Part shown: positions 1-61,705 of the stretch, piece after piece
Position numbering within the stretch: position 1 is the stretch's first letter
Layout of the letters: every line of letters begins with the position of its first letter
Assembly: GCA_947478865.1 (NCBI GenBank)
Contig: CANJXF010000023.1
Span: 1-61,705, forward strand
DNA from: Verrucomicrobiales bacterium
Lineage (GTDB): Bacteria > Verrucomicrobiota > Verrucomicrobiia > Limisphaerales > CANJXF01
Length of the DNA stretch: 61,705 bases
Direction: 5' to 3'
Translations under genes and position numbers: made by a program
Notes under the pieces: model-generated
Told to the model about the DNA's origin: nothing
Database searches by the model: none
What the model saw: only the letters and a program-made list of their open reading frames with translations

Positions 1-408
1 CGCCCGAAAAGATGGTGGGAAATCCCTGGCAGAAACGGTGTGTTTTGGTGCATCCACCAGATTAACAACCCGCCAAATTTGTACAATGCCAAACGGCGAT
101 TTGCGCACACTATTTGTTATCGCCCTGCCTTATCTAAGCGCCATTCGGGACTGACCCTTCTTTGAAAAATGGTTTAACCAAAGGAGCCGAACATCACATC
201 TTCAATGTCCTCAGCTCGTTTTCAAAGAACGAGCATAGGCATGAATAGATCCGAGTGCCTTTTCTTCCCAAAATCCTATGTGCTTTGCCTCGCCAGCAAA
301 GGCGACAGCATCGCGGTGCCCTTGAGCCCAAATAAATTGACATCATTCGTTTGCATAATTAGGGTCGATTAACCTCTCCGGGAAGTATCGATTGAGGTGT
401 TTTCAAGT
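1..408. other. Left-edge stretch without a recognised gene
   Basis: Two forward frames stay open from base 1 to about 155-165, so the 3' end of a gene lying outside the window is possible, but neither translation resembles a family I know. An inverted repeat (GCTCGTT at 214-220, AACGAGC at 228-234) could form a 7-bp hairpin with a 7-base loop. It has no T-tract, so I do not call it a terminator. The promoter of the LamG gene should lie in this stretch, but no convincing -35/-10 pair is visible. Confidence 0.3.
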
Positions 409-3400
409 ATGCTAAACAAATTTCCTCTATTGTTCCTGTTGTCCGGAATAATCGGCATCGAATCTTTTAGTCAGGCCAACTCCACTTGCCTTCCCGCACC
501 AGTCGGACTGGTCGGTTGGTGGAAGGGTGAGGGCACTACAGCGGATTCGGCGGGTGGAAACAGTGGCGTCAATCAACACGTCTCCTACACTAGTGGAGTA
601 GCCGGTCAGGCTTTTGCCTTTGACCCGGAAAATTTTCCTTACGGTACCTACAGCGGCATCCAGGTGGCTGACCGTCCGGCATATGCATTGACCAATGCTT
701 TGACGATCGAAGGCTGGATCAGGCCGCGCGGTGACAGCTACATCATTTTTAGCCGGGCCGACCATCGGCCGGGCTTGGATCCCTATCACCTTTCGATGCA
801 GGCCAACAACACGATCCACTTCGGCCTCAGCGACGCGGTCGGTAACAGCGCCATTGTGGAAACGGTGATCAGTTATTTTGCCTGGACGCATGTTGCCGCT
901 ACCCTGGATGGCAGTGCTGGAACGATGAGCATCTATACCAATGGCGTGCTTGCCGCACAAACGACCACCAGCGTCAGGCCATTCGCCGAGTTGCAGGCTG
1001 ATCAATCACCCGGCATAGGCATCGGGAACTTGAACGACGGTGGCAATAACTTCCCTTTCATCGGCGACATTGATGAAATTGGTTTGTATAATCGCGCTCT
1101 ATCCGCTCCGGAAATTCAATTCATCTACCAGGCTGGTAACGCGGGAAAATGCATGCCGAGCCCGACGACCCCTTCGGTTCTGCTGAATATTGATTTCGGT
1201 GCGGGTCAGGGTCCAAGTGCGAAAACCGGCCCGGCGGCCACCGGCCAAAACACCTCTGACTTCTGGAATTATTATTCGCGCGACGACGCCAGCGGCCATT
1301 GGAAAACGTCCGGTGCCTTGACAAATCTCAAACTCGCGGATGGCGCCGTCACCTCCGTTGGCCTGACTGTGGACAACGCCCCCGGCGCATGGGGAAATGG
1401 CTCCACCGATCCCATGTTCGTGGATTACATTTATCCCTTCGAGGGCAACGCTACCTTCACCATTACCAACCTGCCGCCGGGCAATTGGGACGTTTACGCC
1501 TATTCCACCGACGGCAATTACGAAGTTGTGTCTGGCGGTGTCAGCTACGGAATCAAATACGCACAGTCGCCCGAAGCGACTAATCCTCCAGTCTGGATCG
1601 AGGGGATTTCGCACGCGCGCTTTTTGAATGTTGCCGTGGCCGTTGGTCAACCGCTGGTGCTGACGGTGCGTCCCGGTCTCTACGGTTATGCCATCATTTC
1701 AGGGATGCAGATCGTCTCGAGGGCTGCCACCAATATTGTCCTGACAACCAATTGCGCGCCCGTGCCTTCGGGTCTTGTCGCGTGGTGGCCAGCGGAAGCA
1801 AATTCCAGCGATGTCGTCGGCAAGAACAAAGGCATGTTGTCTGGCGGAGCAAGCTATTCCCCCGGCGAAGTTGGACAGGCTTTCTCGTTCACTGATAGCA
1901 ACCCCGCTGTGTTAGCGACTGCTAGTTCCAATCTTAACGTGGGCAGTGGCGATGGTTTGACTCTTGAAGCTTGGATCAGCCCCACGGATATCACGCAGGA
2001 CCATCCCTTGTTCGAGTGGAATAATTCAACATATTGGGGCGTGCACTTTCACATTGCTCCCGGGCAGCCGACCAGTGGTTCGTCCGGTCCTGCGGGGCCC
2101 GGTCAGCTCTATGCCAACGTGGTGGATAGTTTCGGCGGCTGGCATCAATTAGGTTCGGCTGCGGGCGTGATCGCGCATAATGTGTTTCAGCATGTGGCGT
2201 TGACCTACGACAAGGCCTCGGGCTTGGCAACGATCTATCGCAACGGCCAGATCGTCAGCCAGCTAAGCTTGGGCAGTTTCACGCCGTTGACAACGTATGA
2301 TCTCTATCTGGGTCGGCGACAGGCCCCGAGCTCCGAGGCTGTCAGCTTCGCCGGATTAATGGATGAACCGGCGGTCTACAATCGCGCCTTGTCTCAGGCT
2401 GAAATTCAGGCTGTTTACAATGCTGGCACCGCCGGCAAATGCCAGCTGTCGCCACCGCCACGACCGTTCCTGCTGGATGTGGATTGCGGTGCGGGATTTG
2501 CCGGAAGCGCGAAGACCGGCCCCGCTGCTGTGGGCCAGACTGCCAGCGATTTCTGGAATTTTTTCACCCGCGAAGATGGCATCGGCAGTTGGCGAACCTT
2601 CGGTGCTTTAACCGGATTGAAACTAGCCGACGGCACCGTGAGCACCGTCGGGTTGACGATTGCCAATGCCCCCGGCGCATGGCCGAATGGTTCCTCCGAC
2701 GCGATGTTGAATGACTACATCTATCCTTTCGATGGTGGCAACGTCACCGTGACCATTACCAATCTTCCCGCCGGTCAATACGATGTCCTTCCCTACTCTC
2801 TAAATGGAAGCTACGAGGTAGCCAGTGGCGGGGTCAGCTACGGATTGAAATCTTGCTACGGATTTCCCGTTGCCAATCCACCTGTGTGGACGGAAGGCGT
2901 GCAATTTGTGCGCTTCACCAACGTGCAGATCAGCGCAGGTCAACCGCTTGTAATCACCGCCAAGCCGACCGCGACAGATGGCGCGCTGCTCTCTGGTTTT
3001 CAGATCGTTTCGGCCACCATAACAAACGTCGTGCTGGCAACCAATTGTACGCCTGCCCCTTCGGGCCTTGTCGCTTGGTGGCCTGCGGATGGGAATGCGG
3101 GCGATTTCGCCGGCAGCAACAATGGAACCTTGCAAGGGGGCGCAGCCTACGCTGCGGGCGAAAACGGACAGAGCTTCATTTTCAACGGCGCCGACAGCTA
3201 CGTCGAGGTTCCAGACGTTCCGGCGCTACGACTGACAAACGAACTAACGATTGAATTCTGGGTTAAGCGCCAGCATCCATTCGGTCCCGATTACATCGTC
3301 AACAGAGGCGGCGATTGGACTGGTGGAGTGTTGAATTACGGCGTGGCTATTGCGCCGCCGGAGTATGGGAACATTCTGCACTTCACCTTTGCAGGCGGCA

Positions 3401-4359
3401 ACCGTGGCACCGTCGCCATCGATGACCTCAGCTGGCATCATTGCGCGGTGGTGGCCCGGAATGGTGACAACGATGTGACGTTCTATGTGGATGGTTCGTA
3501 CCATCCCACCACCCACTTTGAAGGTGAAGGATTGGTCAACCTGTATCCCTCGACCAAGCCGTTGCACATCGGCGCGCAGGTGGATTCAGACACCGGTTGG
3601 TTCTATTACAGCAATACGTCGATTGATGAACTGGGCATTTATAACCGCGCCCTTACCGCTTTGGAGATTCAAGCCATCTATCGGGCTGGTTGCAAGGGCA
3701 AGTGCCCGCTGCCGCCAAATCAGCCACCCGTGGCCAATGCTGCCGCTACGGTTCCCGTTGTCATTTCATTGAACACCTCGAACGCGATTGTCGTGTTGGA
3801 TGGATCATTGTCCTCCGATCCGGACGGTGATCCCCTTCAATATCAGTGGTTTGAAAATAACGCCGTCTCCGCTACCGCCTCCGGGATCGTCTCGGTGGTG
3901 ATTCTGCCCGCGGGAACTAATTTGATTACATTGTCTGTCACCGATGGCCGGGCTGCAAACCAACAGACCATCCCGATAGAAGTGATAACAACGGCGCAGG
4001 CGGTTGAGCGTCTGATTGGTCTGGTGAACACAGATGTTTCAAAGGCGAAATCATTGGCGGCTACACTTTCGGCAGCGATAAAATCTATCGACCGCAATAA
4101 TCCCACGGCGGCCATCAACCAGCTTCAAGCATTCCAGAACCAGGTTCGCGCACAAATCACTCCGCTTGATTCCGCGTTGGCCGACACGCTGATCAACGAG
4201 GCTCAAGTCATCCTGGATATTCTTGCCGATGGCGATGCAAGCGTTGCTGACAAATTTGCGATAACGATTCATCAGACACCTGGCCATCTGCATCTGAAAT
4301 TTTCCACGAGCCACAGACAGATTTTCATTGTTGAGACATCCACGAACATGATCGATTGA
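409..4359 (+). CDS. Giant secreted LamG-repeat protein (C terminus cut by in-frame TGA)
   Basis: An exported surface or adhesion protein, probably carbohydrate-binding. I chose ATG 409 over GTG 397 because GAGG at 394-397 is placed as a ribosome site and MLNKFPLLFLLSGIIG starts a clean signal peptide. Counting residues from 397, the domains are: LamG 1 (about 28-250), an unnamed 180-residue module (260-445), LamG 2 (450-685), a second copy of the module (688-880), LamG 3 (883-1100), a PKD-like domain (1106-1198) and a FIMAH-like helical domain (1199-1284). Each LamG opens with NCxPxPxGLVxWW and closes with a YNRALS/T-type motif, as in verrucomicrobial LamG proteins. The last residues, ETSTNMID, match the start of the common C-terminal module that normally continues with W. 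Here that codon is TGA (4357-4359) and the frame stays open to 4464. The ligand is unknown. Confidence 0.85.
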   Translation: MLNKFPLLFLLSGIIGIESFSQANSTCLPAPVGLVGWWKGEGTTADSAGGNSGVNQHVSYTSGVAGQAFAFDPENFPYGTYSGIQVADRPAYALTNALTIEGWIRPRGDSYIIFSRADHRPGLDPYHLSMQANNTIHFGLSDAVGNSAIVETVISYFAWTHVAATLDGSAGTMSIYTNGVLAAQTTTSVRPFAELQADQSPGIGIGNLNDGGNNFPFIGDIDEIGLYNRALSAPEIQFIYQAGNAGKCMPSPTTPSVLLNIDFGAGQGPSAKTGPAATGQNTSDFWNYYSRDDASGHWKTSGALTNLKLADGAVTSVGLTVDNAPGAWGNGSTDPMFVDYIYPFEGNATFTITNLPPGNWDVYAYSTDGNYEVVSGGVSYGIKYAQSPEATNPPVWIEGISHARFLNVAVAVGQPLVLTVRPGLYGYAIISGMQIVSRAATNIVLTTNCAPVPSGLVAWWPAEANSSDVVGKNKGMLSGGASYSPGEVGQAFSFTDSNPAVLATASSNLNVGSGDGLTLEAWISPTDITQDHPLFEWNNSTYWGVHFHIAPGQPTSGSSGPAGPGQLYANVVDSFGGWHQLGSAAGVIAHNVFQHVALTYDKASGLATIYRNGQIVSQLSLGSFTPLTTYDLYLGRRQAPSSEAVSFAGLMDEPAVYNRALSQAEIQAVYNAGTAGKCQLSPPPRPFLLDVDCGAGFAGSAKTGPAAVGQTASDFWNFFTREDGIGSWRTFGALTGLKLADGTVSTVGLTIANAPGAWPNGSSDAMLNDYIYPFDGGNVTVTITNLPAGQYDVLPYSLNGSYEVASGGVSYGLKSCYGFPVANPPVWTEGVQFVRFTNVQISAGQPLVITAKPTATDGALLSGFQIVSATITNVVLATNCTPAPSGLVAWWPADGNAGDFAGSNNGTLQGGAAYAAGENGQSFIFNGADSYVEVPDVPALRLTNELTIEFWVKRQHPFGPDYIVNRGGDWTGGVLNYGVAIAPPEYGNILHFTFAGGNRGTVAIDDLSWHHCAVVARNGDNDVTFYVDGSYHPTTHFEGEGLVNLYPSTKPLHIGAQVDSDTGWFYYSNTSIDELGIYNRALTALEIQAIYRAGCKGKCPLPPNQPPVANAAATVPVVISLNTSNAIVVLDGSLSSDPDGDPLQYQWFENNAVSATASGIVSVVILPAGTNLITLSVTDGRAANQQTIPIEVITTAQAVERLIGLVNTDVSKAKSLAATLSAAIKSIDRNNPTAAINQLQAFQNQVRAQITPLDSALADTLINEAQVILDILADGDASVADKFAITIHQTPGHLHLKFSTSHRQIFIVETSTNMID

Positions 4360-4464
4360 AAAAAAATCGGGGTCGCCAAAGATCAGGGTGACGGAGGCTT
4401 CGATTTCGATGACGCAAATGCGATGCGAAACGCTACACGCTTCTATCGAGTCGTTACTCCCTAG
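4360..4464 (+). other. In-frame coding continuation after the TGA of the LamG gene
   Basis: The reading frame of the LamG gene continues for 34 sense codons after TGA 4357-4359 and ends at TAG 4462-4464. It encodes a peptide beginning KKIGVAKDQGDGGF and ending ATRFYRVVTP. Restoring a Trp at the TGA gives the STNMxDW...DGxGxFxFxDxxA...RFYRVVTP pattern that ends many secreted verrucomicrobial proteins. The segment is therefore genuine protein-coding sequence separated by one nonsense codon. It could be a recent nonsense mutation, a base-call error or readthrough. TGA is an ordinary stop elsewhere in the window, for example after deoC. Confidence 0.7.
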
Positions 4465-4478
4465 CGGGTGCGGTTTGG

Positions 4479-5786
4479 TTATTGGTGGTCCGGCAATTTG
4501 GCGAGGATCATTTCGACGGTGCGTTCCATCGCACCAAGGTTTTCGCGGACGACGGCGAGGGCGTTCTTCCCGAGTTGCTGGCGGCGGGGTTCGTCGGCCA
4601 GAAGAGCGCCAATCTCTTGTTCCAGTTCGGCTGCATCGCGGACTTGCACGGCGCCATTCCGCTTCACAAACGCGTTCGCAATGGGCGCAAAATTTTGCAT
4701 GTTCGGCCCGAAGATCATCGCTTTGCCGAGCGCTCCGGGTTCGATAGGATTCTGGCCACCTTCCGCGGTTAAACTTTTGCCGACAAAAATCAACGAGGCG
4801 TGTTCGTAAAAGAATTTCAACTCGCCAGTACTATTGACGAGCAGGCAATCGACTTCGCCGGCGGCATGGCGGGTGGCTTCGGTAATCGTGCTTCGATAGA
4901 CGAATTTGACCCCGCGCGTCTCGAGGGCGCGTCCCACTTCCCGGCCGCGTTCGAAATGGCGCGGCACGAGAACGAGAAATAACCCGGGAAAGCGAGCGCG
5001 CAAGCGCAGGAACATTTCAGCGAGCAACGATTCTTCGCCATCGTGCGTGCTGCCCGCGACAAGGATCGGGACATTGCCCAGCACTCCGAGGCGCGCGAGG
5101 AGGTCGGGCACATGGAGGACGCGGCGTTCATCGAGTTTGGCGGCGTCGAATTTTAGATTGCCGAAGACATGGACATTATCCGTTGGAAAGCCTAGTTCGC
5201 GCAGCCGTAGCGCGTCGGCATTATTCTGACAGCCCACGCCGGCGAATTTTTCGAAAATGGGGCGGAACAGGAAATCGAAGCGCTTATAGCCGCGAAACGA
5301 TTTTTCAGAGAGCCGTGCATTGACGAGGAAGACGGGGATGTTTCGATCGGTGGCTTGCCAAAGGAAGTTAGGCCAAATCTCCGCTTCGACGAGGACGATG
5401 GCGGTGGGATGAATCGTGGTGATGGCGCGGCGGACAAATTTATGGGCATCAACCGGATAATAGATTTTATCCACGTGTTGAGGAAGTTTGCGCTGCAATT
5501 CGCCCATGCCAGTGGAGGTGGTCGTGGAGACGACGATCTTCAGATTCGGCGCGCGTGGTTCCAGAGCCTGGATGAGACGGGTGCAGATGTTGACTTCGCC
5601 GACGCTGACGGCGTGCAGCCAAAGCACATCGCGATTGGTCAGGCCTTGTTTTAACTTGCTGCTGTATCGCCCGGAACGCTGGCTGAATCCCGCCCGCCAA
5701 TTTCCACGACGCCACATTTTCAAGAAATAAAAGGGCGCGCTGATCGCCAAAGCAATTGGGAAAAGAATGTTGTAGAGCAAGCGCAT
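4479..5786 (-). CDS. waaA: 3-deoxy-D-manno-octulosonic acid transferase (KdtA/WaaA)
   Basis: Transfers Kdo from CMP-Kdo to lipid A on the inner face of the cytoplasmic membrane, building the inner core of lipopolysaccharide. At 435 aa it is of usual family length. It begins with one membrane-anchoring helix (MRLLYNILFPIALAISAPFYF), followed by the conserved WLHAVSVGEV motif with the catalytic Glu, the VSTTTSTG segment, EAEIWPNFLW, and the C-terminal GT-B half with FxxGSTHDGEE and the QNPIEP(G/A) nucleotide-sugar motif. It starts 4 bases after the stop of the antiporter-like gene, so the two are cotranscribed. It converges on the LamG gene with only about 14 bases between the read-through frame and its stop. 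It shows that the organism has an LPS-bearing outer membrane. Confidence 0.95.
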   Translation of the reverse strand: MRLLYNILFPIALAISAPFYFLKMWRRGNWRAGFSQRSGRYSSKLKQGLTNRDVLWLHAVSVGEVNICTRLIQALEPRAPNLKIVVSTTTSTGMGELQRKLPQHVDKIYYPVDAHKFVRRAITTIHPTAIVLVEAEIWPNFLWQATDRNIPVFLVNARLSEKSFRGYKRFDFLFRPIFEKFAGVGCQNNADALRLRELGFPTDNVHVFGNLKFDAAKLDERRVLHVPDLLARLGVLGNVPILVAGSTHDGEESLLAEMFLRLRARFPGLFLVLVPRHFERGREVGRALETRGVKFVYRSTITEATRHAAGEVDCLLVNSTGELKFFYEHASLIFVGKSLTAEGGQNPIEPGALGKAMIFGPNMQNFAPIANAFVKRNGAVQVRDAAELEQEIGALLADEPRRQQLGKNALAVVRENLGAMERTVEMILAKLPDHQ

Positions 5787-5790
5787 GGGT

Positions 5791-7239
5791 TTAGTGCCGA
5801 AAGAAGATAAACCAGATCACAATGAGCATCGGGAGCAGGAAGGGAAGGGTGTATTTCACAATATAACCCATGAAACCGGGAGTATGAACCTTCTGGTGGT
5901 CGGCGATGGATTTGACCATGAAATTGGGGCCGTTGCCAATATACGTTGCTGCGCCAAAGAAAACCGATCCGACGCTGATCGCGACGATGAAGCTATTGAG
6001 CGAAAGGTTGCCGAGGAGATAGGCGATTTCGATGTCTTCAGTGCTGATGGTTTTAGCTGAAAGTCTGCCGGGGAAATATTGTTGCAAGGCTTCGAAGGTG
6101 TGGCGCACTTGGTCGGCACTTGCGCCAGAGGGGGAAACGAGGTCGGCGCCGCCGGATTGAATGAGATGGTTTACTTGGGCGATGATTGACTTATCGATGC
6201 TGCCTTCCACTGCGCTCAGGAAACTCAGATAAGTGGGCGCGTTGTCGAGGAAGCCGGAGAGAGTGCCGCAAGCCCAGTAGTAGAGAGAAGGGGAAGGCGT
6301 GCCCAGCGAGCGAGAATTGGCCTGAAGCCAATCCAGAGCGGGCATCATCGTGGCGAAAATGCCAATGAACAAAATGGCGACTTCCTGGATCGGGTGAAAA
6401 TTAAAATCGTTGGCCTCATGGACCGATTTCTTGGTGGTGAAGTAAGAGGCGATGGCGGCGCCGATCATCAACAATTCGCGGAGAAAGGGCGGGTTATCGA
6501 TGAAGACAGAACCGAGGATGACAGCCAGAAAGAGCACATTGGAAATTCCGTCGAAACGCCATTCCTCAGGTTGAGTTAATTCGGCGCGAATTCGTTTTGG
6601 CGCGCGGAGAAAATTTCGCGAGTCTACGGCGTAAAACATCGCGAGCAAGATAGCGATGCCCAAGGCCCACATCGGCCAGCAATGTTCGGCCACCCACCAG
6701 AAGGGAATTCCTTTCAGATAGCCGAGGAACAACGGCGGATCGCCGATCGGTGTAAGGCAGCCGCCCACATTGGAAACAATTAAGATAAAGAAAACGACGT
6801 GGTGCGCTGTGACACGGTATTTATTCATCCGGAGCCAGGGGCGGACTAGTAACATTGAGGCGCCGGTTGTTCCTAAAAAGTTGGCCAAGACCGCTCCCAC
6901 AAAAAGGAACACGACATTGACCATCGGGGTCGCCTCTCCTTTCACGTTGATATGGATACCGCCCGAGACTACATAGAGTGAGCCGATGAGTGCGATGAAG
7001 CTAAGATAGTGATGAGCCGTCTCTCCAATTTTATGGCGGGCCGTGTTGGCAACCTCGCTTTCAAAGCCGAAAAGGTAATAGGCGAGAGTTAGGCCGCCGA
7101 GGGCGAGTGCGACTTTGGCGTAATTTTTGACCCACCATTTGGGCAGCAACAGCGGCCCGATTGCAATCATGGCCAGCAACACGCCAAAAGGAAAAATCAT
7201 CCACGGATTGGGCGTAACTAATAGCGAGTTCTCCACCAA
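5791..7239 (-). CDS. Na+/H+ antiporter-like membrane transporter (ion transporter superfamily)
   Basis: A polytopic inner-membrane protein of 482 aa with about a dozen hydrophobic segments. It belongs to the NhaD/citrate-transporter-like (IT) fold. Recognisable features are GTTGASMLLVRPWLR and SNVGGCLTPIGDPPL, the GGxLTPIGDPP signature typical of NhaD-type sodium:proton antiporters. A second half-repeat carries the discontinuous-helix motif near LSGFLDNAPTYLSF. It probably exchanges Na+ for H+, but substrate specificity cannot be read from sequence. The gene lies directly upstream of waaA (4-bp gap). About 50 bases separate it from the small two-gene pair upstream, so it may share their leader. 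Confidence 0.8.
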   Translation of the reverse strand: MVENSLLVTPNPWMIFPFGVLLAMIAIGPLLLPKWWVKNYAKVALALGGLTLAYYLFGFESEVANTARHKIGETAHHYLSFIALIGSLYVVSGGIHINVKGEATPMVNVVFLFVGAVLANFLGTTGASMLLVRPWLRMNKYRVTAHHVVFFILIVSNVGGCLTPIGDPPLFLGYLKGIPFWWVAEHCWPMWALGIAILLAMFYAVDSRNFLRAPKRIRAELTQPEEWRFDGISNVLFLAVILGSVFIDNPPFLRELLMIGAAIASYFTTKKSVHEANDFNFHPIQEVAILFIGIFATMMPALDWLQANSRSLGTPSPSLYYWACGTLSGFLDNAPTYLSFLSAVEGSIDKSIIAQVNHLIQSGGADLVSPSGASADQVRHTFEALQQYFPGRLSAKTISTEDIEIAYLLGNLSLNSFIVAISVGSVFFGAATYIGNGPNFMVKSIADHQKVHTPGFMGYIVKYTLPFLLPMLIVIWFIFFRH

Positions 7240-7287
7240 GCCAAAACTACGGTGCTGCTTAAAACACCGTCAATAGAATAACTCAAT

Positions 7288-7425
7288 TTATGCGGAGCGA
7301 TTCGCCGGGGCGGAAACGGAAATGAGCGTGGAGAGTGGTGACCGCGACAAACCGATGTTCGCGGCCACCACTCCCCACGCCCGGGCGGCGGCTTGAGTGA
7401 TTTTGTTAACCAGCCGGCCGGTCAT
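7288..7425 (-). CDS. Small 45-residue protein, translationally coupled
   Basis: A short frame beginning MTGRLVNKITQAAARAWGV. Its ATG (7423-7425 on the complement) overlaps the TGA stop of the preceding 114-residue gene as ATGA, the classic coupling arrangement. The product is basic and Ala/Ser-rich with no transmembrane helix or known motif. The overlap and same-strand position in front of the antiporter gene are the only evidence that it is real. A longer start at 7554 in the same frame would overlap most of the 114-residue gene and is unlikely. Function unknown. Confidence 0.45.
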   Translation of the reverse strand: MTGRLVNKITQAAARAWGVVAANIGLSRSPLSTLISVSAPANRSA

Positions 7426-7766
7426 GCGGCCTCCACGAGCAAGATTTCGCTGCGGAGGCGCACTTGGTTTTGCTTTTGAAATTGCAAGCGCGCGCGCAGC
7501 GCTTTTTCTTCCAGCAGAGTCGGGAAGAGCAAGATCGGAAACGGCGTGGTCCACGCCAGCGCGGCGGCTTCATTGGCGGCGCGGCGCAATGGCGCGCTCA
7601 GCTCGGGCTGGGCGGCGTTGTTCAAGACGCGGCGCAACAGGCGGCTTTTTAGTTTTTCGAATTCTGTTTCTTCCACGGCGCGGAACGGCGTCCGGAGCAA
7701 GGGTGCTAGGTCGAAGCGCGTTTCGCGCGCGAACTTGGCCGGCAGTTTTTGATTTGTTTTTTTCAT
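7422..7766 (-). CDS. Conserved-looking small protein of unknown function
   Basis: 114 residues, no signal peptide, strongly charged. It opens MKKTNQKLPAKFARETRFDLAPLL and has a helical middle rich in Arg and Glu, including LEEKALRARLQFQKQ. A good ribosome site (GAAAGAAG on the minus strand) sits about 9 bases before the ATG, which supports this start. I recall similar small proteins in Verrucomicrobiota but cannot assign a family. It heads a minus-strand run: this gene, the coupled 45-residue frame, the antiporter and waaA. About 50 bases upstream is a perfect intrinsic terminator preceded by a folded segment, so expression of this gene may be controlled by attenuation. Confidence 0.6.
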   Translation of the reverse strand: MKKTNQKLPAKFARETRFDLAPLLRTPFRAVEETEFEKLKSRLLRRVLNNAAQPELSAPLRRAANEAAALAWTTPFPILLFPTLLEEKALRARLQFQKQNQVRLRSEILLVEAA

Positions 7767-7817
7767 ATTATTTTTCTTCTTTCAAGCCGCCCTTTCTAAA
7801 GCGGCCAATTGTTAAAC

Positions 7818-7854
7818 AAAAAACCCACGATTGACGGGCAATCGTGGGTTTTTT
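7818..7854 (-). terminator. Perfect intrinsic terminator upstream of the small-gene/antiporter operon
   Basis: A 16-bp perfect inverted repeat (7818-7833 and 7839-7854) with a 5-base loop ACGGG. The arms begin with A6 and end with T6, so the hairpin is a textbook terminator in both directions. It lies between two divergent genes, where no annotated upstream gene would need it. Read on the minus strand it ends an RNA coming from about 8010 and sits about 50 bases before the 114-residue gene. That fits an attenuator or the end of a small RNA. Confidence 0.8.
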
Positions 7855-7903
7855 AAAAATCTTAGTTGGTTTGTTTTAGAAGATTCTTACCACGTTGCCA
7901 GAT

Positions 7904-8009
7904 GCCTGGTGTGAGCGCCAAATCGGCATCACTCCTACGGAGCAACCGGCGCACAGGCTAATTTTTACTGTAAACGTATTCTGCATCTTCGAGGCACGAA
8001 GAAACAGTA
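7904..8009. ncRNA. Candidate structured RNA / cis-regulatory leader
   Basis: In a 317-base gap between divergent genes there are nested complementary segments. GCCTG 7904-7908 pairs with CAGGC 7954-7958, GCGCC 7915-7919 with GGCGC 7948-7952, and inner CTCC 7932-7935 with GGAG 7939-7942. A second element pairs TACTGT 7966-7971 with ACAGTA 8004-8009 around CTTCG 7987-7991 and CGAAG 7997-8001. On the minus strand both elements are followed by the intrinsic terminator at 7818-7854 and then the small-gene/antiporter/waaA run. This order resembles a riboswitch or attenuator. It matches no riboswitch class I recognise, and the strand is inferred. Confidence 0.35.
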
Positions 8010-8084
8010 GACTTCGAGTGTTGTCAAAGGATTTTTTTCAAGCAACGGGCTTGAGCCGATGCATCCTAATGGTAATGTCATATT

Positions 8085-9113
8085 GTGACGGGTGATTCTA
8101 TTGAAGCCAGTAAGCCATTGAAAATGGTCAGTTGCGGTGCATGTAACTCGAAGAATTTTATTTCCGGCGAGTTGCCCACCTTTGAAACCGTGCCTTGTTC
8201 CAAGTGCGGTCATCCAGTGATGTTGCCGGTAACTTTCCGTCAATTTGAATTACGCGCGGTGATTGCTTCGGGAGGGATGGGAACGGTTTTTAGCGCGTTC
8301 GACGTAAAGTTGCAACGCGGTGTCGCTTTGAAAATGATGAAGCGGGAAATGGCGGAGGATCCCGAGGTTCTGGAAAGCTTTTATCGCGAAGCCCGCGCCG
8401 GGGCGTCGCTCAATCACAGCAACATCATTCACATCTACACCTTCGATGAATTCGAAGGCCAACCCTACCTCGTCATGGAACTGGCCAACAACGGCAGTTT
8501 AGATACGCGCATCACCTTGGAGGGGCGCCTGCCGGAACTCGATGTCCTCGATGTTGGAATCAAAATGGCCTCGGCACTCGGGACGGCGTATCGCCACAAT
8601 TTGCTCCATCGCGATATCAAGCCGGGAAATATTTTGTTCAACAACGATACGCCGCCGGAACCAAAGCTGATTGATTTCGGTTTAGCACGTGCGGCTGAGG
8701 TCGAGGTGGATGCCTCGAGTGAATCCATCGTCTGGGGAACGCCATATTATGTCGCCCCGGAAAAAATCAAACGTGAGCGCGAAGATTTCCTTTCGGACAT
8801 GTATAGCCTGGGCGGCACCCTGTATCACGCGTTGACCGGGCACGTTCCGTTTGAGGCTTCCACTGTGGAAGACTTGGTGGCAGCGCATGTTCACACTCCT
8901 TTGACTCCGCCCAACCACGTTGTTTTGGAAATTACGCAACGGACCAGCGATGCATTGGTGCGAGCGATGGCAAAGGAGCCAGCGGAGCGTTTCGCATCGT
9001 ACGACGATTTTGTGATGGAATTGACTTTTGCCCGCACCGAGTTGCTGATGATGCACGTCGAGCGCAACAATGAGCCGGAAAAGGGCAATACCAAGAGTTG
9101 GTGGCGTCGTTAA
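8085..9113 (+). CDS. Soluble Ser/Thr protein kinase with N-terminal zinc ribbon
   Basis: A Hanks-type protein kinase of 342 aa that should phosphorylate Ser/Thr of unknown cytoplasmic targets. An N-terminal zinc-ribbon-like module has Cys17-x2-Cys20 and Cys38-x2-Cys41. The kinase domain follows with the Gly loop ASGGMGTVFSA (61-71), Lys83 in ALKMMK, HRDIKPGN (175-182), DFG (197-199) and APE; all catalytic residues are present. There is no transmembrane helix or extracellular sensor, unlike many bacterial PknB-type kinases. The start is GTG 8085; ATG 8124 just before the first Cys pair is an alternative, and neither has a strong ribosome site. The gene is monocistronic and followed by a convergent terminator. 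Confidence 0.9.
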   Translation: MTGDSIEASKPLKMVSCGACNSKNFISGELPTFETVPCSKCGHPVMLPVTFRQFELRAVIASGGMGTVFSAFDVKLQRGVALKMMKREMAEDPEVLESFYREARAGASLNHSNIIHIYTFDEFEGQPYLVMELANNGSLDTRITLEGRLPELDVLDVGIKMASALGTAYRHNLLHRDIKPGNILFNNDTPPEPKLIDFGLARAAEVEVDASSESIVWGTPYYVAPEKIKREREDFLSDMYSLGGTLYHALTGHVPFEASTVEDLVAAHVHTPLTPPNHVVLEITQRTSDALVRAMAKEPAERFASYDDFVMELTFARTELLMMHVERNNEPEKGNTKSWWRR

Positions 9114-9124
9114 TTTAAATGGAA

Positions 9125-9148
9125 AAGGCAGGCCGCCTGGCCTGCCTT
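9125..9148. terminator. Convergent intrinsic terminator
   Basis: A perfect 10-bp stem, AAGGCAGGCC (9125-9134) with GGCCTGCCTT (9139-9148) and loop GCCT, between the kinase gene and the oppositely oriented small exported protein. The minus-strand side runs into TTTTCC, and a looser T-rich stretch follows on the plus strand. It probably serves both genes. Confidence 0.8.
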
Positions 9149-9167
9149 CAGAATTCTTTAAAAGCGC

Positions 9168-9578
9168 TTATTCCTTTTTCTTCTTCTTGGGTTTTGCCTC
9201 ACCTTCCTTCGCTTCTGGCTTGGCTCCGATGCGAAGAGAAACCGCCTCGAGTTTACCATCGGCGTTTTCACGAGCAAAACCTCCAACGGTTTCGCCAACC
9301 GTCACGTCCTCGAAAGTGGCTGCCTTGCCATCTTTGGTGATTTTGGTTTGTGCGGTGATGCCGATCGTTCGCTTCTTTTCCTTGCCGATATTTATAGTCT
9401 TGGCTGCTTTATCTACTTCATTGATTTTTCCACTGAATGGCAGGCCCTTCGGGTTGCCCTTCTTGGCTTCGTCAGCGGCCGCAGGCTTTTTGTCTTGGGC
9501 TTGAATTGAGGTCGTGTTGATCGCAACAAAGGCGGTGAGCGCAATGATGGTGAGGATTTTTTTGATTTGGATTTTCAT
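9168..9578 (-). CDS. Small exported Lys-rich protein (DUF5666-like)
   Basis: 136 residues. I chose the internal ATG at 9578 because it gives a typical signal peptide (MKIQIKKILTIIALTAFVAI...SIQAQ); the frame is open further upstream but that stretch does not look like protein. The mature part has a KPAAADEAKKG linker, one small beta domain (GKINEVDKAAKTINIG through ADGKLEAVSLRIG) resembling the DUF5666 periplasmic fold, and a tail of Glu and Lys ending KPKKKKKE. The basic tail might bind nucleic acid or polyanions. The role is unknown and the family call is tentative. Confidence 0.6.
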   Translation of the reverse strand: MKIQIKKILTIIALTAFVAINTTSIQAQDKKPAAADEAKKGNPKGLPFSGKINEVDKAAKTINIGKEKKRTIGITAQTKITKDGKAATFEDVTVGETVGGFARENADGKLEAVSLRIGAKPEAKEGEAKPKKKKKE

Positions 9579-9751
9579 ATTGTTTTTCCCAGTTAGTGGA
9601 CTCGTTGGGTTTAACAAACGGTGCGCTTTTGTAAAGCTACTTCGTGGAAAGGCTTGCCGAGCGCGTTGATTCATATTCATGGTTACCGAAGACCTGAACA
9701 TGAGTTTAGCATCTAAACGCGAGTATCCCGCCAAGAGCACGGCCGTCATCA

Positions 9752-10126
9752 ATGGAAAAGTCGGCTGCACAAGAGCCGCATCCTCCCTTCGGCCGCGCAC
9801 GGTTCTCGCATCTCGAATTGGTCGCGTCGATGAACGATCTGTATGCTAGCGAATGGAGCCCGTTCGCCAGCCACTTCAAGCCGACATTCAAGCTTTGGAA
9901 ACGGGACAAACGCGGCCGCAAAATGGTGCGGGTTTACGAACCGGCGCCGCAGACTCCCGATCAACATTTGTTGGACAGCCCTGACATTGAGGCAGCCATC
10001 AAGCCCAAGCTGCGCCAGGATCACGCACGACTGGATCCCTTTGCGTTGAAGAAAAACATTGAACGAAAACTCAAGAACTTCTTCACTCTTCTCGGTAACC
10101 TGGATTGTGAGGCAATGAAGCCCTGA
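9752..10126 (+). pseudogene. Degenerate transposase/integrase C-terminal remnant
   Basis: The 124-residue frame resembles only the C-terminal end of DDE integrase-type transposases: MNDLYASEW..F..HFKPTFKL, then RVYEPAPQTPDQHLLDSP, then the LDPFALKKNIERKLKNF motif. The catalytic DDE core that should precede it is absent, and the upstream sequence is short and unrelated, so this is a decayed fragment. No terminal inverted repeats were recognised. The family is inferred from motif memory, not a search. Confidence 0.6.
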
Positions 10127-10218
10127 CGGCTCCAGCCCAAAAGTAATTTTAATTTGCGTTAACGCTGACCCTAACCGTCTATTCGCTTGTTTTCGTTAAA
10201 CCCGGTCGCTATCAAAAT

Positions 10219-11532
10219 ATGATGAAGAACAGATTTATACCCGTTGTCGCTGGCCTTCTTTTCTTGAGTCACCTTTCTTTGCAAGCGGAGAACTGGCCGC
10301 AATGGCGAGGCCCGGCTTTCAATGGATCGACCTCCGAAAAAAGCCTGCCAACGAACTGGAGTGCCAGCGAAAATATTGTTTGGAAGGCCGCGTTGCCCGG
10401 TTCCAGCGGTGCAACACCAGCAATCTGGGGCGATCACGTCTTCGTTTCCAGCCCTGACGCGCAGAAAAGCTTGAATCTGATTTGCCTGAATCGCGCCGAT
10501 GGAAAAATCCGCTGGCAAAAGCAGGTTGCGATTGGTGATAAAGTCATCGGACGAAACAACACGGCGTCTCCCTCTCCTGTTACCGACGGTAAAACGGTAT
10601 TCGTGATGTTCGCCACCGGTGAACTTGCAGCCTATGATTTTTCTGGCAACGAAGTCTGGACGCGGAATATTGCGAAGGATTTTGGAAAATTTTCTCTCAT
10701 GTGGCTCTACGGCTCCAGCCCGCTGCTCTACAAAGGAAAGCTCTATGTCCAGGTCTTGCAGCGCCAACCGATTCCATCGGACTACACGCACGCCATTGAT
10801 GATAAGCCCAATCGTGAATCCTATCTGCTCTGTATCGATCCTAAAACCGGCAAAGACCTTTGGCGGCACGTTCGTAAAACCCAGGCGCAAATGGAGTCGA
10901 ACGAAGCCTATTCCACGCCGATTCCTTTCGAAGGCAAGAATGGAACAGAGATACTGATTGTCGGTGGCAACTGCGCGACTGGCCACAATGCAAACACCGG
11001 CGATGAAATCTGGCGGTGCGACGGCTTGAACGCCAAGGACGGGCAGTGGATGCGAACCGTTCCCTCGCCCGTGACCGGCGCAGGAATGATTTTTGTTTGT
11101 GCCCCGAAAAAAGAACCGGTGTTTGCCATCAAATCCGGCGGCAAAGGAAATATCACCGCCACGCACGTCGCATGGAAATTTGACGAGAATCCGAGCGACT
11201 GCGTCACGCCGCTATTTTACCGGGACAGTCTTTACGTACTCGACGGCGACAAGCAAATGGTCACTTGCCTTGACCCAAAAACAGGGGTGAAGAAATGGCA
11301 GGGTAATCTCGGCGTGCGAGATATTTTTCGCGGCTCTCCCACGGGAGCGGATGGAAAACTCTACTGCATTAGCGAACGAGGAACGGTGGTGGTTCTTGAT
11401 GCTGGAAAAGAATTTAAAATCTTGTCTACGATTCCGATGAACGAAGAGCCGGTTCGCAGCTCAATTGCCGTGGCAAACGGACATCTTTTCATTCGCACAG
11501 CGCAAAATCTTTATTGCATTGGGAAGAAATAA
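10219..11532 (+). CDS. Secreted PQQ-like beta-propeller protein
   Basis: 437 aa with a signal peptide (MMKNRFIPVVAGLLFLSHLSLQA) followed immediately by NWPQWRGPxFNG. That motif opens a large class of exported PQQ-like beta-propeller proteins in planctomycetes and verrucomicrobia. Repeated blades of the form LICLNRADGKIRWQK, LLCIDPKTGKDLWRH and VTCLDPKTGVKKWQG have the Gly-x-x-x-Trp signature. There is no heme motif and no dehydrogenase active-site signature, so it may be a scaffold or binding protein. It could be periplasmic or surface-located. The gene stands alone and converges on the L,D-transpeptidase gene. Confidence 0.85.
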   Translation: MMKNRFIPVVAGLLFLSHLSLQAENWPQWRGPAFNGSTSEKSLPTNWSASENIVWKAALPGSSGATPAIWGDHVFVSSPDAQKSLNLICLNRADGKIRWQKQVAIGDKVIGRNNTASPSPVTDGKTVFVMFATGELAAYDFSGNEVWTRNIAKDFGKFSLMWLYGSSPLLYKGKLYVQVLQRQPIPSDYTHAIDDKPNRESYLLCIDPKTGKDLWRHVRKTQAQMESNEAYSTPIPFEGKNGTEILIVGGNCATGHNANTGDEIWRCDGLNAKDGQWMRTVPSPVTGAGMIFVCAPKKEPVFAIKSGGKGNITATHVAWKFDENPSDCVTPLFYRDSLYVLDGDKQMVTCLDPKTGVKKWQGNLGVRDIFRGSPTGADGKLYCISERGTVVVLDAGKEFKILSTIPMNEEPVRSSIAVANGHLFIRTAQNLYCIGKK

Positions 11533-11572
11533 TTTCGTTCGCGTTAGAAACGCAGCGTGCTGTTTATTGGAT

Positions 11573-12139
11573 TCAGCTTGAAATCCAGACCATCGTTCCG
11601 ACGGGCAGCTTGTCGTAAAGTGGAAGTAAATCGTTCGCGGAAAGATGAACGCAGCCATGCGAGGCGGGGCGGCCGATGCCCGGTTCGCAGCCGGTGCCGT
11701 GAACGTAGATAAAGCGGGCGAACGAATCGACATTGCCGCCGCGGTTGAACCCAGGTTCCAAACCTTCCAGCCAAAAGATTCGATGCGTAATCGGTGCCCC
11801 CGGTTGGCCGTCCCAGGTGTAACCGGTGAAATCACGGCTTTTGAAAACAGCCCCAATGGGCCAGCCTCCACCAAATTTTTTGGCAATTCGATGCAGCCCG
11901 CGTGGAGTCATGTTTGATCCGGCCACTTCGCCAATGCCATAGCGGGAGGTCGAGCAGCGATAGGTTTTGACTAGTTCGAATTCAGGAAAACGGGCTTCAG
12001 AAGATTGGGCCGGAATTCGTTCAAAGAGCGAAACACGCTGCTTCGCAATGCTCACATCGAGAGCAAATCGGGTTGGAACAATTCCCTGCCGCCGACAAGC
12101 AATCGCTAGTTCCCTAGGCGGTTTGCTTTGAGGGTTCAT
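11573..12139 (-). CDS. L,D-transpeptidase catalytic-domain (YkuD) protein
   Basis: 188 aa. The catalytic signature is complete: His147-Gly-Thr and SHGCVHL with nucleophile Cys163, the YkuD fold used for 3-3 cross-linking of peptidoglycan or attaching proteins to it. The start is ATG 12139, overlapping the stop of the argA-type gene by 4 bases. No signal peptide or membrane anchor is visible at the N terminus (MNPQSKPPRELAIACRRQG), which is odd for an enzyme that works in the periplasm. Export by another route, or a missed start, should be considered. The coupling to an arginine-pathway gene may be only positional. Confidence 0.85.
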   Translation of the reverse strand: MNPQSKPPRELAIACRRQGIVPTRFALDVSIAKQRVSLFERIPAQSSEARFPEFELVKTYRCSTSRYGIGEVAGSNMTPRGLHRIAKKFGGGWPIGAVFKSRDFTGYTWDGQPGAPITHRIFWLEGLEPGFNRGGNVDSFARFIYVHGTGCEPGIGRPASHGCVHLSANDLLPLYDKLPVGTMVWISS

Positions 12140-13434
12140 ATCACTGCAGTCGGCTTGCCAAGTTTTTTCACGAGCACCTTTGAGTTCCGTCCGCTCGTGT
12201 CGTATTTGTCGCGGCGCGATGGCGGTAGGTCGTCCGGCGAACCTGCGCTGAATCCGGCTTTGCTCTGGAAATATGTAAATGCCTGCGTCGAAAGAGTAAG
12301 CAATTCGTTCAAGCCAAGTTCGCGCGCCTTGTTTTCCACAAACTGAATCAGCTTCTGGCCGATTCCTTGATTCTCGTGCGACGGGTTGACGTAAAGAAAT
12401 GCCAGCTCACCTTTTTTCTGTTCCGGATAAACATGCAGCGCGACACAAGCGACCGGGTTCTTGTCGATCTCAAAAATAAAATAATCGCCGAGCTGTTTCT
12501 CGATGACAGCACGTGTGCGTTTCACTAATTCTTCGCTCGCGACAGAGTTCTTCGTCAGCTTCAAAATCGCGCGCACATCTTTTTTCATCGCTTTGCGAAT
12601 CTGTTCGTATTCGTTGGCGTAAATTAGCGTGCCTATTCCTTCATTGGAAAAAACCTCCGCGAGCAGACCCTCATCAACCAATCCGTTAATGACGTGAACG
12701 CGTTGCACGCCAGCCCGGCAAGCAGCGGAAGCGTGTTGCGCCTTCGATAATGCTTCGGGAACAAAATCATTTTTCTGCTTCGTCAGCAGCAAATCCAATT
12801 GCGCGACGAGCATCTGCCGAATGAGATGTCCCTGATGGACGATTCCGTCATGCGTCGTGATGAAAATCAGTTTGATCGCTTTCAACGCTTCAGCAACGGC
12901 AAGTGCAACTCCGTCGGAATTGACGCGATAGGTTTTCCCATCGCCATCGAAACCGAGCGGCGGCACGACGGGAACAATTCCCTGGGCGAGCAACGTTTGC
13001 AGCAACTCGACATCGACGCGCTCGACTTTGCCGGTATGCAAATGATCGATGCCCTGAATAATTCCCATTGGATGGGCGATGATTGCATTCGTGCAAGCAG
13101 CGCGGAGATCGTTGGCGGAAAGGCCCTCCAAAATTTCGTGGGTGAGACGGTTCGCCGCCGTCAGGGCGATTTTCAGAGTCGGCGCGTCGGTGATCCCGCT
13201 GCCCGCCAAATCAGAGGCGTGGACGTTCAATTCCGCCGCAAGCAATTTGATTTGCGCGGCGGCCCCGTGGACGAGAACCACTCGAATGCTCAACGAGCGA
13301 AGAACCGCCACATCGAGGAGAATGTTGGCAAAGCTTTCCTCAGTGATGATCGCGCCATCGATGGCGATAATGAACGTCTTTTCGCGAAAGCTCGGAATGT
13401 ATTGGAGGATGCCCCGAAGGTCGGTTGGTTTCAC
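12136..13434 (-). CDS. argA: Amino-acid N-acetyltransferase (N-acetylglutamate synthase, ArgA type)
   Basis: Transfers acetyl from acetyl-CoA to glutamate, the first step of arginine synthesis. 432 aa with two domains: an N-terminal amino-acid-kinase-like domain (about 15-285; VVLVHGAAAQI, VPVVPPLGFDGDGKTYRVNSD) and a C-terminal GNAT domain (about 290-425; ELAFLYVNPSHENQGIGQKL). This is the ArgA arrangement. It couples by 4 bases to the downstream L,D-transpeptidase gene. argH is also in the window at 29.2 kb, so arginine genes are scattered. Feedback by arginine through the kinase-like domain is known for the family. Confidence 0.9.
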   Translation of the reverse strand: MKPTDLRGILQYIPSFREKTFIIAIDGAIITEESFANILLDVAVLRSLSIRVVLVHGAAAQIKLLAAELNVHASDLAGSGITDAPTLKIALTAANRLTHEILEGLSANDLRAACTNAIIAHPMGIIQGIDHLHTGKVERVDVELLQTLLAQGIVPVVPPLGFDGDGKTYRVNSDGVALAVAEALKAIKLIFITTHDGIVHQGHLIRQMLVAQLDLLLTKQKNDFVPEALSKAQHASAACRAGVQRVHVINGLVDEGLLAEVFSNEGIGTLIYANEYEQIRKAMKKDVRAILKLTKNSVASEELVKRTRAVIEKQLGDYFIFEIDKNPVACVALHVYPEQKKGELAFLYVNPSHENQGIGQKLIQFVENKARELGLNELLTLSTQAFTYFQSKAGFSAGSPDDLPPSRRDKYDTSGRNSKVLVKKLGKPTAVI

Positions 13435-13518
13435 TTGGCGTAATTACAGTTTTTCAACAATGACGAAGATGTATTCCGTTTCATCAGAGTTTCAACCAAT
13501 TAATTTTCCAAACTACGG

Positions 13519-14622
13519 TCAAGGCGCGATCAGCACCTGTTTCAATGCGTCAAGGAACCGCTCGTTTTCCGCAGGATTGCCGATGGAAACTCGAATCCAT
13601 TCCGCCAAACCGTAGCCACCCATCGGTCGCGTGATCACTCCCAGTTTTTGCAAAGCGTTGAAAATTTTCTGGCCATCTCCGACGCGAATGAGAATGAAAT
13701 TCGCGGACGTCGGCACAAATTCCAGTTTCAATTTGCGGATTTCTGTTTCCAGAAAGCAACGGCCCTCGAAATTATTCGCCCGGGTTTTTTCCAAATGATC
13801 GATGTCATCCAATGCAGCGAGCGCCGCGGCTTGGGCGATGGAATTGATATTGAAGGGCTGGCGAATTTTTTCCAGCGCCGTGATCAGTCCCGGAACGGCG
13901 ATTCCGTAGCCAATCCGCAAACCCGCCAGGCCGAAAATCTTCGAGAAGGTGCGCATCAAAAGCAGATTCGATTTTTGCCCGCTGCGGATGAGTGGAATCA
14001 GATCGACGGAGTCATCGAGGAACTCGAAATACGCCTCATCCATGACGAGGAGAACATTTTTTGGAACGCTGTTGATCAGGTGGACAACATCCTCGCGCGA
14101 GGCAATCGTGCCGGTCGGATTATTTGGGTTCGCGACGAAAATAATTTTCGTCTCCGGCGTGATCGCTTTGACCATTGCAGGCAAATCGTGGCCATAATTT
14201 TTGGCGGGAACAGTGATCACGTTTGCGCCAAATAATTTCGCGACGATCGGATAAATTGCGAACGAATATTCGGACACAACCACATCCGCCCCCGGACCAA
14301 TCAGCGCATGGCCAACGAACTCGATGATTTCATTGGAGCCGTTGCCGAGAATCAAATTGGCCGGATCGACGCCCAGCTTGTCCGCGAGTTTTTGCTTCAG
14401 GTAGAACGCGTTGCCATCGGGATAGAGGTGAAGGTTTTTTAAAACCCGCTCCATTGCGGCGAGTGCTTTTGGCGACGGGCCGAGCGGATTTTCGTTGGAA
14501 GCAACTTTGATGATGCTCGCTGCCGGTAAATTGAGCTCGCGCGCCACTTCTTCAATCGGCCGACCGGGTTGATACACCGGCATTTTTTCCAAGCCGGGAT
14601 TAAGTGAAAAGGGAAGGCTCAT
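13519..14622 (-). CDS. hisC: Histidinol-phosphate aminotransferase
   Basis: PLP enzyme of histidine synthesis converting imidazole acetol phosphate and glutamate to histidinol phosphate. 367 aa, family length. Motifs: KVASNENPLGPSPKA (39-53), GNGSNEII (94-101), NPNNPTG (166-172), DEAYFEF (196-202) and the Schiff-base Lys228 in TFSKIFGLAGLRIGYG. Related aromatic aminotransferases share the fold, but the N-terminal pattern favours HisC. It lies 10 bases after the stop of the P-loop/DRTGG gene on the same strand, so an operon is likely. hisH is elsewhere, at 36 kb. Confidence 0.93.
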   Translation of the reverse strand: MSLPFSLNPGLEKMPVYQPGRPIEEVARELNLPAASIIKVASNENPLGPSPKALAAMERVLKNLHLYPDGNAFYLKQKLADKLGVDPANLILGNGSNEIIEFVGHALIGPGADVVVSEYSFAIYPIVAKLFGANVITVPAKNYGHDLPAMVKAITPETKIIFVANPNNPTGTIASREDVVHLINSVPKNVLLVMDEAYFEFLDDSVDLIPLIRSGQKSNLLLMRTFSKIFGLAGLRIGYGIAVPGLITALEKIRQPFNINSIAQAAALAALDDIDHLEKTRANNFEGRCFLETEIRKLKLEFVPTSANFILIRVGDGQKIFNALQKLGVITRPMGGYGLAEWIRVSIGNPAENERFLDALKQVLIAP

Positions 14623-14632
14623 TTGATTTGGG

Positions 14633-15727
14633 TCAGATTGAATTCAAGATTTTTTGCACATCGACGTGTTCGCGAACCAGATCTCGAATGAGGGATATTT
14701 TCTCCAGATCGTCAGGTCTCGTTTTGATGATCAGATCGTGAACTTTGGATGCGACTTCGTAGCTGTCGGCCTTGGCCAACAAGACTGGGCAATTCATTTC
14801 GCGAATGACTTTGAGAACGCTTTCGCTCGGGCGCAAATTTCCCGTGAGCACGATGCCGGCGAGATTGCGATTGCAGCGGGGAGACAGCGTTGCCGCCGCC
14901 GCGAGAATCAAATCTTCTCGATCGCCGGGCGTGATGACCAAAATGCCCGGCTTGAAAAACTGCACCGCGTTGTTGGCGCTCATTGCCCCGACCACCACGT
15001 CTTCCACCAAATTGTTCAGTCGCTTTGCGCCGTTTAGTTGTTCCGCTTTGAGTTCTTCAAGAATGGAACGGAGGGTCGGATGCGACAAAATTTTGTGATG
15101 CGGAATGGCCCCGAGCAAATCCAAGCCGCGTCGCTTCAATCCGCGGCGGGCAAAATCGGAAATGTAATCCAGCTTGTCCGTCGTGACTTTGTTGATGATG
15201 ACTCCGATGATTTCTACGCCTGCTTTTTCAAAGAGTGCCTGATTAAGAGCGACTTCATCGATCGGTTTGCCGATGCCGCCACGAGTGACGATGACAACTT
15301 TAGCTCCGAGAATTTTTGCCACTTGCGCGTTGGACAAATCAAAAACAGAGCCAACGCCGGCGTGCCCCGATCCTTCGCAAAGAACAAAATCCTTTTCCCA
15401 CGCGACCCGATCAAACGCTTTGTTAATTTTCTTGGCGAGTGCGTCGTAGTTGGCTGACTCCAAATATTTCCGAGTGAAATCCGGCTCCACGGCGATCGGG
15501 CTCATGTCCACGAGCGGGCAATCCAAGTTGTAAACGCTGTCCATCAGCACGGTGTCTTCGTCGATTTTATGCTCGGCAATTTCAACGAAACGTTGCCCGA
15601 CCGGCTTGATGTAGCCGATGCGTTTGAAGGTGTTTTGAATGGCGGCGAGCAATCCAAGCGAAACGGTGGTTTTGCCGTCGTTCTGCCGGGTTGCGGCGAT
15701 GAAGACACGTGGAGTTTCGGTGTTCAT
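14633..15727 (-). CDS. Stand-alone phosphotransacetylase N-terminal-type protein (BioD-like P-loop plus DRTGG)
   Basis: 364 aa. The N-terminal half is a dethiobiotin-synthetase-like P-loop domain (FIAATRQNDGKTTVSLGLL near residue 10; CEGSGHAGVGSVFDLSNA near 137-155). The C-terminal half is a DRTGG-type regulatory domain. This is exactly the non-catalytic N-terminal part of long (E. coli-type) phosphate acetyltransferases, here encoded separately. It lies 60 bases after the catalytic gene on the same strand, so the two products probably form one enzyme in which this part senses metabolites. The regulatory role is inferred from the long Pta enzymes. Confidence 0.85.
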   Translation of the reverse strand: MNTETPRVFIAATRQNDGKTTVSLGLLAAIQNTFKRIGYIKPVGQRFVEIAEHKIDEDTVLMDSVYNLDCPLVDMSPIAVEPDFTRKYLESANYDALAKKINKAFDRVAWEKDFVLCEGSGHAGVGSVFDLSNAQVAKILGAKVVIVTRGGIGKPIDEVALNQALFEKAGVEIIGVIINKVTTDKLDYISDFARRGLKRRGLDLLGAIPHHKILSHPTLRSILEELKAEQLNGAKRLNNLVEDVVVGAMSANNAVQFFKPGILVITPGDREDLILAAAATLSPRCNRNLAGIVLTGNLRPSESVLKVIREMNCPVLLAKADSYEVASKVHDLIIKTRPDDLEKISLIRDLVREHVDVQKILNSI

Positions 15728-15787
15728 TCAGTTCGTTGATGCAAAACTAAGGGCGCGATTCCAGTTGGGATTAAGCGTAGGGAAAAA

Positions 15788-16840
15788 CTAGTCTCCATTG
15801 AGTTTGTGGCTGGCATCGGGATAAAGCTCGTTGTAAGCAATGGATTGGAGCCCGACAATCGCGGCGACGCCGAGAATGTCGTGCGCATTGGAACCGCGCG
15901 AAACGTCGGCTGCGGGGCGATCCAGGCCGAGAAGGATTTGTCCGTAGGCATTCGCGCGAGAAATGTGGCGGATCAATTTGCTGCCGATATTTCCAGAATT
16001 CAGGTCGGGGAAAACCAGGACGTTCGCGCGTCCGGCGACGGGGCTGTCCGGCACTTTCAGCGCGGCAATTTCAGGGACGATCGCGGAGTCAACTTGCAGC
16101 TCGCCGTCGAAATCGGCTTCGAGAAAAATTTGTTTGGCTTTTTGCTGGGCGAGCGCCGTGGCGGCCTGCACACGGCCGATCGAAGGATGAGTGGCGCTGC
16201 CCTTGGTTGAATAAGAGAGCAGGGCGACGCGTGGTTTGATGCCGAGCAATTGACGCGCGAGTTGGGCGGTGGAAACCGCGATGTCCGCCAGTTGATCCAC
16301 CGTCGGTTCGGGAATGACTCCGCAATCCGCCATGAACATCACGCCATTGTCACCAAAGCGTGTGTCCTCGACTTCCATGATCATGCAACTGGAAGCGGTG
16401 CTGGCTTGCGGCGCCACTTTGATGATTTGAAAAAGTGGGCGCAAAACGCTGCCGGTGCTTTCGTTGGTTCCTGAAATGAATCCGTCCGCCTGATGCATCG
16501 CGACCATCATCGCGCCGTAATAATTCGGTTTGAGCATCGCTTCACGGGCCTCGTTTTCTTTCACTCCCTTGAAACGGCGCACAAACTCGAATCGCTTGGC
16601 AAACGCTTCAAGATCTTCGCTCTCAGCAGGGTTGATAATCCGAACACCTTCGAGTGAAACGTTAATTCGTTCTGCCGCCTGTTTCACTTTGGTGCGATCA
16701 CCGAGCAAAATGGGCGCGCCAAGGCGTAAAGAATAGAATTGCCGGGCCGCCTGGAGCACGCGCGGCTCGGTCCCTTCCGGGAACACCACGCGTTTGGGGT
16801 GGCGTTGTAATTTTTCAACAATGCTGCCGATAAATCGCAT
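15788..16840 (-). CDS. pta: Phosphate acetyltransferase, catalytic domain
   Basis: Interconverts acetyl-CoA plus phosphate with acetyl-phosphate plus CoA. 350 aa, the length of short Pta or the catalytic C-terminal half of long Pta. Motifs: RVVFPEGTEPRVLQAA (17-32), DGFISGTNESTGSVLRP, ALLSYSTKGSATHPS and ANVLVFPDLNSGNIGSKL. Next on the strand is the separate P-loop/DRTGG gene. No acetate kinase gene is in the window. The start ATG at 16840 is well placed. Confidence 0.93.
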   Translation of the reverse strand: MRFIGSIVEKLQRHPKRVVFPEGTEPRVLQAARQFYSLRLGAPILLGDRTKVKQAAERINVSLEGVRIINPAESEDLEAFAKRFEFVRRFKGVKENEAREAMLKPNYYGAMMVAMHQADGFISGTNESTGSVLRPLFQIIKVAPQASTASSCMIMEVEDTRFGDNGVMFMADCGVIPEPTVDQLADIAVSTAQLARQLLGIKPRVALLSYSTKGSATHPSIGRVQAATALAQQKAKQIFLEADFDGELQVDSAIVPEIAALKVPDSPVAGRANVLVFPDLNSGNIGSKLIRHISRANAYGQILLGLDRPAADVSRGSNAHDILGVAAIVGLQSIAYNELYPDASHKLNGD

Positions 16841-16974
16841 CTGGGTTTAGTATCTCAGCAAGGCGCAAACTGCAACTCCGGCAGCAAAAGAAAATACGCC
16901 TGTCTGAAAGACTTGGCACACAAGCTTCAACCGGAGGCCACAGAATGAATTGTAACCGTCCTGCGGCAGTGGCG

Positions 16975-19900
16975 TTACGGAGCTTCCACCGCGGTAATAA
17001 TCTGTTGCGCAAGATGGATTAATTCCTGAGCGAGCAGCGGATTCAGGGGAGCGACCTGGGCTTGAACCTTTTTTACGAACGCCTCCAACGTGTTCGCACC
17101 GGCAGTGAAGTTGCCTCTTTCGAACGCGGCAGCGGCCGCATCCAGGCTCGCGTAAAGTGGCTGGCTGTTTCGTGGAACATTACCTTCATCCAATAATAGA
17201 CGAATCTCAGCCACGCCGCCGCTCGGCCGGATGATCTCGAAATTGATATTGGTGGTTCCGCTGTCGTGCCCATCACTGACCACAAGGGTGAGGTTATGCT
17301 CGCCCACAACGATGACGTTCGTGGAAACGATGCTGGTGGAGATGGGGTTCGTTGTTCCGGAAAGGAACCACGAGAAATCCAAGTGGTCATTTTCCACATC
17401 CCAGGACTCAGTGCCGTCAAGCACGACGGAGGCATTCGTGTTGTTTGCAGACAGGATTAGAATCCTGCTGGACGCGCCGGAAGTCAAAAACCGCGGCGAG
17501 ATCGTCGCAATCGCAAAGGGCGCATCGTTCACGGGATTGACGGTGATGCTGACCGTCGCAACCGACGAATCCGCTTGGCCATCGTTGACCTTGAAATCGA
17601 AGCTATCCGGGCCGAAATAGTTCGTGGCGGGAAAATAAAGGACGTTTGGTCCCGTCGCGGTCCAGCTTCCGTGGTTCGGTGGGGTGACGATGGTATAGGT
17701 CAGTGGATCGCCATCGGCATCGCTGGCGGCCAGTGTTATGGGCAAAGAGGTATCTTCGTTAACCGAAAGCGATTGCGATTGGGATGCGGGGATGTCATTG
17801 ACCGACTGGATTTTGATGGAAACGATGGCAAGTGCAGAACTTGCTAAACCGTCGTTGACCCGGAACGTGAAACTGTCTGGACCAAAGTAATTTGGGTCGG
17901 GTGAATACACCGAGGCTAGCGTTCCAGGAGGACTTTGATTCAATAGCCTGACCGAGCCGTGCTGAGGCAATGAAACCAGCTCGAATCCGATTGAATCTCC
18001 GTCCAAATCAGAACCGATGAGGGCGATGTTTAAGAGCGTGTCTTCGAGGGTTTCTGCGTTTTTTGAAATGGCCTCGGGTGGGTGATTTACGATCAATGTC
18101 GCATTGGAACTCAACGCTGCGCCCAGCCCATTTGTGATGCGAACCGAGTAGTTGCCGGTATTGCTAAACTGAAGGTTGGCCAGGTTCAACGATTGATTCG
18201 TGGCACCGAGGATATCGGTTCCATTGAACTGCCATTGATAACGCAATGTGGGTGATCCTGATGCTTCGACCGAAAAGCTGAAGGCGGCATCGGAGTTCAC
18301 CTTTCCGCCCTGGGGTCCGGTGATGATTCGCGGCGGACCCATCGGCTCAACCAGCTCGACGACTCCGTTGAAAGGGCGGGCTCCATCGAAGACCCGTTCG
18401 CCCCAATCATTCCACTTTCCAGCTTGCGCGTGACCCAGTTGGTAAATTGTCACAAAATCTTCGCCGGTCAGGGCGTTGTTCGGTTCGCCCGCAGCCCAGT
18501 TTGTGAAAGTGACCGTTTCTTTGCTCGACCAAACGAAGCGGCTTTCCGTGGCGACGTCGTTCAAGCCAATCCACAAGAGCCGATTCACACCGTTGTAACC
18601 CGCCAGGGTATTGAAAACCCACTCTTGCTCGGCCGCGTTTCTAATCGTGGCCAGGTGCCCGCCCAGTTCCGCCGCCGCGCGTTCGGACCAAGTCCAGGTC
18701 GCCGGGCTGAGGAGCACGTAGAAATGTCGATTCGCTGGGTTGGCAAACACAGGGCTTGTTGGAACGGGTGGCGACAATTCAATCTGCCAGCGAAGTCTGG
18801 CATTCGCGCGACCACCGGCGGTGTCTTCGCCCCAACCCGTGCTACAGCAACAAGTATCTCTTGCCCTCAAAGTGAGGCTCGCCGTGTTGCCTGTTACAGA
18901 AACCGCGCTAGTCACATCGATTTCAGCAAGCACATGACCCAACTGGCACCTTTGGTTGGCGGAATCCGGCGTCACTAAAATATTTCCAACATATCCCACG
19001 TCATCAGCCGTTCCGGAGACGATGGACACTTTGATGCTTTTGATCGGTGCGGCGAAGGTGCGGGTGATGCGGCAATCGGCGTAACTGTCAACCGCTGTAT
19101 TCGTTCCGTAAGTGTGCTCCGTCAGGTCATTAATGGCGTTCGTGAGCAGTGCCGTGCTGTCGATTGATTGCGGCGCTCCATGATAAGTCAGCGTCGGGTC
19201 CACCAGAATCTCCTGGACGAGTTCCTGCCCAAACCAATTGGTGTCGCCTTGCAACATGCTCCAGTGGTTCGTGTATAAGCCGGGCGTCGAAGGTGCGCGG
19301 AGTGACAAGGAAAAAGTTTTAGGACGGCCCCGGAAGATTCCGCCGTAGGTCGGGATGTTATCTTGGGTGTCATCAATGGGGTAGCGGGCCGATCCGAACA
19401 AAGTGGGGTCGAGAAATTCTTTCTGGCCAAAACGATAGCCGCTGGCCTGCGACCACTTGGCGTCGCCCTCATTGCGCACAATCACCTGCACGGTCCGGGT
19501 TTCGCCGGGCAGCATGCGATTAGGGAGATTGTGCCAAAGGATTTTCGCATCGCGCTCGGGCCAATCGTTAAATGTGGATGCGCCGCGTGCGGTCGTTTTG
19601 ATGTATTCGTAAGGATCACCGGTGGCTGACCAGGTATCGCTATTCGTGTTCCCGCTGCCGTTTCGGACATAAGGCGCACCGGGGTTGGCTGCATAGATGC
19701 CGGTGCCTTCATCGTATTCGTTCCAGCTCTCAACATAAACCCGGCGATAGAATGCCCGACTTACCTGGTTCCATGCGTTGCTGTAAAAAACGCCGCCGCC
19801 GCGCGCGAGAAAATCGCCCGGATTGCGGATGTTCTGGTCCCAGTAACCGCCCTTCAGTTGGAGCGCATTGAGTCGCGCCCACGAGGCGCCGTGCGAATAT

Positions 19901-20688
19901 TCGTTGACCTCGAACTGAGGCACTTTTTCGTCCGCCCAGCGGAAGGTTGGATCGTTCAGCGCCGTTGTGACCATGTAAATTCCGTTGGTGAACAGCGGAT
20001 GGTTGGAAGCGAAGGCTGCGCGCAGCCGCGACTCAACGTCGGCGCGAGTCAGGGACGAGAGATTGGTCAGGTTGAATTTCACATGCCACGTGTCCAGCAC
20101 CGGGCGACCGTCGATTCGCGCCAGATAATCGTCCGCGTAAACATCCTGATTCACGCTGTAATACTGGTTAAACCAGCGGATGTATTGATTAACAAACTCC
20201 TCTTTGCCAGCTGGCGTGGCCACATTGACCTGCGGTTGCTGATTCCATGTGATAATCGGGTCGAGAAACGGCGCCACCTTCGGAACGTTCCAACCTTCGC
20301 GACGCAATTGGTTGAGCGCTTGGAATAAGTTCACCCGTTGCTGCTCCGAGGAGGGAATTAAGTGAACATAGAGCATATCGAAGTTGGCGGCCATCATCTG
20401 CTGGATCTGGATCCGCCAAAAGTTGGTTGTGCCGGTCCAATTTGATCTCCCTTCGACTGGTCGCCACGGTCCCGTCAACTGGCCTCCATCGGTCGTGAAC
20501 CACTGAAAAACACTCACGCTGACGAGATGGTTGGTGGAGCTAAAAGAAGGGCTCGGGGCGAACAGCCCAGACGCAGTTTGCGCCTGCAAAAAGCTGGCGG
20601 CGAATCCAAGAAAAACTGAGATCAAGCCAAAGAGCAAACAAGCTTTTCTTGGGGTTCTCGAAAGTCGGTTTTCTGCGCAATGTGTCAT
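16975..20688 (-). CDS. Giant secreted protein: glycoside-hydrolase-like, C-type lectin, cadherin-like, PKD, FIMAH
   Basis: 1237 aa, exported (signal region LLFGLISVFLGFAASFLQAQ). Approximate domains: 45-370 a barrel-like region with many Trp and acid residues (FQWFTTDGGQ, VYVESWNEYDEGTG) resembling DUF5010/GH71-99-like endo-acting glycosidases; 376-500 an Ig-like NBR1-type domain; 510-645 a beta module with CCCSTGWGEDT; 650-775 a C-type lectin domain (HLATIRNAAEQEW, WAAGEPNNA, GKWNDW); 780-865 Ig-like; 866-1052 two cadherin-like repeats; 1055-1150 PKD-like; 1155-1237 FIMAH-like. It is probably a polysaccharide-active or surface-binding protein, but no catalytic residues can be assigned. Its C-terminal domain is related to that of the LamG gene at 0.4 kb. 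Confidence 0.85.
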   Translation of the reverse strand: MTHCAENRLSRTPRKACLLFGLISVFLGFAASFLQAQTASGLFAPSPSFSSTNHLVSVSVFQWFTTDGGQLTGPWRPVEGRSNWTGTTNFWRIQIQQMMAANFDMLYVHLIPSSEQQRVNLFQALNQLRREGWNVPKVAPFLDPIITWNQQPQVNVATPAGKEEFVNQYIRWFNQYYSVNQDVYADDYLARIDGRPVLDTWHVKFNLTNLSSLTRADVESRLRAAFASNHPLFTNGIYMVTTALNDPTFRWADEKVPQFEVNEYSHGASWARLNALQLKGGYWDQNIRNPGDFLARGGGVFYSNAWNQVSRAFYRRVYVESWNEYDEGTGIYAANPGAPYVRNGSGNTNSDTWSATGDPYEYIKTTARGASTFNDWPERDAKILWHNLPNRMLPGETRTVQVIVRNEGDAKWSQASGYRFGQKEFLDPTLFGSARYPIDDTQDNIPTYGGIFRGRPKTFSLSLRAPSTPGLYTNHWSMLQGDTNWFGQELVQEILVDPTLTYHGAPQSIDSTALLTNAINDLTEHTYGTNTAVDSYADCRITRTFAAPIKSIKVSIVSGTADDVGYVGNILVTPDSANQRCQLGHVLAEIDVTSAVSVTGNTASLTLRARDTCCCSTGWGEDTAGGRANARLRWQIELSPPVPTSPVFANPANRHFYVLLSPATWTWSERAAAELGGHLATIRNAAEQEWVFNTLAGYNGVNRLLWIGLNDVATESRFVWSSKETVTFTNWAAGEPNNALTGEDFVTIYQLGHAQAGKWNDWGERVFDGARPFNGVVELVEPMGPPRIITGPQGGKVNSDAAFSFSVEASGSPTLRYQWQFNGTDILGATNQSLNLANLQFSNTGNYSVRITNGLGAALSSNATLIVNHPPEAISKNAETLEDTLLNIALIGSDLDGDSIGFELVSLPQHGSVRLLNQSPPGTLASVYSPDPNYFGPDSFTFRVNDGLASSALAIVSIKIQSVNDIPASQSQSLSVNEDTSLPITLAASDADGDPLTYTIVTPPNHGSWTATGPNVLYFPATNYFGPDSFDFKVNDGQADSSVATVSITVNPVNDAPFAIATISPRFLTSGASSRILILSANNTNASVVLDGTESWDVENDHLDFSWFLSGTTNPISTSIVSTNVIVVGEHNLTLVVSDGHDSGTTNINFEIIRPSGGVAEIRLLLDEGNVPRNSQPLYASLDAAAAAFERGNFTAGANTLEAFVKKVQAQVAPLNPLLAQELIHLAQQIITAVEAP

Positions 20689-20780
20689 GATTCGACCGTG
20701 AACTTTTCAGCAAAAACGTCAAGATTCAAATCGGGTTCCGTGCTCTCCTCTCAGCATCTAGTGAATCGAAGCGGGAAGAA

Positions 20781-20837
20781 GGGCTCGAGGCGGTCGAGCC
20801 CATAAAAAAATGCGCCAGGCTAATCTGCCTGGCGCAT
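20781..20837 (-). terminator. Terminator downstream of degP/htrA
   Basis: An 11-bp perfect stem (20810-20820 with 20827-20837, loop TAATCT) whose minus-strand product runs into a T7 tract. It is the intrinsic terminator of the protease gene that ends at 20863. A second inverted repeat (GGGCTCGA 20781-20788 with TCGAGCCC 20794-20801) follows, so the transcript end has a tandem hairpin. Confidence 0.85.
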
Positions 20838-20862
20838 GGTTCCCACCCAAAAAAAGATGTCG

Positions 20863-22347
20863 TTAATCCTCTTTCAATACCGTGATGCGGCTGGTCCCTT
20901 TGCTCAGGTAGTTGACGATGACGCCGCTCTTGGCATCCGCGCCTTTGAGCGCGTCACGGAATTGTTTCAAGTTTGCTACCGGCGTCCGGTTGACTTCGGT
21001 GATCACATCGCCTGGCTTGATTTCTTTTTCCGCTGCCGGGCTGCCTTGTTCCACGGCGGTCACGAGCACGCCGGAAGTCACCTCAATGCCGTATTCATCC
21101 GCCAGTTGTTTGGTCATCGGGCGGACAGTTAAGCCAAAGCTCGCTGGTTCCGTGCCGGTGGATTTCTCATTTTGGCCGGCCGCATCCTTCTCCTCGCCGG
21201 GGAACGCGTCGGTTTTAACTTTAATCTTCAAGTTCTTGGTTTTCTTGGCCGCATCGAGCCGGGCGACGTCGAGCGTGACGGTCTGGCCAACTTTTTTGTA
21301 GGCGATTTCTTCCTTCAATTCGCGCGCGGTCTTCACAGATTTCCCATCGACGCCGAGGATGATGTCGCCCGCTTTTAATTCGGATTTTGCAGCGGGACCG
21401 TCCGGGGAGATTCCGCGCACGACCACTCCATCTTCAATGCCCGGGACGCTCGGTTTGAAATCTTGAAACTCTCGCAAGCCAAGAATCTCAACGCCGATGC
21501 GGGAGCGGGTGAATTTCCCTTCCTTGATCAGATGCGGCATGACCTGCTTGGCGAGATTGCTGGGAATTGCGAAACCGATGCCTGTATTCATTCCCGCGAT
21601 CATTGAATTGATGCCAATGACCTCGCCGTAAAGATTGACGAGCGGGCCGCCACTGTTGCCCGGGTTGATGCTCGCGTCGGTCTGGATAAAGTCCTGGTCC
21701 AGCGATGGATCGAAAATGACCGAACGCCCCTTCGCGCTGACGTGGCCAATGGTGACGCTGTAATCCAGGCTGAACGGCGCGCCAACCGCGATGGCGAATT
21801 CTCCGACTCGCGTGGTGGAGGAATCGGCCATCTTCAGCGGCACTAAACCGGTCGCGTTGATTTTGATGACGGCGAGGTCGGATTGCGGATCGCGGCCTGT
21901 GACTTCAGCGGTGAAAGAGCGGCCGTCCTTGAACCGCACGTTGATTTTTTCCGCATCGTCCACGACGTGATTATTGGTCAAAATATAACCATCTTCCGTC
22001 ACGACAAAACCTGAGCCTTGCCCGGTGGCGTTGCGAGGAGAGCGGCGTTGGCGTGGCTGCGTTCCGCGCTGGCGGCCTTCCTCGTTGAAAAAACGTTTGC
22101 GCAATTCCGGCGGGAGCATGTCCATCCATGAGGTGTCCTCGTCGGATTGGCGGGCACTCTCCTTTTGCGTCACCTGGATCACCACGACCGCAGGGGAGAC
22201 TTTGTCCGCGACTTCAATGAAGGCCTGGTTCAATTGCCGCGCCATTTCCAGCGCGGGTGAAGTGTCTTTCGCGTGCGCCGGCGACCCGGATAAAACGAGA
22301 CAGCCTGCGGCGATTAAACCTGAGAGGAAAATTTTCAATGTTTTCAT
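20863..22347 (-). CDS. degP: Do/DegP-family periplasmic serine protease (HtrA)
   Basis: Periplasmic protease/chaperone that degrades misfolded envelope proteins. 494 aa: a signal peptide (MKTLKIFLSGLIAAGCLVLSGSPAHA), a trypsin-like domain with catalytic His127 (TNNHVV), Asp157 (SDLAVI) and Ser232 (NPGNSGGP), then two PDZ domains (about 285-375 and 400-490). Length and architecture are those of DegP/DegQ/MucD; the exact paralogue cannot be decided. The gene is divergent from deoC with about 200 bases between and ends in a strong terminator, so it is its own unit. Confidence 0.95.
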   Translation of the reverse strand: MKTLKIFLSGLIAAGCLVLSGSPAHAKDTSPALEMARQLNQAFIEVADKVSPAVVVIQVTQKESARQSDEDTSWMDMLPPELRKRFFNEEGRQRGTQPRQRRSPRNATGQGSGFVVTEDGYILTNNHVVDDAEKINVRFKDGRSFTAEVTGRDPQSDLAVIKINATGLVPLKMADSSTTRVGEFAIAVGAPFSLDYSVTIGHVSAKGRSVIFDPSLDQDFIQTDASINPGNSGGPLVNLYGEVIGINSMIAGMNTGIGFAIPSNLAKQVMPHLIKEGKFTRSRIGVEILGLREFQDFKPSVPGIEDGVVVRGISPDGPAAKSELKAGDIILGVDGKSVKTARELKEEIAYKKVGQTVTLDVARLDAAKKTKNLKIKVKTDAFPGEEKDAAGQNEKSTGTEPASFGLTVRPMTKQLADEYGIEVTSGVLVTAVEQGSPAAEKEIKPGDVITEVNRTPVANLKQFRDALKGADAKSGVIVNYLSKGTSRITVLKED

Positions 22348-22553
22348 TTTCTTTAATTCTATTCCGTAACGTATGGAGCTTGTTCCACCCGAAATTGTTC
22401 AAAATAGATTTCAGCAATCTATTTGACTATCCCGCGAGCCCAAACTCGATTTGTTTAAACTCTAATGCAGGATTTTTGCATGCGCAAAACCACCGCTGCC
22501 ACGGATTGATTCCGAATTGCACACCTGCGGGAGATTAACTAGGTTCTCCGCCC

Positions 22554-23489
22554 ATGACAACGTCGCCTCCTCTTTTGCCTGCTAAGCGTTTTCAAGCCAT
22601 GCGAGAGCTTGTGCCCACGGTCGACCAGGTCATGGTCGAGGAACGCGCGGCTGCATTTGGCAAACGCAGCATCAAGGCCGCCACCAAACTCGCCGGTTTG
22701 AAAATGGCGGTTTCGATGATGGATTTGACGACGCTCGAAGGAAAAGACACGCCCGGCAAAGTCGCTTATCTCTGCCGGAAAGCACTTCAACCAATGGACG
22801 CCAAATACCACGTACCGAGTTGCGGGGCGGTTTGCGTGTATCCAAACATGGTGAAATACGCGCGAAAATTTCTCGGCGAAAACTCTCCCGTCCACGTCGC
22901 CTCGGTCGCAACGGGATTTCCCAGCGGACAAGTTCCCCTGCGCGTGAAGCTCGAAGAAACCCGCCGCGCGGCAGGCGACGGCGCGGACGAAATCGACATG
23001 GTCATCGATCGGGGCGCATTTCTCATGGGGGATTATGCGAAAGTCTTTGACGAAATCGTCGCCGTCAAAGAAGCCTGCGGCACCGCCCATCTCAAGGTCA
23101 TTTTGGAAACCGGCGAACTCGTCACCTACGACAACGTCCGCCTCGCGAGCCAAATCGCGATGGAAGCCGGCGGAGATTTTATCAAAACATCGACGGGAAA
23201 AGTTTCGCCCGCCGCCACCATCCCCGTCACCCTCGTGATGCTCGAAGCCATTCGCGATTATTTTTTTGCGACAGGGATTCGGATCGGAATGAAACCCGCG
23301 GGAGGAATTCGCAATTCCAAGCAGGCGCTCGCCTATCTTGTGATGGTGAAGGAAACCCTCGGTGACGATTGGCTCACGCCGGATTTATTCCGCTTCGGCG
23401 CAAGCGCATTGCTTAACGACGTCCTCATGCAAATCGTCAAAACCGTGGAAGGCAATTATCAGAACCTCGATTATTTTTCGCAGCCATGA
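22554..23489 (+). CDS. deoC: Deoxyribose-phosphate aldolase
   Basis: Cleaves 2-deoxyribose 5-phosphate to glyceraldehyde 3-phosphate and acetaldehyde in deoxynucleoside breakdown. 311 aa, a class I aldolase barrel. Motifs: the DLTTLEGKDT segment (about 57-66), VASVATGFPSGQ, the KVILETGEL strand with its Lys, and FIKTSTGKVSPAAT with the Schiff-base Lys, then GMKPAGGIR with the proton-relay Lys. It is longer than E. coli DeoC, like the type that stands beside aldehyde dehydrogenases. An aldehyde dehydrogenase gene occurs 3 kb downstream on the same strand and could oxidise the acetaldehyde. Confidence 0.93.
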   Translation: MTTSPPLLPAKRFQAMRELVPTVDQVMVEERAAAFGKRSIKAATKLAGLKMAVSMMDLTTLEGKDTPGKVAYLCRKALQPMDAKYHVPSCGAVCVYPNMVKYARKFLGENSPVHVASVATGFPSGQVPLRVKLEETRRAAGDGADEIDMVIDRGAFLMGDYAKVFDEIVAVKEACGTAHLKVILETGELVTYDNVRLASQIAMEAGGDFIKTSTGKVSPAATIPVTLVMLEAIRDYFFATGIRIGMKPAGGIRNSKQALAYLVMVKETLGDDWLTPDLFRFGASALLNDVLMQIVKTVEGNYQNLDYFSQP

Positions 23490-23514
23490 GAAAGATAGCT
23501 AAACAATAACTCCC

Positions 23515-24843
23515 TTGAATGTTGGTCGCAAACTAACGAAAGCTTACCTGTTCAGTGCATGGCAACCGTCTGCTTTGGCTTTGGGTATTTTCGGTCTCCT
23601 GTTTGTCAATGAACTGAAGCTTCATAATTTGTTCGTTGGTTGGGCGCTGCTGTTCGCTTTGGCTGCAAGTTTCATCGGCCTGCTTGCATCTGGAGTTGTT
23701 CAGGTGATCAAAGGCCGAAGATTATTCGGTATGATCAACCTGCTTGCGTTCCCCATGATCGGCTTAATTGTCGCTTGGGGATTTGGATTTCTCTTGTTCG
23801 CAGGATTGTTTCACGAAGAACCCGATAATTTTGGCAAAGACATCGTAATTCCGGCCGGCATGAGGGCGAGCGAACCGTTAGAAATGTTCGACGAACCGGG
23901 TGACGCTGCAATTGATAAATTCACCGAAACTATCATCGCGGCGTTCTCGACAAACAAACCTTTTGCTGGAAGCCAGCTTGTTTCGACTGATCTCCCGATC
24001 TTAAACGAATTCGCAACCACCAATCGCCAGCAGTTGATTCAACAGCTCTCTGCAGATCCACGGTGGTTTGTTACGGAAGAAGGAGGGAAGGCTTATGCTT
24101 ATCGCCGACTTACAATCGGTGGAAGATGGCAGAATTCTCTTAATGGGTTCTACAGCAGTTCTAGCATCGCACCCTCATCGGAAATGCATTTTCAAACACG
24201 GATCGTTATCGGTTTCGACGGGCCGGTATTTGCCGAACCGTTCCGGAGAATCATCACCGAGGCCAAGATTGGCTCTGGACTGGTGCCGATTAGGGTCGTG
24301 GATGCTAAAAACGATCAAGGCAAGGAATCTTATCTGCTTCTCCAAGGCTCGCGAGCTTCAGTTGAAATTTTTGAACAGTCGCTCCTCGATGCCAGGCCGG
24401 CTACCCAACTAGCCTTAGGGGAGTTGCGCCGCGAACTGGCAGCCATCTTAAGCTTCACGAATGCGGTCGCTTTGTCTCACCCACCGGCACTCCAGACGGG
24501 TGATCCGGAGATTCATTTGGCGAAGTTCATGCAGGGTGGAATCTATCAGGTGCGCGCTTTTGTTAATCCAGGTGAAACGAGGCGGGCTTACCTAAAAGTT
24601 TTCGAAGCAACAAAAAACACCCCTCTTTCGGCTGATCGAATCCAGCAACGATCAATTTCGAGGATTGGCTGGTCCACAAACTTGTCAGAAAAATTTCGCT
24701 ACCAAAGCGAGATCACAGTTTACGAAGGAGATTGGGGCACATTTTATCCTGCCCGTTTCGAACTTTGGTTTGCTCCAGATTCAGGAAATTCGGAACGCAA
24801 ACTCGTCGACCGAATCTTTCGCATTGAAGGATGGCAGCGGTAA
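23515..24843 (+). CDS. Membrane-anchored protein of unknown function
   Basis: 442 aa beginning at TTG 23515; the first in-frame ATG lies beyond the membrane helices, so TTG is preferred although no clear ribosome site is visible. Three hydrophobic segments occupy about residues 14-100 (SALALGIFGLLFV, GWALLFALAASFIGLLASGVV, NLLAFPMIGLIVAWGFGFLLF). A large soluble domain of about 340 residues follows, with no motif I recognise. It is probably anchored in the inner membrane with its C-terminal domain outside. It lies 25 bases after deoC. Function unknown. Confidence 0.7.
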   Translation: MNVGRKLTKAYLFSAWQPSALALGIFGLLFVNELKLHNLFVGWALLFALAASFIGLLASGVVQVIKGRRLFGMINLLAFPMIGLIVAWGFGFLLFAGLFHEEPDNFGKDIVIPAGMRASEPLEMFDEPGDAAIDKFTETIIAAFSTNKPFAGSQLVSTDLPILNEFATTNRQQLIQQLSADPRWFVTEEGGKAYAYRRLTIGGRWQNSLNGFYSSSSIAPSSEMHFQTRIVIGFDGPVFAEPFRRIITEAKIGSGLVPIRVVDAKNDQGKESYLLLQGSRASVEIFEQSLLDARPATQLALGELRRELAAILSFTNAVALSHPPALQTGDPEIHLAKFMQGGIYQVRAFVNPGETRRAYLKVFEATKNTPLSADRIQQRSISRIGWSTNLSEKFRYQSEITVYEGDWGTFYPARFELWFAPDSGNSERKLVDRIFRIEGWQR

Positions 24844-24918
24844 ATATTCCTGTGCAAAATAAAGCGAAACAGAGGGATGTTGCTTGAACGCCCTTCGTGA
24901 TCGCGTCAGTTTGAAACC

Positions 24919-26664
24919 ATGAAGCCCGAATTCAAAGTCCAGTTTGCCAGCCCCAGTGCGAGAGTCGTCTCGTGTTTCCTATATTTTTGCGTGTTCGTCA
25001 TCAGCGCATCTCTGGTCCCATTTTCCCTTTGTGCCGCCGATCCTTCCAACGCATTTCCCAAACTGCAAGGGGTTCGTCGCATTGTCGTTCTCGGCGACAG
25101 CATCACCTACGCGGGGCAATACGTTGATTTTCTCGACGCATGTTTGGTCAGCCGTCTACCCGACCGGCATTTTGAAATTCTGAACCTTGGTCTGCCAAGC
25201 GAAACCGCCTCGGGCCTTTCGGAAGCTGGCCATGCCGGCGGACAATTTCCGCGACCCGACGTGCATGAGCGACTTGGTCGCGTGTTGGAAAAAACCAAGC
25301 CGGACCTCGTCATCGCCTGCTATGGAATGAACGACGGTATCTACCTCCCGTTGAATGAGGAACGGTTTGGCAAATTCAAGGACGGCCTCATTCGCCTGCG
25401 GGAACGGGTTCAGGCATCCGGCGCGAAAATAATTCTCGTGACCCCGCCAACCTTCGACGAAGTCAAAGGCGGAAATCCCGGATATGGCAACACGCTCGAC
25501 CGTTACTCGGAATGGTTGCTGGCGCAGCGCGCGTCCGGTTGGGACGTGGTGGATCTGCACGGGCCGATGAACCGTTACCTTGCCGAGCATCGGGCGAAGG
25601 ATCCCAGCTTTTTTCTCGCGGGCGACGGGGTGCATTGCACCGACCTCGGCCACTGGATCATGGCGAAACAAATCCTGTTGCACCTCGGCCTGGTGGACGT
25701 CGCCAGCATCGACGATCCGAGGGCGATTCTTTCGGGCTATCCGCACGGTGAGGAGTTGCTCAAATTGATTCAGCAGCGCCAGCGCCTGACCAAGGACGCG
25801 TGGTTGACCGACGTGGGTCATCATCGGCCAGGAATGAGCAAGGGCTTGCCGCTCGCCGAAGCCAGCGCCAAAGCAAAGGAAATTGAAGCGCATCTTCCGC
25901 CGCTCACCACGCCATTTCCGGGCAAGCGCTCGGATTGGAATGGATACGACCGATACGATTTTCAGGCGAACGGAAAACCGGCGATTTTGGTTGTGCCGAA
26001 ACACGCGTTGCCCGGAAAACCTTGGGCATGGCGCGGTGAATTTTTTGGCGCATTTCCGAATGCGGATATTGCGCTGCTCGGAAAAGGGTTTCATCTGGCT
26101 TACCTCGAGGTGCCAAATTTGTTTGGCAGTCCTGAAGCGGTGTCGCACTGGAACAATTTCTACCAGGAATTGACTGGAAAATATGGCCTCGCGAAAAAGG
26201 TCGCGCTCATCGGGCTGAGCCGCGGCGGGCTCTATTGCTACAACTGGGCTGTGTCGAACCCCGAGAAAATCGCCTGCCTCTACGCCGACGCTGCCGTTTG
26301 CGATTTTAAGAGCTGGCCGGGCGGCAAACTCAAAGGCCTCGGCAAGGGCAACGGCAGCGCGCCCGAATGGCAGAATGTTCTTAAAGCCTACGCCTTCAAA
26401 TCCGACGCGGAAGCGATCGCCTACGCCAAGAATCCCATCGACAATCTGAAGCCGCTGGCCGACGCGCACGTGCCGCTCTTGCACGTCTACGGCGACGCGG
26501 ACGATGTCGTCCCGTGGGAGGAAAACACCGGCGTGGTGGCTGAGCGTTATCGGAAACTTGGTGGAGACATCACGCTCATTTCAAAACCGGGCGTGGGCCA
26601 TCATCCGCACGGGCTGCAAGATCCAGCTCCGATTGTGGAGTTTATTTTGCAACACAGACCGTAA
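24919..26664 (+). CDS. Exported SGNH hydrolase fused to an alpha/beta hydrolase
   Basis: 581 aa with a signal peptide (about 1-40). The N-terminal half (about 50-260) is an SGNH/GDSL esterase: VVLGDSITYAG with Ser61, the GMND block and the DGVHCTDLGH block supplying Asp and His. The C-terminal half (about 330-581) is an alpha/beta hydrolase with nucleophile elbow GLSRGGL, the Asp in YGDADDVVPW and the His in GVGHHPHG. Both triads look intact, so this may be a two-headed esterase, perhaps a carbohydrate or glycan deacetylase; the substrate is inferred only from export. It lies between deoC and the aldehyde dehydrogenase on the same strand. Confidence 0.85.
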   Translation: MKPEFKVQFASPSARVVSCFLYFCVFVISASLVPFSLCAADPSNAFPKLQGVRRIVVLGDSITYAGQYVDFLDACLVSRLPDRHFEILNLGLPSETASGLSEAGHAGGQFPRPDVHERLGRVLEKTKPDLVIACYGMNDGIYLPLNEERFGKFKDGLIRLRERVQASGAKIILVTPPTFDEVKGGNPGYGNTLDRYSEWLLAQRASGWDVVDLHGPMNRYLAEHRAKDPSFFLAGDGVHCTDLGHWIMAKQILLHLGLVDVASIDDPRAILSGYPHGEELLKLIQQRQRLTKDAWLTDVGHHRPGMSKGLPLAEASAKAKEIEAHLPPLTTPFPGKRSDWNGYDRYDFQANGKPAILVVPKHALPGKPWAWRGEFFGAFPNADIALLGKGFHLAYLEVPNLFGSPEAVSHWNNFYQELTGKYGLAKKVALIGLSRGGLYCYNWAVSNPEKIACLYADAAVCDFKSWPGGKLKGLGKGNGSAPEWQNVLKAYAFKSDAEAIAYAKNPIDNLKPLADAHVPLLHVYGDADDVVPWEENTGVVAERYRKLGGDITLISKPGVGHHPHGLQDPAPIVEFILQHRP

Positions 26665-26689
26665 TGGCCCCTCAAAATTTAAGTCCCCA

Positions 26690-28234
26690 ATGAAAACCAA
26701 ACTCAAAGCTGTCACGCGAAAAAACTCTAACCCGCGCGCTCTCGTGGCCATTCCCGTTCAGCGCGCCGTGCCCGCGAAAGATCGCCGGCTAAACTTTGGC
26801 GACAAATGGGATTACGCGCCCGCGCCGGAATCTGTGCCGGTGAAAATCCAGCCGCGTTACGAGTTGTTCATCAACGGGAAGTTCACCGCGCCGACGTCTG
26901 GAAAATATTTTGAATCCATCAATCCCGCCACCGAGCAAAAGCTTTCGGACATTGCAGCGGCGAATGCAGCGGATGTGGATGTGGCCGTGAAATCCGCCCG
27001 GCGCGCTTACGAAAAAGTCTGGGGCAAAATGTCCGGGCGCGAGCGCGGCAAATATCTTTATCGCATCGCTCGCATCATCCAGGAAAAATCGCGCGAACTC
27101 GCCGTGCTCGAGACGATGGACGGCGGAAAAACCATCAAGGAAAGCCGCGATATCGATCTGCCGCTGGTCGCTGCGCATTTTTTCTACAACGCCGGCTGGG
27201 CGGACAAATTGAAATACGCGTTCCCCGGAAGAACGCCGCATCCGCTCGGCGTCGCGGGACAAATCATTCCGTGGAATTTTCCGTTGCTCATGGCGGCGTG
27301 GAAAATTGCTCCGGCGCTCGCGTGCGGAAATACGGTTGTCCTCAAGCCTGCCGAAACCACCAGCATCACCGCGATGCATCTGGCGCAAATTTTTCAGGAA
27401 GCGGGCTTGCCCGAGGGCGTGGTAAACATCGTCACCGGCGCAGGCGAAACCGGCACGGCCATCGTCAATCATCCTGACATCAACAAAATCGCGTTCACCG
27501 GCTCGACCGAAGTTGGAAAGAACATCGCCAAAGCCATCGCGGGAACTGGAAAAAAACTGACGCTCGAACTCGGCGGCAAGGCGGCGAACATTATTTTCGG
27601 CGACGCGCCCATCGATCAGGCTGTGGAAGGAATTGTTTCCGGGATTTATTTTAATCAAGGCCACGTCTGTTGCGCCGGTTCGCGGCTGCTCGTGCAGGAA
27701 GGTGTTTATTCCAAGGTCATCAAGAAACTGCGCGACCGCATCGCCACGTTGCGCGTCGGAAATCCGCTCGATAAGAACACCGACATCGGCGCGATCAATT
27801 CGCGGATGCAGCTCGAAAAAATCCGCGAACTCGTGCAAAGCGGCGTCGATGAAGGCGCGGAGCTCGTGCAGCCGCGCTGCGCCTTGCCGGAAAAAGGTTA
27901 TTGGTATCCGCCGAGTTTTCTCACCGGGGTCACGGCGTCGCATCGCATTGCGCAGGAAGAAATTTTCGGCCCGGTCTTGAGCGTGATGACCTTCCGCACG
28001 CCGGAAGAAGCGTTCGAGCGCGCGAACAACACGCCCTACGGATTGAGCGCCGGCGTCTGGACTGACAAAGGCAGTAAGATCTTCAAAATGATCAACAAAC
28101 TCCGCGCCGGCGTTGTCTGGGCGAACACCTTCAACAAGTTCGATCCGACAAGTCCGTTCGGTGGTTACAAGGAAAGCGGCTTCGGGCGGGAGGGCGGCGT
28201 GCAGGGTTTGGCGGCGTATTGTCGGCTGGATTAA
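26690..28234 (+). CDS. Aldehyde dehydrogenase (NAD(P)+)
   Basis: Oxidises an aldehyde to the acid with NAD(P)+. I start it at ATG 26690, after the stop of the esterase gene; the frame is open further upstream but overlaps that gene. 514 aa with an unusual basic N-terminal extension of about 55 residues before FINGKF. Motifs: [22 protein letters not shown], the [11 protein letters not shown] segment with catalytic Glu, the Cys pair in [14 protein letters not shown] holding the nucleophile, and [10 protein letters not shown]. Given deoC upstream, acetaldehyde is a reasonable substrate, but this is inference. Confidence 0.92.
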
Positions 28235-28439
28235 TATGCCTACTGTTTTGCAGATTGAGCCGTATTCGCATCGATGACTGATCTATGCTGGGCCGAGCTT
28301 TCGTTGATTTCAGGCAGTCGGTCATCGCCAGTTTAAAGTTGCCGCCAAAGATTTTCGAAGACCACAATACGTTCATCTAGCAAGATCGAACGAGAGGCCT
28401 CGGGGCCAGTTCGCAGTCGGACGACTTGCTTCATTATTT
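28235..28439. other. Intergenic stretch with nothing recognised
   Basis: About 200 bases between the aldehyde dehydrogenase and carbonic anhydrase genes. It holds no supported open frame, no perfect hairpin with a T-tract and no recognisable promoter. It probably carries the carbonic anhydrase promoter. Confidence 0.3.
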
Positions 28440-29084
28440 ATGCGAACCCTCAGCCATTTGATTGATAACAACAAGACTTGGGCCGGGCTCATCCGGCAGC
28501 AAGATCCGGATTTTTTTCTGAAGCTTTCGCGACAGCAATCGCCCGGCTACCTCTGGATCGGCTGCTCCGACAGCCGCGTTCCCGCCAATCAAATTGTCGG
28601 GCTGCTGCCGGGAGAACTTTTCGTGCATCGCAATGTGGCCAATCTGGTTGTGCATACCGATTTGAATTGCTTGTCCGTGATGCAATTCGCGGTGGATATC
28701 CTGAAAGTGCGGCACATCATCGTGTGCGGACATTACGGCTGCAGCGGCGTGCAGGCGGTGCTCCGGCGTGACCGGCTGGGCTTGAGCGATAATTGGCTGC
28801 GCCATGTTCAAGATGTCCGGGAGAAGCATCAAAAAGTCTTGGACAGCGTGGACGCCGGCACCGGCGCGCTCGATCGACTCTGTGAATTGAACGTCATCGA
28901 GCAAGTGGCCAATGTTTGCCAGACCTCGATTGCCCGCGATGCGTGGGAACGCGGACAGGAATTGGCCGTGCACGGCTGGATTTACGGGCTTCAAAACGGT
29001 CTGCTGCGCGATTTGAAAAGCACCGTGACCGGTTTTAACGAAGCGACGACCGTCTATGGAGCAGCGGTTGCGGCCCTGTCTTGA
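28440..29084 (+). CDS. can: Beta-class carbonic anhydrase
   Basis: Interconverts CO2 and bicarbonate. 214 aa, typical of the Can/CynT group. Zinc ligands Cys42 (CSDSR), His98 and Cys101 (CGHYGC) are present, as is the Asp44/Arg46 dyad. The gene follows a 205-base gap with no shared operon evidence upstream, and argH starts about 95 bases downstream. Bicarbonate for biosynthetic carboxylations is the usual role. Confidence 0.95.
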   Translation: MRTLSHLIDNNKTWAGLIRQQDPDFFLKLSRQQSPGYLWIGCSDSRVPANQIVGLLPGELFVHRNVANLVVHTDLNCLSVMQFAVDILKVRHIIVCGHYGCSGVQAVLRRDRLGLSDNWLRHVQDVREKHQKVLDSVDAGTGALDRLCELNVIEQVANVCQTSIARDAWERGQELAVHGWIYGLQNGLLRDLKSTVTGFNEATTVYGAAVAALS

Positions 29085-29178
29085 TCCAAAGCGGCAACGC
29101 TGCGTTCATCGGGCTGGCGGAGGATTCCTGGCGTGACTTTCTTTTTTGTTCGCCGCACATTCGGCCCCACTGAACGGC

Positions 29179-30579
29179 ATGAAAAAATCTTCTCCAGTTT
29201 CCCGAAGCGGACGTTTCTCCAGCGGTCCGGGCGCAGACGTTGCGCAATTCACTGAATCCATTTCGTTCGATTGGCGGCTTTGGGAGCAAGACATACTTGG
29301 ATCCATCGCCCATGCGACGATGCTGCAAAAAATCGGCGTGCTGACGAAATCGGAGTTGGCGCAAATCAAAAAAGGGCTGGAGCAAATCGGCCAGGAAATC
29401 TTCGATGGCGAGTTCGAGTGGAAGCCAGAACTCGAAGATGTCCACATGAACATCGAGGCCGAACTGACCCGGCGCGTTCCGGCTGGGGCGAAGCTGCACA
29501 CGGCCCGTTCGCGCAATGATCAAGTCGCGCTGGATATCCGGATGTGGCTGCGCGACCAAATCGCCGAGCTCTCGGGCGAACTTCAGCTTTTGCAAAAAGC
29601 GCTCGTGGAATTTGGCGCGAAAAATCCTGACGTCATTATTCCCGGCTACACCCATTTGCAGCGCGCTCAGCCGGTCTATTTCGCGCATCACCTTTTGGCC
29701 TACGTTGAGATGTTCGCTCGCGACCACGCCCGGCTGACGGATTGTTTTCAACGCGTGAATGTCTGCCCGCTCGGCAGCGGCGCGATTGCTGGCTCCACTT
29801 TGCCGCTCGACCGAGAATTGGTCGCCAAACTACTTGGGTTTGTTGATGCGCAAGGTAAACCGCAGCTGACGCAAAACTCCATGGATGCAGTCAGCGACCG
29901 TGATTTCGCGATCGAGTTTTGCAGCGTGGCGGCGCTGATCGCCGTGCATCTTTCGCGGTTGGCGGAAGATGTGATTCTCTGGGCGAGCAGCGAGTTTAAT
30001 TTCATCAAAATCGCCGACGCTTACACGACCGGATCATCGTTGATGCCGCAGAAAAAAAATCCCGACATCGCGGAATTGACGCGCGGCAAAACGGGTCGCG
30101 TCTTCGGCAATCTGGTTTCGTTGCTCACGTTGTTGAAAGGATTGCCGATGACTTACAACCGTGATTTGCAAGAGGACAAAGAGCGGTTGTTCGACACGAG
30201 CGACACCATCCGCGCAACCGTTCGGCTCATGGCGGCGATGTTGCAAAACACATCGGTGAACCGGGCGACGTGCGAAGAAGCCGCCAGAGATCCAGCTTTG
30301 CTCGCGACGGATCTGGCCGATTATCTGGTGCGAAAAGGAATGGCCTTCCGGCAGGCTCACCACGCCGTTGGCGCAGTTGTCGCGCTCGCGGAAAAATTAC
30401 AGAAGCCCCTGAACAAGCTTTCGCTCACGGAACTTAAGTCCGTGGATAAAGAGTTTGGCGCGGATGCGCTTGAGGTCTTCAATCTTCAGAAAGCGATGTC
30501 GCAACGCAATCTAGTTGGCGCTCCGGGAACGAAAGAGGTGGCGAGGCAGTTGGCGCGCTGGAAGAAAACGCTAGGCTAA
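29179..30579 (+). CDS. argH: Argininosuccinate lyase
   Basis: Splits argininosuccinate to arginine and fumarate, the last step of arginine synthesis. Start ATG 29179 gives MKKSSPVSRSGRFSSG, matching the family's WGGRFS opening region; the frame is open to 29146 but adds only a non-conserved stretch. About 466 aa. Motifs: DxHMNIEAEL, TARSRNDQVALD, GYTHLQRAQP and the signature GSSLMPQKKNPD with the catalytic Ser loop. Its TAA is separated by one base from the ATG of the squalene/phytoene synthase gene, so these two are cotranscribed. Confidence 0.95.
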   Translation: MKKSSPVSRSGRFSSGPGADVAQFTESISFDWRLWEQDILGSIAHATMLQKIGVLTKSELAQIKKGLEQIGQEIFDGEFEWKPELEDVHMNIEAELTRRVPAGAKLHTARSRNDQVALDIRMWLRDQIAELSGELQLLQKALVEFGAKNPDVIIPGYTHLQRAQPVYFAHHLLAYVEMFARDHARLTDCFQRVNVCPLGSGAIAGSTLPLDRELVAKLLGFVDAQGKPQLTQNSMDAVSDRDFAIEFCSVAALIAVHLSRLAEDVILWASSEFNFIKIADAYTTGSSLMPQKKNPDIAELTRGKTGRVFGNLVSLLTLLKGLPMTYNRDLQEDKERLFDTSDTIRATVRLMAAMLQNTSVNRATCEEAARDPALLATDLADYLVRKGMAFRQAHHAVGAVVALAEKLQKPLNKLSLTELKSVDKEFGADALEVFNLQKAMSQRNLVGAPGTKEVARQLARWKKTLG

Positions 30580-30580
30580 A

Positions 30581-31591
30581 ATGGCGCAGCGTTCTCCAGA
30601 ACTGCTGGGATCTTTGCTCAAAGAGGTTTCGCGCTCGTTTTATCTTACGATGCGGATTCTGCCGGGCGCCGTTCGTCCGCAAATCAGCCTTGCCTATTTG
30701 CTCGCCCGAGCCACGGACACCATCGCCGATACGGAAATTGTATCTTTGGAACGACGTCTCGACGCTCTGGAAGATTTACGCGGCCGGATTCTGGGGAAAA
30801 ATCAGCATGCCTTGAATTTGGGTGAACTGGCGCAGCAACAAGGTTCGGCGTCCGAGAAGATTTTGTTGGAGCGCGTCGAGGAAGCGGTGGCGATGCTTGC
30901 GAGTTTTTCAGGGGAAGATCAACAGCGCATCCGGGATGTCTTGGACACGATCACCGGCGGGCAGGCGTTGGATTTGCAACGGTTTGGCGGCGCAAACGAA
31001 AAGCAAATCGTCGCGTTGCAAACGGATGCGGAATTAGACGATTACACCTACCGGGTGGCGGGTTGCGTGGGCGAATTTTGGACGAAGATTTGCGTCGCTC
31101 ATCTTTTTCAAAATGCCGCCGTGGACGCCGATTTCCTCCTCGCCAATGGCGTGCGTTTCGGGAAGGGATTGCAACTCGTGAATATCCTGCGCGATCTGCC
31201 GCGCGATTTGCGCAACGGGCGTTGCTACATTCCGGGCGATCAATTGGCGCCGCTCGGCTTGAGCCCGGAGGATTTGCTCTCGCCGGCGAACGAGCCGAAG
31301 TTTCGTCCCCTTTACGAACAGTATCTAAATCTCGCGCAGGAACACTTGGCCGCCGGTTGGGATTACACCAATCATTTGCCGAGAAACCATTCTCGAGTGA
31401 GGCTCGCGTGTGCCTGGCCGATTTTGATCGGAGCGAAAACGTTGGGCAAATTGCGGTTGGAGAACGTTTTGGATCCAGCGCAGCGGGTGAAGATTTGCCG
31501 GGGAGAAGTCCGCGAGATTATCGCCAAATCGCTTTTGTTTTATCCCTTTTCGTCCGCCTGGAGCAGGCAATTCACAAACATTGTGGCTTAA
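30581..31591 (+). CDS. Squalene/phytoene synthase family protein
   Basis: Condenses two prenyl diphosphates head to head, giving squalene or phytoene for hopanoids or carotenoids. 336 aa. The first Asp-rich motif is ATDTIADT (Asp46, Asp50) and the second is LVNILRDLPRDLRNGRCYIP, both intact; SRSFYLTMRILP near the start is typical of squalene synthases. Product choice cannot be read. It begins one base after the argH stop. No squalene-hopene cyclase is nearby; the prenyltransferase-repeat protein at 41.2 kb is secreted and lacks the cyclase DxDD motif. Confidence 0.88.
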   Translation: MAQRSPELLGSLLKEVSRSFYLTMRILPGAVRPQISLAYLLARATDTIADTEIVSLERRLDALEDLRGRILGKNQHALNLGELAQQQGSASEKILLERVEEAVAMLASFSGEDQQRIRDVLDTITGGQALDLQRFGGANEKQIVALQTDAELDDYTYRVAGCVGEFWTKICVAHLFQNAAVDADFLLANGVRFGKGLQLVNILRDLPRDLRNGRCYIPGDQLAPLGLSPEDLLSPANEPKFRPLYEQYLNLAQEHLAAGWDYTNHLPRNHSRVRLACAWPILIGAKTLGKLRLENVLDPAQRVKICRGEVREIIAKSLLFYPFSSAWSRQFTNIVA

Positions 31592-31636
31592 GGAAATCCT
31601 GTTGATTCCGATAGTTCTTTCCATTACTAATTCCAG

Positions 31637-32284
31637 ATGCGATTCCAAAAAATAGTAACACTTTTCTTGCTGGCTGGCTCGACTTTGAGCGTGGCGTTAG
31701 CGCAGACCGCGTCTGAATCTGATCCATTGACCGAAGCTATTCGGCGCAAACAATTGGAATTGGATGCTCAGGAAGCCCAAGGCGTGAAGCCAAGCCAAAA
31801 GCCGATGGCGCCCGCCGCTGTGGCCCAACCCAAAATGAGCATCGTTTCGCCCGCGCAACCGGCTGTTGTGACCAAGCCAGCTGCCGTGATGCCGCCCGCC
31901 GCCCGATCAGCCGAAGAGGACCGTTTGGTGGAAGCCTTGCGCCGCAAACAGGCAGAATTGGACGCCAGCCAAGGCGTGAAGCCTGCACCCGTGGTTGCTG
32001 GAAACCAGGAAGAAACCTCGAAGAAGATCCGCCAGATTGAAGCCGACAAAGCCAAGGATGACGCGGCGAAAAAGGCGGCTGCAGCCACTGCCAAGAAGGA
32101 CGCCGAGAAAGCCGCCTTGCAAAGCAAATCGGCGAAAACAGCTCAAGCCGTGAGCGCTGCTCCGACTTACGATTTAAACACCAAGCAGGGCAAGCTGGCT
32201 GAACTTCTCCGCCGCTACAAAGCCGACGAGGTCACGCCCCACGAATACCACATGGAGCGCGCTAAAATCGTTGCCGGACAATAA
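31637..32284 (+). CDS. Small exported Ala/Lys-rich protein with internal repeats
   Basis: 215 aa with a signal peptide (MRFQKIVTLFLLAGSTLSVALAQ). Two near-copies of a helix stand at about 29-51 (LTEAIRRKQLELDAQEAQGVKP) and 95-117 (LVEALRRKQAELDASQGVKP), with a third related segment at the end (LAELLRRYKADEVTPHEYHMER). An Ala/Lys/Asp-rich stretch between them should form a long charged helix. The last segment resembles a short SHOCT-like helix pair, but that is a weak likeness. It is followed by a strong terminator. Function unknown; a periplasmic linker or cell-wall contact is possible. Confidence 0.65.
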   Translation: MRFQKIVTLFLLAGSTLSVALAQTASESDPLTEAIRRKQLELDAQEAQGVKPSQKPMAPAAVAQPKMSIVSPAQPAVVTKPAAVMPPAARSAEEDRLVEALRRKQAELDASQGVKPAPVVAGNQEETSKKIRQIEADKAKDDAAKKAAAATAKKDAEKAALQSKSAKTAQAVSAAPTYDLNTKQGKLAELLRRYKADEVTPHEYHMERAKIVAGQ

Positions 32285-32307
32285 AACGTTTTTCCATCCC
32301 TCAAACA

Positions 32308-32332
32308 CGCCAGCAAAACTGGCGGGTTTTTT
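32308..32332 (+). terminator. Intrinsic terminator
   Basis: CGCCAG (32308-32313) pairs with CTGGCG (32319-32324) around CAAAA and is followed by GG and T6. It ends the transcript of the repeat-containing exported protein before lysA. Confidence 0.85.
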
Positions 32333-32387
32333 GTTGTCGTGAAGTTTGTCCGTTGAAGTTTGAAATGCGTCTGGCATAACATCGCCG

Positions 32388-33686
32388 ATGCATCATTTTC
32401 AATATGTCGGCGGCAAATTGATGTGCGAAGGCGTTTCGGTTGAATCGCTCGCACGCAAGCACGGCACGCCTCTTTACATTTATTCCCAAAACACGCTGGC
32501 CGATCATTTTGGCCGCCTCGATTCTGCGCTCACGGAGTTGGATCACACGATTTGTTTCGCGATGAAAGCCAATTCAAACCTGGCCGTCATTCGCACCCTC
32601 GCCAATCTCGGCAGCGGTTTTGATATTGTCAGCGCTGGCGAACTCAAGCGCGTAATCGCGGCAGGTGGTGACCCGGCCAAATGCATTTTTGCGGGCGTCG
32701 GCAAAACGGAGGAGGAAATCGAATACGCGCTGCAACAGGGGATTTATTCCTTCAACGTGGAAAGCGAACCGGAGTTGGTTCGCATCAATCGCGTGGCGGC
32801 GCGCTTGAAAAAAATTGCGCCAATTGCCGTGCGCGTGAATCCGAACATCGACGCACACACCCACGCCAAAATCACGACTGGCACCTACGAGAACAAGTTT
32901 GGGATCGCGTTTGAGCAGGTCGAAGGCGTTTACGCGCGAGCCAGCAAACTGAAAAATCTCCGGCTGCGCGGAATCCAGATGCACATCGGTTCGCAGCTTA
33001 CGCAGGTCAAGCCCTACGAACTCGCGGTGAAAAAAGTCCTGCCGCTGGTGCAAAAACTCGCGTCGAAATACAGCTTCGAATTCTTCAGCGTCGGAGGCGG
33101 ATTGGGCGTCGTTTATGATCCTGCGCTGGAAAGCGGCTCGCCCGCCTGGTGGAAAACGGCCAAAGCCAAAAACATCCTGACACCGAGCAGCTACGCTGAA
33201 AAACTGGTTCCGTTGTTAAAACCGCTTGGTTTGAAAATCTTGTTGGAACCGGGACGGTTCATCACGGCAAACGCGGGCATTCTGGTGACGAGGGTCGAAT
33301 ATGTGAAGCGCACTGGCAAAAAGAATTTTGTCATCGTGGATGCGGCGATGAATGATCTGATCCGTCCTGCTTTTTACGATTCCTACCATGAGATTGTTCC
33401 GCTCACGAAGAAGGGCGGCGCGAAAATTTCCTCTGACGTGGTCGGTCCGATTTGTGAATCGGGCGATATCTTCTGCAAAAACCGGCCGCTGCCAAAAGTC
33501 GGGGAAGGGGATTACCTTGCCTTGCTCAGTGCTGGAGCTTACGGGTTTGTGATGGCTTCAAATTACAACGCGCGCGGTTTCGCCGCGGAAATCCTGGTGA
33601 ACGGGAAAAATGCGGCGGTCATTCGCGCGCGGCAGCCGGTCGAGGAAATTTGGGCTTCGGAAAAAATTCCGCAGTGGTTGAAATAA
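32388..33686 (+). CDS. lysA: Diaminopimelate decarboxylase
   Basis: PLP enzyme turning meso-diaminopimelate into lysine. 432 aa, normal length. PLP Lys60 lies in CFAMKANSN; other motifs are GSGFDIVSAGEL, MHIGSQL, GGGLGVVYD, EPGRFI, and the dimer-interface CESGDIF with its Cys near 360. The start at 32388 gives MHHFQYVGGKLMCEGV, the usual opening. It follows a terminator and precedes an SMP-30 gene by 13 bases, so the two may share a transcript. Confidence 0.95.
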   Translation: MHHFQYVGGKLMCEGVSVESLARKHGTPLYIYSQNTLADHFGRLDSALTELDHTICFAMKANSNLAVIRTLANLGSGFDIVSAGELKRVIAAGGDPAKCIFAGVGKTEEEIEYALQQGIYSFNVESEPELVRINRVAARLKKIAPIAVRVNPNIDAHTHAKITTGTYENKFGIAFEQVEGVYARASKLKNLRLRGIQMHIGSQLTQVKPYELAVKKVLPLVQKLASKYSFEFFSVGGGLGVVYDPALESGSPAWWKTAKAKNILTPSSYAEKLVPLLKPLGLKILLEPGRFITANAGILVTRVEYVKRTGKKNFVIVDAAMNDLIRPAFYDSYHEIVPLTKKGGAKISSDVVGPICESGDIFCKNRPLPKVGEGDYLALLSAGAYGFVMASNYNARGFAAEILVNGKNAAVIRARQPVEEIWASEKIPQWLK

Positions 33687-33699
33687 TCTGATCTAAAAA

Positions 33700-34641
33700 A
33701 TGAAGACAACAATTGGCCGTTCAAACCGGATTTCAATTTTCGCGGCAGCGATTTTCGCGGCCCACGCGGTTGCGATGGCCGCCGGTTTTGAAATCAAGAA
33801 CGAGGCGGAGTTTAAGAAAATCGTTCCGGCAGGGGCGAAGGTTGAAAAGCTCGCGGGCGGTTTCAAGTTTACGGAAGGGCCGGTTTGGATTCCTGAAAAG
33901 GGGGGCTTTCTGATCTTCAGCGACATCCCTGCGAACCAGTTGAAGCAGTGGAGCAAGGAAACCGGCGTCACCGTTTATCGCGCGGACAGCCATAACGCGA
34001 ACGGCAACGCGATTGATCGCAAGAACCGTCTGGTGACCGCCGAACATTCGGGCCGGCGCGTTTCGCTGACTGAGAAAGATGGGACGATCAAAACAGTCGT
34101 CTCAGAATACGACGGAAAAAAATTCAATTCACCGAACGATGTGGTCGTGAAATCCGATGGCTCACTCTGGTTCACCGATCCCGATTACGGTTTGGGCCAA
34201 AATAAAAAGGAGCAGGCCGGAAATTTTGTTTTCCGCTTCGACCCGAAGAACGGACAGACCACGGCGGTAGTGAAGGATTTCGACATGCCGAACGGGCTTT
34301 GTTTTTCTCCTGATGAAACAAAACTTTATATTGCCGACTCCGGCAAGCCGCATCATATCCGCGTATTCGATACGCAAAAGGACGGAACGCTCACGAATGG
34401 AAAAGTTTTCTGTGTGATCGACAACGGCGGGCCGGACGGAATCCGCTGCGACCACCAGGGCCGTGTTTGGTCGAGCGCCGGTGATGGGGTTCACATTTTT
34501 GCGCCCGACGGTTCGTTGATCGGAAAAATTCTTGTCCCGGAACCCCCCGCGAATCTTTGTTTTGGCGGCAAGAATGGCAAAACACTTTTCATTACTGCAC
34601 GGAGCTCGCTTTACGCGATAGAGATTGCGCAAAAAAATTAG
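33700..34641 (+). CDS. Exported SMP-30/gluconolactonase-like beta-propeller
   Basis: 313 aa with a signal peptide (about 1-28). Six-bladed lactonase fold: the metal-ligand Glu in FTEGPVWIP, Asn in NSPNDVVV, GNAIDRKNRLVTAEH, DMPNGLCFSPDE and GGPDGIRCD are all in place. It probably hydrolyses a sugar lactone such as gluconolactone outside the cytoplasm. It lies 13 bases after lysA, with no metabolic link to it. It ends at a weak hairpin that overlaps the stop codon. Confidence 0.88.
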   Translation: MKTTIGRSNRISIFAAAIFAAHAVAMAAGFEIKNEAEFKKIVPAGAKVEKLAGGFKFTEGPVWIPEKGGFLIFSDIPANQLKQWSKETGVTVYRADSHNANGNAIDRKNRLVTAEHSGRRVSLTEKDGTIKTVVSEYDGKKFNSPNDVVVKSDGSLWFTDPDYGLGQNKKEQAGNFVFRFDPKNGQTTAVVKDFDMPNGLCFSPDETKLYIADSGKPHHIRVFDTQKDGTLTNGKVFCVIDNGGPDGIRCDHQGRVWSSAGDGVHIFAPDGSLIGKILVPEPPANLCFGGKNGKTLFITARSSLYAIEIAQKN

Positions 34642-34666
34642 CGGTGTTCTTGCGGGCCGTCGCTAA
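34638..34666 (+). terminator. Weak hairpin at the end of the lactonase gene
   Basis: TTAGCGG at 34638-34644 pairs imperfectly with CCGTCGCTAA at 34657-34666, overlapping the TAG stop. An A-run precedes it. It shares the run AAAAAATTAGCGG with the superoxide dismutase terminator at 35032-35060. Confidence 0.45.
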
Positions 34667-35031
34667 AATTGTTTGCAGCCTATCGGGGTATTAGGCCTCT
34701 TAAAATTCATATTGGTGCTCAACATCTTCCCAATCGCCACACTTCCTATGGCTGGGAACAGTCCAGAATAAACTGTGTCCAATGGATAATAAAAACTATT
34801 CCAAACCGTCGAAACGGGATACCCGTATTTATGCGGCGCGAATCGAAAAGAGGACTCGTAAGAAATCATGTACCACTTTTTTACAAGGTCGACTTCTGGT
34901 GATCCTCGGTCCATCAACGCCGCGTAACTTAAAAGAGGTAAAGCAGCAACATCACAACCACTGTTTGCTGTCGTGTTATCGGCAGCTTGCGCAACATCAA
35001 AGGCTTTTTGAACCTCGATGCGGATAAAAAA
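34663..35031 (-). pseudogene. 5'-truncated open frame of unknown origin
   Basis: The minus strand is open for 122 codons between the TAA at 35032-35034 and the stop at 34663-34665. The product runs from FIRIEVQKAFDVAQAADNTT through YESSFRFAPHKYGYP to RPNTPIGCKQF and reads like real protein with many aromatic residues. No ATG occurs before the TTG-ATG (34912-34917) in its middle, and its 5' end abuts the superoxide dismutase terminator. Base composition is visibly more AT-rich than the neighbours. It is most likely a fragment of a displaced or acquired gene. I do not recognise the family. Confidence 0.45.
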
Positions 35032-35060
35032 TTAGCGGCGCTCTTCCGAGACGCCGCTAA
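35032..35060 (-). terminator. Superoxide dismutase terminator
   Basis: A perfect 9-bp stem: TTAGCGGCG (35032-35040) with CGCCGCTAA (35052-35060). On the minus strand it runs into T6. It stands 22 bases past the sod stop. Confidence 0.85.
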
Positions 35061-35081
35061 CGAGGAGAATGTTGCGCGGAA

Positions 35082-35711
35082 TTATTTCTTGGCCGCTTCG
35101 TAATTTTTAGCAACCTCGTTCCAGTTCACGACATTCCAAAACGCCTTCAAGTAATCCGGTCGGCGATTCTGGTATTTCAAATAGTAAGCGTGTTCCCAAA
35201 CGTCGCAGCCTAGAACAGGGGTGCCTTCACAGCCGGCGATCGCTTTGCCCATGATCGGAGTGTCTTGGTTTGCGGTGGAGCAGATTTCCAGTTTGCCGCC
35301 GTTCACGACGAGCCAGGCCCAGCCGCTGCCGAAACGAGTCGTGCCGGCGGCTTCAAATTTTTCTTTGAAGGCATCGAAGTTGCCAAAAGTGGCATTGATG
35401 TCCTCAGCCAATTTGCCGGTAGGCGTTCCGCCCGCGTTAGGTCCCATTAATTTCCAGAAAAAGGAATGGTTGGCGTGTCCGCCGCCGTTATTGCGGACGG
35501 CAGTGCGAATTTCCGCCGGAACTGCATCCAGGTTGCTGATGAGTTGCTCGACGGATTTAGCTTCCAAATCCGCTTTGCCAGCGATCGCTTTGTTGACGTT
35601 TGTGACGTAAGCGTTGTGATGTTTGCCGTGATGAATTTCCATTGTCTGCGCGTCGATGTTCGGTTCGAGCGCATCTTTTGGATAAGGTAAAGGAGGTAGT
35701 TCGTATGCCAT
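35082..35711 (-). CDS. sodA: Superoxide dismutase, Fe/Mn family
   Basis: Dismutates superoxide to peroxide and oxygen in the cytoplasm. 209 aa, no signal peptide. Metal ligands are His27, His82 ([10 protein letters not shown]), Asp170 and His174 (DVWEHAYY). Gln149 in STANQDTP sits where Mn-type enzymes place their outer-sphere Gln, and Gly77 matches the Mn-type position, so manganese is favoured, though cambialistic use is possible. It is a single gene with its own terminator. Confidence 0.95.
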
Positions 35712-35839
35712 AATTTTTATTAGTTAAGTTCCAACGCAAATTGCCCAACGAGCAATACTTGTGCTTCGCGGCTAACCTAGCAAAGCCATCGGGACCGCAC
35801 AAGGGACAGAATTTATTTGAAAGAGACGGTGCTTCGCCG

Positions 35840-36457
35840 TTATTTCGCGAGGCTCACGAAGTTTTTCAGCAGTTGCAAACCGATGATTTGGCTCTTCTCT
35901 GGATGAAATTGCGTGGCGAAAACGTTCTCCTTCCAGACCGAAGAAGCAAAGGTGTCACCATAGTCGGTGCGGGTCGCGACGATCGTTTCATCCAGCGGTT
36001 CGGGGAAAAAGCTGTGCACAAAATACACGTAACTGCCGTTGGCGATTCCGCGGAAGAGCGGACAAGCCGGCTGGGCAATTTCAATTTGGTTCCAGCCGAT
36101 TTGGGGGATTTTCAGGCCGGGCCGTTCGGTAAAGCGGCGGACTTTTCCGCTGAAGATACTGAGGCCGGCGGCGCAGCTGTTGAATTCATCGCTCTTTTCG
36201 AACAATGCCTGGTAACCAACGCAGATGCCGAGGAACGGTTTCCCGGTCTGGATAAAGTCGCGCACCCCCGCGAGCAGTTCCTGTTTTCGCAGGGCATTGA
36301 GACAATCGTCAAACGCACCGACGCCCGGCAAAACCACGGCGGATGCACCCATCATCTCTTTCGGGTGGCGAACGAGGCAGACATCCGCGCCGACTTTTTT
36401 CAAAGCTTTTTCGACGCTGCGCAGGTTGCCGGAATCGTAATCAATGAGTGCGATCAC
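35840..36457 (-). CDS. hisH: Imidazole glycerol phosphate synthase, glutaminase subunit
   Basis: Supplies ammonia from glutamine to HisF in histidine synthesis. 205 aa, family length. Class I glutaminase triad: nucleophile Cys79 in LGICVGYQALF, His185 and Glu187 in QFHPEKSQ; the N terminus IALIDYDSGNLRSV is diagnostic. HisF is not in the window, so the partner is encoded elsewhere. It follows rlmN on the same strand after 88 bases. Confidence 0.93.
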   Translation of the reverse strand: MIALIDYDSGNLRSVEKALKKVGADVCLVRHPKEMMGASAVVLPGVGAFDDCLNALRKQELLAGVRDFIQTGKPFLGICVGYQALFEKSDEFNSCAAGLSIFSGKVRRFTERPGLKIPQIGWNQIEIAQPACPLFRGIANGSYVYFVHSFFPEPLDETIVATRTDYGDTFASSVWKENVFATQFHPEKSQIIGLQLLKNFVSLAK

Positions 36458-36545
36458 GGTGAGAGAATAGAATCGGATGGGTGAGTGGTCAAAAGTTTAT
36501 CCAACGGTTCAACGGAGCCAGCGCCCCTCGCATCGAACGTCCATT

Positions 36546-37664
36546 CTATTTGGCTGCCTTCGTCAAGGCTCGCTCTGTCTTCAAGCGCAACTGACCGCAA
36601 GCGGCATCAATGTCATGGCCCTTTTCCCGTCGGAGGGTAGCGGTGACTTTTTCCCGTTCCAGCGCGGCGAGGAATTTTTCCTGAACTTCCTCGGTCGGTC
36701 GGGCCCAGGGCAAATCTTCAACTTTGTTGTAAGGAATCAAATTTACCTTCGCGTGAAGCCGGCGCGCCAGCTGGGCAAGCGGAGTGATCTGGTCAAGTCG
36801 ATCGTTCACTCCTGCGATCAGAATGTATTCGAGCGTGATCATGCGGCCCTTTTTTTCCTGATAATATTCGCAAGCCGCCGTGAGTTCGCGGAGCGGAAAT
36901 TTTTTATTCACCGGCATGATTTTGTTGCGGGTGTCGTCGGTGGCGCCGTGCAGTGAGATGGCGAGCCGAAATTGCAACGGCTCCTCGGCGAGCTTTTTGA
37001 TTTGCGGCGCAAGTCCGCTCGTTGAAATGGTAATCTTCCGCGCGCCAATTCCGCCGCCCCAAGGGGCATTCAGAGTCTTAAGCGCCTTCATCAGGTTGTC
37101 GTAGTTTGCGAGAGGTTCGCCCATGCCCATGATCACTAAATTATTTACCAAGCGAGTGTCTGAGTCCGCCTTCGCGTTTGGATTCGGGCTTTTAGCTTCC
37201 GTTTCGTTCCAACGCTCCGTCGCGAGCACCTGTTCCACGATTTCTTCCGGCCGCAGATTTCGCTTCCAGCCTTCCAACCCGCTGGCGCAAAATTTGCAGC
37301 CATAGGCGCATCCGACTTGTGTCGAGACGCAAAGCGTGTGGCGGTCGCTCGCTTCGCCGTAGAGCGCGGCAGTCGCGGGAATCAGAACGCTCTCAATGAA
37401 CGCCCCATCGCTGAGTTTCCAGAGAAATTTCTGCGTGGTGTCGCGCGAACCCTGTTTGCGAACCAGTTCAAGTGCTACAAGTGAAAATTTTTCCTTGAGC
37501 AAATCGCGCAAAGCTTTCGGCAGATTGGTCATCGCATCCCAGCTCGTGACGCGACGTTTGTAAACCCAATCCAAGAGTTGCGTCAGGCGATAGGCCGGCT
37601 GCTCCCATTCTTTGAATTGGGTTTGAAGCTCTTCGATGGAGAACGATTTAATTTCACGAATCAC
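36546..37664 (-). CDS. rlmN: 23S rRNA (adenine-2503-C2)-methyltransferase RlmN
   Basis: Radical-SAM enzyme that methylates A2503 of 23S rRNA and A37 of some tRNAs. 372 aa. The 4Fe-4S motif is Cys119-x3-Cys123-x2-Cys126 (CAYGCKFC). The methyl-carrier Cys356 lies near the C terminus (AACGQLR). GMGEPLANYDN and the TSGLAP segment are typical. A hydrophilic insertion near residues 150-170 (rich in Asn, Pro, Lys, Asp) separates two conserved blocks and is unusual. The start MIREIKSFSIEELQ matches the family N terminus. Confidence 0.93.
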   Translation of the reverse strand: MIREIKSFSIEELQTQFKEWEQPAYRLTQLLDWVYKRRVTSWDAMTNLPKALRDLLKEKFSLVALELVRKQGSRDTTQKFLWKLSDGAFIESVLIPATAALYGEASDRHTLCVSTQVGCAYGCKFCASGLEGWKRNLRPEEIVEQVLATERWNETEAKSPNPNAKADSDTRLVNNLVIMGMGEPLANYDNLMKALKTLNAPWGGGIGARKITISTSGLAPQIKKLAEEPLQFRLAISLHGATDDTRNKIMPVNKKFPLRELTAACEYYQEKKGRMITLEYILIAGVNDRLDQITPLAQLARRLHAKVNLIPYNKVEDLPWARPTEEVQEKFLAALEREKVTATLRREKGHDIDAACGQLRLKTERALTKAAK

Positions 37665-38128
37665 AACGGCAATTTAGTTCAATCGCGTGGGACGGAAAGG
37701 TGAATCTCGGTTTTTCCCCTGTGGACGAACGATCTGATTTTAGAAATCGATGGATGAAAGCCCTTCGCCGATAAAGTCCAAGAGTGCGCTCGGTGCGCCG
37801 GCTCACTCGACGTTGTGGCCCAAGGTGGCGAAAAGTAAATCCGCGAGATCAGCAATGACCGTTGGGTCAAAGGTAAATAAATCCATCGATAATCTTCGCT
37901 TCCAGATCTTTTCCAAAACGGGATGGCAAGTCCGCCGACTCGCAGAGCGCAGAATTCCTCCTGCGATTTTTTTCTTCAGCCCTACGTTTCCGCAGCTGCC
38001 GTTTCAAAAAGAGCAACAAGTTGCCCGTGCCCAAACCAGAAACTCGGGCAAATCTCACCTGAGCAGAACTGAAGGGCGCCTCCCTTGCGAATCTTCAGGA
38101 CCGATTGTTGGACCGGGCAGTGCCTGGG
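37665..38128. other. 464-base gap with no supported gene
   Basis: Short overlapping frames occur on both strands, none with a recognised motif. The most protein-like is a 27-codon minus-strand frame from ATG 37886 to TGA 37803 (MDLFTFDPTVIADLADLLF...), which could be a decayed fragment or a very small gene; no ribosome site is visible. A plus-strand frame at 37750-38139 runs into the end of the phosphorylase gene and looks incidental. The promoter of rlmN is expected here. Confidence 0.3.
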
Positions 38129-40321
38129 TTATTTGGTAAGATAATATTTTTTGGTGTAATCCTGCACCATGCGCCATGTGTTGAACTGCGGGACGAGGGT
38201 GACCATGGCGCGACGGATTTTTGAGATCCATTCGCGGGGAATTCCCTGCGCGTCGCGATTGTAAAAACAGGGGATTACTTCCTGAGTCAACGTTTTGTAA
38301 AGGTTCTCGCTGTCCATGCGATCTTGCAACTCGATCGACTCAGGGTGCGTGTCGCCACCGATGGAAAAGCCGTTCGTGCCGTCGTAACCTTCGCGCCACC
38401 AGCCGTCCATGATGCTCAGGTTTAAACCGCCGTGGCAGGAGATTTTCTGACCGCTCGTTCCAGAGGCTTCCAATGGACGCCGTGGATTATTCAGCCAAAC
38501 ATCGCAACCTGAAACCATTTGACGGGCGACATGGACATCGTAGTTCTCGATGAAAACGAGATGGCCTTTCAGGTCGCTGTATTTGCTCAAATGAATCACG
38601 CGCTGGATGTAGCGCTTGCCTTCGTCGTCGCGTGGATGCGCCTTGCCGGCAAAAATAAATTGGATCGGTTGCTGGTGATCGCTGACCAGTTTTACGACGT
38701 CGTGGAACTGTTCGAAAATTAGCGGCGCGCGTTTGTAGGTGGCGAAGCGACGCGCAAATCCGATGGTCAGCGCATCGGGATTTAACAAATGGTCGAACGC
38801 AATAAAATCTCCCTGCGTCAATCGATGGCCTTGCAGGAGCAACCGCCGACGGGCGAATTCGATTAGCTCGCGACGAAGCTTATAGCGCAGAGCCCAGAGT
38901 TCTTCGTCGGTGATAAAACTTGGGTCTGCTAATCGCTGCCAAAATTCCGGAGAATTAACCTCACGTTCCAGCGACTGGCCGGATTTTCGTTTCGAGGATG
39001 CGGCGATCGCGCCCGAGGATGGGCTCATGATGCTATCGGAGAGCTTGCTTTTCCAGAAGCGGCGCACCGGTCCTTTCATCCAGCCCATTAAATGAATCCC
39101 GTTTGTGATGTGGCCGATGGGAACCTCGTTCACCGTTTTGCCGGGATAAAGCACCTGCCACATTTCCCGGCTGATTTGTCCGTGCAACTCGCTCACGCCG
39201 TTGGCGGCGCGCGAGAATTTCAACGCGAGCACCGTCATGCAAAAAGTCTCGTCCTGATCGCTGCCATTGACGCGGCCCATTTTCATCAAATCTTCGGATG
39301 AAATTTTTAGCAGCGACGGCCACTTGCTCAGGGCATAACCCATCAGGTCGGGATCAAATCGATCGTGGCCCGCTTCCACAGGGGTATGCGTCGTGAAAAT
39401 GCATTCTCTCCGGGTTTCGGTCGTGGCTGTTTCCAGAGTTTTTCCACAGGCCAGTTTTTCGCGAATCAATTCCAACACCAAAAAGGCGGCGTGACCCTCG
39501 TTCATGTGGTAGGTCGAGGCATCCACGTCCAGGGCGCGCATCAAACGAACTCCGCCGACGCCGAGCAAAATTTCCTGCATGATGCGCGTGGTGCTGTCGC
39601 CGCCGTAAACCCGCAGCGTCAAATCGCGAAAACGCTGTTCGTTCTCGGGCCGGTTTGTGTCGAGCAAGTAAACGGGGTTGCGCCCCACGTTCACGCGCCA
39701 GGCCTGAAAAAAGACCTCGTTCATCCCGATGTCCACACAGCAAACGATTGGACCGCCTTTGGCATCCAGGACCGGTTCGACCGGAAGGTTTTTGGGATTC
39801 AGCAACGTGTAATATTCCGATTGCCAGTTTTCGTGATTGAACGCCTGCTGAAAATATCCTTCCCGGTAAAATAAACTGATCCCGACAAAGCCGATGCCAA
39901 GATCGCTTGCCGACTTGGCATGATCGCCCGCGAGAATGCCCAGTCCGCCAGCCGCGATTGGCAGGGTTTCGTGGAAACCGAATTCTGCGGTGAAATAGAC
40001 CACCGGATTTTGGCGAAGGGCTGGCGCGTTCTGATTGCCCCATGTGCTGGGTTCATTCATGTAGGAGTTGAAATCCTCCAGCACCTCGCAAACGCGGCTG
40101 GCCAACTCCGGATCCTGAAGGCGACTGCGCAGCTCGTAATCCGAGACTTCATGAAGAATCGCCACACCGTTGTGATATAAATTTTGCCAGCCGCGCGGGG
40201 AAAGTTCTTGAAAAATTTCCTGGGCTCCCTGGTTCCAAGTCCACCAAAGGTTGTGGGCCAGCCGGTGGAGGCCGGCAACCATCTCAGTAATTTTTGAGTG
40301 AGGAAGTGGAGCGCTTTTCAT
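38129..40321 (-). CDS. glgP: Alpha-glucan (glycogen/maltodextrin) phosphorylase
   Basis: Releases glucose 1-phosphate from alpha-1,4-glucans. 730 aa, the shorter bacterial type with the N-terminal DUF3417-like segment (LHRLAHNLWWTWNQGAQEIF). Motifs: YFTAEFGFHETLPIAAGGLGILAGDH, TTHTPVEAGHDRF, GHITNGIHL, GFARRFATYKRA, and EASGTSGQKISCHGGLNLSIMDGWW, in which the Lys after SGQ carries PLP. A Ser/Lys-rich insertion lies near residues 425-445. There are no neighbouring glycogen genes, so it stands alone. Confidence 0.93.
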   Translation of the reverse strand: MKSAPLPHSKITEMVAGLHRLAHNLWWTWNQGAQEIFQELSPRGWQNLYHNGVAILHEVSDYELRSRLQDPELASRVCEVLEDFNSYMNEPSTWGNQNAPALRQNPVVYFTAEFGFHETLPIAAGGLGILAGDHAKSASDLGIGFVGISLFYREGYFQQAFNHENWQSEYYTLLNPKNLPVEPVLDAKGGPIVCCVDIGMNEVFFQAWRVNVGRNPVYLLDTNRPENEQRFRDLTLRVYGGDSTTRIMQEILLGVGGVRLMRALDVDASTYHMNEGHAAFLVLELIREKLACGKTLETATTETRRECIFTTHTPVEAGHDRFDPDLMGYALSKWPSLLKISSEDLMKMGRVNGSDQDETFCMTVLALKFSRAANGVSELHGQISREMWQVLYPGKTVNEVPIGHITNGIHLMGWMKGPVRRFWKSKLSDSIMSPSSGAIAASSKRKSGQSLEREVNSPEFWQRLADPSFITDEELWALRYKLRRELIEFARRRLLLQGHRLTQGDFIAFDHLLNPDALTIGFARRFATYKRAPLIFEQFHDVVKLVSDHQQPIQFIFAGKAHPRDDEGKRYIQRVIHLSKYSDLKGHLVFIENYDVHVARQMVSGCDVWLNNPRRPLEASGTSGQKISCHGGLNLSIMDGWWREGYDGTNGFSIGGDTHPESIELQDRMDSENLYKTLTQEVIPCFYNRDAQGIPREWISKIRRAMVTLVPQFNTWRMVQDYTKKYYLTK

Positions 40322-40488
40322 AGTTTCAAACCAAAATCGAAGACACGGTAACCAATAATTCTCAAAACGCTAGAGGGGCTCTCCGCGAACGGCAAATAAA
40401 ATCATTTTTCTTTAGAAGATTTCCAGGCCGCGCCCGGATGACCTTTGCATTTGCAGCGCGTGCGCTTTGCCCTAAGTTGCCTGGCTGG

Positions 40489-41163
40489 ATGAAATGGTTC
40501 CTGCAAATCAAAACAATTTTCTGCCTGCTTTCAGGCGCGAATTTCCTGTGGGCCGGTGAAGTGCCCGTCGCGGCGACCCCGTCCACCAACGCTTCATTCC
40601 AACAAGTTGCGCCCGGCGTGTTTCAAATTGGAGCCGTGACCTTGAACCAGTCGGAGCAGTCCGTTCAGTTTCCTGCCGCCGTTAATATGACTAATGGATC
40701 GGTCGAATATTTTATTGTCACTGGCACCGGAAAACTTCACGAGAGCGTTTTGAAAGCTGAGGTGGATCCCGCGCAAATTCATGTCGCAATGCTTTTGCTC
40801 GGAGCTCAGGAGGCTTCCACCAACGCGGCGACTACCAATATCTCCGGAAGTAAATTCACCCTGAAACTCAGTTGGAAAAACGGCGGCGTCGAAAAAATCG
40901 CTCGTGGCGAAGATTGGGTTTTCAATAGAGCGACGCACTCAGCGATGAGCAGAGGAGACTGGGTTTACAATGCTTCGAAAGTGCTGGAGGGGACTTTCAT
41001 TGCGCACCGGGATGGCTCCATTGTTTCGATCATTTCCGATCCGCTCGCGTTGGCCAACAACACGCGGCCCGGCTGCGATAATGATGAACTCTGGAGCGTG
41101 AACACCAACGCGGTTCCGGCGCTGAACACGCCCGTCGCGGTGACTTTCAAATTGTTGAAGTAA
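40489..41163 (+). CDS. Exported YdjY-like protein
   Basis: I start at ATG 40489, which gives a clean signal peptide (MKWFLQIKTIFCLLSGANFLWA); the frame is open from 40438. 224 aa. The core resembles the YdjY domain of planctomycetes and verrucomicrobia: FPAAVNMTNGSVEYFIVTGTGKLHESVL, then a Trp-rich strand, then GTFIAHRDGSIVSIISDPLALANNTRPGCDNDELWSVN. That last segment is its hallmark. The molecular role of YdjY is unknown. It is followed after 3 bases by the secreted prenyltransferase-repeat gene, so both are cotranscribed and probably act together. Confidence 0.75.
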   Translation: MKWFLQIKTIFCLLSGANFLWAGEVPVAATPSTNASFQQVAPGVFQIGAVTLNQSEQSVQFPAAVNMTNGSVEYFIVTGTGKLHESVLKAEVDPAQIHVAMLLLGAQEASTNAATTNISGSKFTLKLSWKNGGVEKIARGEDWVFNRATHSAMSRGDWVYNASKVLEGTFIAHRDGSIVSIISDPLALANNTRPGCDNDELWSVNTNAVPALNTPVAVTFKLLK

Positions 41164-41166
41164 GTT

Positions 41167-42342
41167 ATGTATCGAGTTGTTTTAAAAATATTCTCTGTGG
41201 CGCTCGCGGCTTCGATCGGTTGCGCAAATGCGGCGGAATCCAGGTTTTCCAAAGTGGCTCCAGGACGGCCCGACATTTCCTTCCGCAACGAAGTGCAACA
41301 CGCGATCGACAAAGGCCTCGCCTGGCTGGAGTCGAACCAAAATACGAACGGCTATTGGTCCTCGGCCGAAAATCCGGCGGTGACGGCAGTGGTGCTCAAT
41401 TCGTTCATGGGCGAACCGACGGGTCGTTACAAAACCAATTGGACTGCGCCGATCAAGAAGGGCTACGCCTTCCTCCTGAGCAACGTGCAATCCGATGGCG
41501 GGATTTATCGCAAGGAGCTGCAGAACTACAATACGGCGCTCTCGCTGCTCGCCCTCGTTTCGGCGCGAAAGTCGGAATTTGAACCCGCCATTCGCCGGGC
41601 GCGACAATGGTTGATCGGCCAGCAGATTGACCTGGGCGAGAAAGGAAAAACCGACAGCCCGTTCGATGGCGGGATCGGCTACGGCAGCAAGGGCGATCAC
41701 TCGGACATGAACAACACGTTGACTGCGCTCGAGGCGTTGCACTACAGCAAAGATTTTCAAACGGACAAAACCCCGGCTGGCGCAAAAGATCTGAACTGGA
41801 AAGCGGTTTTGAATTTTCTGCAAAGCTGTCAAAATTTGCCGAGTTATAACAAGGAGTCATGGGTCTCAGGTGATGCGAAGAACCTGGGGGGATTCATTTA
41901 TACGCCGGGGGAGAGCAAGGCTGGGGCAGAGACGAATTCAAGTGGAAAAAGCGCGTTGCGATCCTACGGCAGCATCAGTTACGCCGGGTTGTTGAGCTAC
42001 ATTTACGCCGATTTAAAACGGGACGATCCGCGTGTGATTGCGGTCATCGATTGGCTCGCAAAGAATTTTTCGATTGAGGAGAATCCGGGCATGGGCGAGC
42101 AGGGATATTATTATTACCTGCACTTGATGACGAAGGCGCTCGCAGTGGCAGGCGTGGACCGGGTTGAAATGAAAGATGGGAAGCAACTGAACTGGCGCCA
42201 TGAGGTCGCGATGAAACTGATCAACTCGCAGAAGGCCGACGGTTCATGGTTGAACGAAAACGGGCGCTGGTGGGAAAAGGATCCCTCGCTGGTTACGGCT
42301 TATGCGGTGCTTTCGCTTGAAATTATCTATCACGGATTGTGA
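41167..42342 (+). CDS. Exported prenyltransferase/squalene-oxidase repeat protein
   Basis: 391 aa with a signal peptide (MYRVVLKIFSVALAASIGCANA). The body is an alpha-toroid built from repeats of the type AIDKGLAWLESNQNTNGYWS, KKGYAFLLSNVQSDGGIY, NWKAVLNFLQSCQN and VAMKLINSQKADGSWLN, as in squalene cyclases and prenyltransferase beta subunits. The cyclase DxDD motif is not visible and the protein is exported, so it is not a hopanoid cyclase. It may be a binding or glycan-active toroid. It starts 3 bases after the YdjY-like gene. Confidence 0.85.
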   Translation: MYRVVLKIFSVALAASIGCANAAESRFSKVAPGRPDISFRNEVQHAIDKGLAWLESNQNTNGYWSSAENPAVTAVVLNSFMGEPTGRYKTNWTAPIKKGYAFLLSNVQSDGGIYRKELQNYNTALSLLALVSARKSEFEPAIRRARQWLIGQQIDLGEKGKTDSPFDGGIGYGSKGDHSDMNNTLTALEALHYSKDFQTDKTPAGAKDLNWKAVLNFLQSCQNLPSYNKESWVSGDAKNLGGFIYTPGESKAGAETNSSGKSALRSYGSISYAGLLSYIYADLKRDDPRVIAVIDWLAKNFSIEENPGMGEQGYYYYLHLMTKALAVAGVDRVEMKDGKQLNWRHEVAMKLINSQKADGSWLNENGRWWEKDPSLVTAYAVLSLEIIYHGL

Positions 42343-42445
42343 GTTGAAAAGCTGGCCCGTCCAAATTTGCGCTTTGCAGTTTGCGCAAAAAATCCCAAAA
42401 TCGGCCAAACAGACCTGAACCCATAAACAATTTACCCAAAACAAT

Positions 42446-43327
42446 ATGTCGGAAAAAATTGGAATCGTTGGTGTTGGCCGAATGGGCGCAAACATGGCCC
42501 GGCGCCTCAGAGAATGCGGCTACGAGATTTCCGCAATTTACGACGTGGACACCGCTCGGACGCAGAAGCTCGCCGAGGAATTATCCTGTCCATCGGTCGC
42601 GCAACTCAGCGACGTCACCAAGCTTTCCGACGCCATCATAACGGTGGTAACGGATGACAAGGCGATGAAATCCATTTTTAAAGGTGGTTTGCTCAAGCGC
42701 GCGAAAGGAAAACTGTTTATCAATTGCGCCACCGTTTCTCCAGATATGCATGTTTGGGTTGAGGAAAAGTGCGCGAGCAAAGGCGCCTCATCCCTGGAAG
42801 CGTGCATGGCATCGAGCATTACTCAGGCGCGGGAAGGAACTCTGTATTTGATGTGCGGCGGCAAGGAAGATGTTTTCAATCGCGCCCGAATGATTCTGGA
42901 AAGGTTGAGCAGTTCATTGCGTTACATCGGTCCCTCCGGCAGCGCGGCAAAAGTGAAAGCCCTCGTCAATATGGTGATGAACATCAACACCGCTGGCTTA
43001 GCGGAAGGGCTCGGCCTTGGCGCTGCGCTCGGGCTTGATCTTGCAACGTTGCGCGACGTGTTTTCTCAAACCGGCGCGAACTCCCGGGTTCTGCAAACCG
43101 ATGGCGAAGATATGCAAAATCGCGATCATAGCTGCTTCTTCTCGGCCTCGCATGCGGCGAAGGATTCCGGAATCGCCCTGAAACTCGCCAAGGAGCAAAA
43201 ACTCGATTTGCCTTTGGCCAACGCGACGAAGAAACAATACGACTGCATGGTGAAAGAAGGGCTGGGCGAGTTGGATAAATCTGGAATCGCTGAACTCACC
43301 TTCAAAGGGCGGCATTTGCACAAATAG
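42446..43327 (+). CDS. Beta-hydroxyacid dehydrogenase (3-hydroxyisobutyrate dehydrogenase family)
   Basis: 293 aa NAD(P)-dependent oxidoreductase. The Rossmann motif GIVGVGRMGANMARRL is at the N terminus, the substrate-binding region is SLEACMASSITQAREGTLYLMCGG, and the catalytic Lys is in the GSAAKVKALVNMVMN helix. Family members oxidise 3-hydroxyisobutyrate, tartronate semialdehyde or glyoxylate-type substrates. The substrate here is not decidable: the usual DAPVSGG motif is changed to EACMASS. It lies between the secreted pair and the molybdoenzyme with no shared operon evidence. Confidence 0.88.
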   Translation: MSEKIGIVGVGRMGANMARRLRECGYEISAIYDVDTARTQKLAEELSCPSVAQLSDVTKLSDAIITVVTDDKAMKSIFKGGLLKRAKGKLFINCATVSPDMHVWVEEKCASKGASSLEACMASSITQAREGTLYLMCGGKEDVFNRARMILERLSSSLRYIGPSGSAAKVKALVNMVMNINTAGLAEGLGLGAALGLDLATLRDVFSQTGANSRVLQTDGEDMQNRDHSCFFSASHAAKDSGIALKLAKEQKLDLPLANATKKQYDCMVKEGLGELDKSGIAELTFKGRHLHK

Positions 43328-43350
43328 GCCGGAGCGTAAATAAATTTTCA

Positions 43351-43369
43351 CGGCGGCTGGTCGCCGCCG
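43351..43369 (+). other. GC-rich hairpin downstream of the dehydrogenase gene
   Basis: CGGCGGC 43351-43357 and GCCGCCG 43363-43369 form a 7-bp perfect stem with loop TGGTC, 24 bases after the stop. There is no T-tract, so it could stabilise the mRNA end or act as a weak pause site. Confidence 0.4.
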
Positions 43370-43413
43370 CGGTTACCCTTTGGCAATCCTGTGAACTTTG
43401 TTAATTCTGTCCA

Positions 43414-45639
43414 ATGACCTCTTCGCATAAAATCGAGAAAGATTGGAAAGCGAAGTTGAAATCTGCGATTCCCTTCGGCCTCGGACAAACCAAGCCCAAA
43501 CACTTCCGCGACATGGCGAGCGTCGTTTGGAAGAACCGCGATAATCTGCCTTACGCCTGGAGAGTTTTGAGTCGCGGCGTTTGCGACGGCTGCGCGCTCG
43601 GCGTCGCTGGTTTTCACGATTGGACCATCAAAGGAACGCATCTTTGCATGACTCGGTTGAATCTCCTTCGGCTCAACACGATGCCCGCGTTGGATATTTC
43701 ATTACTCGAAGACGTTTCCGCTTTGAAAAAAATGGACAACGCGCAACTGCGGGAGTTGGGGCGATTGCCCTATCCCATGCTGCGAGAAAAGGGCGCCAAT
43801 GGTTTTCGCCGGATCTCCTGGGAGGACGCATACTCGCGTATTGCCAGGAAAATTCGCGCCAGCGCCCCGAAACGTTTTGCGTTCTTCGTCACCTCGCGCG
43901 GTGTGACGAACGAGGTTTATTACATGGCGCAAAAAACGGCGCGTTTCCTCGGCACGAACAATGTCGATAACGCTGCACGGCTTTGCCATTCGCCCAGCAC
44001 GGGCGCGATGAAATTTGCGCTCGGGGTGGCGGCCACCACTTGCAGCTACAAAGACTTTTACGGAACCGACCTGATCATTTTATTTGGCTCAAATCCGGCG
44101 AACGACCAGCCCGTCACGACGAAATATTTTCACGAAGCGAAAAAGCTCGGCACCAAAATCGTCATGGTCAATCCGTATCGCGAACCGGGTATGCAGCGCT
44201 ATTGGGTTCCCTCTAGCGCGAGCAGTGCGATCTTCGGGACCGACCTGATGGACTATTGGTTCCCGGTTTCGCAAGGCGGCGACATTGCTTTCATCTACGG
44301 CGTACTGAAGATACTGATCGAGAACGGTTGGTACGACAAAAACTTCGTGGAAAATTTCACCGGCGATTTTGATGAATTGAAACTCAAAACTCAAAACCTG
44401 GAATTCAAGACTCTGGAGGCGCAATCCGGTTTGCCGCGCGCTTCGATGCAGGAATTCGCCGAATTGATCCGCGATGCGATGAATGCGGTGCTCGTTTGGA
44501 GCATGGGCATCACGCAACATGTTTACGGCGGCGACGCTGTTTCCGCCGTGTTAAATCTCGGCTTGATGAAGGGCTATGTCGGCCGCGACAAATGCGGGCT
44601 CATGCCAATTCGCGGCCACTCCAGCGTGCAGGGCGGCGCGGAAATGGGGGCCTATGCCACGGCTTTTCCCGGGGTGAAGCCAGTCAACGCAGAAAACGCA
44701 AAACAACTTTCCGCACAATACGGTTTCGAAGTTCCTGATTCGCCGGGAATGCCCGCCACGGAAATGGTCGAAGCTGGCGCACGTGGCGAGCTTGATTTGC
44801 TCTATTGCCTCGGCGGAAATTTTCTTCGCACATTGCCGGATCCAAATTACGTCGCGCAGGCGATGGCGAAGATGCCGATGCGCGTTCATCAGGACATCAT
44901 TTTGACCGACCAGATGTTTATCGAAGCGGGGGAAGAAGTTATTTTACTTCCGGCCAAAACACGCTACGAACAGGATGATGGCGGCACAGAAACAACTACC
45001 GAACGGCGCATTATTTTTAGCCCTGAGATTCCGCGCCAGGTCGGCGAAGCGAAAGCGGAATGGAAAATTTTGCGCGAACTCGCCGTTGCGACTTATCCCG
45101 AGCGTGCCGAGTTGTTGAAATGTGAAACCGGGCAGGCGATGCGTGACGAAATGGCCCGCGTGGTTCCGTTCTACGACGGTTTTCAACATCTGCGCAAAAC
45201 CGGCGACGCCTTTCAGTATGGCGGCCCGCATCTATGCGCCGACTGGAAATTTCCGACCGCCGATGGCAAAGCGCATTTTAAAGCCGTGGCATTGCCGAAT
45301 CTGGATCGCGCGCCCGACCAATTTGAAATCAGTTCCCGGCGCGGCAAGCAGTTCAACACGCTGATTTACGCCGAGGTCGATCCGCTCACCGGCGCAGCGA
45401 GAGACGCGATTTTTATGAATCCCGAGGACGCGGCAAAACTCCATCTCGCCAATCACGACAAGGTTGCGCTGGTCAATGACTGCGGTCGCATGGAGGGGAA
45501 AATTTTCTTCGCACCCATCGCTCGCGGCAATCTCCAGGTTCATTGGCCCGAGGGAAACGTCATCATCCGCCGGGGCGTTTACGATGCCGTCGGCGGCGTG
45601 CCGGATTACAATGCGCAGGCGAAAATCGAAAAACTTTAA
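43414..45639 (+). CDS. Formate-dehydrogenase-like molybdopterin oxidoreductase (FdhF/YdeP type)
   Basis: 741 aa bis-MGD molybdoenzyme. The N-terminal cysteine region has only Cys57, Cys60 and Cys78 (CDGC...HLC), not a full four-Cys 4Fe-4S pattern, as in the FdhF/YdeP-type family. Cys191 in NAARLCHSPS occupies the place of the formate dehydrogenase (seleno)cysteine that binds Mo. GSNPANDQPVTTKYF, GLMPIRGHSSVQGGAEMG and the C-terminal MoCo domain fit the family. There is no signal peptide, so it is cytoplasmic. fdhD, encoding the sulfur transfer partner, is the next gene, which supports a formate-dehydrogenase-type active site. The electron acceptor subunit is not in the window. Confidence 0.88.
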   Translation: MTSSHKIEKDWKAKLKSAIPFGLGQTKPKHFRDMASVVWKNRDNLPYAWRVLSRGVCDGCALGVAGFHDWTIKGTHLCMTRLNLLRLNTMPALDISLLEDVSALKKMDNAQLRELGRLPYPMLREKGANGFRRISWEDAYSRIARKIRASAPKRFAFFVTSRGVTNEVYYMAQKTARFLGTNNVDNAARLCHSPSTGAMKFALGVAATTCSYKDFYGTDLIILFGSNPANDQPVTTKYFHEAKKLGTKIVMVNPYREPGMQRYWVPSSASSAIFGTDLMDYWFPVSQGGDIAFIYGVLKILIENGWYDKNFVENFTGDFDELKLKTQNLEFKTLEAQSGLPRASMQEFAELIRDAMNAVLVWSMGITQHVYGGDAVSAVLNLGLMKGYVGRDKCGLMPIRGHSSVQGGAEMGAYATAFPGVKPVNAENAKQLSAQYGFEVPDSPGMPATEMVEAGARGELDLLYCLGGNFLRTLPDPNYVAQAMAKMPMRVHQDIILTDQMFIEAGEEVILLPAKTRYEQDDGGTETTTERRIIFSPEIPRQVGEAKAEWKILRELAVATYPERAELLKCETGQAMRDEMARVVPFYDGFQHLRKTGDAFQYGGPHLCADWKFPTADGKAHFKAVALPNLDRAPDQFEISSRRGKQFNTLIYAEVDPLTGAARDAIFMNPEDAAKLHLANHDKVALVNDCGRMEGKIFFAPIARGNLQVHWPEGNVIIRRGVYDAVGGVPDYNAQAKIEKL

Positions 45640-45696
45640 CAGCCCTCAGCGAACTCGGATTACCATTGCGATGGCCAACCCCGGCCGCAGAAAATT

Positions 45697-46527
45697 CTGA
45701 AAACTCCCAAGCCAAAAAAAATTCTTCGATGGGAAAGCGGTTCGGCGCCCAGATTCGTTTCGGATGAGCTCGCTCAGGAAGAGCCGCTCGAGATCCGCGT
45801 CGATAATCAACCGGTCAGCGTGACCATGCGCACTCCGGGCAACGACGACGAACTTGCCGTCGGTTTTTTACTCACGGAAGGGTTGATCAAAAGGCGAAGC
45901 GACATTTTGAAGATCGTTCCGCATCCACGGAGTAAAAGCGGAAATGTCATCAATATCTTTCTTTCGCCCGATGTTTGCGTGGATTTCCAGCAGCTCACCA
46001 GGCATGTGTTTGCCTCGTCCAGTTGCGGGTTGTGCGGCAAGGCGACAATTGCCTCTGTTCACCAGCATTTTCCAAAAATCAGCAGCAAGGTTTTGGTGGA
46101 GGCGAAAACGATTTTGACGCTGCCGGGCCAATTGCGGGACGCGCAAATCGCATTTGCCCTCACCGGTGGTTTGCATGCGGCCGCCGTTTTTGATCTGTCG
46201 GGAAAAATGATCGTGCTCAGAGAAGACGTCGGCCGCCACAACGCGGTCGATAAAGTTCTGGGACACGGTTTTCTAAAGGGCTTTTTCCCCCTCGACCAAC
46301 AGATTCTGTTGGTCAGCGGTCGCGCTTCCTTCGAGATTTTGCAGAAATCACTTGCCGCGCGCGTGCCGATTATTTGCGCGGTTTCGGCGCCATCGAGCCT
46401 GGCGGTGGAGTTTGCGCGAGCCAGCGGGCAGACGTTGATTGGATTTTTGCGCGACGAACGAATGAATATCTATTCGCATCCAGAAAGAATTGGCTTTGCG
46501 GATCAGCTGAAATCAAAAAAGCGCTGA
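45697..46527 (+). CDS. fdhD: Formate dehydrogenase accessory sulfurtransferase FdhD
   Basis: Passes sulfur from IscS to the molybdenum cofactor of formate dehydrogenases. The CxxC motif is in SSCGLCGK; GNDDELAVGFLLTEG and REDVGRHNAVDKV are diagnostic. The first conventional start, GTG 45820, would cut off conserved sequence: the same frame upstream encodes ILRWESGSAPRFVSDELAQ and EEPLEIRVDNQPVSV, the normal FdhD N terminus. That frame has no ATG, GTG or TTG back to the previous stop. CTG 45697 would give 276 residues, near the usual family length. Alternatively ATG 45671 is linked by a lost A in the AAAA at 45691-45694. The start is uncertain; the family call is secure. Confidence 0.9.
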   Translation: MKTPKPKKILRWESGSAPRFVSDELAQEEPLEIRVDNQPVSVTMRTPGNDDELAVGFLLTEGLIKRRSDILKIVPHPRSKSGNVINIFLSPDVCVDFQQLTRHVFASSSCGLCGKATIASVHQHFPKISSKVLVEAKTILTLPGQLRDAQIAFALTGGLHAAAVFDLSGKMIVLREDVGRHNAVDKVLGHGFLKGFFPLDQQILLVSGRASFEILQKSLAARVPIICAVSAPSSLAVEFARASGQTLIGFLRDERMNIYSHPERIGFADQLKSKKR

Positions 46528-46595
46528 GAAATTACATTGACCGCCTTGCCTCATTTTTTAATGTCCACGTTGTTCAGAACTAAAACTTAAAAATT

Positions 46596-47039
46596 ATGAC
46601 TACAATTGTTCCCCTCATCAGTTCCGGCACGGCTGGGCCGCTCGGCGTTTTGCATTTGCCCCGGCTTTGGCTGAAGGTTTCCCTCGAATCGTGCGGCAAG
46701 CTGGCCGCCGGCTATCCGGGCGCAGGCAAAGGCTACGACCAAATGGTCATTGACGGGCTCGGGCTATCGCGCGATGCCGTGATCAGTTACATCAAAAACG
46801 AAAAGCCGACTTATCCACAATTCGAGGCGTGGGTGAAAAACCAGCCGGGGGTCAAACTCGACTCTGCCACGGTCGAAAAATTGAACAGCGCAATTCGCGG
46901 CTACAATCACGATGACGGCACTCGCCAGGCGATTCTCGGAGCAAATGGAATTGCGGATGACGCGAAGGCTCCTCGCGACGCCATCAACTTGAACAACCTC
47001 GATGACTGGAAGGAATTCCACGAATCCATTTTGAAATAA
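46596..47039 (+). CDS. DUF5069-domain protein
   Basis: 147 aa, cytoplasmic, no signal peptide. Sequence opens MTTIVPLISSGTAGPLGVLHLPRLWLK and contains YDQMVIDGLGL, KPTYPQFEAWV and AIRGYNH. These are features of the DUF5069 family common in Verrucomicrobiota and Planctomycetota. No activity is known for the family. It is monocistronic and followed by a strong terminator. Confidence 0.75.
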   Translation: MTTIVPLISSGTAGPLGVLHLPRLWLKVSLESCGKLAAGYPGAGKGYDQMVIDGLGLSRDAVISYIKNEKPTYPQFEAWVKNQPGVKLDSATVEKLNSAIRGYNHDDGTRQAILGANGIADDAKAPRDAINLNNLDDWKEFHESILK

Positions 47040-47060
47040 TAGCTTGGGTTTTTTCAGGAG

Positions 47061-47085
47061 ACCGGCGCTACTGGCGCCGGTTTTC
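47061..47085 (+). terminator. Intrinsic terminator after the DUF5069 gene
   Basis: ACCGGCGC 47061-47068 with GCGCCGGT 47074-47081, loop TACTG, followed by TTTCTTTT. It stands 22 bases past the stop. Confidence 0.85.
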
Positions 47086-47176
47086 TTTTGAGCAGCTGGT
47101 CCGCGATCGGCGGGCTGGCAAGAATCCTGAATAGCCGCATCGCTTTTTCGGTCTGCTTTCGTAGTATTATTTATCC

Positions 47177-49735
47177 ATGAAATTTCTTTGCCTTTCCGTT
47201 GGTGTTTTGGTCTGCGCCGCTTCCATTGCTTCCGCTCAAATCGGTGACAAATCCGATCGCCCGGGCGAGGTGCAAAAGTCATTGGTTCCCCACGAATTGG
47301 TTCCGGCTGCCCCCGCGCTGTCTCCGTCCGACGCGCTGAAAAGTTTTCAACTAGCGCCCGGATTGCGCATCGAACTTGTGGCCAGTGAACCGATGATTCA
47401 GGAACCGGTCGCCGCGCAATTTGACCAGGACGGAAAACTTTGGGTGGCTGAAATGCGCGGTTACATGCCTGATCTGGATGGCAGCCACGAAGATGCGCCC
47501 GTTGGGCGGATCGTGGTTTTGCGTGACACCGATGGCGATGGGAAAATGGACAAGAGCACCGTGTTTCTGGACGGGTTGATTATGCCTCGCTCCGTGATGC
47601 CCGTCGCGGGAGGCGCATTGATCGGAGCGCCGCCAAAACTTTGGTTTGCCCGGGATACAAATGGCGATGACGTCGCGGACGAAAAAATTGAAATTGCGTC
47701 GGACTATGGCGTGCAAGTTGATCCGAAGCGACCCTCGCTGGCGAACCCTGAGCGCGCGCCAAACAGCCCGTTGTGGGCTTTGGACAACTGGATTTATCAG
47801 GCGGCTTACCTGACGCGGTTGCGTTATGTGAACGGCGAATGGAAGCAGGGCAAAACGGTTTTCCGCGGCCAATATGGTTTGAGCGAAGATGATTCCGGAC
47901 GCCTCTTTTACAATTCCAACAGCGATCATCTGCGCGGGGATATCATCCCGTCGCACTATTTATATCGGAACCCGTACTTTGCGCACCCCGCCGGTCTGAA
48001 CGTGAAAATTCCCGAGGACCAATTCGTCTGGCCGTCGCGCGTGAACCCCGGAATTAATCGCGGCTACCGGCCCGAGATGTTGCGCGACGGGAAATTAAAA
48101 GAATTCACCGCGGCTTGTTCGCCCTTTATTTATCGGGGAGACCTGTTGCCGAAAGAGTTTTATGGCAATGCGTTTGTTTGCGAACCGGCTGGGAATTTTG
48201 TTCGACGCAGTTTGATGGTCGAGACGAACGGCACGCTGGCCTCGCAAAACGCCTACGAAAAAAAGGAATTTCTCACTTCCACCGACGAGCGCTTTCGCCC
48301 GGTTAGTCTGACCAGCGGGCCAGATGGCGCGCTCTACGTCGTCGATTTGTATCACGGCGTGTTGCAGCACAGAATTTCCCTGACCAGTTATCTGCGGAAA
48401 CAAAGTGAGGAACGCGGGCTCGATAAACCGGTGCATCTCGGGCGCATTTATCGAATTGTTCCCGATGGAAAAAAAGTGGTCAACACGCCCCCGCAGTTCT
48501 CCAAGGAAACTCCGGTGCAATGGGTTGCGCAACTCGCTCACGCCAGCGCGTGGTATCGCAACACGGCTCAGCGGCTGCTGGTCGAGCGCCGCGATAAATC
48601 CGCTCTTCCTGCGATCCGGCAAATGGCCGTCTCGGGAAAAAATTCTCTCGGAAAAGTTCATGCGCTTTGGACTCTGTCGGGAGTGGAACAACTGGATTTG
48701 CCCACTGTTGCGGCGGCCCTGCGCGACAACGACTCCAAAGTCCGCGCGGCTGCCATTCGCGTTTCAGAAAAGTTTTTCGATTCCGAAGAGAAATCTGAAG
48801 TTCTCGAAAAACTTCTTGCGCTGGCCGGTGATTCTTCGACGGAAGTTCAAATGCAGCTCGCGTTGACGCTGGGCGAGGCGAACGATCGCAACGCGGACGT
48901 GGTCATGGCAAACCTGGCAAAATCCAATACGACGAATCTTTTTTTAGTCGATGCGATTCTCAGCGGGTTGCGCGGGCGCGAATTGGAGGTGCTCGAAAAA
49001 ACGGTGGGCGATCCCAGTGCATCCGAAAGTTTCAAGCGGGTGTTGAGCGGATTGGCCGCTTGCATTGTTTCCGAGCGCCGGGGCGAACGAGTCAATCGTT
49101 TGCTTGAAATCATCGCCGCGGCTAAACCGGTCGAACGACAGCAAAGTTTGCTCGATGGAATGTTGTCCACGAGCGCGGCCACCGCAAAAAAGCCGGTGAA
49201 ATTTCCTGCGGAACCGAAAGCCCTGGCTGAACTGGGAAGGGTTTCTGGCGTGGGACTCCAAAGCCGTGTGGCAAAACTTTCACCTCTGTTCACCTGGCCC
49301 GGAAAACCTGGCGCGTCACCGGAACGAGTCGTTGCGCCACTTTCGGCGGAAGACAAAAAGCGCTTTGATTCCGGCAAAGAATTATTCGCGGGCAGTTGCG
49401 CCGCATGTCACCAAACCCACGGGCTTGGCATGGACGGGCTTGCGCCGCCCTTGGTCGATTCGGAATGGGTGCTCGGTTCGGAGGAGCGTCTTGTCCGCAT
49501 CGTGCTCCACGGTTTAAACGGCCCGATTCGCGTTAAAGGCAACGCCTATAATCTTGATATGCCGAGCATGGGCATTTTTGACGATGAACAGCTGGCGGCA
49601 ATTCTGACCTACGTTCGCCGTGAATGGGAACACAGCGGCGCGGCGGTCCGGCCGGAAACGATCAAGCGCATCCGCGCCGCCAACAGCCAGCGCGAGGAAG
49701 CCTGGACGAACCCAGAGCTGCTGAAGGTTCGGTAA
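47177..49735 (+). CDS. PVC-type exported propeller/HEAT/cytochrome c protein
   Basis: 852 aa with a signal peptide (MKFLCLSVGVLVCAASIASA). The N-terminal part (about 55-440) is a beta-propeller of the PVC membrane-bound dehydrogenase type (GLRIELVASEPMIQEPVAAQFDQDGKLWVAEMRGYM, DTDGDGKMDK). The middle (about 445-690) is made of HEAT-like helices. The C-terminal cytochrome c domain has one heme site, CAACH, near residue 740, with an axial Met candidate in LDMPSMGIF. These proteins are abundant in Planctomycetota and Verrucomicrobiota and are thought to act in periplasmic oxidation, perhaps of sugars, but substrates are unknown. A functionally similar cytochrome is encoded at 58-61 kb. Confidence 0.9.
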   Translation: MKFLCLSVGVLVCAASIASAQIGDKSDRPGEVQKSLVPHELVPAAPALSPSDALKSFQLAPGLRIELVASEPMIQEPVAAQFDQDGKLWVAEMRGYMPDLDGSHEDAPVGRIVVLRDTDGDGKMDKSTVFLDGLIMPRSVMPVAGGALIGAPPKLWFARDTNGDDVADEKIEIASDYGVQVDPKRPSLANPERAPNSPLWALDNWIYQAAYLTRLRYVNGEWKQGKTVFRGQYGLSEDDSGRLFYNSNSDHLRGDIIPSHYLYRNPYFAHPAGLNVKIPEDQFVWPSRVNPGINRGYRPEMLRDGKLKEFTAACSPFIYRGDLLPKEFYGNAFVCEPAGNFVRRSLMVETNGTLASQNAYEKKEFLTSTDERFRPVSLTSGPDGALYVVDLYHGVLQHRISLTSYLRKQSEERGLDKPVHLGRIYRIVPDGKKVVNTPPQFSKETPVQWVAQLAHASAWYRNTAQRLLVERRDKSALPAIRQMAVSGKNSLGKVHALWTLSGVEQLDLPTVAAALRDNDSKVRAAAIRVSEKFFDSEEKSEVLEKLLALAGDSSTEVQMQLALTLGEANDRNADVVMANLAKSNTTNLFLVDAILSGLRGRELEVLEKTVGDPSASESFKRVLSGLAACIVSERRGERVNRLLEIIAAAKPVERQQSLLDGMLSTSAATAKKPVKFPAEPKALAELGRVSGVGLQSRVAKLSPLFTWPGKPGASPERVVAPLSAEDKKRFDSGKELFAGSCAACHQTHGLGMDGLAPPLVDSEWVLGSEERLVRIVLHGLNGPIRVKGNAYNLDMPSMGIFDDEQLAAILTYVRREWEHSGAAVRPETIKRIRAANSQREEAWTNPELLKVR

Positions 49736-49856
49736 CGTTTTTCTCGAGGCCCGACGAAAGAAAATGCAGGAACGACGCAGGCCCTTCCGCCCTGCGGTTG
49801 TTCGCATCCGCAGAAATGTTGCGGTGGCCGAAACTTCCACATAATCTCCCGCGCTT

Positions 49857-50978
49857 ATGAGTTCAACTGTCTTGAAAATCGCCGCGCTTGCCGGCGACGG
49901 AATTGGTCCCGAAGTGATGCGTGAAGCGATCAAGGTTTTGCGCGCGGTGGAGAAAAAATTTCCCGTGCAATTCCAGATCACGGAAGCGCCCGTCGGTTGG
50001 GCGGGAATTGATGCCGCCGGCAAAGCGTTGCCCGATGCCACGCTCGCGCTCTGCAAGGCGTCCGATTCAATTTTGTTTGGCTCAGTTGGCTTGCCCGATC
50101 GCGATCCAACCATTCCAAAAGAAGAACGCCCGGAACGCGCGGCGCTGCTTCGCATCCGAAAAGAATTTGGGCTCTTCGCCAATCTGCGCCCGGTCCAATT
50201 ACCCAAGGCGCTGGCTCACGCCTGCCCGTTGCGTCCGGAACGACAGGGCGACGGCATCGATATCTTGGTGGTGCGCGAATTGACCGGTGGAATGTATTTC
50301 GGCCAGCCGAAGAAGACGGAAGAAGTTTCCGAAGCGGGGAAGACGTTTCATCGTGCGACCGACACGATGGTCTACACGACACCGGAGATTGAGCGCATCG
50401 CGCATGTCGCCTTCAAAGCCGCGCAATTTCGCCGCAAGAAACTAACGAGCATCGACAAGGCAAATGTTCTCGAGAATGGAATTCTCTGGCGCGATGTCGT
50501 GACAAAGATCAGCAAGAATTATCCCGACGTGACGCTCGAACACATGTTCGTGGATAACGGCGCGATGCAACTCATGCTCAAGCCGACGCAGTTCGACGTG
50601 ATGCTCTGCGAAAACATGTTTGGCGATATCTTGAGTGACGAGGCAGCGGCGCTCGCCGGTTCGCTGGGGATGTTGCCCAGCGCAAGCCTTGGAGCAACGG
50701 CCGGTGAGAAAACCTTTGGTTTTTACGAGCCAGCGGGCGGAACTGCGCCTGATATTGCCGGGAAAAATCTGGCAAATCCAATCGCGCAGATTCTGTCGTG
50801 CGCTCTGATGCTGCGCTACAGTTTCGGGATGAACGAGGCTGCAAAAGCGATTGAAGCCGCGGTTGGCAAAGCCATTGAGGCTGGCAATCGCACCGGGGAC
50901 ATTTTCAGCGCCAGCGAAACCAATGCGCGGCGCGTGGGAACCAAGGAGATGGGCGACGCGATTGCAGCGGGAATTTGA
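49857..50978 (+). CDS. leuB: 3-isopropylmalate dehydrogenase
   Basis: Oxidative decarboxylation of 3-isopropylmalate in leucine synthesis. 373 aa. Motifs: ALAGDGIGPEVM, FGSVGLPDRD, LRxRKEFGLFANLRP, VRELTGGMYFGQPK, TSIDKANVLENGILWR and FGDILSDEAAALAGSLGMLPSASLG. The start ATG 49857 follows a 120-base gap. The next gene starts about 35 bases downstream on the same strand. Confidence 0.95.
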   Translation: MSSTVLKIAALAGDGIGPEVMREAIKVLRAVEKKFPVQFQITEAPVGWAGIDAAGKALPDATLALCKASDSILFGSVGLPDRDPTIPKEERPERAALLRIRKEFGLFANLRPVQLPKALAHACPLRPERQGDGIDILVVRELTGGMYFGQPKKTEEVSEAGKTFHRATDTMVYTTPEIERIAHVAFKAAQFRRKKLTSIDKANVLENGILWRDVVTKISKNYPDVTLEHMFVDNGAMQLMLKPTQFDVMLCENMFGDILSDEAAALAGSLGMLPSASLGATAGEKTFGFYEPAGGTAPDIAGKNLANPIAQILSCALMLRYSFGMNEAAKAIEAAVGKAIEAGNRTGDIFSASETNARRVGTKEMGDAIAAGI

Positions 50979-51013
50979 TCAGCAGTCGTCGCCGATCGGC
51001 TGCACCAGGATTT

Positions 51014-51451
51014 ATGGATCCATTTCTTCAAGCCGCCATTGACGAAGCGAAAAAGGGCCTTGCCGCCGGCGGAATTCCCATCGGCTCAGTTTTGGTTTGT
51101 GACGGGAAAATCATCGGACGCGGCCATAATCAGCGCGTCCAGCACGGCAGCGTCATTCATCACGGCGAGATGAATTGCCTGGAAAATGCCGGGCGCCAGA
51201 AAGCATCCGTTTACAAAAGGTGCACGATTTATTCCACGCTCTCGCCGTGCCCGATGTGTAGCGGCGCGATTTTGCTCTACGGAATTCCGCGCGTCGTTGT
51301 CGGCGAAAACCAAACATTCAAGGGGCCGGAAGAATACGTTCGTTCGCAAGGCGTGCAGGTGGAGGTTTTGCAGAACGAGGAATGCATCCAGCTCATGCGC
51401 GATTTCATTGCGAAAAACCCCGAGCTTTGGAACGAAGACATCGGCGAATGA
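51014..51451 (+). CDS. Cytosine deaminase-like nucleoside deaminase (fungal FCY1 type)
   Basis: Zinc deaminase of the cytidine/deoxycytidylate fold, 145 aa from ATG 51014; the frame opens at TTG 50975 but that start overlaps leuB. Zinc ligands: His in HHGEMN with catalytic Glu, and both Cys in SPCPMCSGAI. The sequence follows yeast cytosine deaminase closely: GRGHNxRxQxGS, HGExxxLENxGR, VYKxxTxYxTLSPCxMCxGAIxxYGIPRxVVGEN, and the C-terminal EDIGE. It probably converts cytosine to uracil in pyrimidine salvage; activity on related bases is possible. Confidence 0.85.
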   Translation: MDPFLQAAIDEAKKGLAAGGIPIGSVLVCDGKIIGRGHNQRVQHGSVIHHGEMNCLENAGRQKASVYKRCTIYSTLSPCPMCSGAILLYGIPRVVVGENQTFKGPEEYVRSQGVQVEVLQNEECIQLMRDFIAKNPELWNEDIGE

Positions 51452-51502
51452 CAGTCGATGAATCTCGGTTTCGCATCACCGATTCCGCGCCGCCCTAAAT
51501 GG

Positions 51503-53191
51503 CTAGCTCGGTTCGATGAGATGGTTTGAATCGAAGGTGTTTGTCTGCGGGCTGATCAGCGGCAGGCGGAGTGCGACGGTGGTTCCGCGGCCGAGGGCTG
51601 ACGAAATCTTCAAGGTGCCGCCCGCCAGAAAAACTCTTTCCTGCATCCCCGATAAACCAAATGAACCTTTCTGCATGGCCTGGCTCATCTCGAAGCCTTT
51701 TCCTTCGTCGCGAACCTGCAGCAGGCAGAGTCCTCTGTTGGTGCTGAGCTGAATGGCGACCTGCTTCACGCCGGCATGCCGGGCGACGTTTGTCAGCGCT
51801 TCTTGTGTGACGCGGAAAATCACGTTGCGAAGGAATGAATTGAGCAGATCGTCGCGAAACCGGCTTTTATTGAACCTCACTTTGATCCCGGTGCGCTTAT
51901 GAAAACGTTTGAAATGCCATTCCAGCGCAGCCGCCAAACCGAAGTCGTCCAGCAGCTGGGGTCGCAAATCTGCCGAAAGCTGGCGAACCGTTTCCTGAAG
52001 TTCGCTGGTGGCGTGCCGGCTTTCTTTCAAGCTGTGGGCGAGAAAGGCTGGGGCGCGGGATAGCTGATGCTCGGTCAGGATTTGCAGGCAGGTAATTTGC
52101 TGGCCGATCTCGTCATGTAATTCGCGGGCGAGGTGGTGCCGCTCCATTTCCTGTGCTTCGACCATGCGCGCGGACATGGCCTGCAATTTGGAGTGCGCCT
52201 CCTCAAGTTCAGAAGTCCGGGCGTCCACCCGATGCTCCAGTTCATGGGTCAACTCTCCTAACTTGAGCAAGATTTTCTCACGTTCCCGATCCGCCAGATG
52301 GCGTCGGGTAATATCCTCGAGGCTGACAAGAATGAGCGGGCTGGGATGCCCCTTGTAAACGAATGCCTGTGCGTTCATCAACACATTGCGTTCGGCTTGA
52401 TTGGGCAATTCGCACGTAAACTCTGAATTTTCGACGCTTTTCCGCTCTTCAATGACTCGCAGCAGTTGCTCGCGAATCTTGGCCGCACTCGGGCTGTCTC
52501 CATCGGCACAATGGAAAAATTTTTCTTTGACGTCTTTTGGCCGGAGTTTGAAAACCTGGTAAAATGCTGGATTGGCCGAGGCGACCATCAAATTTTCATC
52601 CAGCACCAAAAGCGGATGAGCCACCGTTTGGACAATTTTGTCCGCATATTCTTTGGCTGGAAAAAAAATAGAGTTGTTGGCTTTTCGCCATCGAGCGTCG
52701 ATCAAAATTGTCTGGAACATCGTCTTGTCTCCTCGCCGGAATCCAAGGCTCATCATTTGCACCGGAATCTCGTGTTTCCCTCTGCCTCGAAATTGTATTT
52801 CTGTCTCGACCGTTTGGCCGGGAGAAATCCGGCAACGGCGCAGGTGATCCAGGAATTTCGCCAACTGCGGTTGCGGGACGAACAGGGTGAAGGGCAGTCC
52901 CACAATCTGGTCTCGCTCCATCCCGGCCAGTTTGGCGGCGGCCAGGTTCAAGCCTTCGATCACCGCTTTCTCGTCGATGGTGATGCAGCTGGTCGGCCCG
53001 CAGTCATACAGTGTTCGATAATGATCGCGCGCCGCTTCCAGATTGCGCATTTTCTCCAGCAGCACGAGGGACTGGAGTTCCGCGCGAGTCCTCTGAAGTT
53101 CCAGTTCGCAGAGCAATTGATCCTTGTCGGGGGCATGTCTTTCGCCCGATGTGTTTCCTGAAGACCGCGGCTTGGGTTTGCGGCGGATCAT
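51503..53191 (-). CDS. PAS-domain sensor histidine kinase (NarL/HisKA_3 type)
   Basis: 562 aa, cytoplasmic, no transmembrane helix. Two PAS-like domains (about 55-170 and 180-295), a coiled coil (about 300-345), then HisKA_3 with phosphoacceptor His359 in HHLARELHDEIGQQ and HATPase_c with the N box NVIFRVTQEALTNVARHA, RDEGKGF and GSFGLSGM. It starts 3 bases after the CheB-CheR gene stop, so it is cotranscribed. Kinases of this class usually pair with DNA-binding regulators, but the response regulator in this cluster has no output domain. Confidence 0.9.
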   Translation of the reverse strand: MIRRKPKPRSSGNTSGERHAPDKDQLLCELELQRTRAELQSLVLLEKMRNLEAARDHYRTLYDCGPTSCITIDEKAVIEGLNLAAAKLAGMERDQIVGLPFTLFVPQPQLAKFLDHLRRCRISPGQTVETEIQFRGRGKHEIPVQMMSLGFRRGDKTMFQTILIDARWRKANNSIFFPAKEYADKIVQTVAHPLLVLDENLMVASANPAFYQVFKLRPKDVKEKFFHCADGDSPSAAKIREQLLRVIEERKSVENSEFTCELPNQAERNVLMNAQAFVYKGHPSPLILVSLEDITRRHLADREREKILLKLGELTHELEHRVDARTSELEEAHSKLQAMSARMVEAQEMERHHLARELHDEIGQQITCLQILTEHQLSRAPAFLAHSLKESRHATSELQETVRQLSADLRPQLLDDFGLAAALEWHFKRFHKRTGIKVRFNKSRFRDDLLNSFLRNVIFRVTQEALTNVARHAGVKQVAIQLSTNRGLCLLQVRDEGKGFEMSQAMQKGSFGLSGMQERVFLAGGTLKISSALGRGTTVALRLPLISPQTNTFDSNHLIEPS

Positions 53192-53194
53192 GGC

Positions 53195-56134
53195 TCAAGC
53201 CTCCTGAATGTTCTTGATGGCCAGCAGGATTAATTGCGTGCCCTTGCTTTCCTGGTGGAAACGTCGCGCGCTCAACAGCAATTTTCTCTTCCCGACTTTC
53301 GGAAAGGAATGAACGATCTCAAAATCTTCCACCCGGTTTTTCTCCGGCAGAACTCCTTCGATCAACGTCTTCAACGCCGGGATATTCCACGCCCCTTTGT
53401 CCACGTCGTAAAGAATCCGACCCTCAATTGCCTCGCGTTCCAGTTGGAATGATTTGCAGAACGCCTCGTTCGCTTTGTTCACCCGGAGATCGCCGTGCAG
53501 CGTCAGCAGCGGCTGGTCGATCATCTCCGTGATTTCCTCCAGGCCGCGCTTCAACTCGTCGATGTCCACCAGCATGACCACGGCGCCGTCGATTTTATTT
53601 TCAGTCGTCTGATACGGGCGGATCCGCAGCGAATACCAGCGGCCATCGCGGTCCTGCACATCGCGCTCGCGGATGCGCAAGGTGTCGATCACCTCGGCCA
53701 CCAGCTTGTCGAAACCGGAAATCGTGATGTTCGGATTGATGTCGCTGATGCGCCGGCCCACATCGCTGGGAATCAAATTGAAAAAGCGCTCGCCCAACGG
53801 AGTGAAGCGGCGAATCGTCAGGTCGTTGCCCAGCATCAAAATCGGCATGCTCACGCTGCTGAGAAGATTGCTCAAATCGTTGTTGGCCTGGCTCAACTCC
53901 GAATTGCGATTCTGCAATTCCTCGTTCAACGTCGTCAGCTCTTCGTTCGTGGATTGCAGCTCTTCCTTGGCGGTCTCCAATTCTTCATTGGTCGATTGCA
54001 GTTCCTCGTTGCTTGATTGGATTTCCTCGTTGGCGGATTTGAGTTCCTCATTCGTCGCCTCCTGTTCCTCGATGATGGCCTGCAACGATTCCTTGGTCGC
54101 GGCCAGTTCGCCGCGCAGACGGGCGTTCTCCTGCTCCGTGCTCCGGGAATGGCGCGCGCCGGGCTTTGTTTTCTCCTTCGTGAACTTCAGGTCCAGCACG
54201 GGTGATTCCTCGAAAAGAACGACATAAAAGCGCTCCGTCGAATTCGGCGGCCGAATGGGAATGACCTGGATGTTAACGAGTTTATCCTTCCCGTTTTGAT
54301 GCAATGGAACCTCGTCCCGGCGGATCGTGGAATCGCTCTTCATCGCCCGCGAAAGGGCGGTGCGCAAGTCCACCGACAAATCGGGCTTGATCAATCGGGT
54401 GATGTTCAGAGTCGCTTCGCCGGAGGGATGTTCCAGAAACGCGCTCGTTTTCCCGCGGAAATGGAGCACTTCCATGTTCGAATTGATTACCACTCCGCCC
54501 GGCGCATATTCGGAAAGAAGAACGCGATCGACCAGCCGGTGCAGATCGAGCCAGCTGCTTTCGAGTTCCGGGGCCGGCTTGGGCTGCGGCAATTCGACCG
54601 GCTCGGCGACGGCAGGCTGGCCCAGGAAACCCGGCTCCGGCGGCGTGAAATTCTCTCGCTTGGTATAGATTTTATTTTTCTTGTCCACGAGCGTGAAGAG
54701 CTCAGAAAAGAGGCCGATCGTCTCCGAGCCGCCGAGCACGAGGCTGCCGCTGGGCTTGAGCGCGTAGTGAAAGATCGGCATGACCTTTTTCTGGAGCACC
54801 GGCCCGAGATAAATCAGCACGTTGCGGCAACTGATCAAATCCAGCTTGGAGAAAGGCGGATCCTCAATGATGTTCTGCCGCGCAAAGACACAGCAGTCGC
54901 GGATGAATTTGGCAATCTGGTAATTGCCATCCATCTTGCGGAAGAAGCGGCGCAACCGCTCTGCCGAAACCCCGGTCATGGCCGACTCAGGGTAAAGGCC
55001 CGCGCGAGCCTTGGCCAAAACTGCTTCGCTGATATCCGTCGCAAAAATCTGGATGCTTTTGCTTTGCGCGTTCCGTCCAAGAAATTCGAACAGCGTGATG
55101 GCCAGCGAATAAACTTCTTCGCCGCTGGAGCACCCCGGCACCCAGATGCGGATCGCCCCCTGGCCGCTCTGCTTGAGCATTCGCGGGAAAACTTTTTTGC
55201 GCAAAGCGTTGTACATGTCCGCATCACGAAAGAAAGCAGTGACGTTGATCAGCAAATCCTGAAACAGCGCGTCCACTTCTTCCGGATTCTGGCGCAGGAA
55301 ATTCGTGTATTCAGGCAGGCTTTGGATTTTCTTCAGCACCATTCGCCGGAGGATGCGCCGCTGGAGCGTGCTGTGTTTGTAGTGGGAAAAATCAACTCCA
55401 TTCAAGGCCCGAAGCATGGAGAAAATTTTGGTCAGCTCCGTTTCTGCATCTTTCATATGCAGGCCGCGCGCCACCATTTTCGGGCGCAGGGCGGGATGCC
55501 GGGCGATGCGCACTAACTCTTTGGCGATCTGCGCGGGCGGGAGGATCAAATCAACGCAGCCCGCTCCGATGGCGTTGGCCGGCATCTGGTAAAAGCCCGA
55601 GGTCTCATCCTGCGCAAAGGTGATTCCGCCCTCGGCTTTGATCTCTTTTAACCCAAGCGTGCCGTCCGCGCCGCTGCCCGAGAGGACGATTCCCACCGCG
55701 CAGTTGCCCTGGTCCTGCGCCAGGCTTTGGAAAAACGAATCGACCGGCAAATGCTGTCCATCCGTCCTTCGGCGCGCGGAGAGCTGGAGCACGCCATTTT
55801 CGATTTCCACACGCCGATTTTCGGGCAGGACGTAAACCTTGTTTGGCTCCACTTTCATTCCGCTGCGGATTGATAGCACCGGAAGTTTGCAGGAGCGCGA
55901 GAGCAAATCGACCAGCCGGCTCTCGTGTTTTGGATCGAGATGCTGCACGAAAACGAAACCCATGCCCGTGTCGTCGGGAAGATTATTGAGCAGTTCCAGA
56001 ATGGCTTGGAACCCGCCCGCCGAAGCGCCGATTCCGACGATTAGAAATCCTTTGAGGACATCTTCAGCGAGCGGCTTGGCTGCCTCCACTTCAGTCTTTT
56101 GTAATTTATTTTTGGATGATTTTTTCGTCGCCAT
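53195..56134 (-). CDS. CheB-CheR-PAS fusion protein
   Basis: 979 residues from ATG 56134 (MATKKSSKNKLQK); the frame is open to TTG 56248, which overlaps the response-regulator stop. Order: a CheB methylesterase domain (GIGASAGGFQAI with Ser, VQHLDPKHES with His, SGSGADGTLGL with Asp); a CheR methyltransferase domain (IWVPGCSSGEEVYSLAITLFEF, SCRNVLIYL); a PAS-like segment; a long coiled coil of TNEEL/SNEEL heptads; then two PAS domains near the C terminus. Such proteins modify receptors or act in non-chemotactic signalling. No chemoreceptor, CheA or CheW is in the window. Confidence 0.9.
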   Translation of the reverse strand: MATKKSSKNKLQKTEVEAAKPLAEDVLKGFLIVGIGASAGGFQAILELLNNLPDDTGMGFVFVQHLDPKHESRLVDLLSRSCKLPVLSIRSGMKVEPNKVYVLPENRRVEIENGVLQLSARRRTDGQHLPVDSFFQSLAQDQGNCAVGIVLSGSGADGTLGLKEIKAEGGITFAQDETSGFYQMPANAIGAGCVDLILPPAQIAKELVRIARHPALRPKMVARGLHMKDAETELTKIFSMLRALNGVDFSHYKHSTLQRRILRRMVLKKIQSLPEYTNFLRQNPEEVDALFQDLLINVTAFFRDADMYNALRKKVFPRMLKQSGQGAIRIWVPGCSSGEEVYSLAITLFEFLGRNAQSKSIQIFATDISEAVLAKARAGLYPESAMTGVSAERLRRFFRKMDGNYQIAKFIRDCCVFARQNIIEDPPFSKLDLISCRNVLIYLGPVLQKKVMPIFHYALKPSGSLVLGGSETIGLFSELFTLVDKKNKIYTKRENFTPPEPGFLGQPAVAEPVELPQPKPAPELESSWLDLHRLVDRVLLSEYAPGGVVINSNMEVLHFRGKTSAFLEHPSGEATLNITRLIKPDLSVDLRTALSRAMKSDSTIRRDEVPLHQNGKDKLVNIQVIPIRPPNSTERFYVVLFEESPVLDLKFTKEKTKPGARHSRSTEQENARLRGELAATKESLQAIIEEQEATNEELKSANEEIQSSNEELQSTNEELETAKEELQSTNEELTTLNEELQNRNSELSQANNDLSNLLSSVSMPILMLGNDLTIRRFTPLGERFFNLIPSDVGRRISDINPNITISGFDKLVAEVIDTLRIRERDVQDRDGRWYSLRIRPYQTTENKIDGAVVMLVDIDELKRGLEEITEMIDQPLLTLHGDLRVNKANEAFCKSFQLEREAIEGRILYDVDKGAWNIPALKTLIEGVLPEKNRVEDFEIVHSFPKVGKRKLLLSARRFHQESKGTQLILLAIKNIQEA

Positions 56135-56244
56135 AATTGCCAAGTTGGATGTAGCTTTCACTTTAGGACCTGTCGAGCAGCAAGCAAAAACAAATCTTTC
56201 AATGTCGCGTTCGTGCGGTTCGGCTGGACCTCGCGAGAACCGGA

Positions 56245-56739
56245 TCAAGCGGCGCTAGGCGCCGTTGAAAGCTGGATCGGGAGCGACATCAGCGCCGGAT
56301 TCTTCGTCCAGTATTCGTAGATATGCCGGACCAAAAGAATCAATTCATCCAAGGTATGAGGCTTGATGTAATAACCGCAAACGCCGAACCGGTAGGCGAT
56401 GGCCTGGTCTTGCTCGGAAATCGAGGAGGTCAGCAGGACGGCGGGAATGCGCGAAACCTCCCGGTTGGCATGCATCCATTTCAACAAATCCAACCCACCC
56501 ATGAGCGGCATTCTTAAATCCGTGATGACAAGATCGGGGAGGGGGAATGCCTCGCGATCGGCGAACTTGCCTTTTCCAGAAAGATATTCGATGGCGGCTG
56601 CTCCGTTTTCCACGACTTGAAGGTGATCCTTGATGCCATTCTTGTTGAAAGCGCGCTGAATCAACCAAACCTCGTTCGAGTCATCCTCTGCCAGCAAGAT
56701 GGTCTGAATTACCCTAGGTTGTTCTCGCTTGGGTTTCAT
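56245..56739 (-). CDS. Single-domain response regulator (Rcp1-like)
   Basis: 164 aa CheY-like receiver with no output domain. Acid pocket Asp19/Asp20, phosphoacceptor Asp74 (VITDLRMPLMGG), Thr104 (LLTSS) and Lys126 (YIKPHTL) are all present. Its spacing between Asp20 and Asp74 is that of the Rcp1 group, which pairs with bacteriophytochrome- or PAS-type kinases. It is the first gene of a minus-strand cluster with the CheB-CheR protein and the kinase downstream. Confidence 0.9.
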   Translation of the reverse strand: MKPKREQPRVIQTILLAEDDSNEVWLIQRAFNKNGIKDHLQVVENGAAAIEYLSGKGKFADREAFPLPDLVITDLRMPLMGGLDLLKWMHANREVSRIPAVLLTSSISEQDQAIAYRFGVCGYYIKPHTLDELILLVRHIYEYWTKNPALMSLPIQLSTAPSAA

Positions 56740-56918
56740 GGATAAATATTAGGTCTTTTTGCCGGAAACGAGCTAGACCCTTCTTGCTAAAAACACACTG
56801 GATTATGTTGGGAGTTGGTGCGCGATGGATGGAAATTAAACTTCACAAAACTTGCAACATGGTGTTTTGCAATCAATGGACGACAACGGTTTTCAAAGGT
56901 AACAACGTTTGTTGAAAT
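56740..56918. other. Gap between response regulator and second CheB
   Basis: 179 AT-rich bases, with no open frame worth keeping and no terminator-like hairpin seen. It probably holds the promoter of the signalling cluster. Confidence 0.25.
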
Positions 56919-57635
56919 TTAAAATAATATCCGATTCTTGAAGAGCGCCGAACTATTCAGTGACTCTGGGCCACCCTGAAATCCTTTTTTTGGAACCGGG
57001 ACCGGATCGCCGCCGCTCCGTTTTGATTCTCGGCCCGGCAGTTCGTTGATCGGTGTCTTGGCCAGCCGCGCCAGCACACCCGGTATTTTCGCCAAGGACA
57101 ACACATAGTCGACTTCCACGTTTCGCAGCGCGCTCAAGGGCATGTCTTGGGCAAATGCTTCTTCTGGATTTTGAACAATGGCGACTCCCCCGCTTTTCTT
57201 GATCGCGTCGAGTCCTCGGGTGCCGTCATCCATCGAACCAGTCAGGATCACTCCCACCACTCGTGGTCCGTAGGCATTGGCGGCCGATCGAAATAGCGGA
57301 TCCACCGCCGGTCGATGCCGGTTTTCCTTCTCTCCATGAGAAAGCAGCATCCGCCCCCGCTCGATCAACAAATGATGATCCGGCGGTGCAACATAGATTT
57401 TTCCCTGACGGATGACTTCGCCGCCGGAGGCGTGATCGGCCTTCAATCCGCCGGAGCGGCTCAAGATATTCGGCAGAAACCCAATTGCGCTGTAGGAAAT
57501 ATGCAGGACCACGAAAACGGAGGCCGGCAGGTTTTTCGGAAGTTTGCCAAGCAGTTTTGGCAATGCTTCCACGCCTCCGGCTGAAGCGCCGATAACAATA
57601 ATGTCGTGACCTTGCATTCTTCCCCAACATCGCAT
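56919..57635 (-). CDS. Stand-alone CheB-type protein-glutamate methylesterase
   Basis: 238 aa, the catalytic domain only, without a receiver. Counting from 57635: Ser18 in IGASAGGVEAL, His45 in VVLHIS and Asp137 in TGSMDDGTRG make the triad. M7 (57617) is an equally good start. The C-terminal tail is Gly/Arg/Pro-rich and unstructured. With no receiver it cannot be switched by CheA in the classical way. It is on the same strand as, and upstream of, the kinase/CheB-CheR/regulator cluster, separated by about 180 bases. The substrate protein is unknown. Confidence 0.88.
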   Translation of the reverse strand: MRCWGRMQGHDIIVIGASAGGVEALPKLLGKLPKNLPASVFVVLHISYSAIGFLPNILSRSGGLKADHASGGEVIRQGKIYVAPPDHHLLIERGRMLLSHGEKENRHRPAVDPLFRSAANAYGPRVVGVILTGSMDDGTRGLDAIKKSGGVAIVQNPEEAFAQDMPLSALRNVEVDYVLSLAKIPGVLARLAKTPINELPGRESKRSGGDPVPVPKKGFQGGPESLNSSALFKNRILF

Positions 57636-57961
57636 TCATTCGCCTGCGAACAACCGAGATTCGCAACTGGGATTCGCCGATCCGTGCGTTCATCCGGGAA
57701 ATGGCTTTGGGCGTGGGAGCAGCCGACACCACTTGATCATTCGGCACGGCGTTGCGCCCGGCTTGGATTATTGCCGCGGCGCAGTTCTCCATGAAAGGCA
57801 CGCCTCGAAAAACGACTGAATTCTTTGCATCCCATCTCGTCCAAAATGGACGATCTTTTGCCAGTGAACCTTGACTGAGCGGGGACAAAGTTGGCGGCAA
57901 CAATGCCAACTTTTGTGGTGCTCTTGCGGAAAAAACAGTGAATCATTAGACACCCTTGAAC
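57636..57961. other. Divergent intergenic stretch
   Basis: 326 bases between the CheB-type gene and the DUF1549 gene. A minus-strand frame (57226-57909, opening MALLPPTLSPLSQ) covers it but overlaps the methylesterase in another frame and has no motif, so I leave it out. No hairpin with a T-tract was seen. Both flanking promoters should be here. Confidence 0.3.
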
Positions 57962-60900
57962 ATGAATTATCGCCAACTGTTTGGATGTTTGCTGACGCTT
58001 TCCACCGTTCATTTTGCCGCGAATGCCGCGCCGTCGCGCAAGCTGGAATTCAATCGCGATGTGCGACCGATCCTTTCGCAGAATTGTTTTGCCTGTCACG
58101 GAGCTGATTCCGCCGCGCGCAAAGGAGATTTGCGCCTCGATCGCTTTGAGGATGCCACCGCTCCGCGCAAAGAAAGTTCACCCGCCATCGTGCCGGGCAA
58201 GCCGGACACCAGCGGGTTGGTCCGCCGCATTTTAGCCACGGATGAGGATGATCTGATGCCGCCGCCCAAAACGCACAAGGTTTTGTCGCCGGAGCAGAAG
58301 CAGGTGTTGAAAAACTGGATCGCGGAGGGGGCCCAATACCAGGCGCACTGGTCGTTGATTGCCCCATCGCGCCCGGCGCTTCCGAAAGTGCGGAATAAGA
58401 GCTGGGTCCGCAATCCCATCGATACTTTCATTCTCGCGCGCCTCGAACGCGAAGGATTGAAGCCGGGCAAGGAAGCCGACCGCCGCACGCTGGCGCGCCG
58501 GGTGAGCCTGGATTTAACCGGGCTCCCGCCTAAAGCCGAGGAGGTCGAAGCATTTGTGAACGACAAATCGCGCGACGCTTACGAGAAATTTGTCGATCAT
58601 TTGCTGGAATCGCCGCACTACGGCGAACATCGGGCGCGTTATTGGCTGGATGCCGCCAGGTATGGTGATTCCAACGGGATTCATTTCGACAATTATCGTG
58701 AGATTTATCCCTACCGCGATTGGGTCATCAAATCGTTTAACCGCAATCAACATTTTGACCAGTTCACCATCGAACAGCTCGCGGGCGATTTGCTGCCGAA
58801 ATTCACCCTGGACCAGGAGATCGCCACCGGCTTCAACCGTTGCAATATCACCACGAGCGAAGGCGGCGCGATCGACGAAGAATATCTGGTGCTCTATGCG
58901 CGGGATCGCACCGAGGCGACCTCGCAGGTCTGGTTGGGATTGACCGCCGGCTGCGCAGTTTGCCACGACCACAAATTCGACAAGCTTTCGCAGAAGGAAT
59001 TCTATTCGATGTCCTCCTTCTTCAACAACACCGTCCAGAGAGCGATGGATGGAAACGCGAAAGACACTCCGCCCGTGATCATCGTTCCGCAGGAAACCGA
59101 TCGGGCAAGGTGGGAGACGCTCGCTCCACGCATCAAGGAAACGGAGAAAAAATTGGAGAAACGACGCGAGGTGGCGCAAGCCGAGTTCGAGAGCTGGCTC
59201 ACCAACGCTTCGCCCAACGTGTTTTTGGATCGGTTGCCCAAGGATAGACTGCTCTTCCACGCTCCTCTGGACGAAAAACAGAAATCGGTTCTCGCAACCA
59301 GCGTTCGCGGTGAATCGCGGCCAATCACCCTCGCAACCAATGCTGCATCGCAAACCGGCTTCATTGCCGCCAGCGCTTACGCCACGACGAACTCGGTGAC
59401 GCCCGCAATCGCTGATGTCGGTGATTTTGAAAAGGATCAGAAATTTTCCTGCAGCGCCTGGGTTTACCTGAACAAAGGGCGCGGCGGCTCGATCATCGCC
59501 CGCATGGAGGACACCAATGCCTTCCGTGGATGGGATCTCTGGCTGGAAGACGGCAAGCCCGGCACTCATATCGTTAGCAAATGGCCCGAAGACGCGATCA
59601 AAGTGGTCGCGGTCAAAGCCATCGAGATGAAGCGCTGGACGCATGTCGGCGTGACTTACGACGGTTCCAGCAAAGCCAGCGGCGTGAAGATTTTCATCGA
59701 TGGCGAAGCCCAGCCGGTCTCGGTGCAGGCTGATACATTGAAGAACACGATTCGCACCACTGTTCCCCTGAAAATCGGGCAGCGCCATACCACTGCGGCT
59801 CTGGAAACCGCGGGCTTGCAGGACGTGCGCATTTACGAGCGCGCTTTGAATCCCGAGGAGCTTTCCTCGTTGGTCCGCGACGCGCGCATGGCCTATTTGT
59901 TGGCCGCGCCTTCTGCGCGGACGAATAAGAAGAGCAAGGATGAACTCTACAAAGGTTGGCTGGAGAATGTGGATCCCGAGTATCGGACGACCAAGGCATT
60001 GTCTGCGGATGTTGAGAAAGAGGGAGCTGAAATCAAGGCGCGGGCGGCCGTCACCCATGTGATGCGCGAGAAGGAGCAACCTCCCGAAGCCTACGTTCTT
60101 TTCCGCGGCGAATACGACAAACGCAAGGACAAGGTGGAACCGAACACCCCTTCCGCATTGCCTCCAATGCCATCGGATTTCCCGAGGAACCGACTCGGTT
60201 TTGCCAAGTGGTTGCTCCTGCCTGAGCATCCGTTGACCGCCCGCGTGACGGTAAATCGTTTCTGGCAGGAAATCTTCGGAATGGGAATTGTCCGGACCGC
60301 CGGCGATCTCGGGGTGAGCGGAGAGATGCCGTCCCACCCGGAGCTGCTCGATTGGATGGCGGTGGATTTCCGGGAATCGGGCTGGGATGTGAAACGGTTT
60401 ATCAAACTGCTTGTGACCTCTGCGGCTTACCGTCAGGACGCCACGGCCTCTCCCGCGAGCCTCGCCCAGGATCCGGCCAATACCCTTCTCTCGCGCGGTC
60501 CGCGTTTCCGCATGGACGCCGAAATGGTGCGGGACTACGCCCTGGCCGCCAGCGGCTTGTTGGTCGAAAAAATCGGTGGTCCAAGTGTGAAACCCTATCA
60601 GCCGGAGGGAATCTGGGAAGCCGTCGCCATGCCGGAAAGCAATACCCGCATTTACAAGCGCGATACAGGAGAGGGCTTGTATCGCCGCAGCCTCTACACC
60701 TTCTGGAAACGCGCCGCGCCGCCGCCATCCATGGAGATTTTCAACGCGCCCAACCGCGAGACCTGCACCGTGCGCCGCGAACGTTCCAACACCCCGTTGC
60801 AAGCGCTCGCCACCCTCAACGACCCGCAATTGATCGAGGCCGCCCGCCACTTGGCGCAGCGCGCGATGCAATGTGCGCCGAAGCCGGAGGCCCGCCTTGA

Positions 60901-61132
60901 TTTCATGGCGCGAACCCTCTTGTCGCGGCCGCTGCGCGATGAGGAAAGCAAAGTCACCGGCGATGTGCTGCGCGAATTGCTGAACCACTATCAAGCCGCG
61001 CCGAAAGAGGCGGAAGCGTTGATCGCCGTGGGTGACTCGAAGCCCGATTCTGCCTTGGACAAATCCACCCTGGCCGCCTACACGATGGTCGCCAACGAAC
61101 TGATGAACCTGGATGAAGTTCTTAACAAATAA
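57962..61132 (+). CDS. DUF1549/DUF1553 exported cytochrome with LamG insert (PSD1 type)
   Basis: 1056 aa from ATG 57962; TTG 57956 would add two residues. Signal peptide to about ANA. The planctomycete-type cytochrome domain has CFACHGADS near residue 42, DUF1549 spans about 150-360 and contains a second CxxCH (CAVCHDHK) near 330, a LamG domain is inserted at about 490-630, and DUF1553 fills about 745-980 (VNRFWQEIFGMGIVRTAGDLGVSG, NAPNRETC, RSNTPLQALATLNDP). The family is a hallmark of the PVC group and is often partnered by a DUF1501 sulfatase-like protein, which is not seen here. Probably periplasmic, in polysaccharide breakdown or electron transfer; the reaction is unknown. Confidence 0.93.
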   Translation: MNYRQLFGCLLTLSTVHFAANAAPSRKLEFNRDVRPILSQNCFACHGADSAARKGDLRLDRFEDATAPRKESSPAIVPGKPDTSGLVRRILATDEDDLMPPPKTHKVLSPEQKQVLKNWIAEGAQYQAHWSLIAPSRPALPKVRNKSWVRNPIDTFILARLEREGLKPGKEADRRTLARRVSLDLTGLPPKAEEVEAFVNDKSRDAYEKFVDHLLESPHYGEHRARYWLDAARYGDSNGIHFDNYREIYPYRDWVIKSFNRNQHFDQFTIEQLAGDLLPKFTLDQEIATGFNRCNITTSEGGAIDEEYLVLYARDRTEATSQVWLGLTAGCAVCHDHKFDKLSQKEFYSMSSFFNNTVQRAMDGNAKDTPPVIIVPQETDRARWETLAPRIKETEKKLEKRREVAQAEFESWLTNASPNVFLDRLPKDRLLFHAPLDEKQKSVLATSVRGESRPITLATNAASQTGFIAASAYATTNSVTPAIADVGDFEKDQKFSCSAWVYLNKGRGGSIIARMEDTNAFRGWDLWLEDGKPGTHIVSKWPEDAIKVVAVKAIEMKRWTHVGVTYDGSSKASGVKIFIDGEAQPVSVQADTLKNTIRTTVPLKIGQRHTTAALETAGLQDVRIYERALNPEELSSLVRDARMAYLLAAPSARTNKKSKDELYKGWLENVDPEYRTTKALSADVEKEGAEIKARAAVTHVMREKEQPPEAYVLFRGEYDKRKDKVEPNTPSALPPMPSDFPRNRLGFAKWLLLPEHPLTARVTVNRFWQEIFGMGIVRTAGDLGVSGEMPSHPELLDWMAVDFRESGWDVKRFIKLLVTSAAYRQDATASPASLAQDPANTLLSRGPRFRMDAEMVRDYALAASGLLVEKIGGPSVKPYQPEGIWEAVAMPESNTRIYKRDTGEGLYRRSLYTFWKRAAPPPSMEIFNAPNRETCTVRRERSNTPLQALATLNDPQLIEAARHLAQRAMQCAPKPEARLDFMARTLLSRPLRDEESKVTGDVLRELLNHYQAAPKEAEALIAVGDSKPDSALDKSTLAAYTMVANELMNLDEVLNK

Positions 61133-61168
61133 GTCGATCTGCATCCGCGCTATCGGCATCCTGTGACA

Positions 61169-61657
61169 ATGAAACTTTCACGCCTGGCCGCATTCGTAGC
61201 AGTGGCTCTCCTTGCCGCTTCCGCCTCGGGCGCTGACCCCGCGAAATCAGCCAAACTTGAATACGATGTGCTGCGATCTTTTCCGCCGGGTCGCCTGGCG
61301 GCGCTCAGCCTTTGGGACAAGCCTGACGCCAAGGGCCTCTGCGGCGCCAATCGGCTGAACGGGAGCTGGCTTGAAGCGGGGCCGCAGCGCGGGAGTTGCC
61401 GCGGGGTGATTGCGGCGGTCGTCGCGGGCGATTTGTCCGCAGCCAATGACGCGTGGCGCGGCATTGATGTCGCCTTCGCCCATCAGCGGGCCGATGGTGG
61501 ATTCGACGCTGAAATTCGGCCCAACGGCGAGAGCGCCAGATCGCCCGGAGCCGCCGTGGAGCCTATCCGAAATTTTGTGTTTGGGTCTGGGTTTATGGTT
61601 TGTGTTGCTTTTGCTGCGGGGCGAGCCCCGCAGCAAAAAATCTCTCGCCAAACATGA
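61169..61657 (+). pseudogene. Secreted protein, apparently interrupted near 61.56 kb
   Basis: ATG 61169 (GTG 61163 is an alternative) begins a signal peptide, MKLSRLAAFVAVALLAASASG, and about 130 residues of plausible protein: KLEYDVLRSFPPGRLAALSLWDKP, then DAWRGIDVAFAHQRADGGFDAEIRPNGESARSPGAAVE. After about 61562 composition changes to T/G-rich sequence and the frame ends after a short incongruous tail (FVFGSGFMVCVAFAAG). The gene looks broken by foreign sequence that continues past the window edge. Family not recognised. Confidence 0.55.
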
Positions 61658-61705
61658 TCGCAAACTGGTTCATGGCCTGATGCCAGTGTAACGCGGGGAC
61701 TTTCC
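61562..61705. mobile_element. Possible end of an inserted element at the window edge
   Basis: From about 61562 the sequence is unlike the interrupted gene. It contains a perfect 13-bp hairpin (61609-61621 with 61626-61638, loop CGAG) of the terminator type, with A/T ends. On the minus strand a frame entering from the right edge (KVPALHWHQAMNQFAIMFGERFF...) reads towards the hairpin and could be the end of a gene carried by the element. No terminal repeat can be defined. Confidence 0.35.

Follow-up and report, generated by a model that had tools for sequence, protein, structure and literature searches.

An intergenic region in the window (the whole 61,705-nucleotide stretch of DNA analysed) probably carries a ribosome-mediated transcription attenuator that takes a roll-call of several charged tRNAs and controls the gene for a 114-aa orphan protein. 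We also lean, with less assurance, towards reading the leader peptide as a census, in which selection maintains one or more codons for each of some nine amino acids while leaving their positions free. Such a leader would report when any of these charged tRNAs runs short and turn on an order-specific small protein, making it a cis-acting general amino-acid-starvation switch.

Leader reading frame and exclusive hairpins

The region is divergent, as had been predicted, with a kinase gene (8085-9113, plus strand) on one side and the 114-aa gene (7422-7766, minus strand) on the other. Read along the minus strand the order is TTGACA, a 17-nt spacer, TTTCTT, a leader ORF, an AT-rich stretch, the terminator and the 114-aa gene. 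The leader ORF (7986-7876) was missed by the original prediction and explains the architecture. The features are listed below.

8022-8027, minus strand: -35 box TTGACA, exact in 105 of 120 homologous leaders and about 41-44 nt upstream of the leader start codon
7999-8004, minus strand: -10 box TTTCTT, placed relative to the -35 box with a 17-nt spacer
7876-7986, minus strand: leader ORF of 36 aa, MQNTFTVKISLCAGCSVGVMPIWRSHQASGNVVRIF, with ATG at 7986 and TAA at 7876; all nine roll-call residues present
7972-7978, minus strand: segment 1, ACGTTT (codons 4-5), proposed anti-antiterminator from the window fold, with segment 2 as partner
7904-7958, minus strand: mid-leader hairpin region inside the ORF, holding the Trp codon 7920-7918
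7890-7899, minus strand: segment 2, antiterminator strand GGCAACGTGG, in the last ORF codons; able to pair with the terminator 5' arm in almost every homologue, with covariation
7837-7848, minus strand: segment 3, terminator 5' arm CCCACGATTGCC, common to antiterminator and terminator
7833-7824, minus strand: segment 4 of the terminator, pairing with segment 3
7818-7854, minus strand: intrinsic terminator with a 16-bp perfect stem, a 5-nt loop and a U-run
7422-7766, minus strand: regulated gene, encoding the 114-aa orphan protein with three predicted helices; family present in 182 of the 320 order genomes examined

The perfect 16-bp terminator described in the original prediction was recovered as an inverted repeat at 7818-7854. 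The hairpin (7854-7818) had an MFE of -20.8 kcal/mol and a z of -6.7 with 0 of 200 shuffles as stable, and it occurs as one copy only in the genome. It ends 51 bases before the start of the 114-aa gene at 7766, in agreement with the predicted distance of 50 bases to a small gene, and is separated from the leader ORF stop (7876) by about 20 AT-rich bases. To place the terminator across the family we used the 138 distinct copies of the 114-aa gene with sufficient upstream DNA. A strong terminator was found within 200 nt upstream of the start in 130 of these copies as compared to 0 of 138 shuffled sequences, and 9 of the 12 stem pairs covaried in the homologue alignment. A hairpin between the leader stop and the terminator was unsupported among homologous leaders (mean z -0.2).

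The end of the ORF carries GGCANCGTGG, which complements the terminator 5' arm with one bulge. In 85 aligned leaders 91.6% of the antiterminator cells were paired, as compared to 34-44% after sliding by 1-3 columns, and the covariation score exceeded all 500 shuffles. At one antiterminator pair a leader C always occurred with an arm G (15/15, p=8e-4), and divergent leaders such as L027, L051, L117, L123, L132 and L138 carried joint changes in segment 2 and the arm. Across 129 sequences leaders paired better with their own arm than with swapped arms (23.3 vs 21.6, sd 0.17; 0 of 20000 permutations, which ignore relatedness). Absence of covariation among homologous leaders had been put forward as the finding that would overturn the original prediction, and these leaders do covary. 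The 2:3 and 3:4 pairings are thus both seen in the aligned sequences, and therefore one segment (3) serves two exclusive hairpins. Together the conserved terminator, the exclusive covarying antiterminator and the fixed place before the same gene strongly support an attenuator, one of the readings originally offered.

Folding within the rest of the leader was also assessed. Of the two nested-stem elements predicted earlier, the one at 7904-7958 was weak when folded alone (z -1.1), but homologous mid-leader regions gave better folds than dinucleotide-shuffled controls (mean z -1.96, n=93); it lies inside the leader ORF. The second element, at 7966-8009, does fold (z -2.7) but did not hold up as an RNA element, as it spans the -10 box (8004-7999) and the presumed transcription start, and much of it is presumably untranscribed because of this overlap. 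Segment 2 was paired within the isolated leader with a mean probability of 0.69; its main partner was the 33-nt stretch that opens the ORF (0.51 average). The pairing of segments 1 and 2 (ACGTT:AACGT) appears in the window fold and its covariation was weak; a 1:2 hairpin acting as an anti-antiterminator, with termination as the default, is likely.

The promoter boxes would place the transcription start near 7992. In most homologues the -10 box ends 12-16 nt upstream of the ATG, and the leader ORF is therefore almost leaderless. At 120 loci the ATG of the leader ORF lay about 5-9 nt from the inferred start and a clear ribosome-binding site was absent. A near-leaderless leader ORF is unusual where the timing of translation matters.

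The leader ORF was found in 123 of 129 homologues and measured 32-41 codons in nearly all of them. All three stop codons were used (TAA 54, TGA 41, TAG 28), suggesting that the stop codon and not a base motif is under conservation. The peptide was poorly conserved, with a pN/pS of 0.57 in 35 independent pairs as compared to 0.31 in the downstream gene. Silent sites changed more slowly in the leader ORF (0.24) than in the gene (0.44), as expected for a peptide-coding RNA that also needs to fold. From these patterns we infer that the leader ORF is translated. In one leader (L017) TGA replaces the conserved TGG (Trp) codon and truncates the ORF, while the hairpin partner has changed and the pairing is kept; this may be a sequencing error, a broken copy or a real variant.

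One-of-each composition of the leader peptides

The leader peptides share little sequence. Even so, W, H, C, internal M, K, I, Q, L and R each occur in almost all of them. These residues comprise both of the sulphur ones and the side-chain-nitrogen ones except Asn, plus Ile and Leu. Since relatedness can mimic a one-of-each signal, expectation was taken from simulated evolution along the gene tree using each position's own residue frequencies. All nine residues were present in 82 of 120 leaders as compared to 15.5 expected (sd 6.7, maximum 35 in 300 simulations). Eight or nine were present in 111 of 120, and 38 of 120 missed at least one. No all-nine excess was seen in translations of the two alternative frames or in the N-terminal 36 residues of the downstream protein.

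Measured singly against the tree simulation, the strongest signals came from H (114/120 leaders, z 5.5-6.5), C (114/120, z 4.4-5.3) and W (110/120, z 3.9-5.1). M, I, L, Q and K were also above expectation (z 2.3-3.7) and R was marginal. The number of different residues per peptide was 16.9 vs 15.4 simulated (0/600). The signal persisted after removal of the final 8 codons, where the ORF overlaps segment 2, as the proposed stalling mechanism requires.

Placement was assessed in 78 peptides less than 60% identical to one another. His occurred in the C-terminal half only in 30, in the N-terminal half only in 33 and in both halves in 9, and was in neither half in just 6 as compared to 18 expected (p=3e-8). 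Cys, Trp, Met and Ile followed the same presence pattern in these peptides, and D, E, Y, F, T, S, N and P showed no such pattern. A sister-pair relocation test weakly favoured the census.

The nine-residue set had originally been chosen from these very data; it was then fixed and applied to nine leaders fetched later. These contained 75 presences vs 63.5 expected (sd 2.8, 0/5000) in a small hold-out of n=9, some of which resemble the discovery set. Control residues in the same nine leaders gave 79 presences vs 74.7 (sd 2.2).

The downstream gene and its family

A DNA search within the same order gave matches in 74 of 196 genomes. Thirty aligned loci had in common TTGACA, ATGAA, GGCANCGTGGG and a near-invariant terminator, with an ORF running from the ATG to a stop just past GGCANCGTGGG, and the next gene in these loci encoded the same 110-125-aa protein. 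Among 286 sampled genomes of the class, all 34 with a family match fell in this order. Named records were Limisphaerales, Pedosphaera and 'Verrucomicrobia subdivision 3' MAGs, plus a few that were oddly labelled. Sequence searches with the 114-aa protein found no Pfam, NCBIfam or PDB relative, and a search of plasmids found no relative either. The structural model had a pLDDT of 83.7, mostly above 90 for residues 31-110, and a fold search with it returned no match.

The original prediction set the element ahead of an antiporter/waaA operon. This is true at this locus but incidental: at 80 related loci the downstream neighbors included an antiporter in about 9, waaA in about 8 and a convergent murA-like gene in about 18. 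As the antiporter and waaA are only occasional neighbors, the conserved target is the 114-aa gene, and antiporter control was rejected as the conserved purpose. On the other side of the attenuator, the Ser/Thr kinase encoded at 8085-9113 (plus strand) has an N-terminal zinc-ribbon-like stretch and is encoded divergently to the attenuator at about 39 of the 80 loci; the common upstream region might couple expression of the two. Elsewhere in the window a 1320-aa ORF (397-4359, plus strand) contains repeated LamG-like segments (CTPAPSGLVAWWPADGN...) and its product is a probable large extracellular protein.

Nearly all of 20 divergent paralogues of the gene were without such a terminator. Paralogues of about 107 aa (L254-L263; genomes G176, G050, G040, G081, G131, G154, G049, G063 and G179) had TTGACTaaacaGACAAC-like repeats upstream. 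These genes follow TetR-like genes and precede RND-type (AcrA/AcrB-like) efflux genes in about 6 of 10 loci and thioredoxin in about 3, the TetR, efflux and thioredoxin names being taken from reading the translations and not from a profile search. Their position in TetR-efflux and TetR-thioredoxin operons suggests a role in stress response, and the 114-aa product is probably, judging from these operons, a small stress-response protein.

Proposed mechanism, alternatives and known systems

In the proposed mechanism RNA polymerase would start a few bases upstream of the 36-codon ORF. A ribosome that reached the end of the ORF would cover segment 2, leaving segment 3 to pair with segment 4, and transcription would stop at 7818. 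With the ribosome absent, segment 1 would likely pair with segment 2 and the 3:4 terminator would again form. A ribosome held upstream of segment 2 would instead allow 2:3 pairing, block the terminator and let the 114-aa gene be transcribed. As the leader retains one or more codons for each of some nine amino acids, a shortage of any one of these charged tRNAs should stall the ribosome; the composition is seen directly in the peptides, and the sensing, stalling and read-through are proposed. Against this roll-call, the model in PMC1183508 implies lower sensitivity for leaders in which each amino acid has just one codon than for those with tandem codons. The 38 leaders that miss at least one of the nine residues, the weak 1:2 covariation and the stop codon of L017 also count against it.

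The same attenuator could instead sense general translation arrest, for example by ribosome-binding antibiotics as with toiL and whiB7, with the varied composition merely spreading the stall sites. In toiL stalling anywhere has been proposed to suffice (PMC12121999), and paralogues of the product are encoded in TetR-efflux operons. We nevertheless consider this reading unlikely, as antibiotic stalling needs no one-of-nine codons and the exemption of D, E, Y, F and T would go unexplained. Trp was the best-placed residue, found at positions -14 to -16 in 81 of 120 leaders vs 12.8 by chance, as expected of an attenuator whose sole regulatory codon is the conserved Trp lying 6-8 codons upstream of segment 2. 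His and Cys are equally strictly present, however, 10 of 120 leaders are without Trp, and both tandem Trp codons and downstream trp genes are absent. In one branch the Cys and Trp codons were swapped (GC..IWQR vs GW..ICQR) and the stem seems to have been kept, making a purely Trp-specific device unlikely. On this evidence Trp as the sole signal is very improbable.

Its own promoter and terminator and its compactness would also suit a stand-alone small protein gene or a free small RNA, the latter having been suggested originally. The terminator consistently accompanies the same downstream gene, as seen in 130 of 138 copies, the peptide is poorly conserved and the antiterminator strand would have no role, leaving such a unit with very little to recommend it. 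The structured leader with exclusive hairpins could likewise belong to a riboswitch, another of the original suggestions, or to an autoregulatory leader to which the 114-aa protein binds. This is barely credible given that no invariant unpaired core was found outside segments 2-4 and that both the reading frame and the residue census have been maintained, neither of which would be required of a ligand-binding RNA; the conserved element appears from its substitutions to be a translated ORF and not an aptamer-like core. The comparison with Rfam 15 gave no match to the window at the curated score, in line with the original statement that no known riboswitch class was recognised. Sub-threshold scores rested on the terminator, the best being His_leader RF00514 at 28.6 bits vs a gathering score of 49, with the match covering the terminator and spacer and not the ORF. 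6S RNA (RF00013) was rejected as an identity, as the 6S RNA of the genome lies at G000:C40:11131-11311 (L033) and scores 68.5 bits, above the Rfam cut-off.

Textbook amino-acid attenuators respond to a single amino acid, or to a few from the same pathway, through repeated codons. If the census reading of the leader is true, a peptide selected for breadth makes a compact general starvation sensor, and the composition signature could be used to find or test other broad sensors of the whiB7 type. It would also offer an initial clue to the function of an orphan protein family found in more than half of the genomes (182/320) of a large, mostly uncultured order, and add an RNA family that Rfam does not contain.

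In architecture the element forms a new family of a known kind, a variant of trp/whiB7-type attenuation. The literature searched held no precedent for multi-amino-acid leaders or for leader peptides in Verrucomicrobia/Limisphaerales, which is weak evidence as subscription papers were mostly outside the search. Like E. coli trpL and Salmonella hisL, the element has a leader ORF, segments 1-4 and an exclusive antiterminator and terminator just upstream of the regulated gene. Unlike them it has one codon each of about nine amino acids and no single-codon run, segment 2 overlaps the end of the ORF, and a biosynthetic operon is absent; the target is an orphan gene and tandem codons matching a pathway of the operon were not found in the leader peptides. 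The logic of trp attenuation has been modelled (PMC1183508), and the proposed mechanism is that logic with many amino acids in place of one.

The whiB7/wblC attenuator of Actinobacteria, as described in the passages of PMC11550727 consulted, also combines a uORF, a Rho-independent terminator and an antiterminator, and responds to translation stress, antibiotics and amino-acid starvation. It belongs to another phylum and regulates another gene, and those passages report no residue census; the protein downstream of our leader had no Pfam match and so no whiB-family assignment. The toiL uORF lies upstream of E. coli topAI, and stalling at any of various points within it has been proposed to be sufficient (PMC12121999). 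That leader unmasks a ribosome-binding site and acts with Rho, whereas an intrinsic terminator and antiterminator are used here. A small orphan gene under a translation-monitoring, uORF-dependent attenuator is also found in the DUF1127 gene of Sinorhizobium meliloti (PMC12218461). The S. meliloti element needs C-rich codons at the start of its uORF (PMC12218461) and has no intrinsic antiterminator in common with ours, and its DUF1127 protein is unrelated to the 114-aa protein as far as the lack of a Pfam match for the latter can tell.
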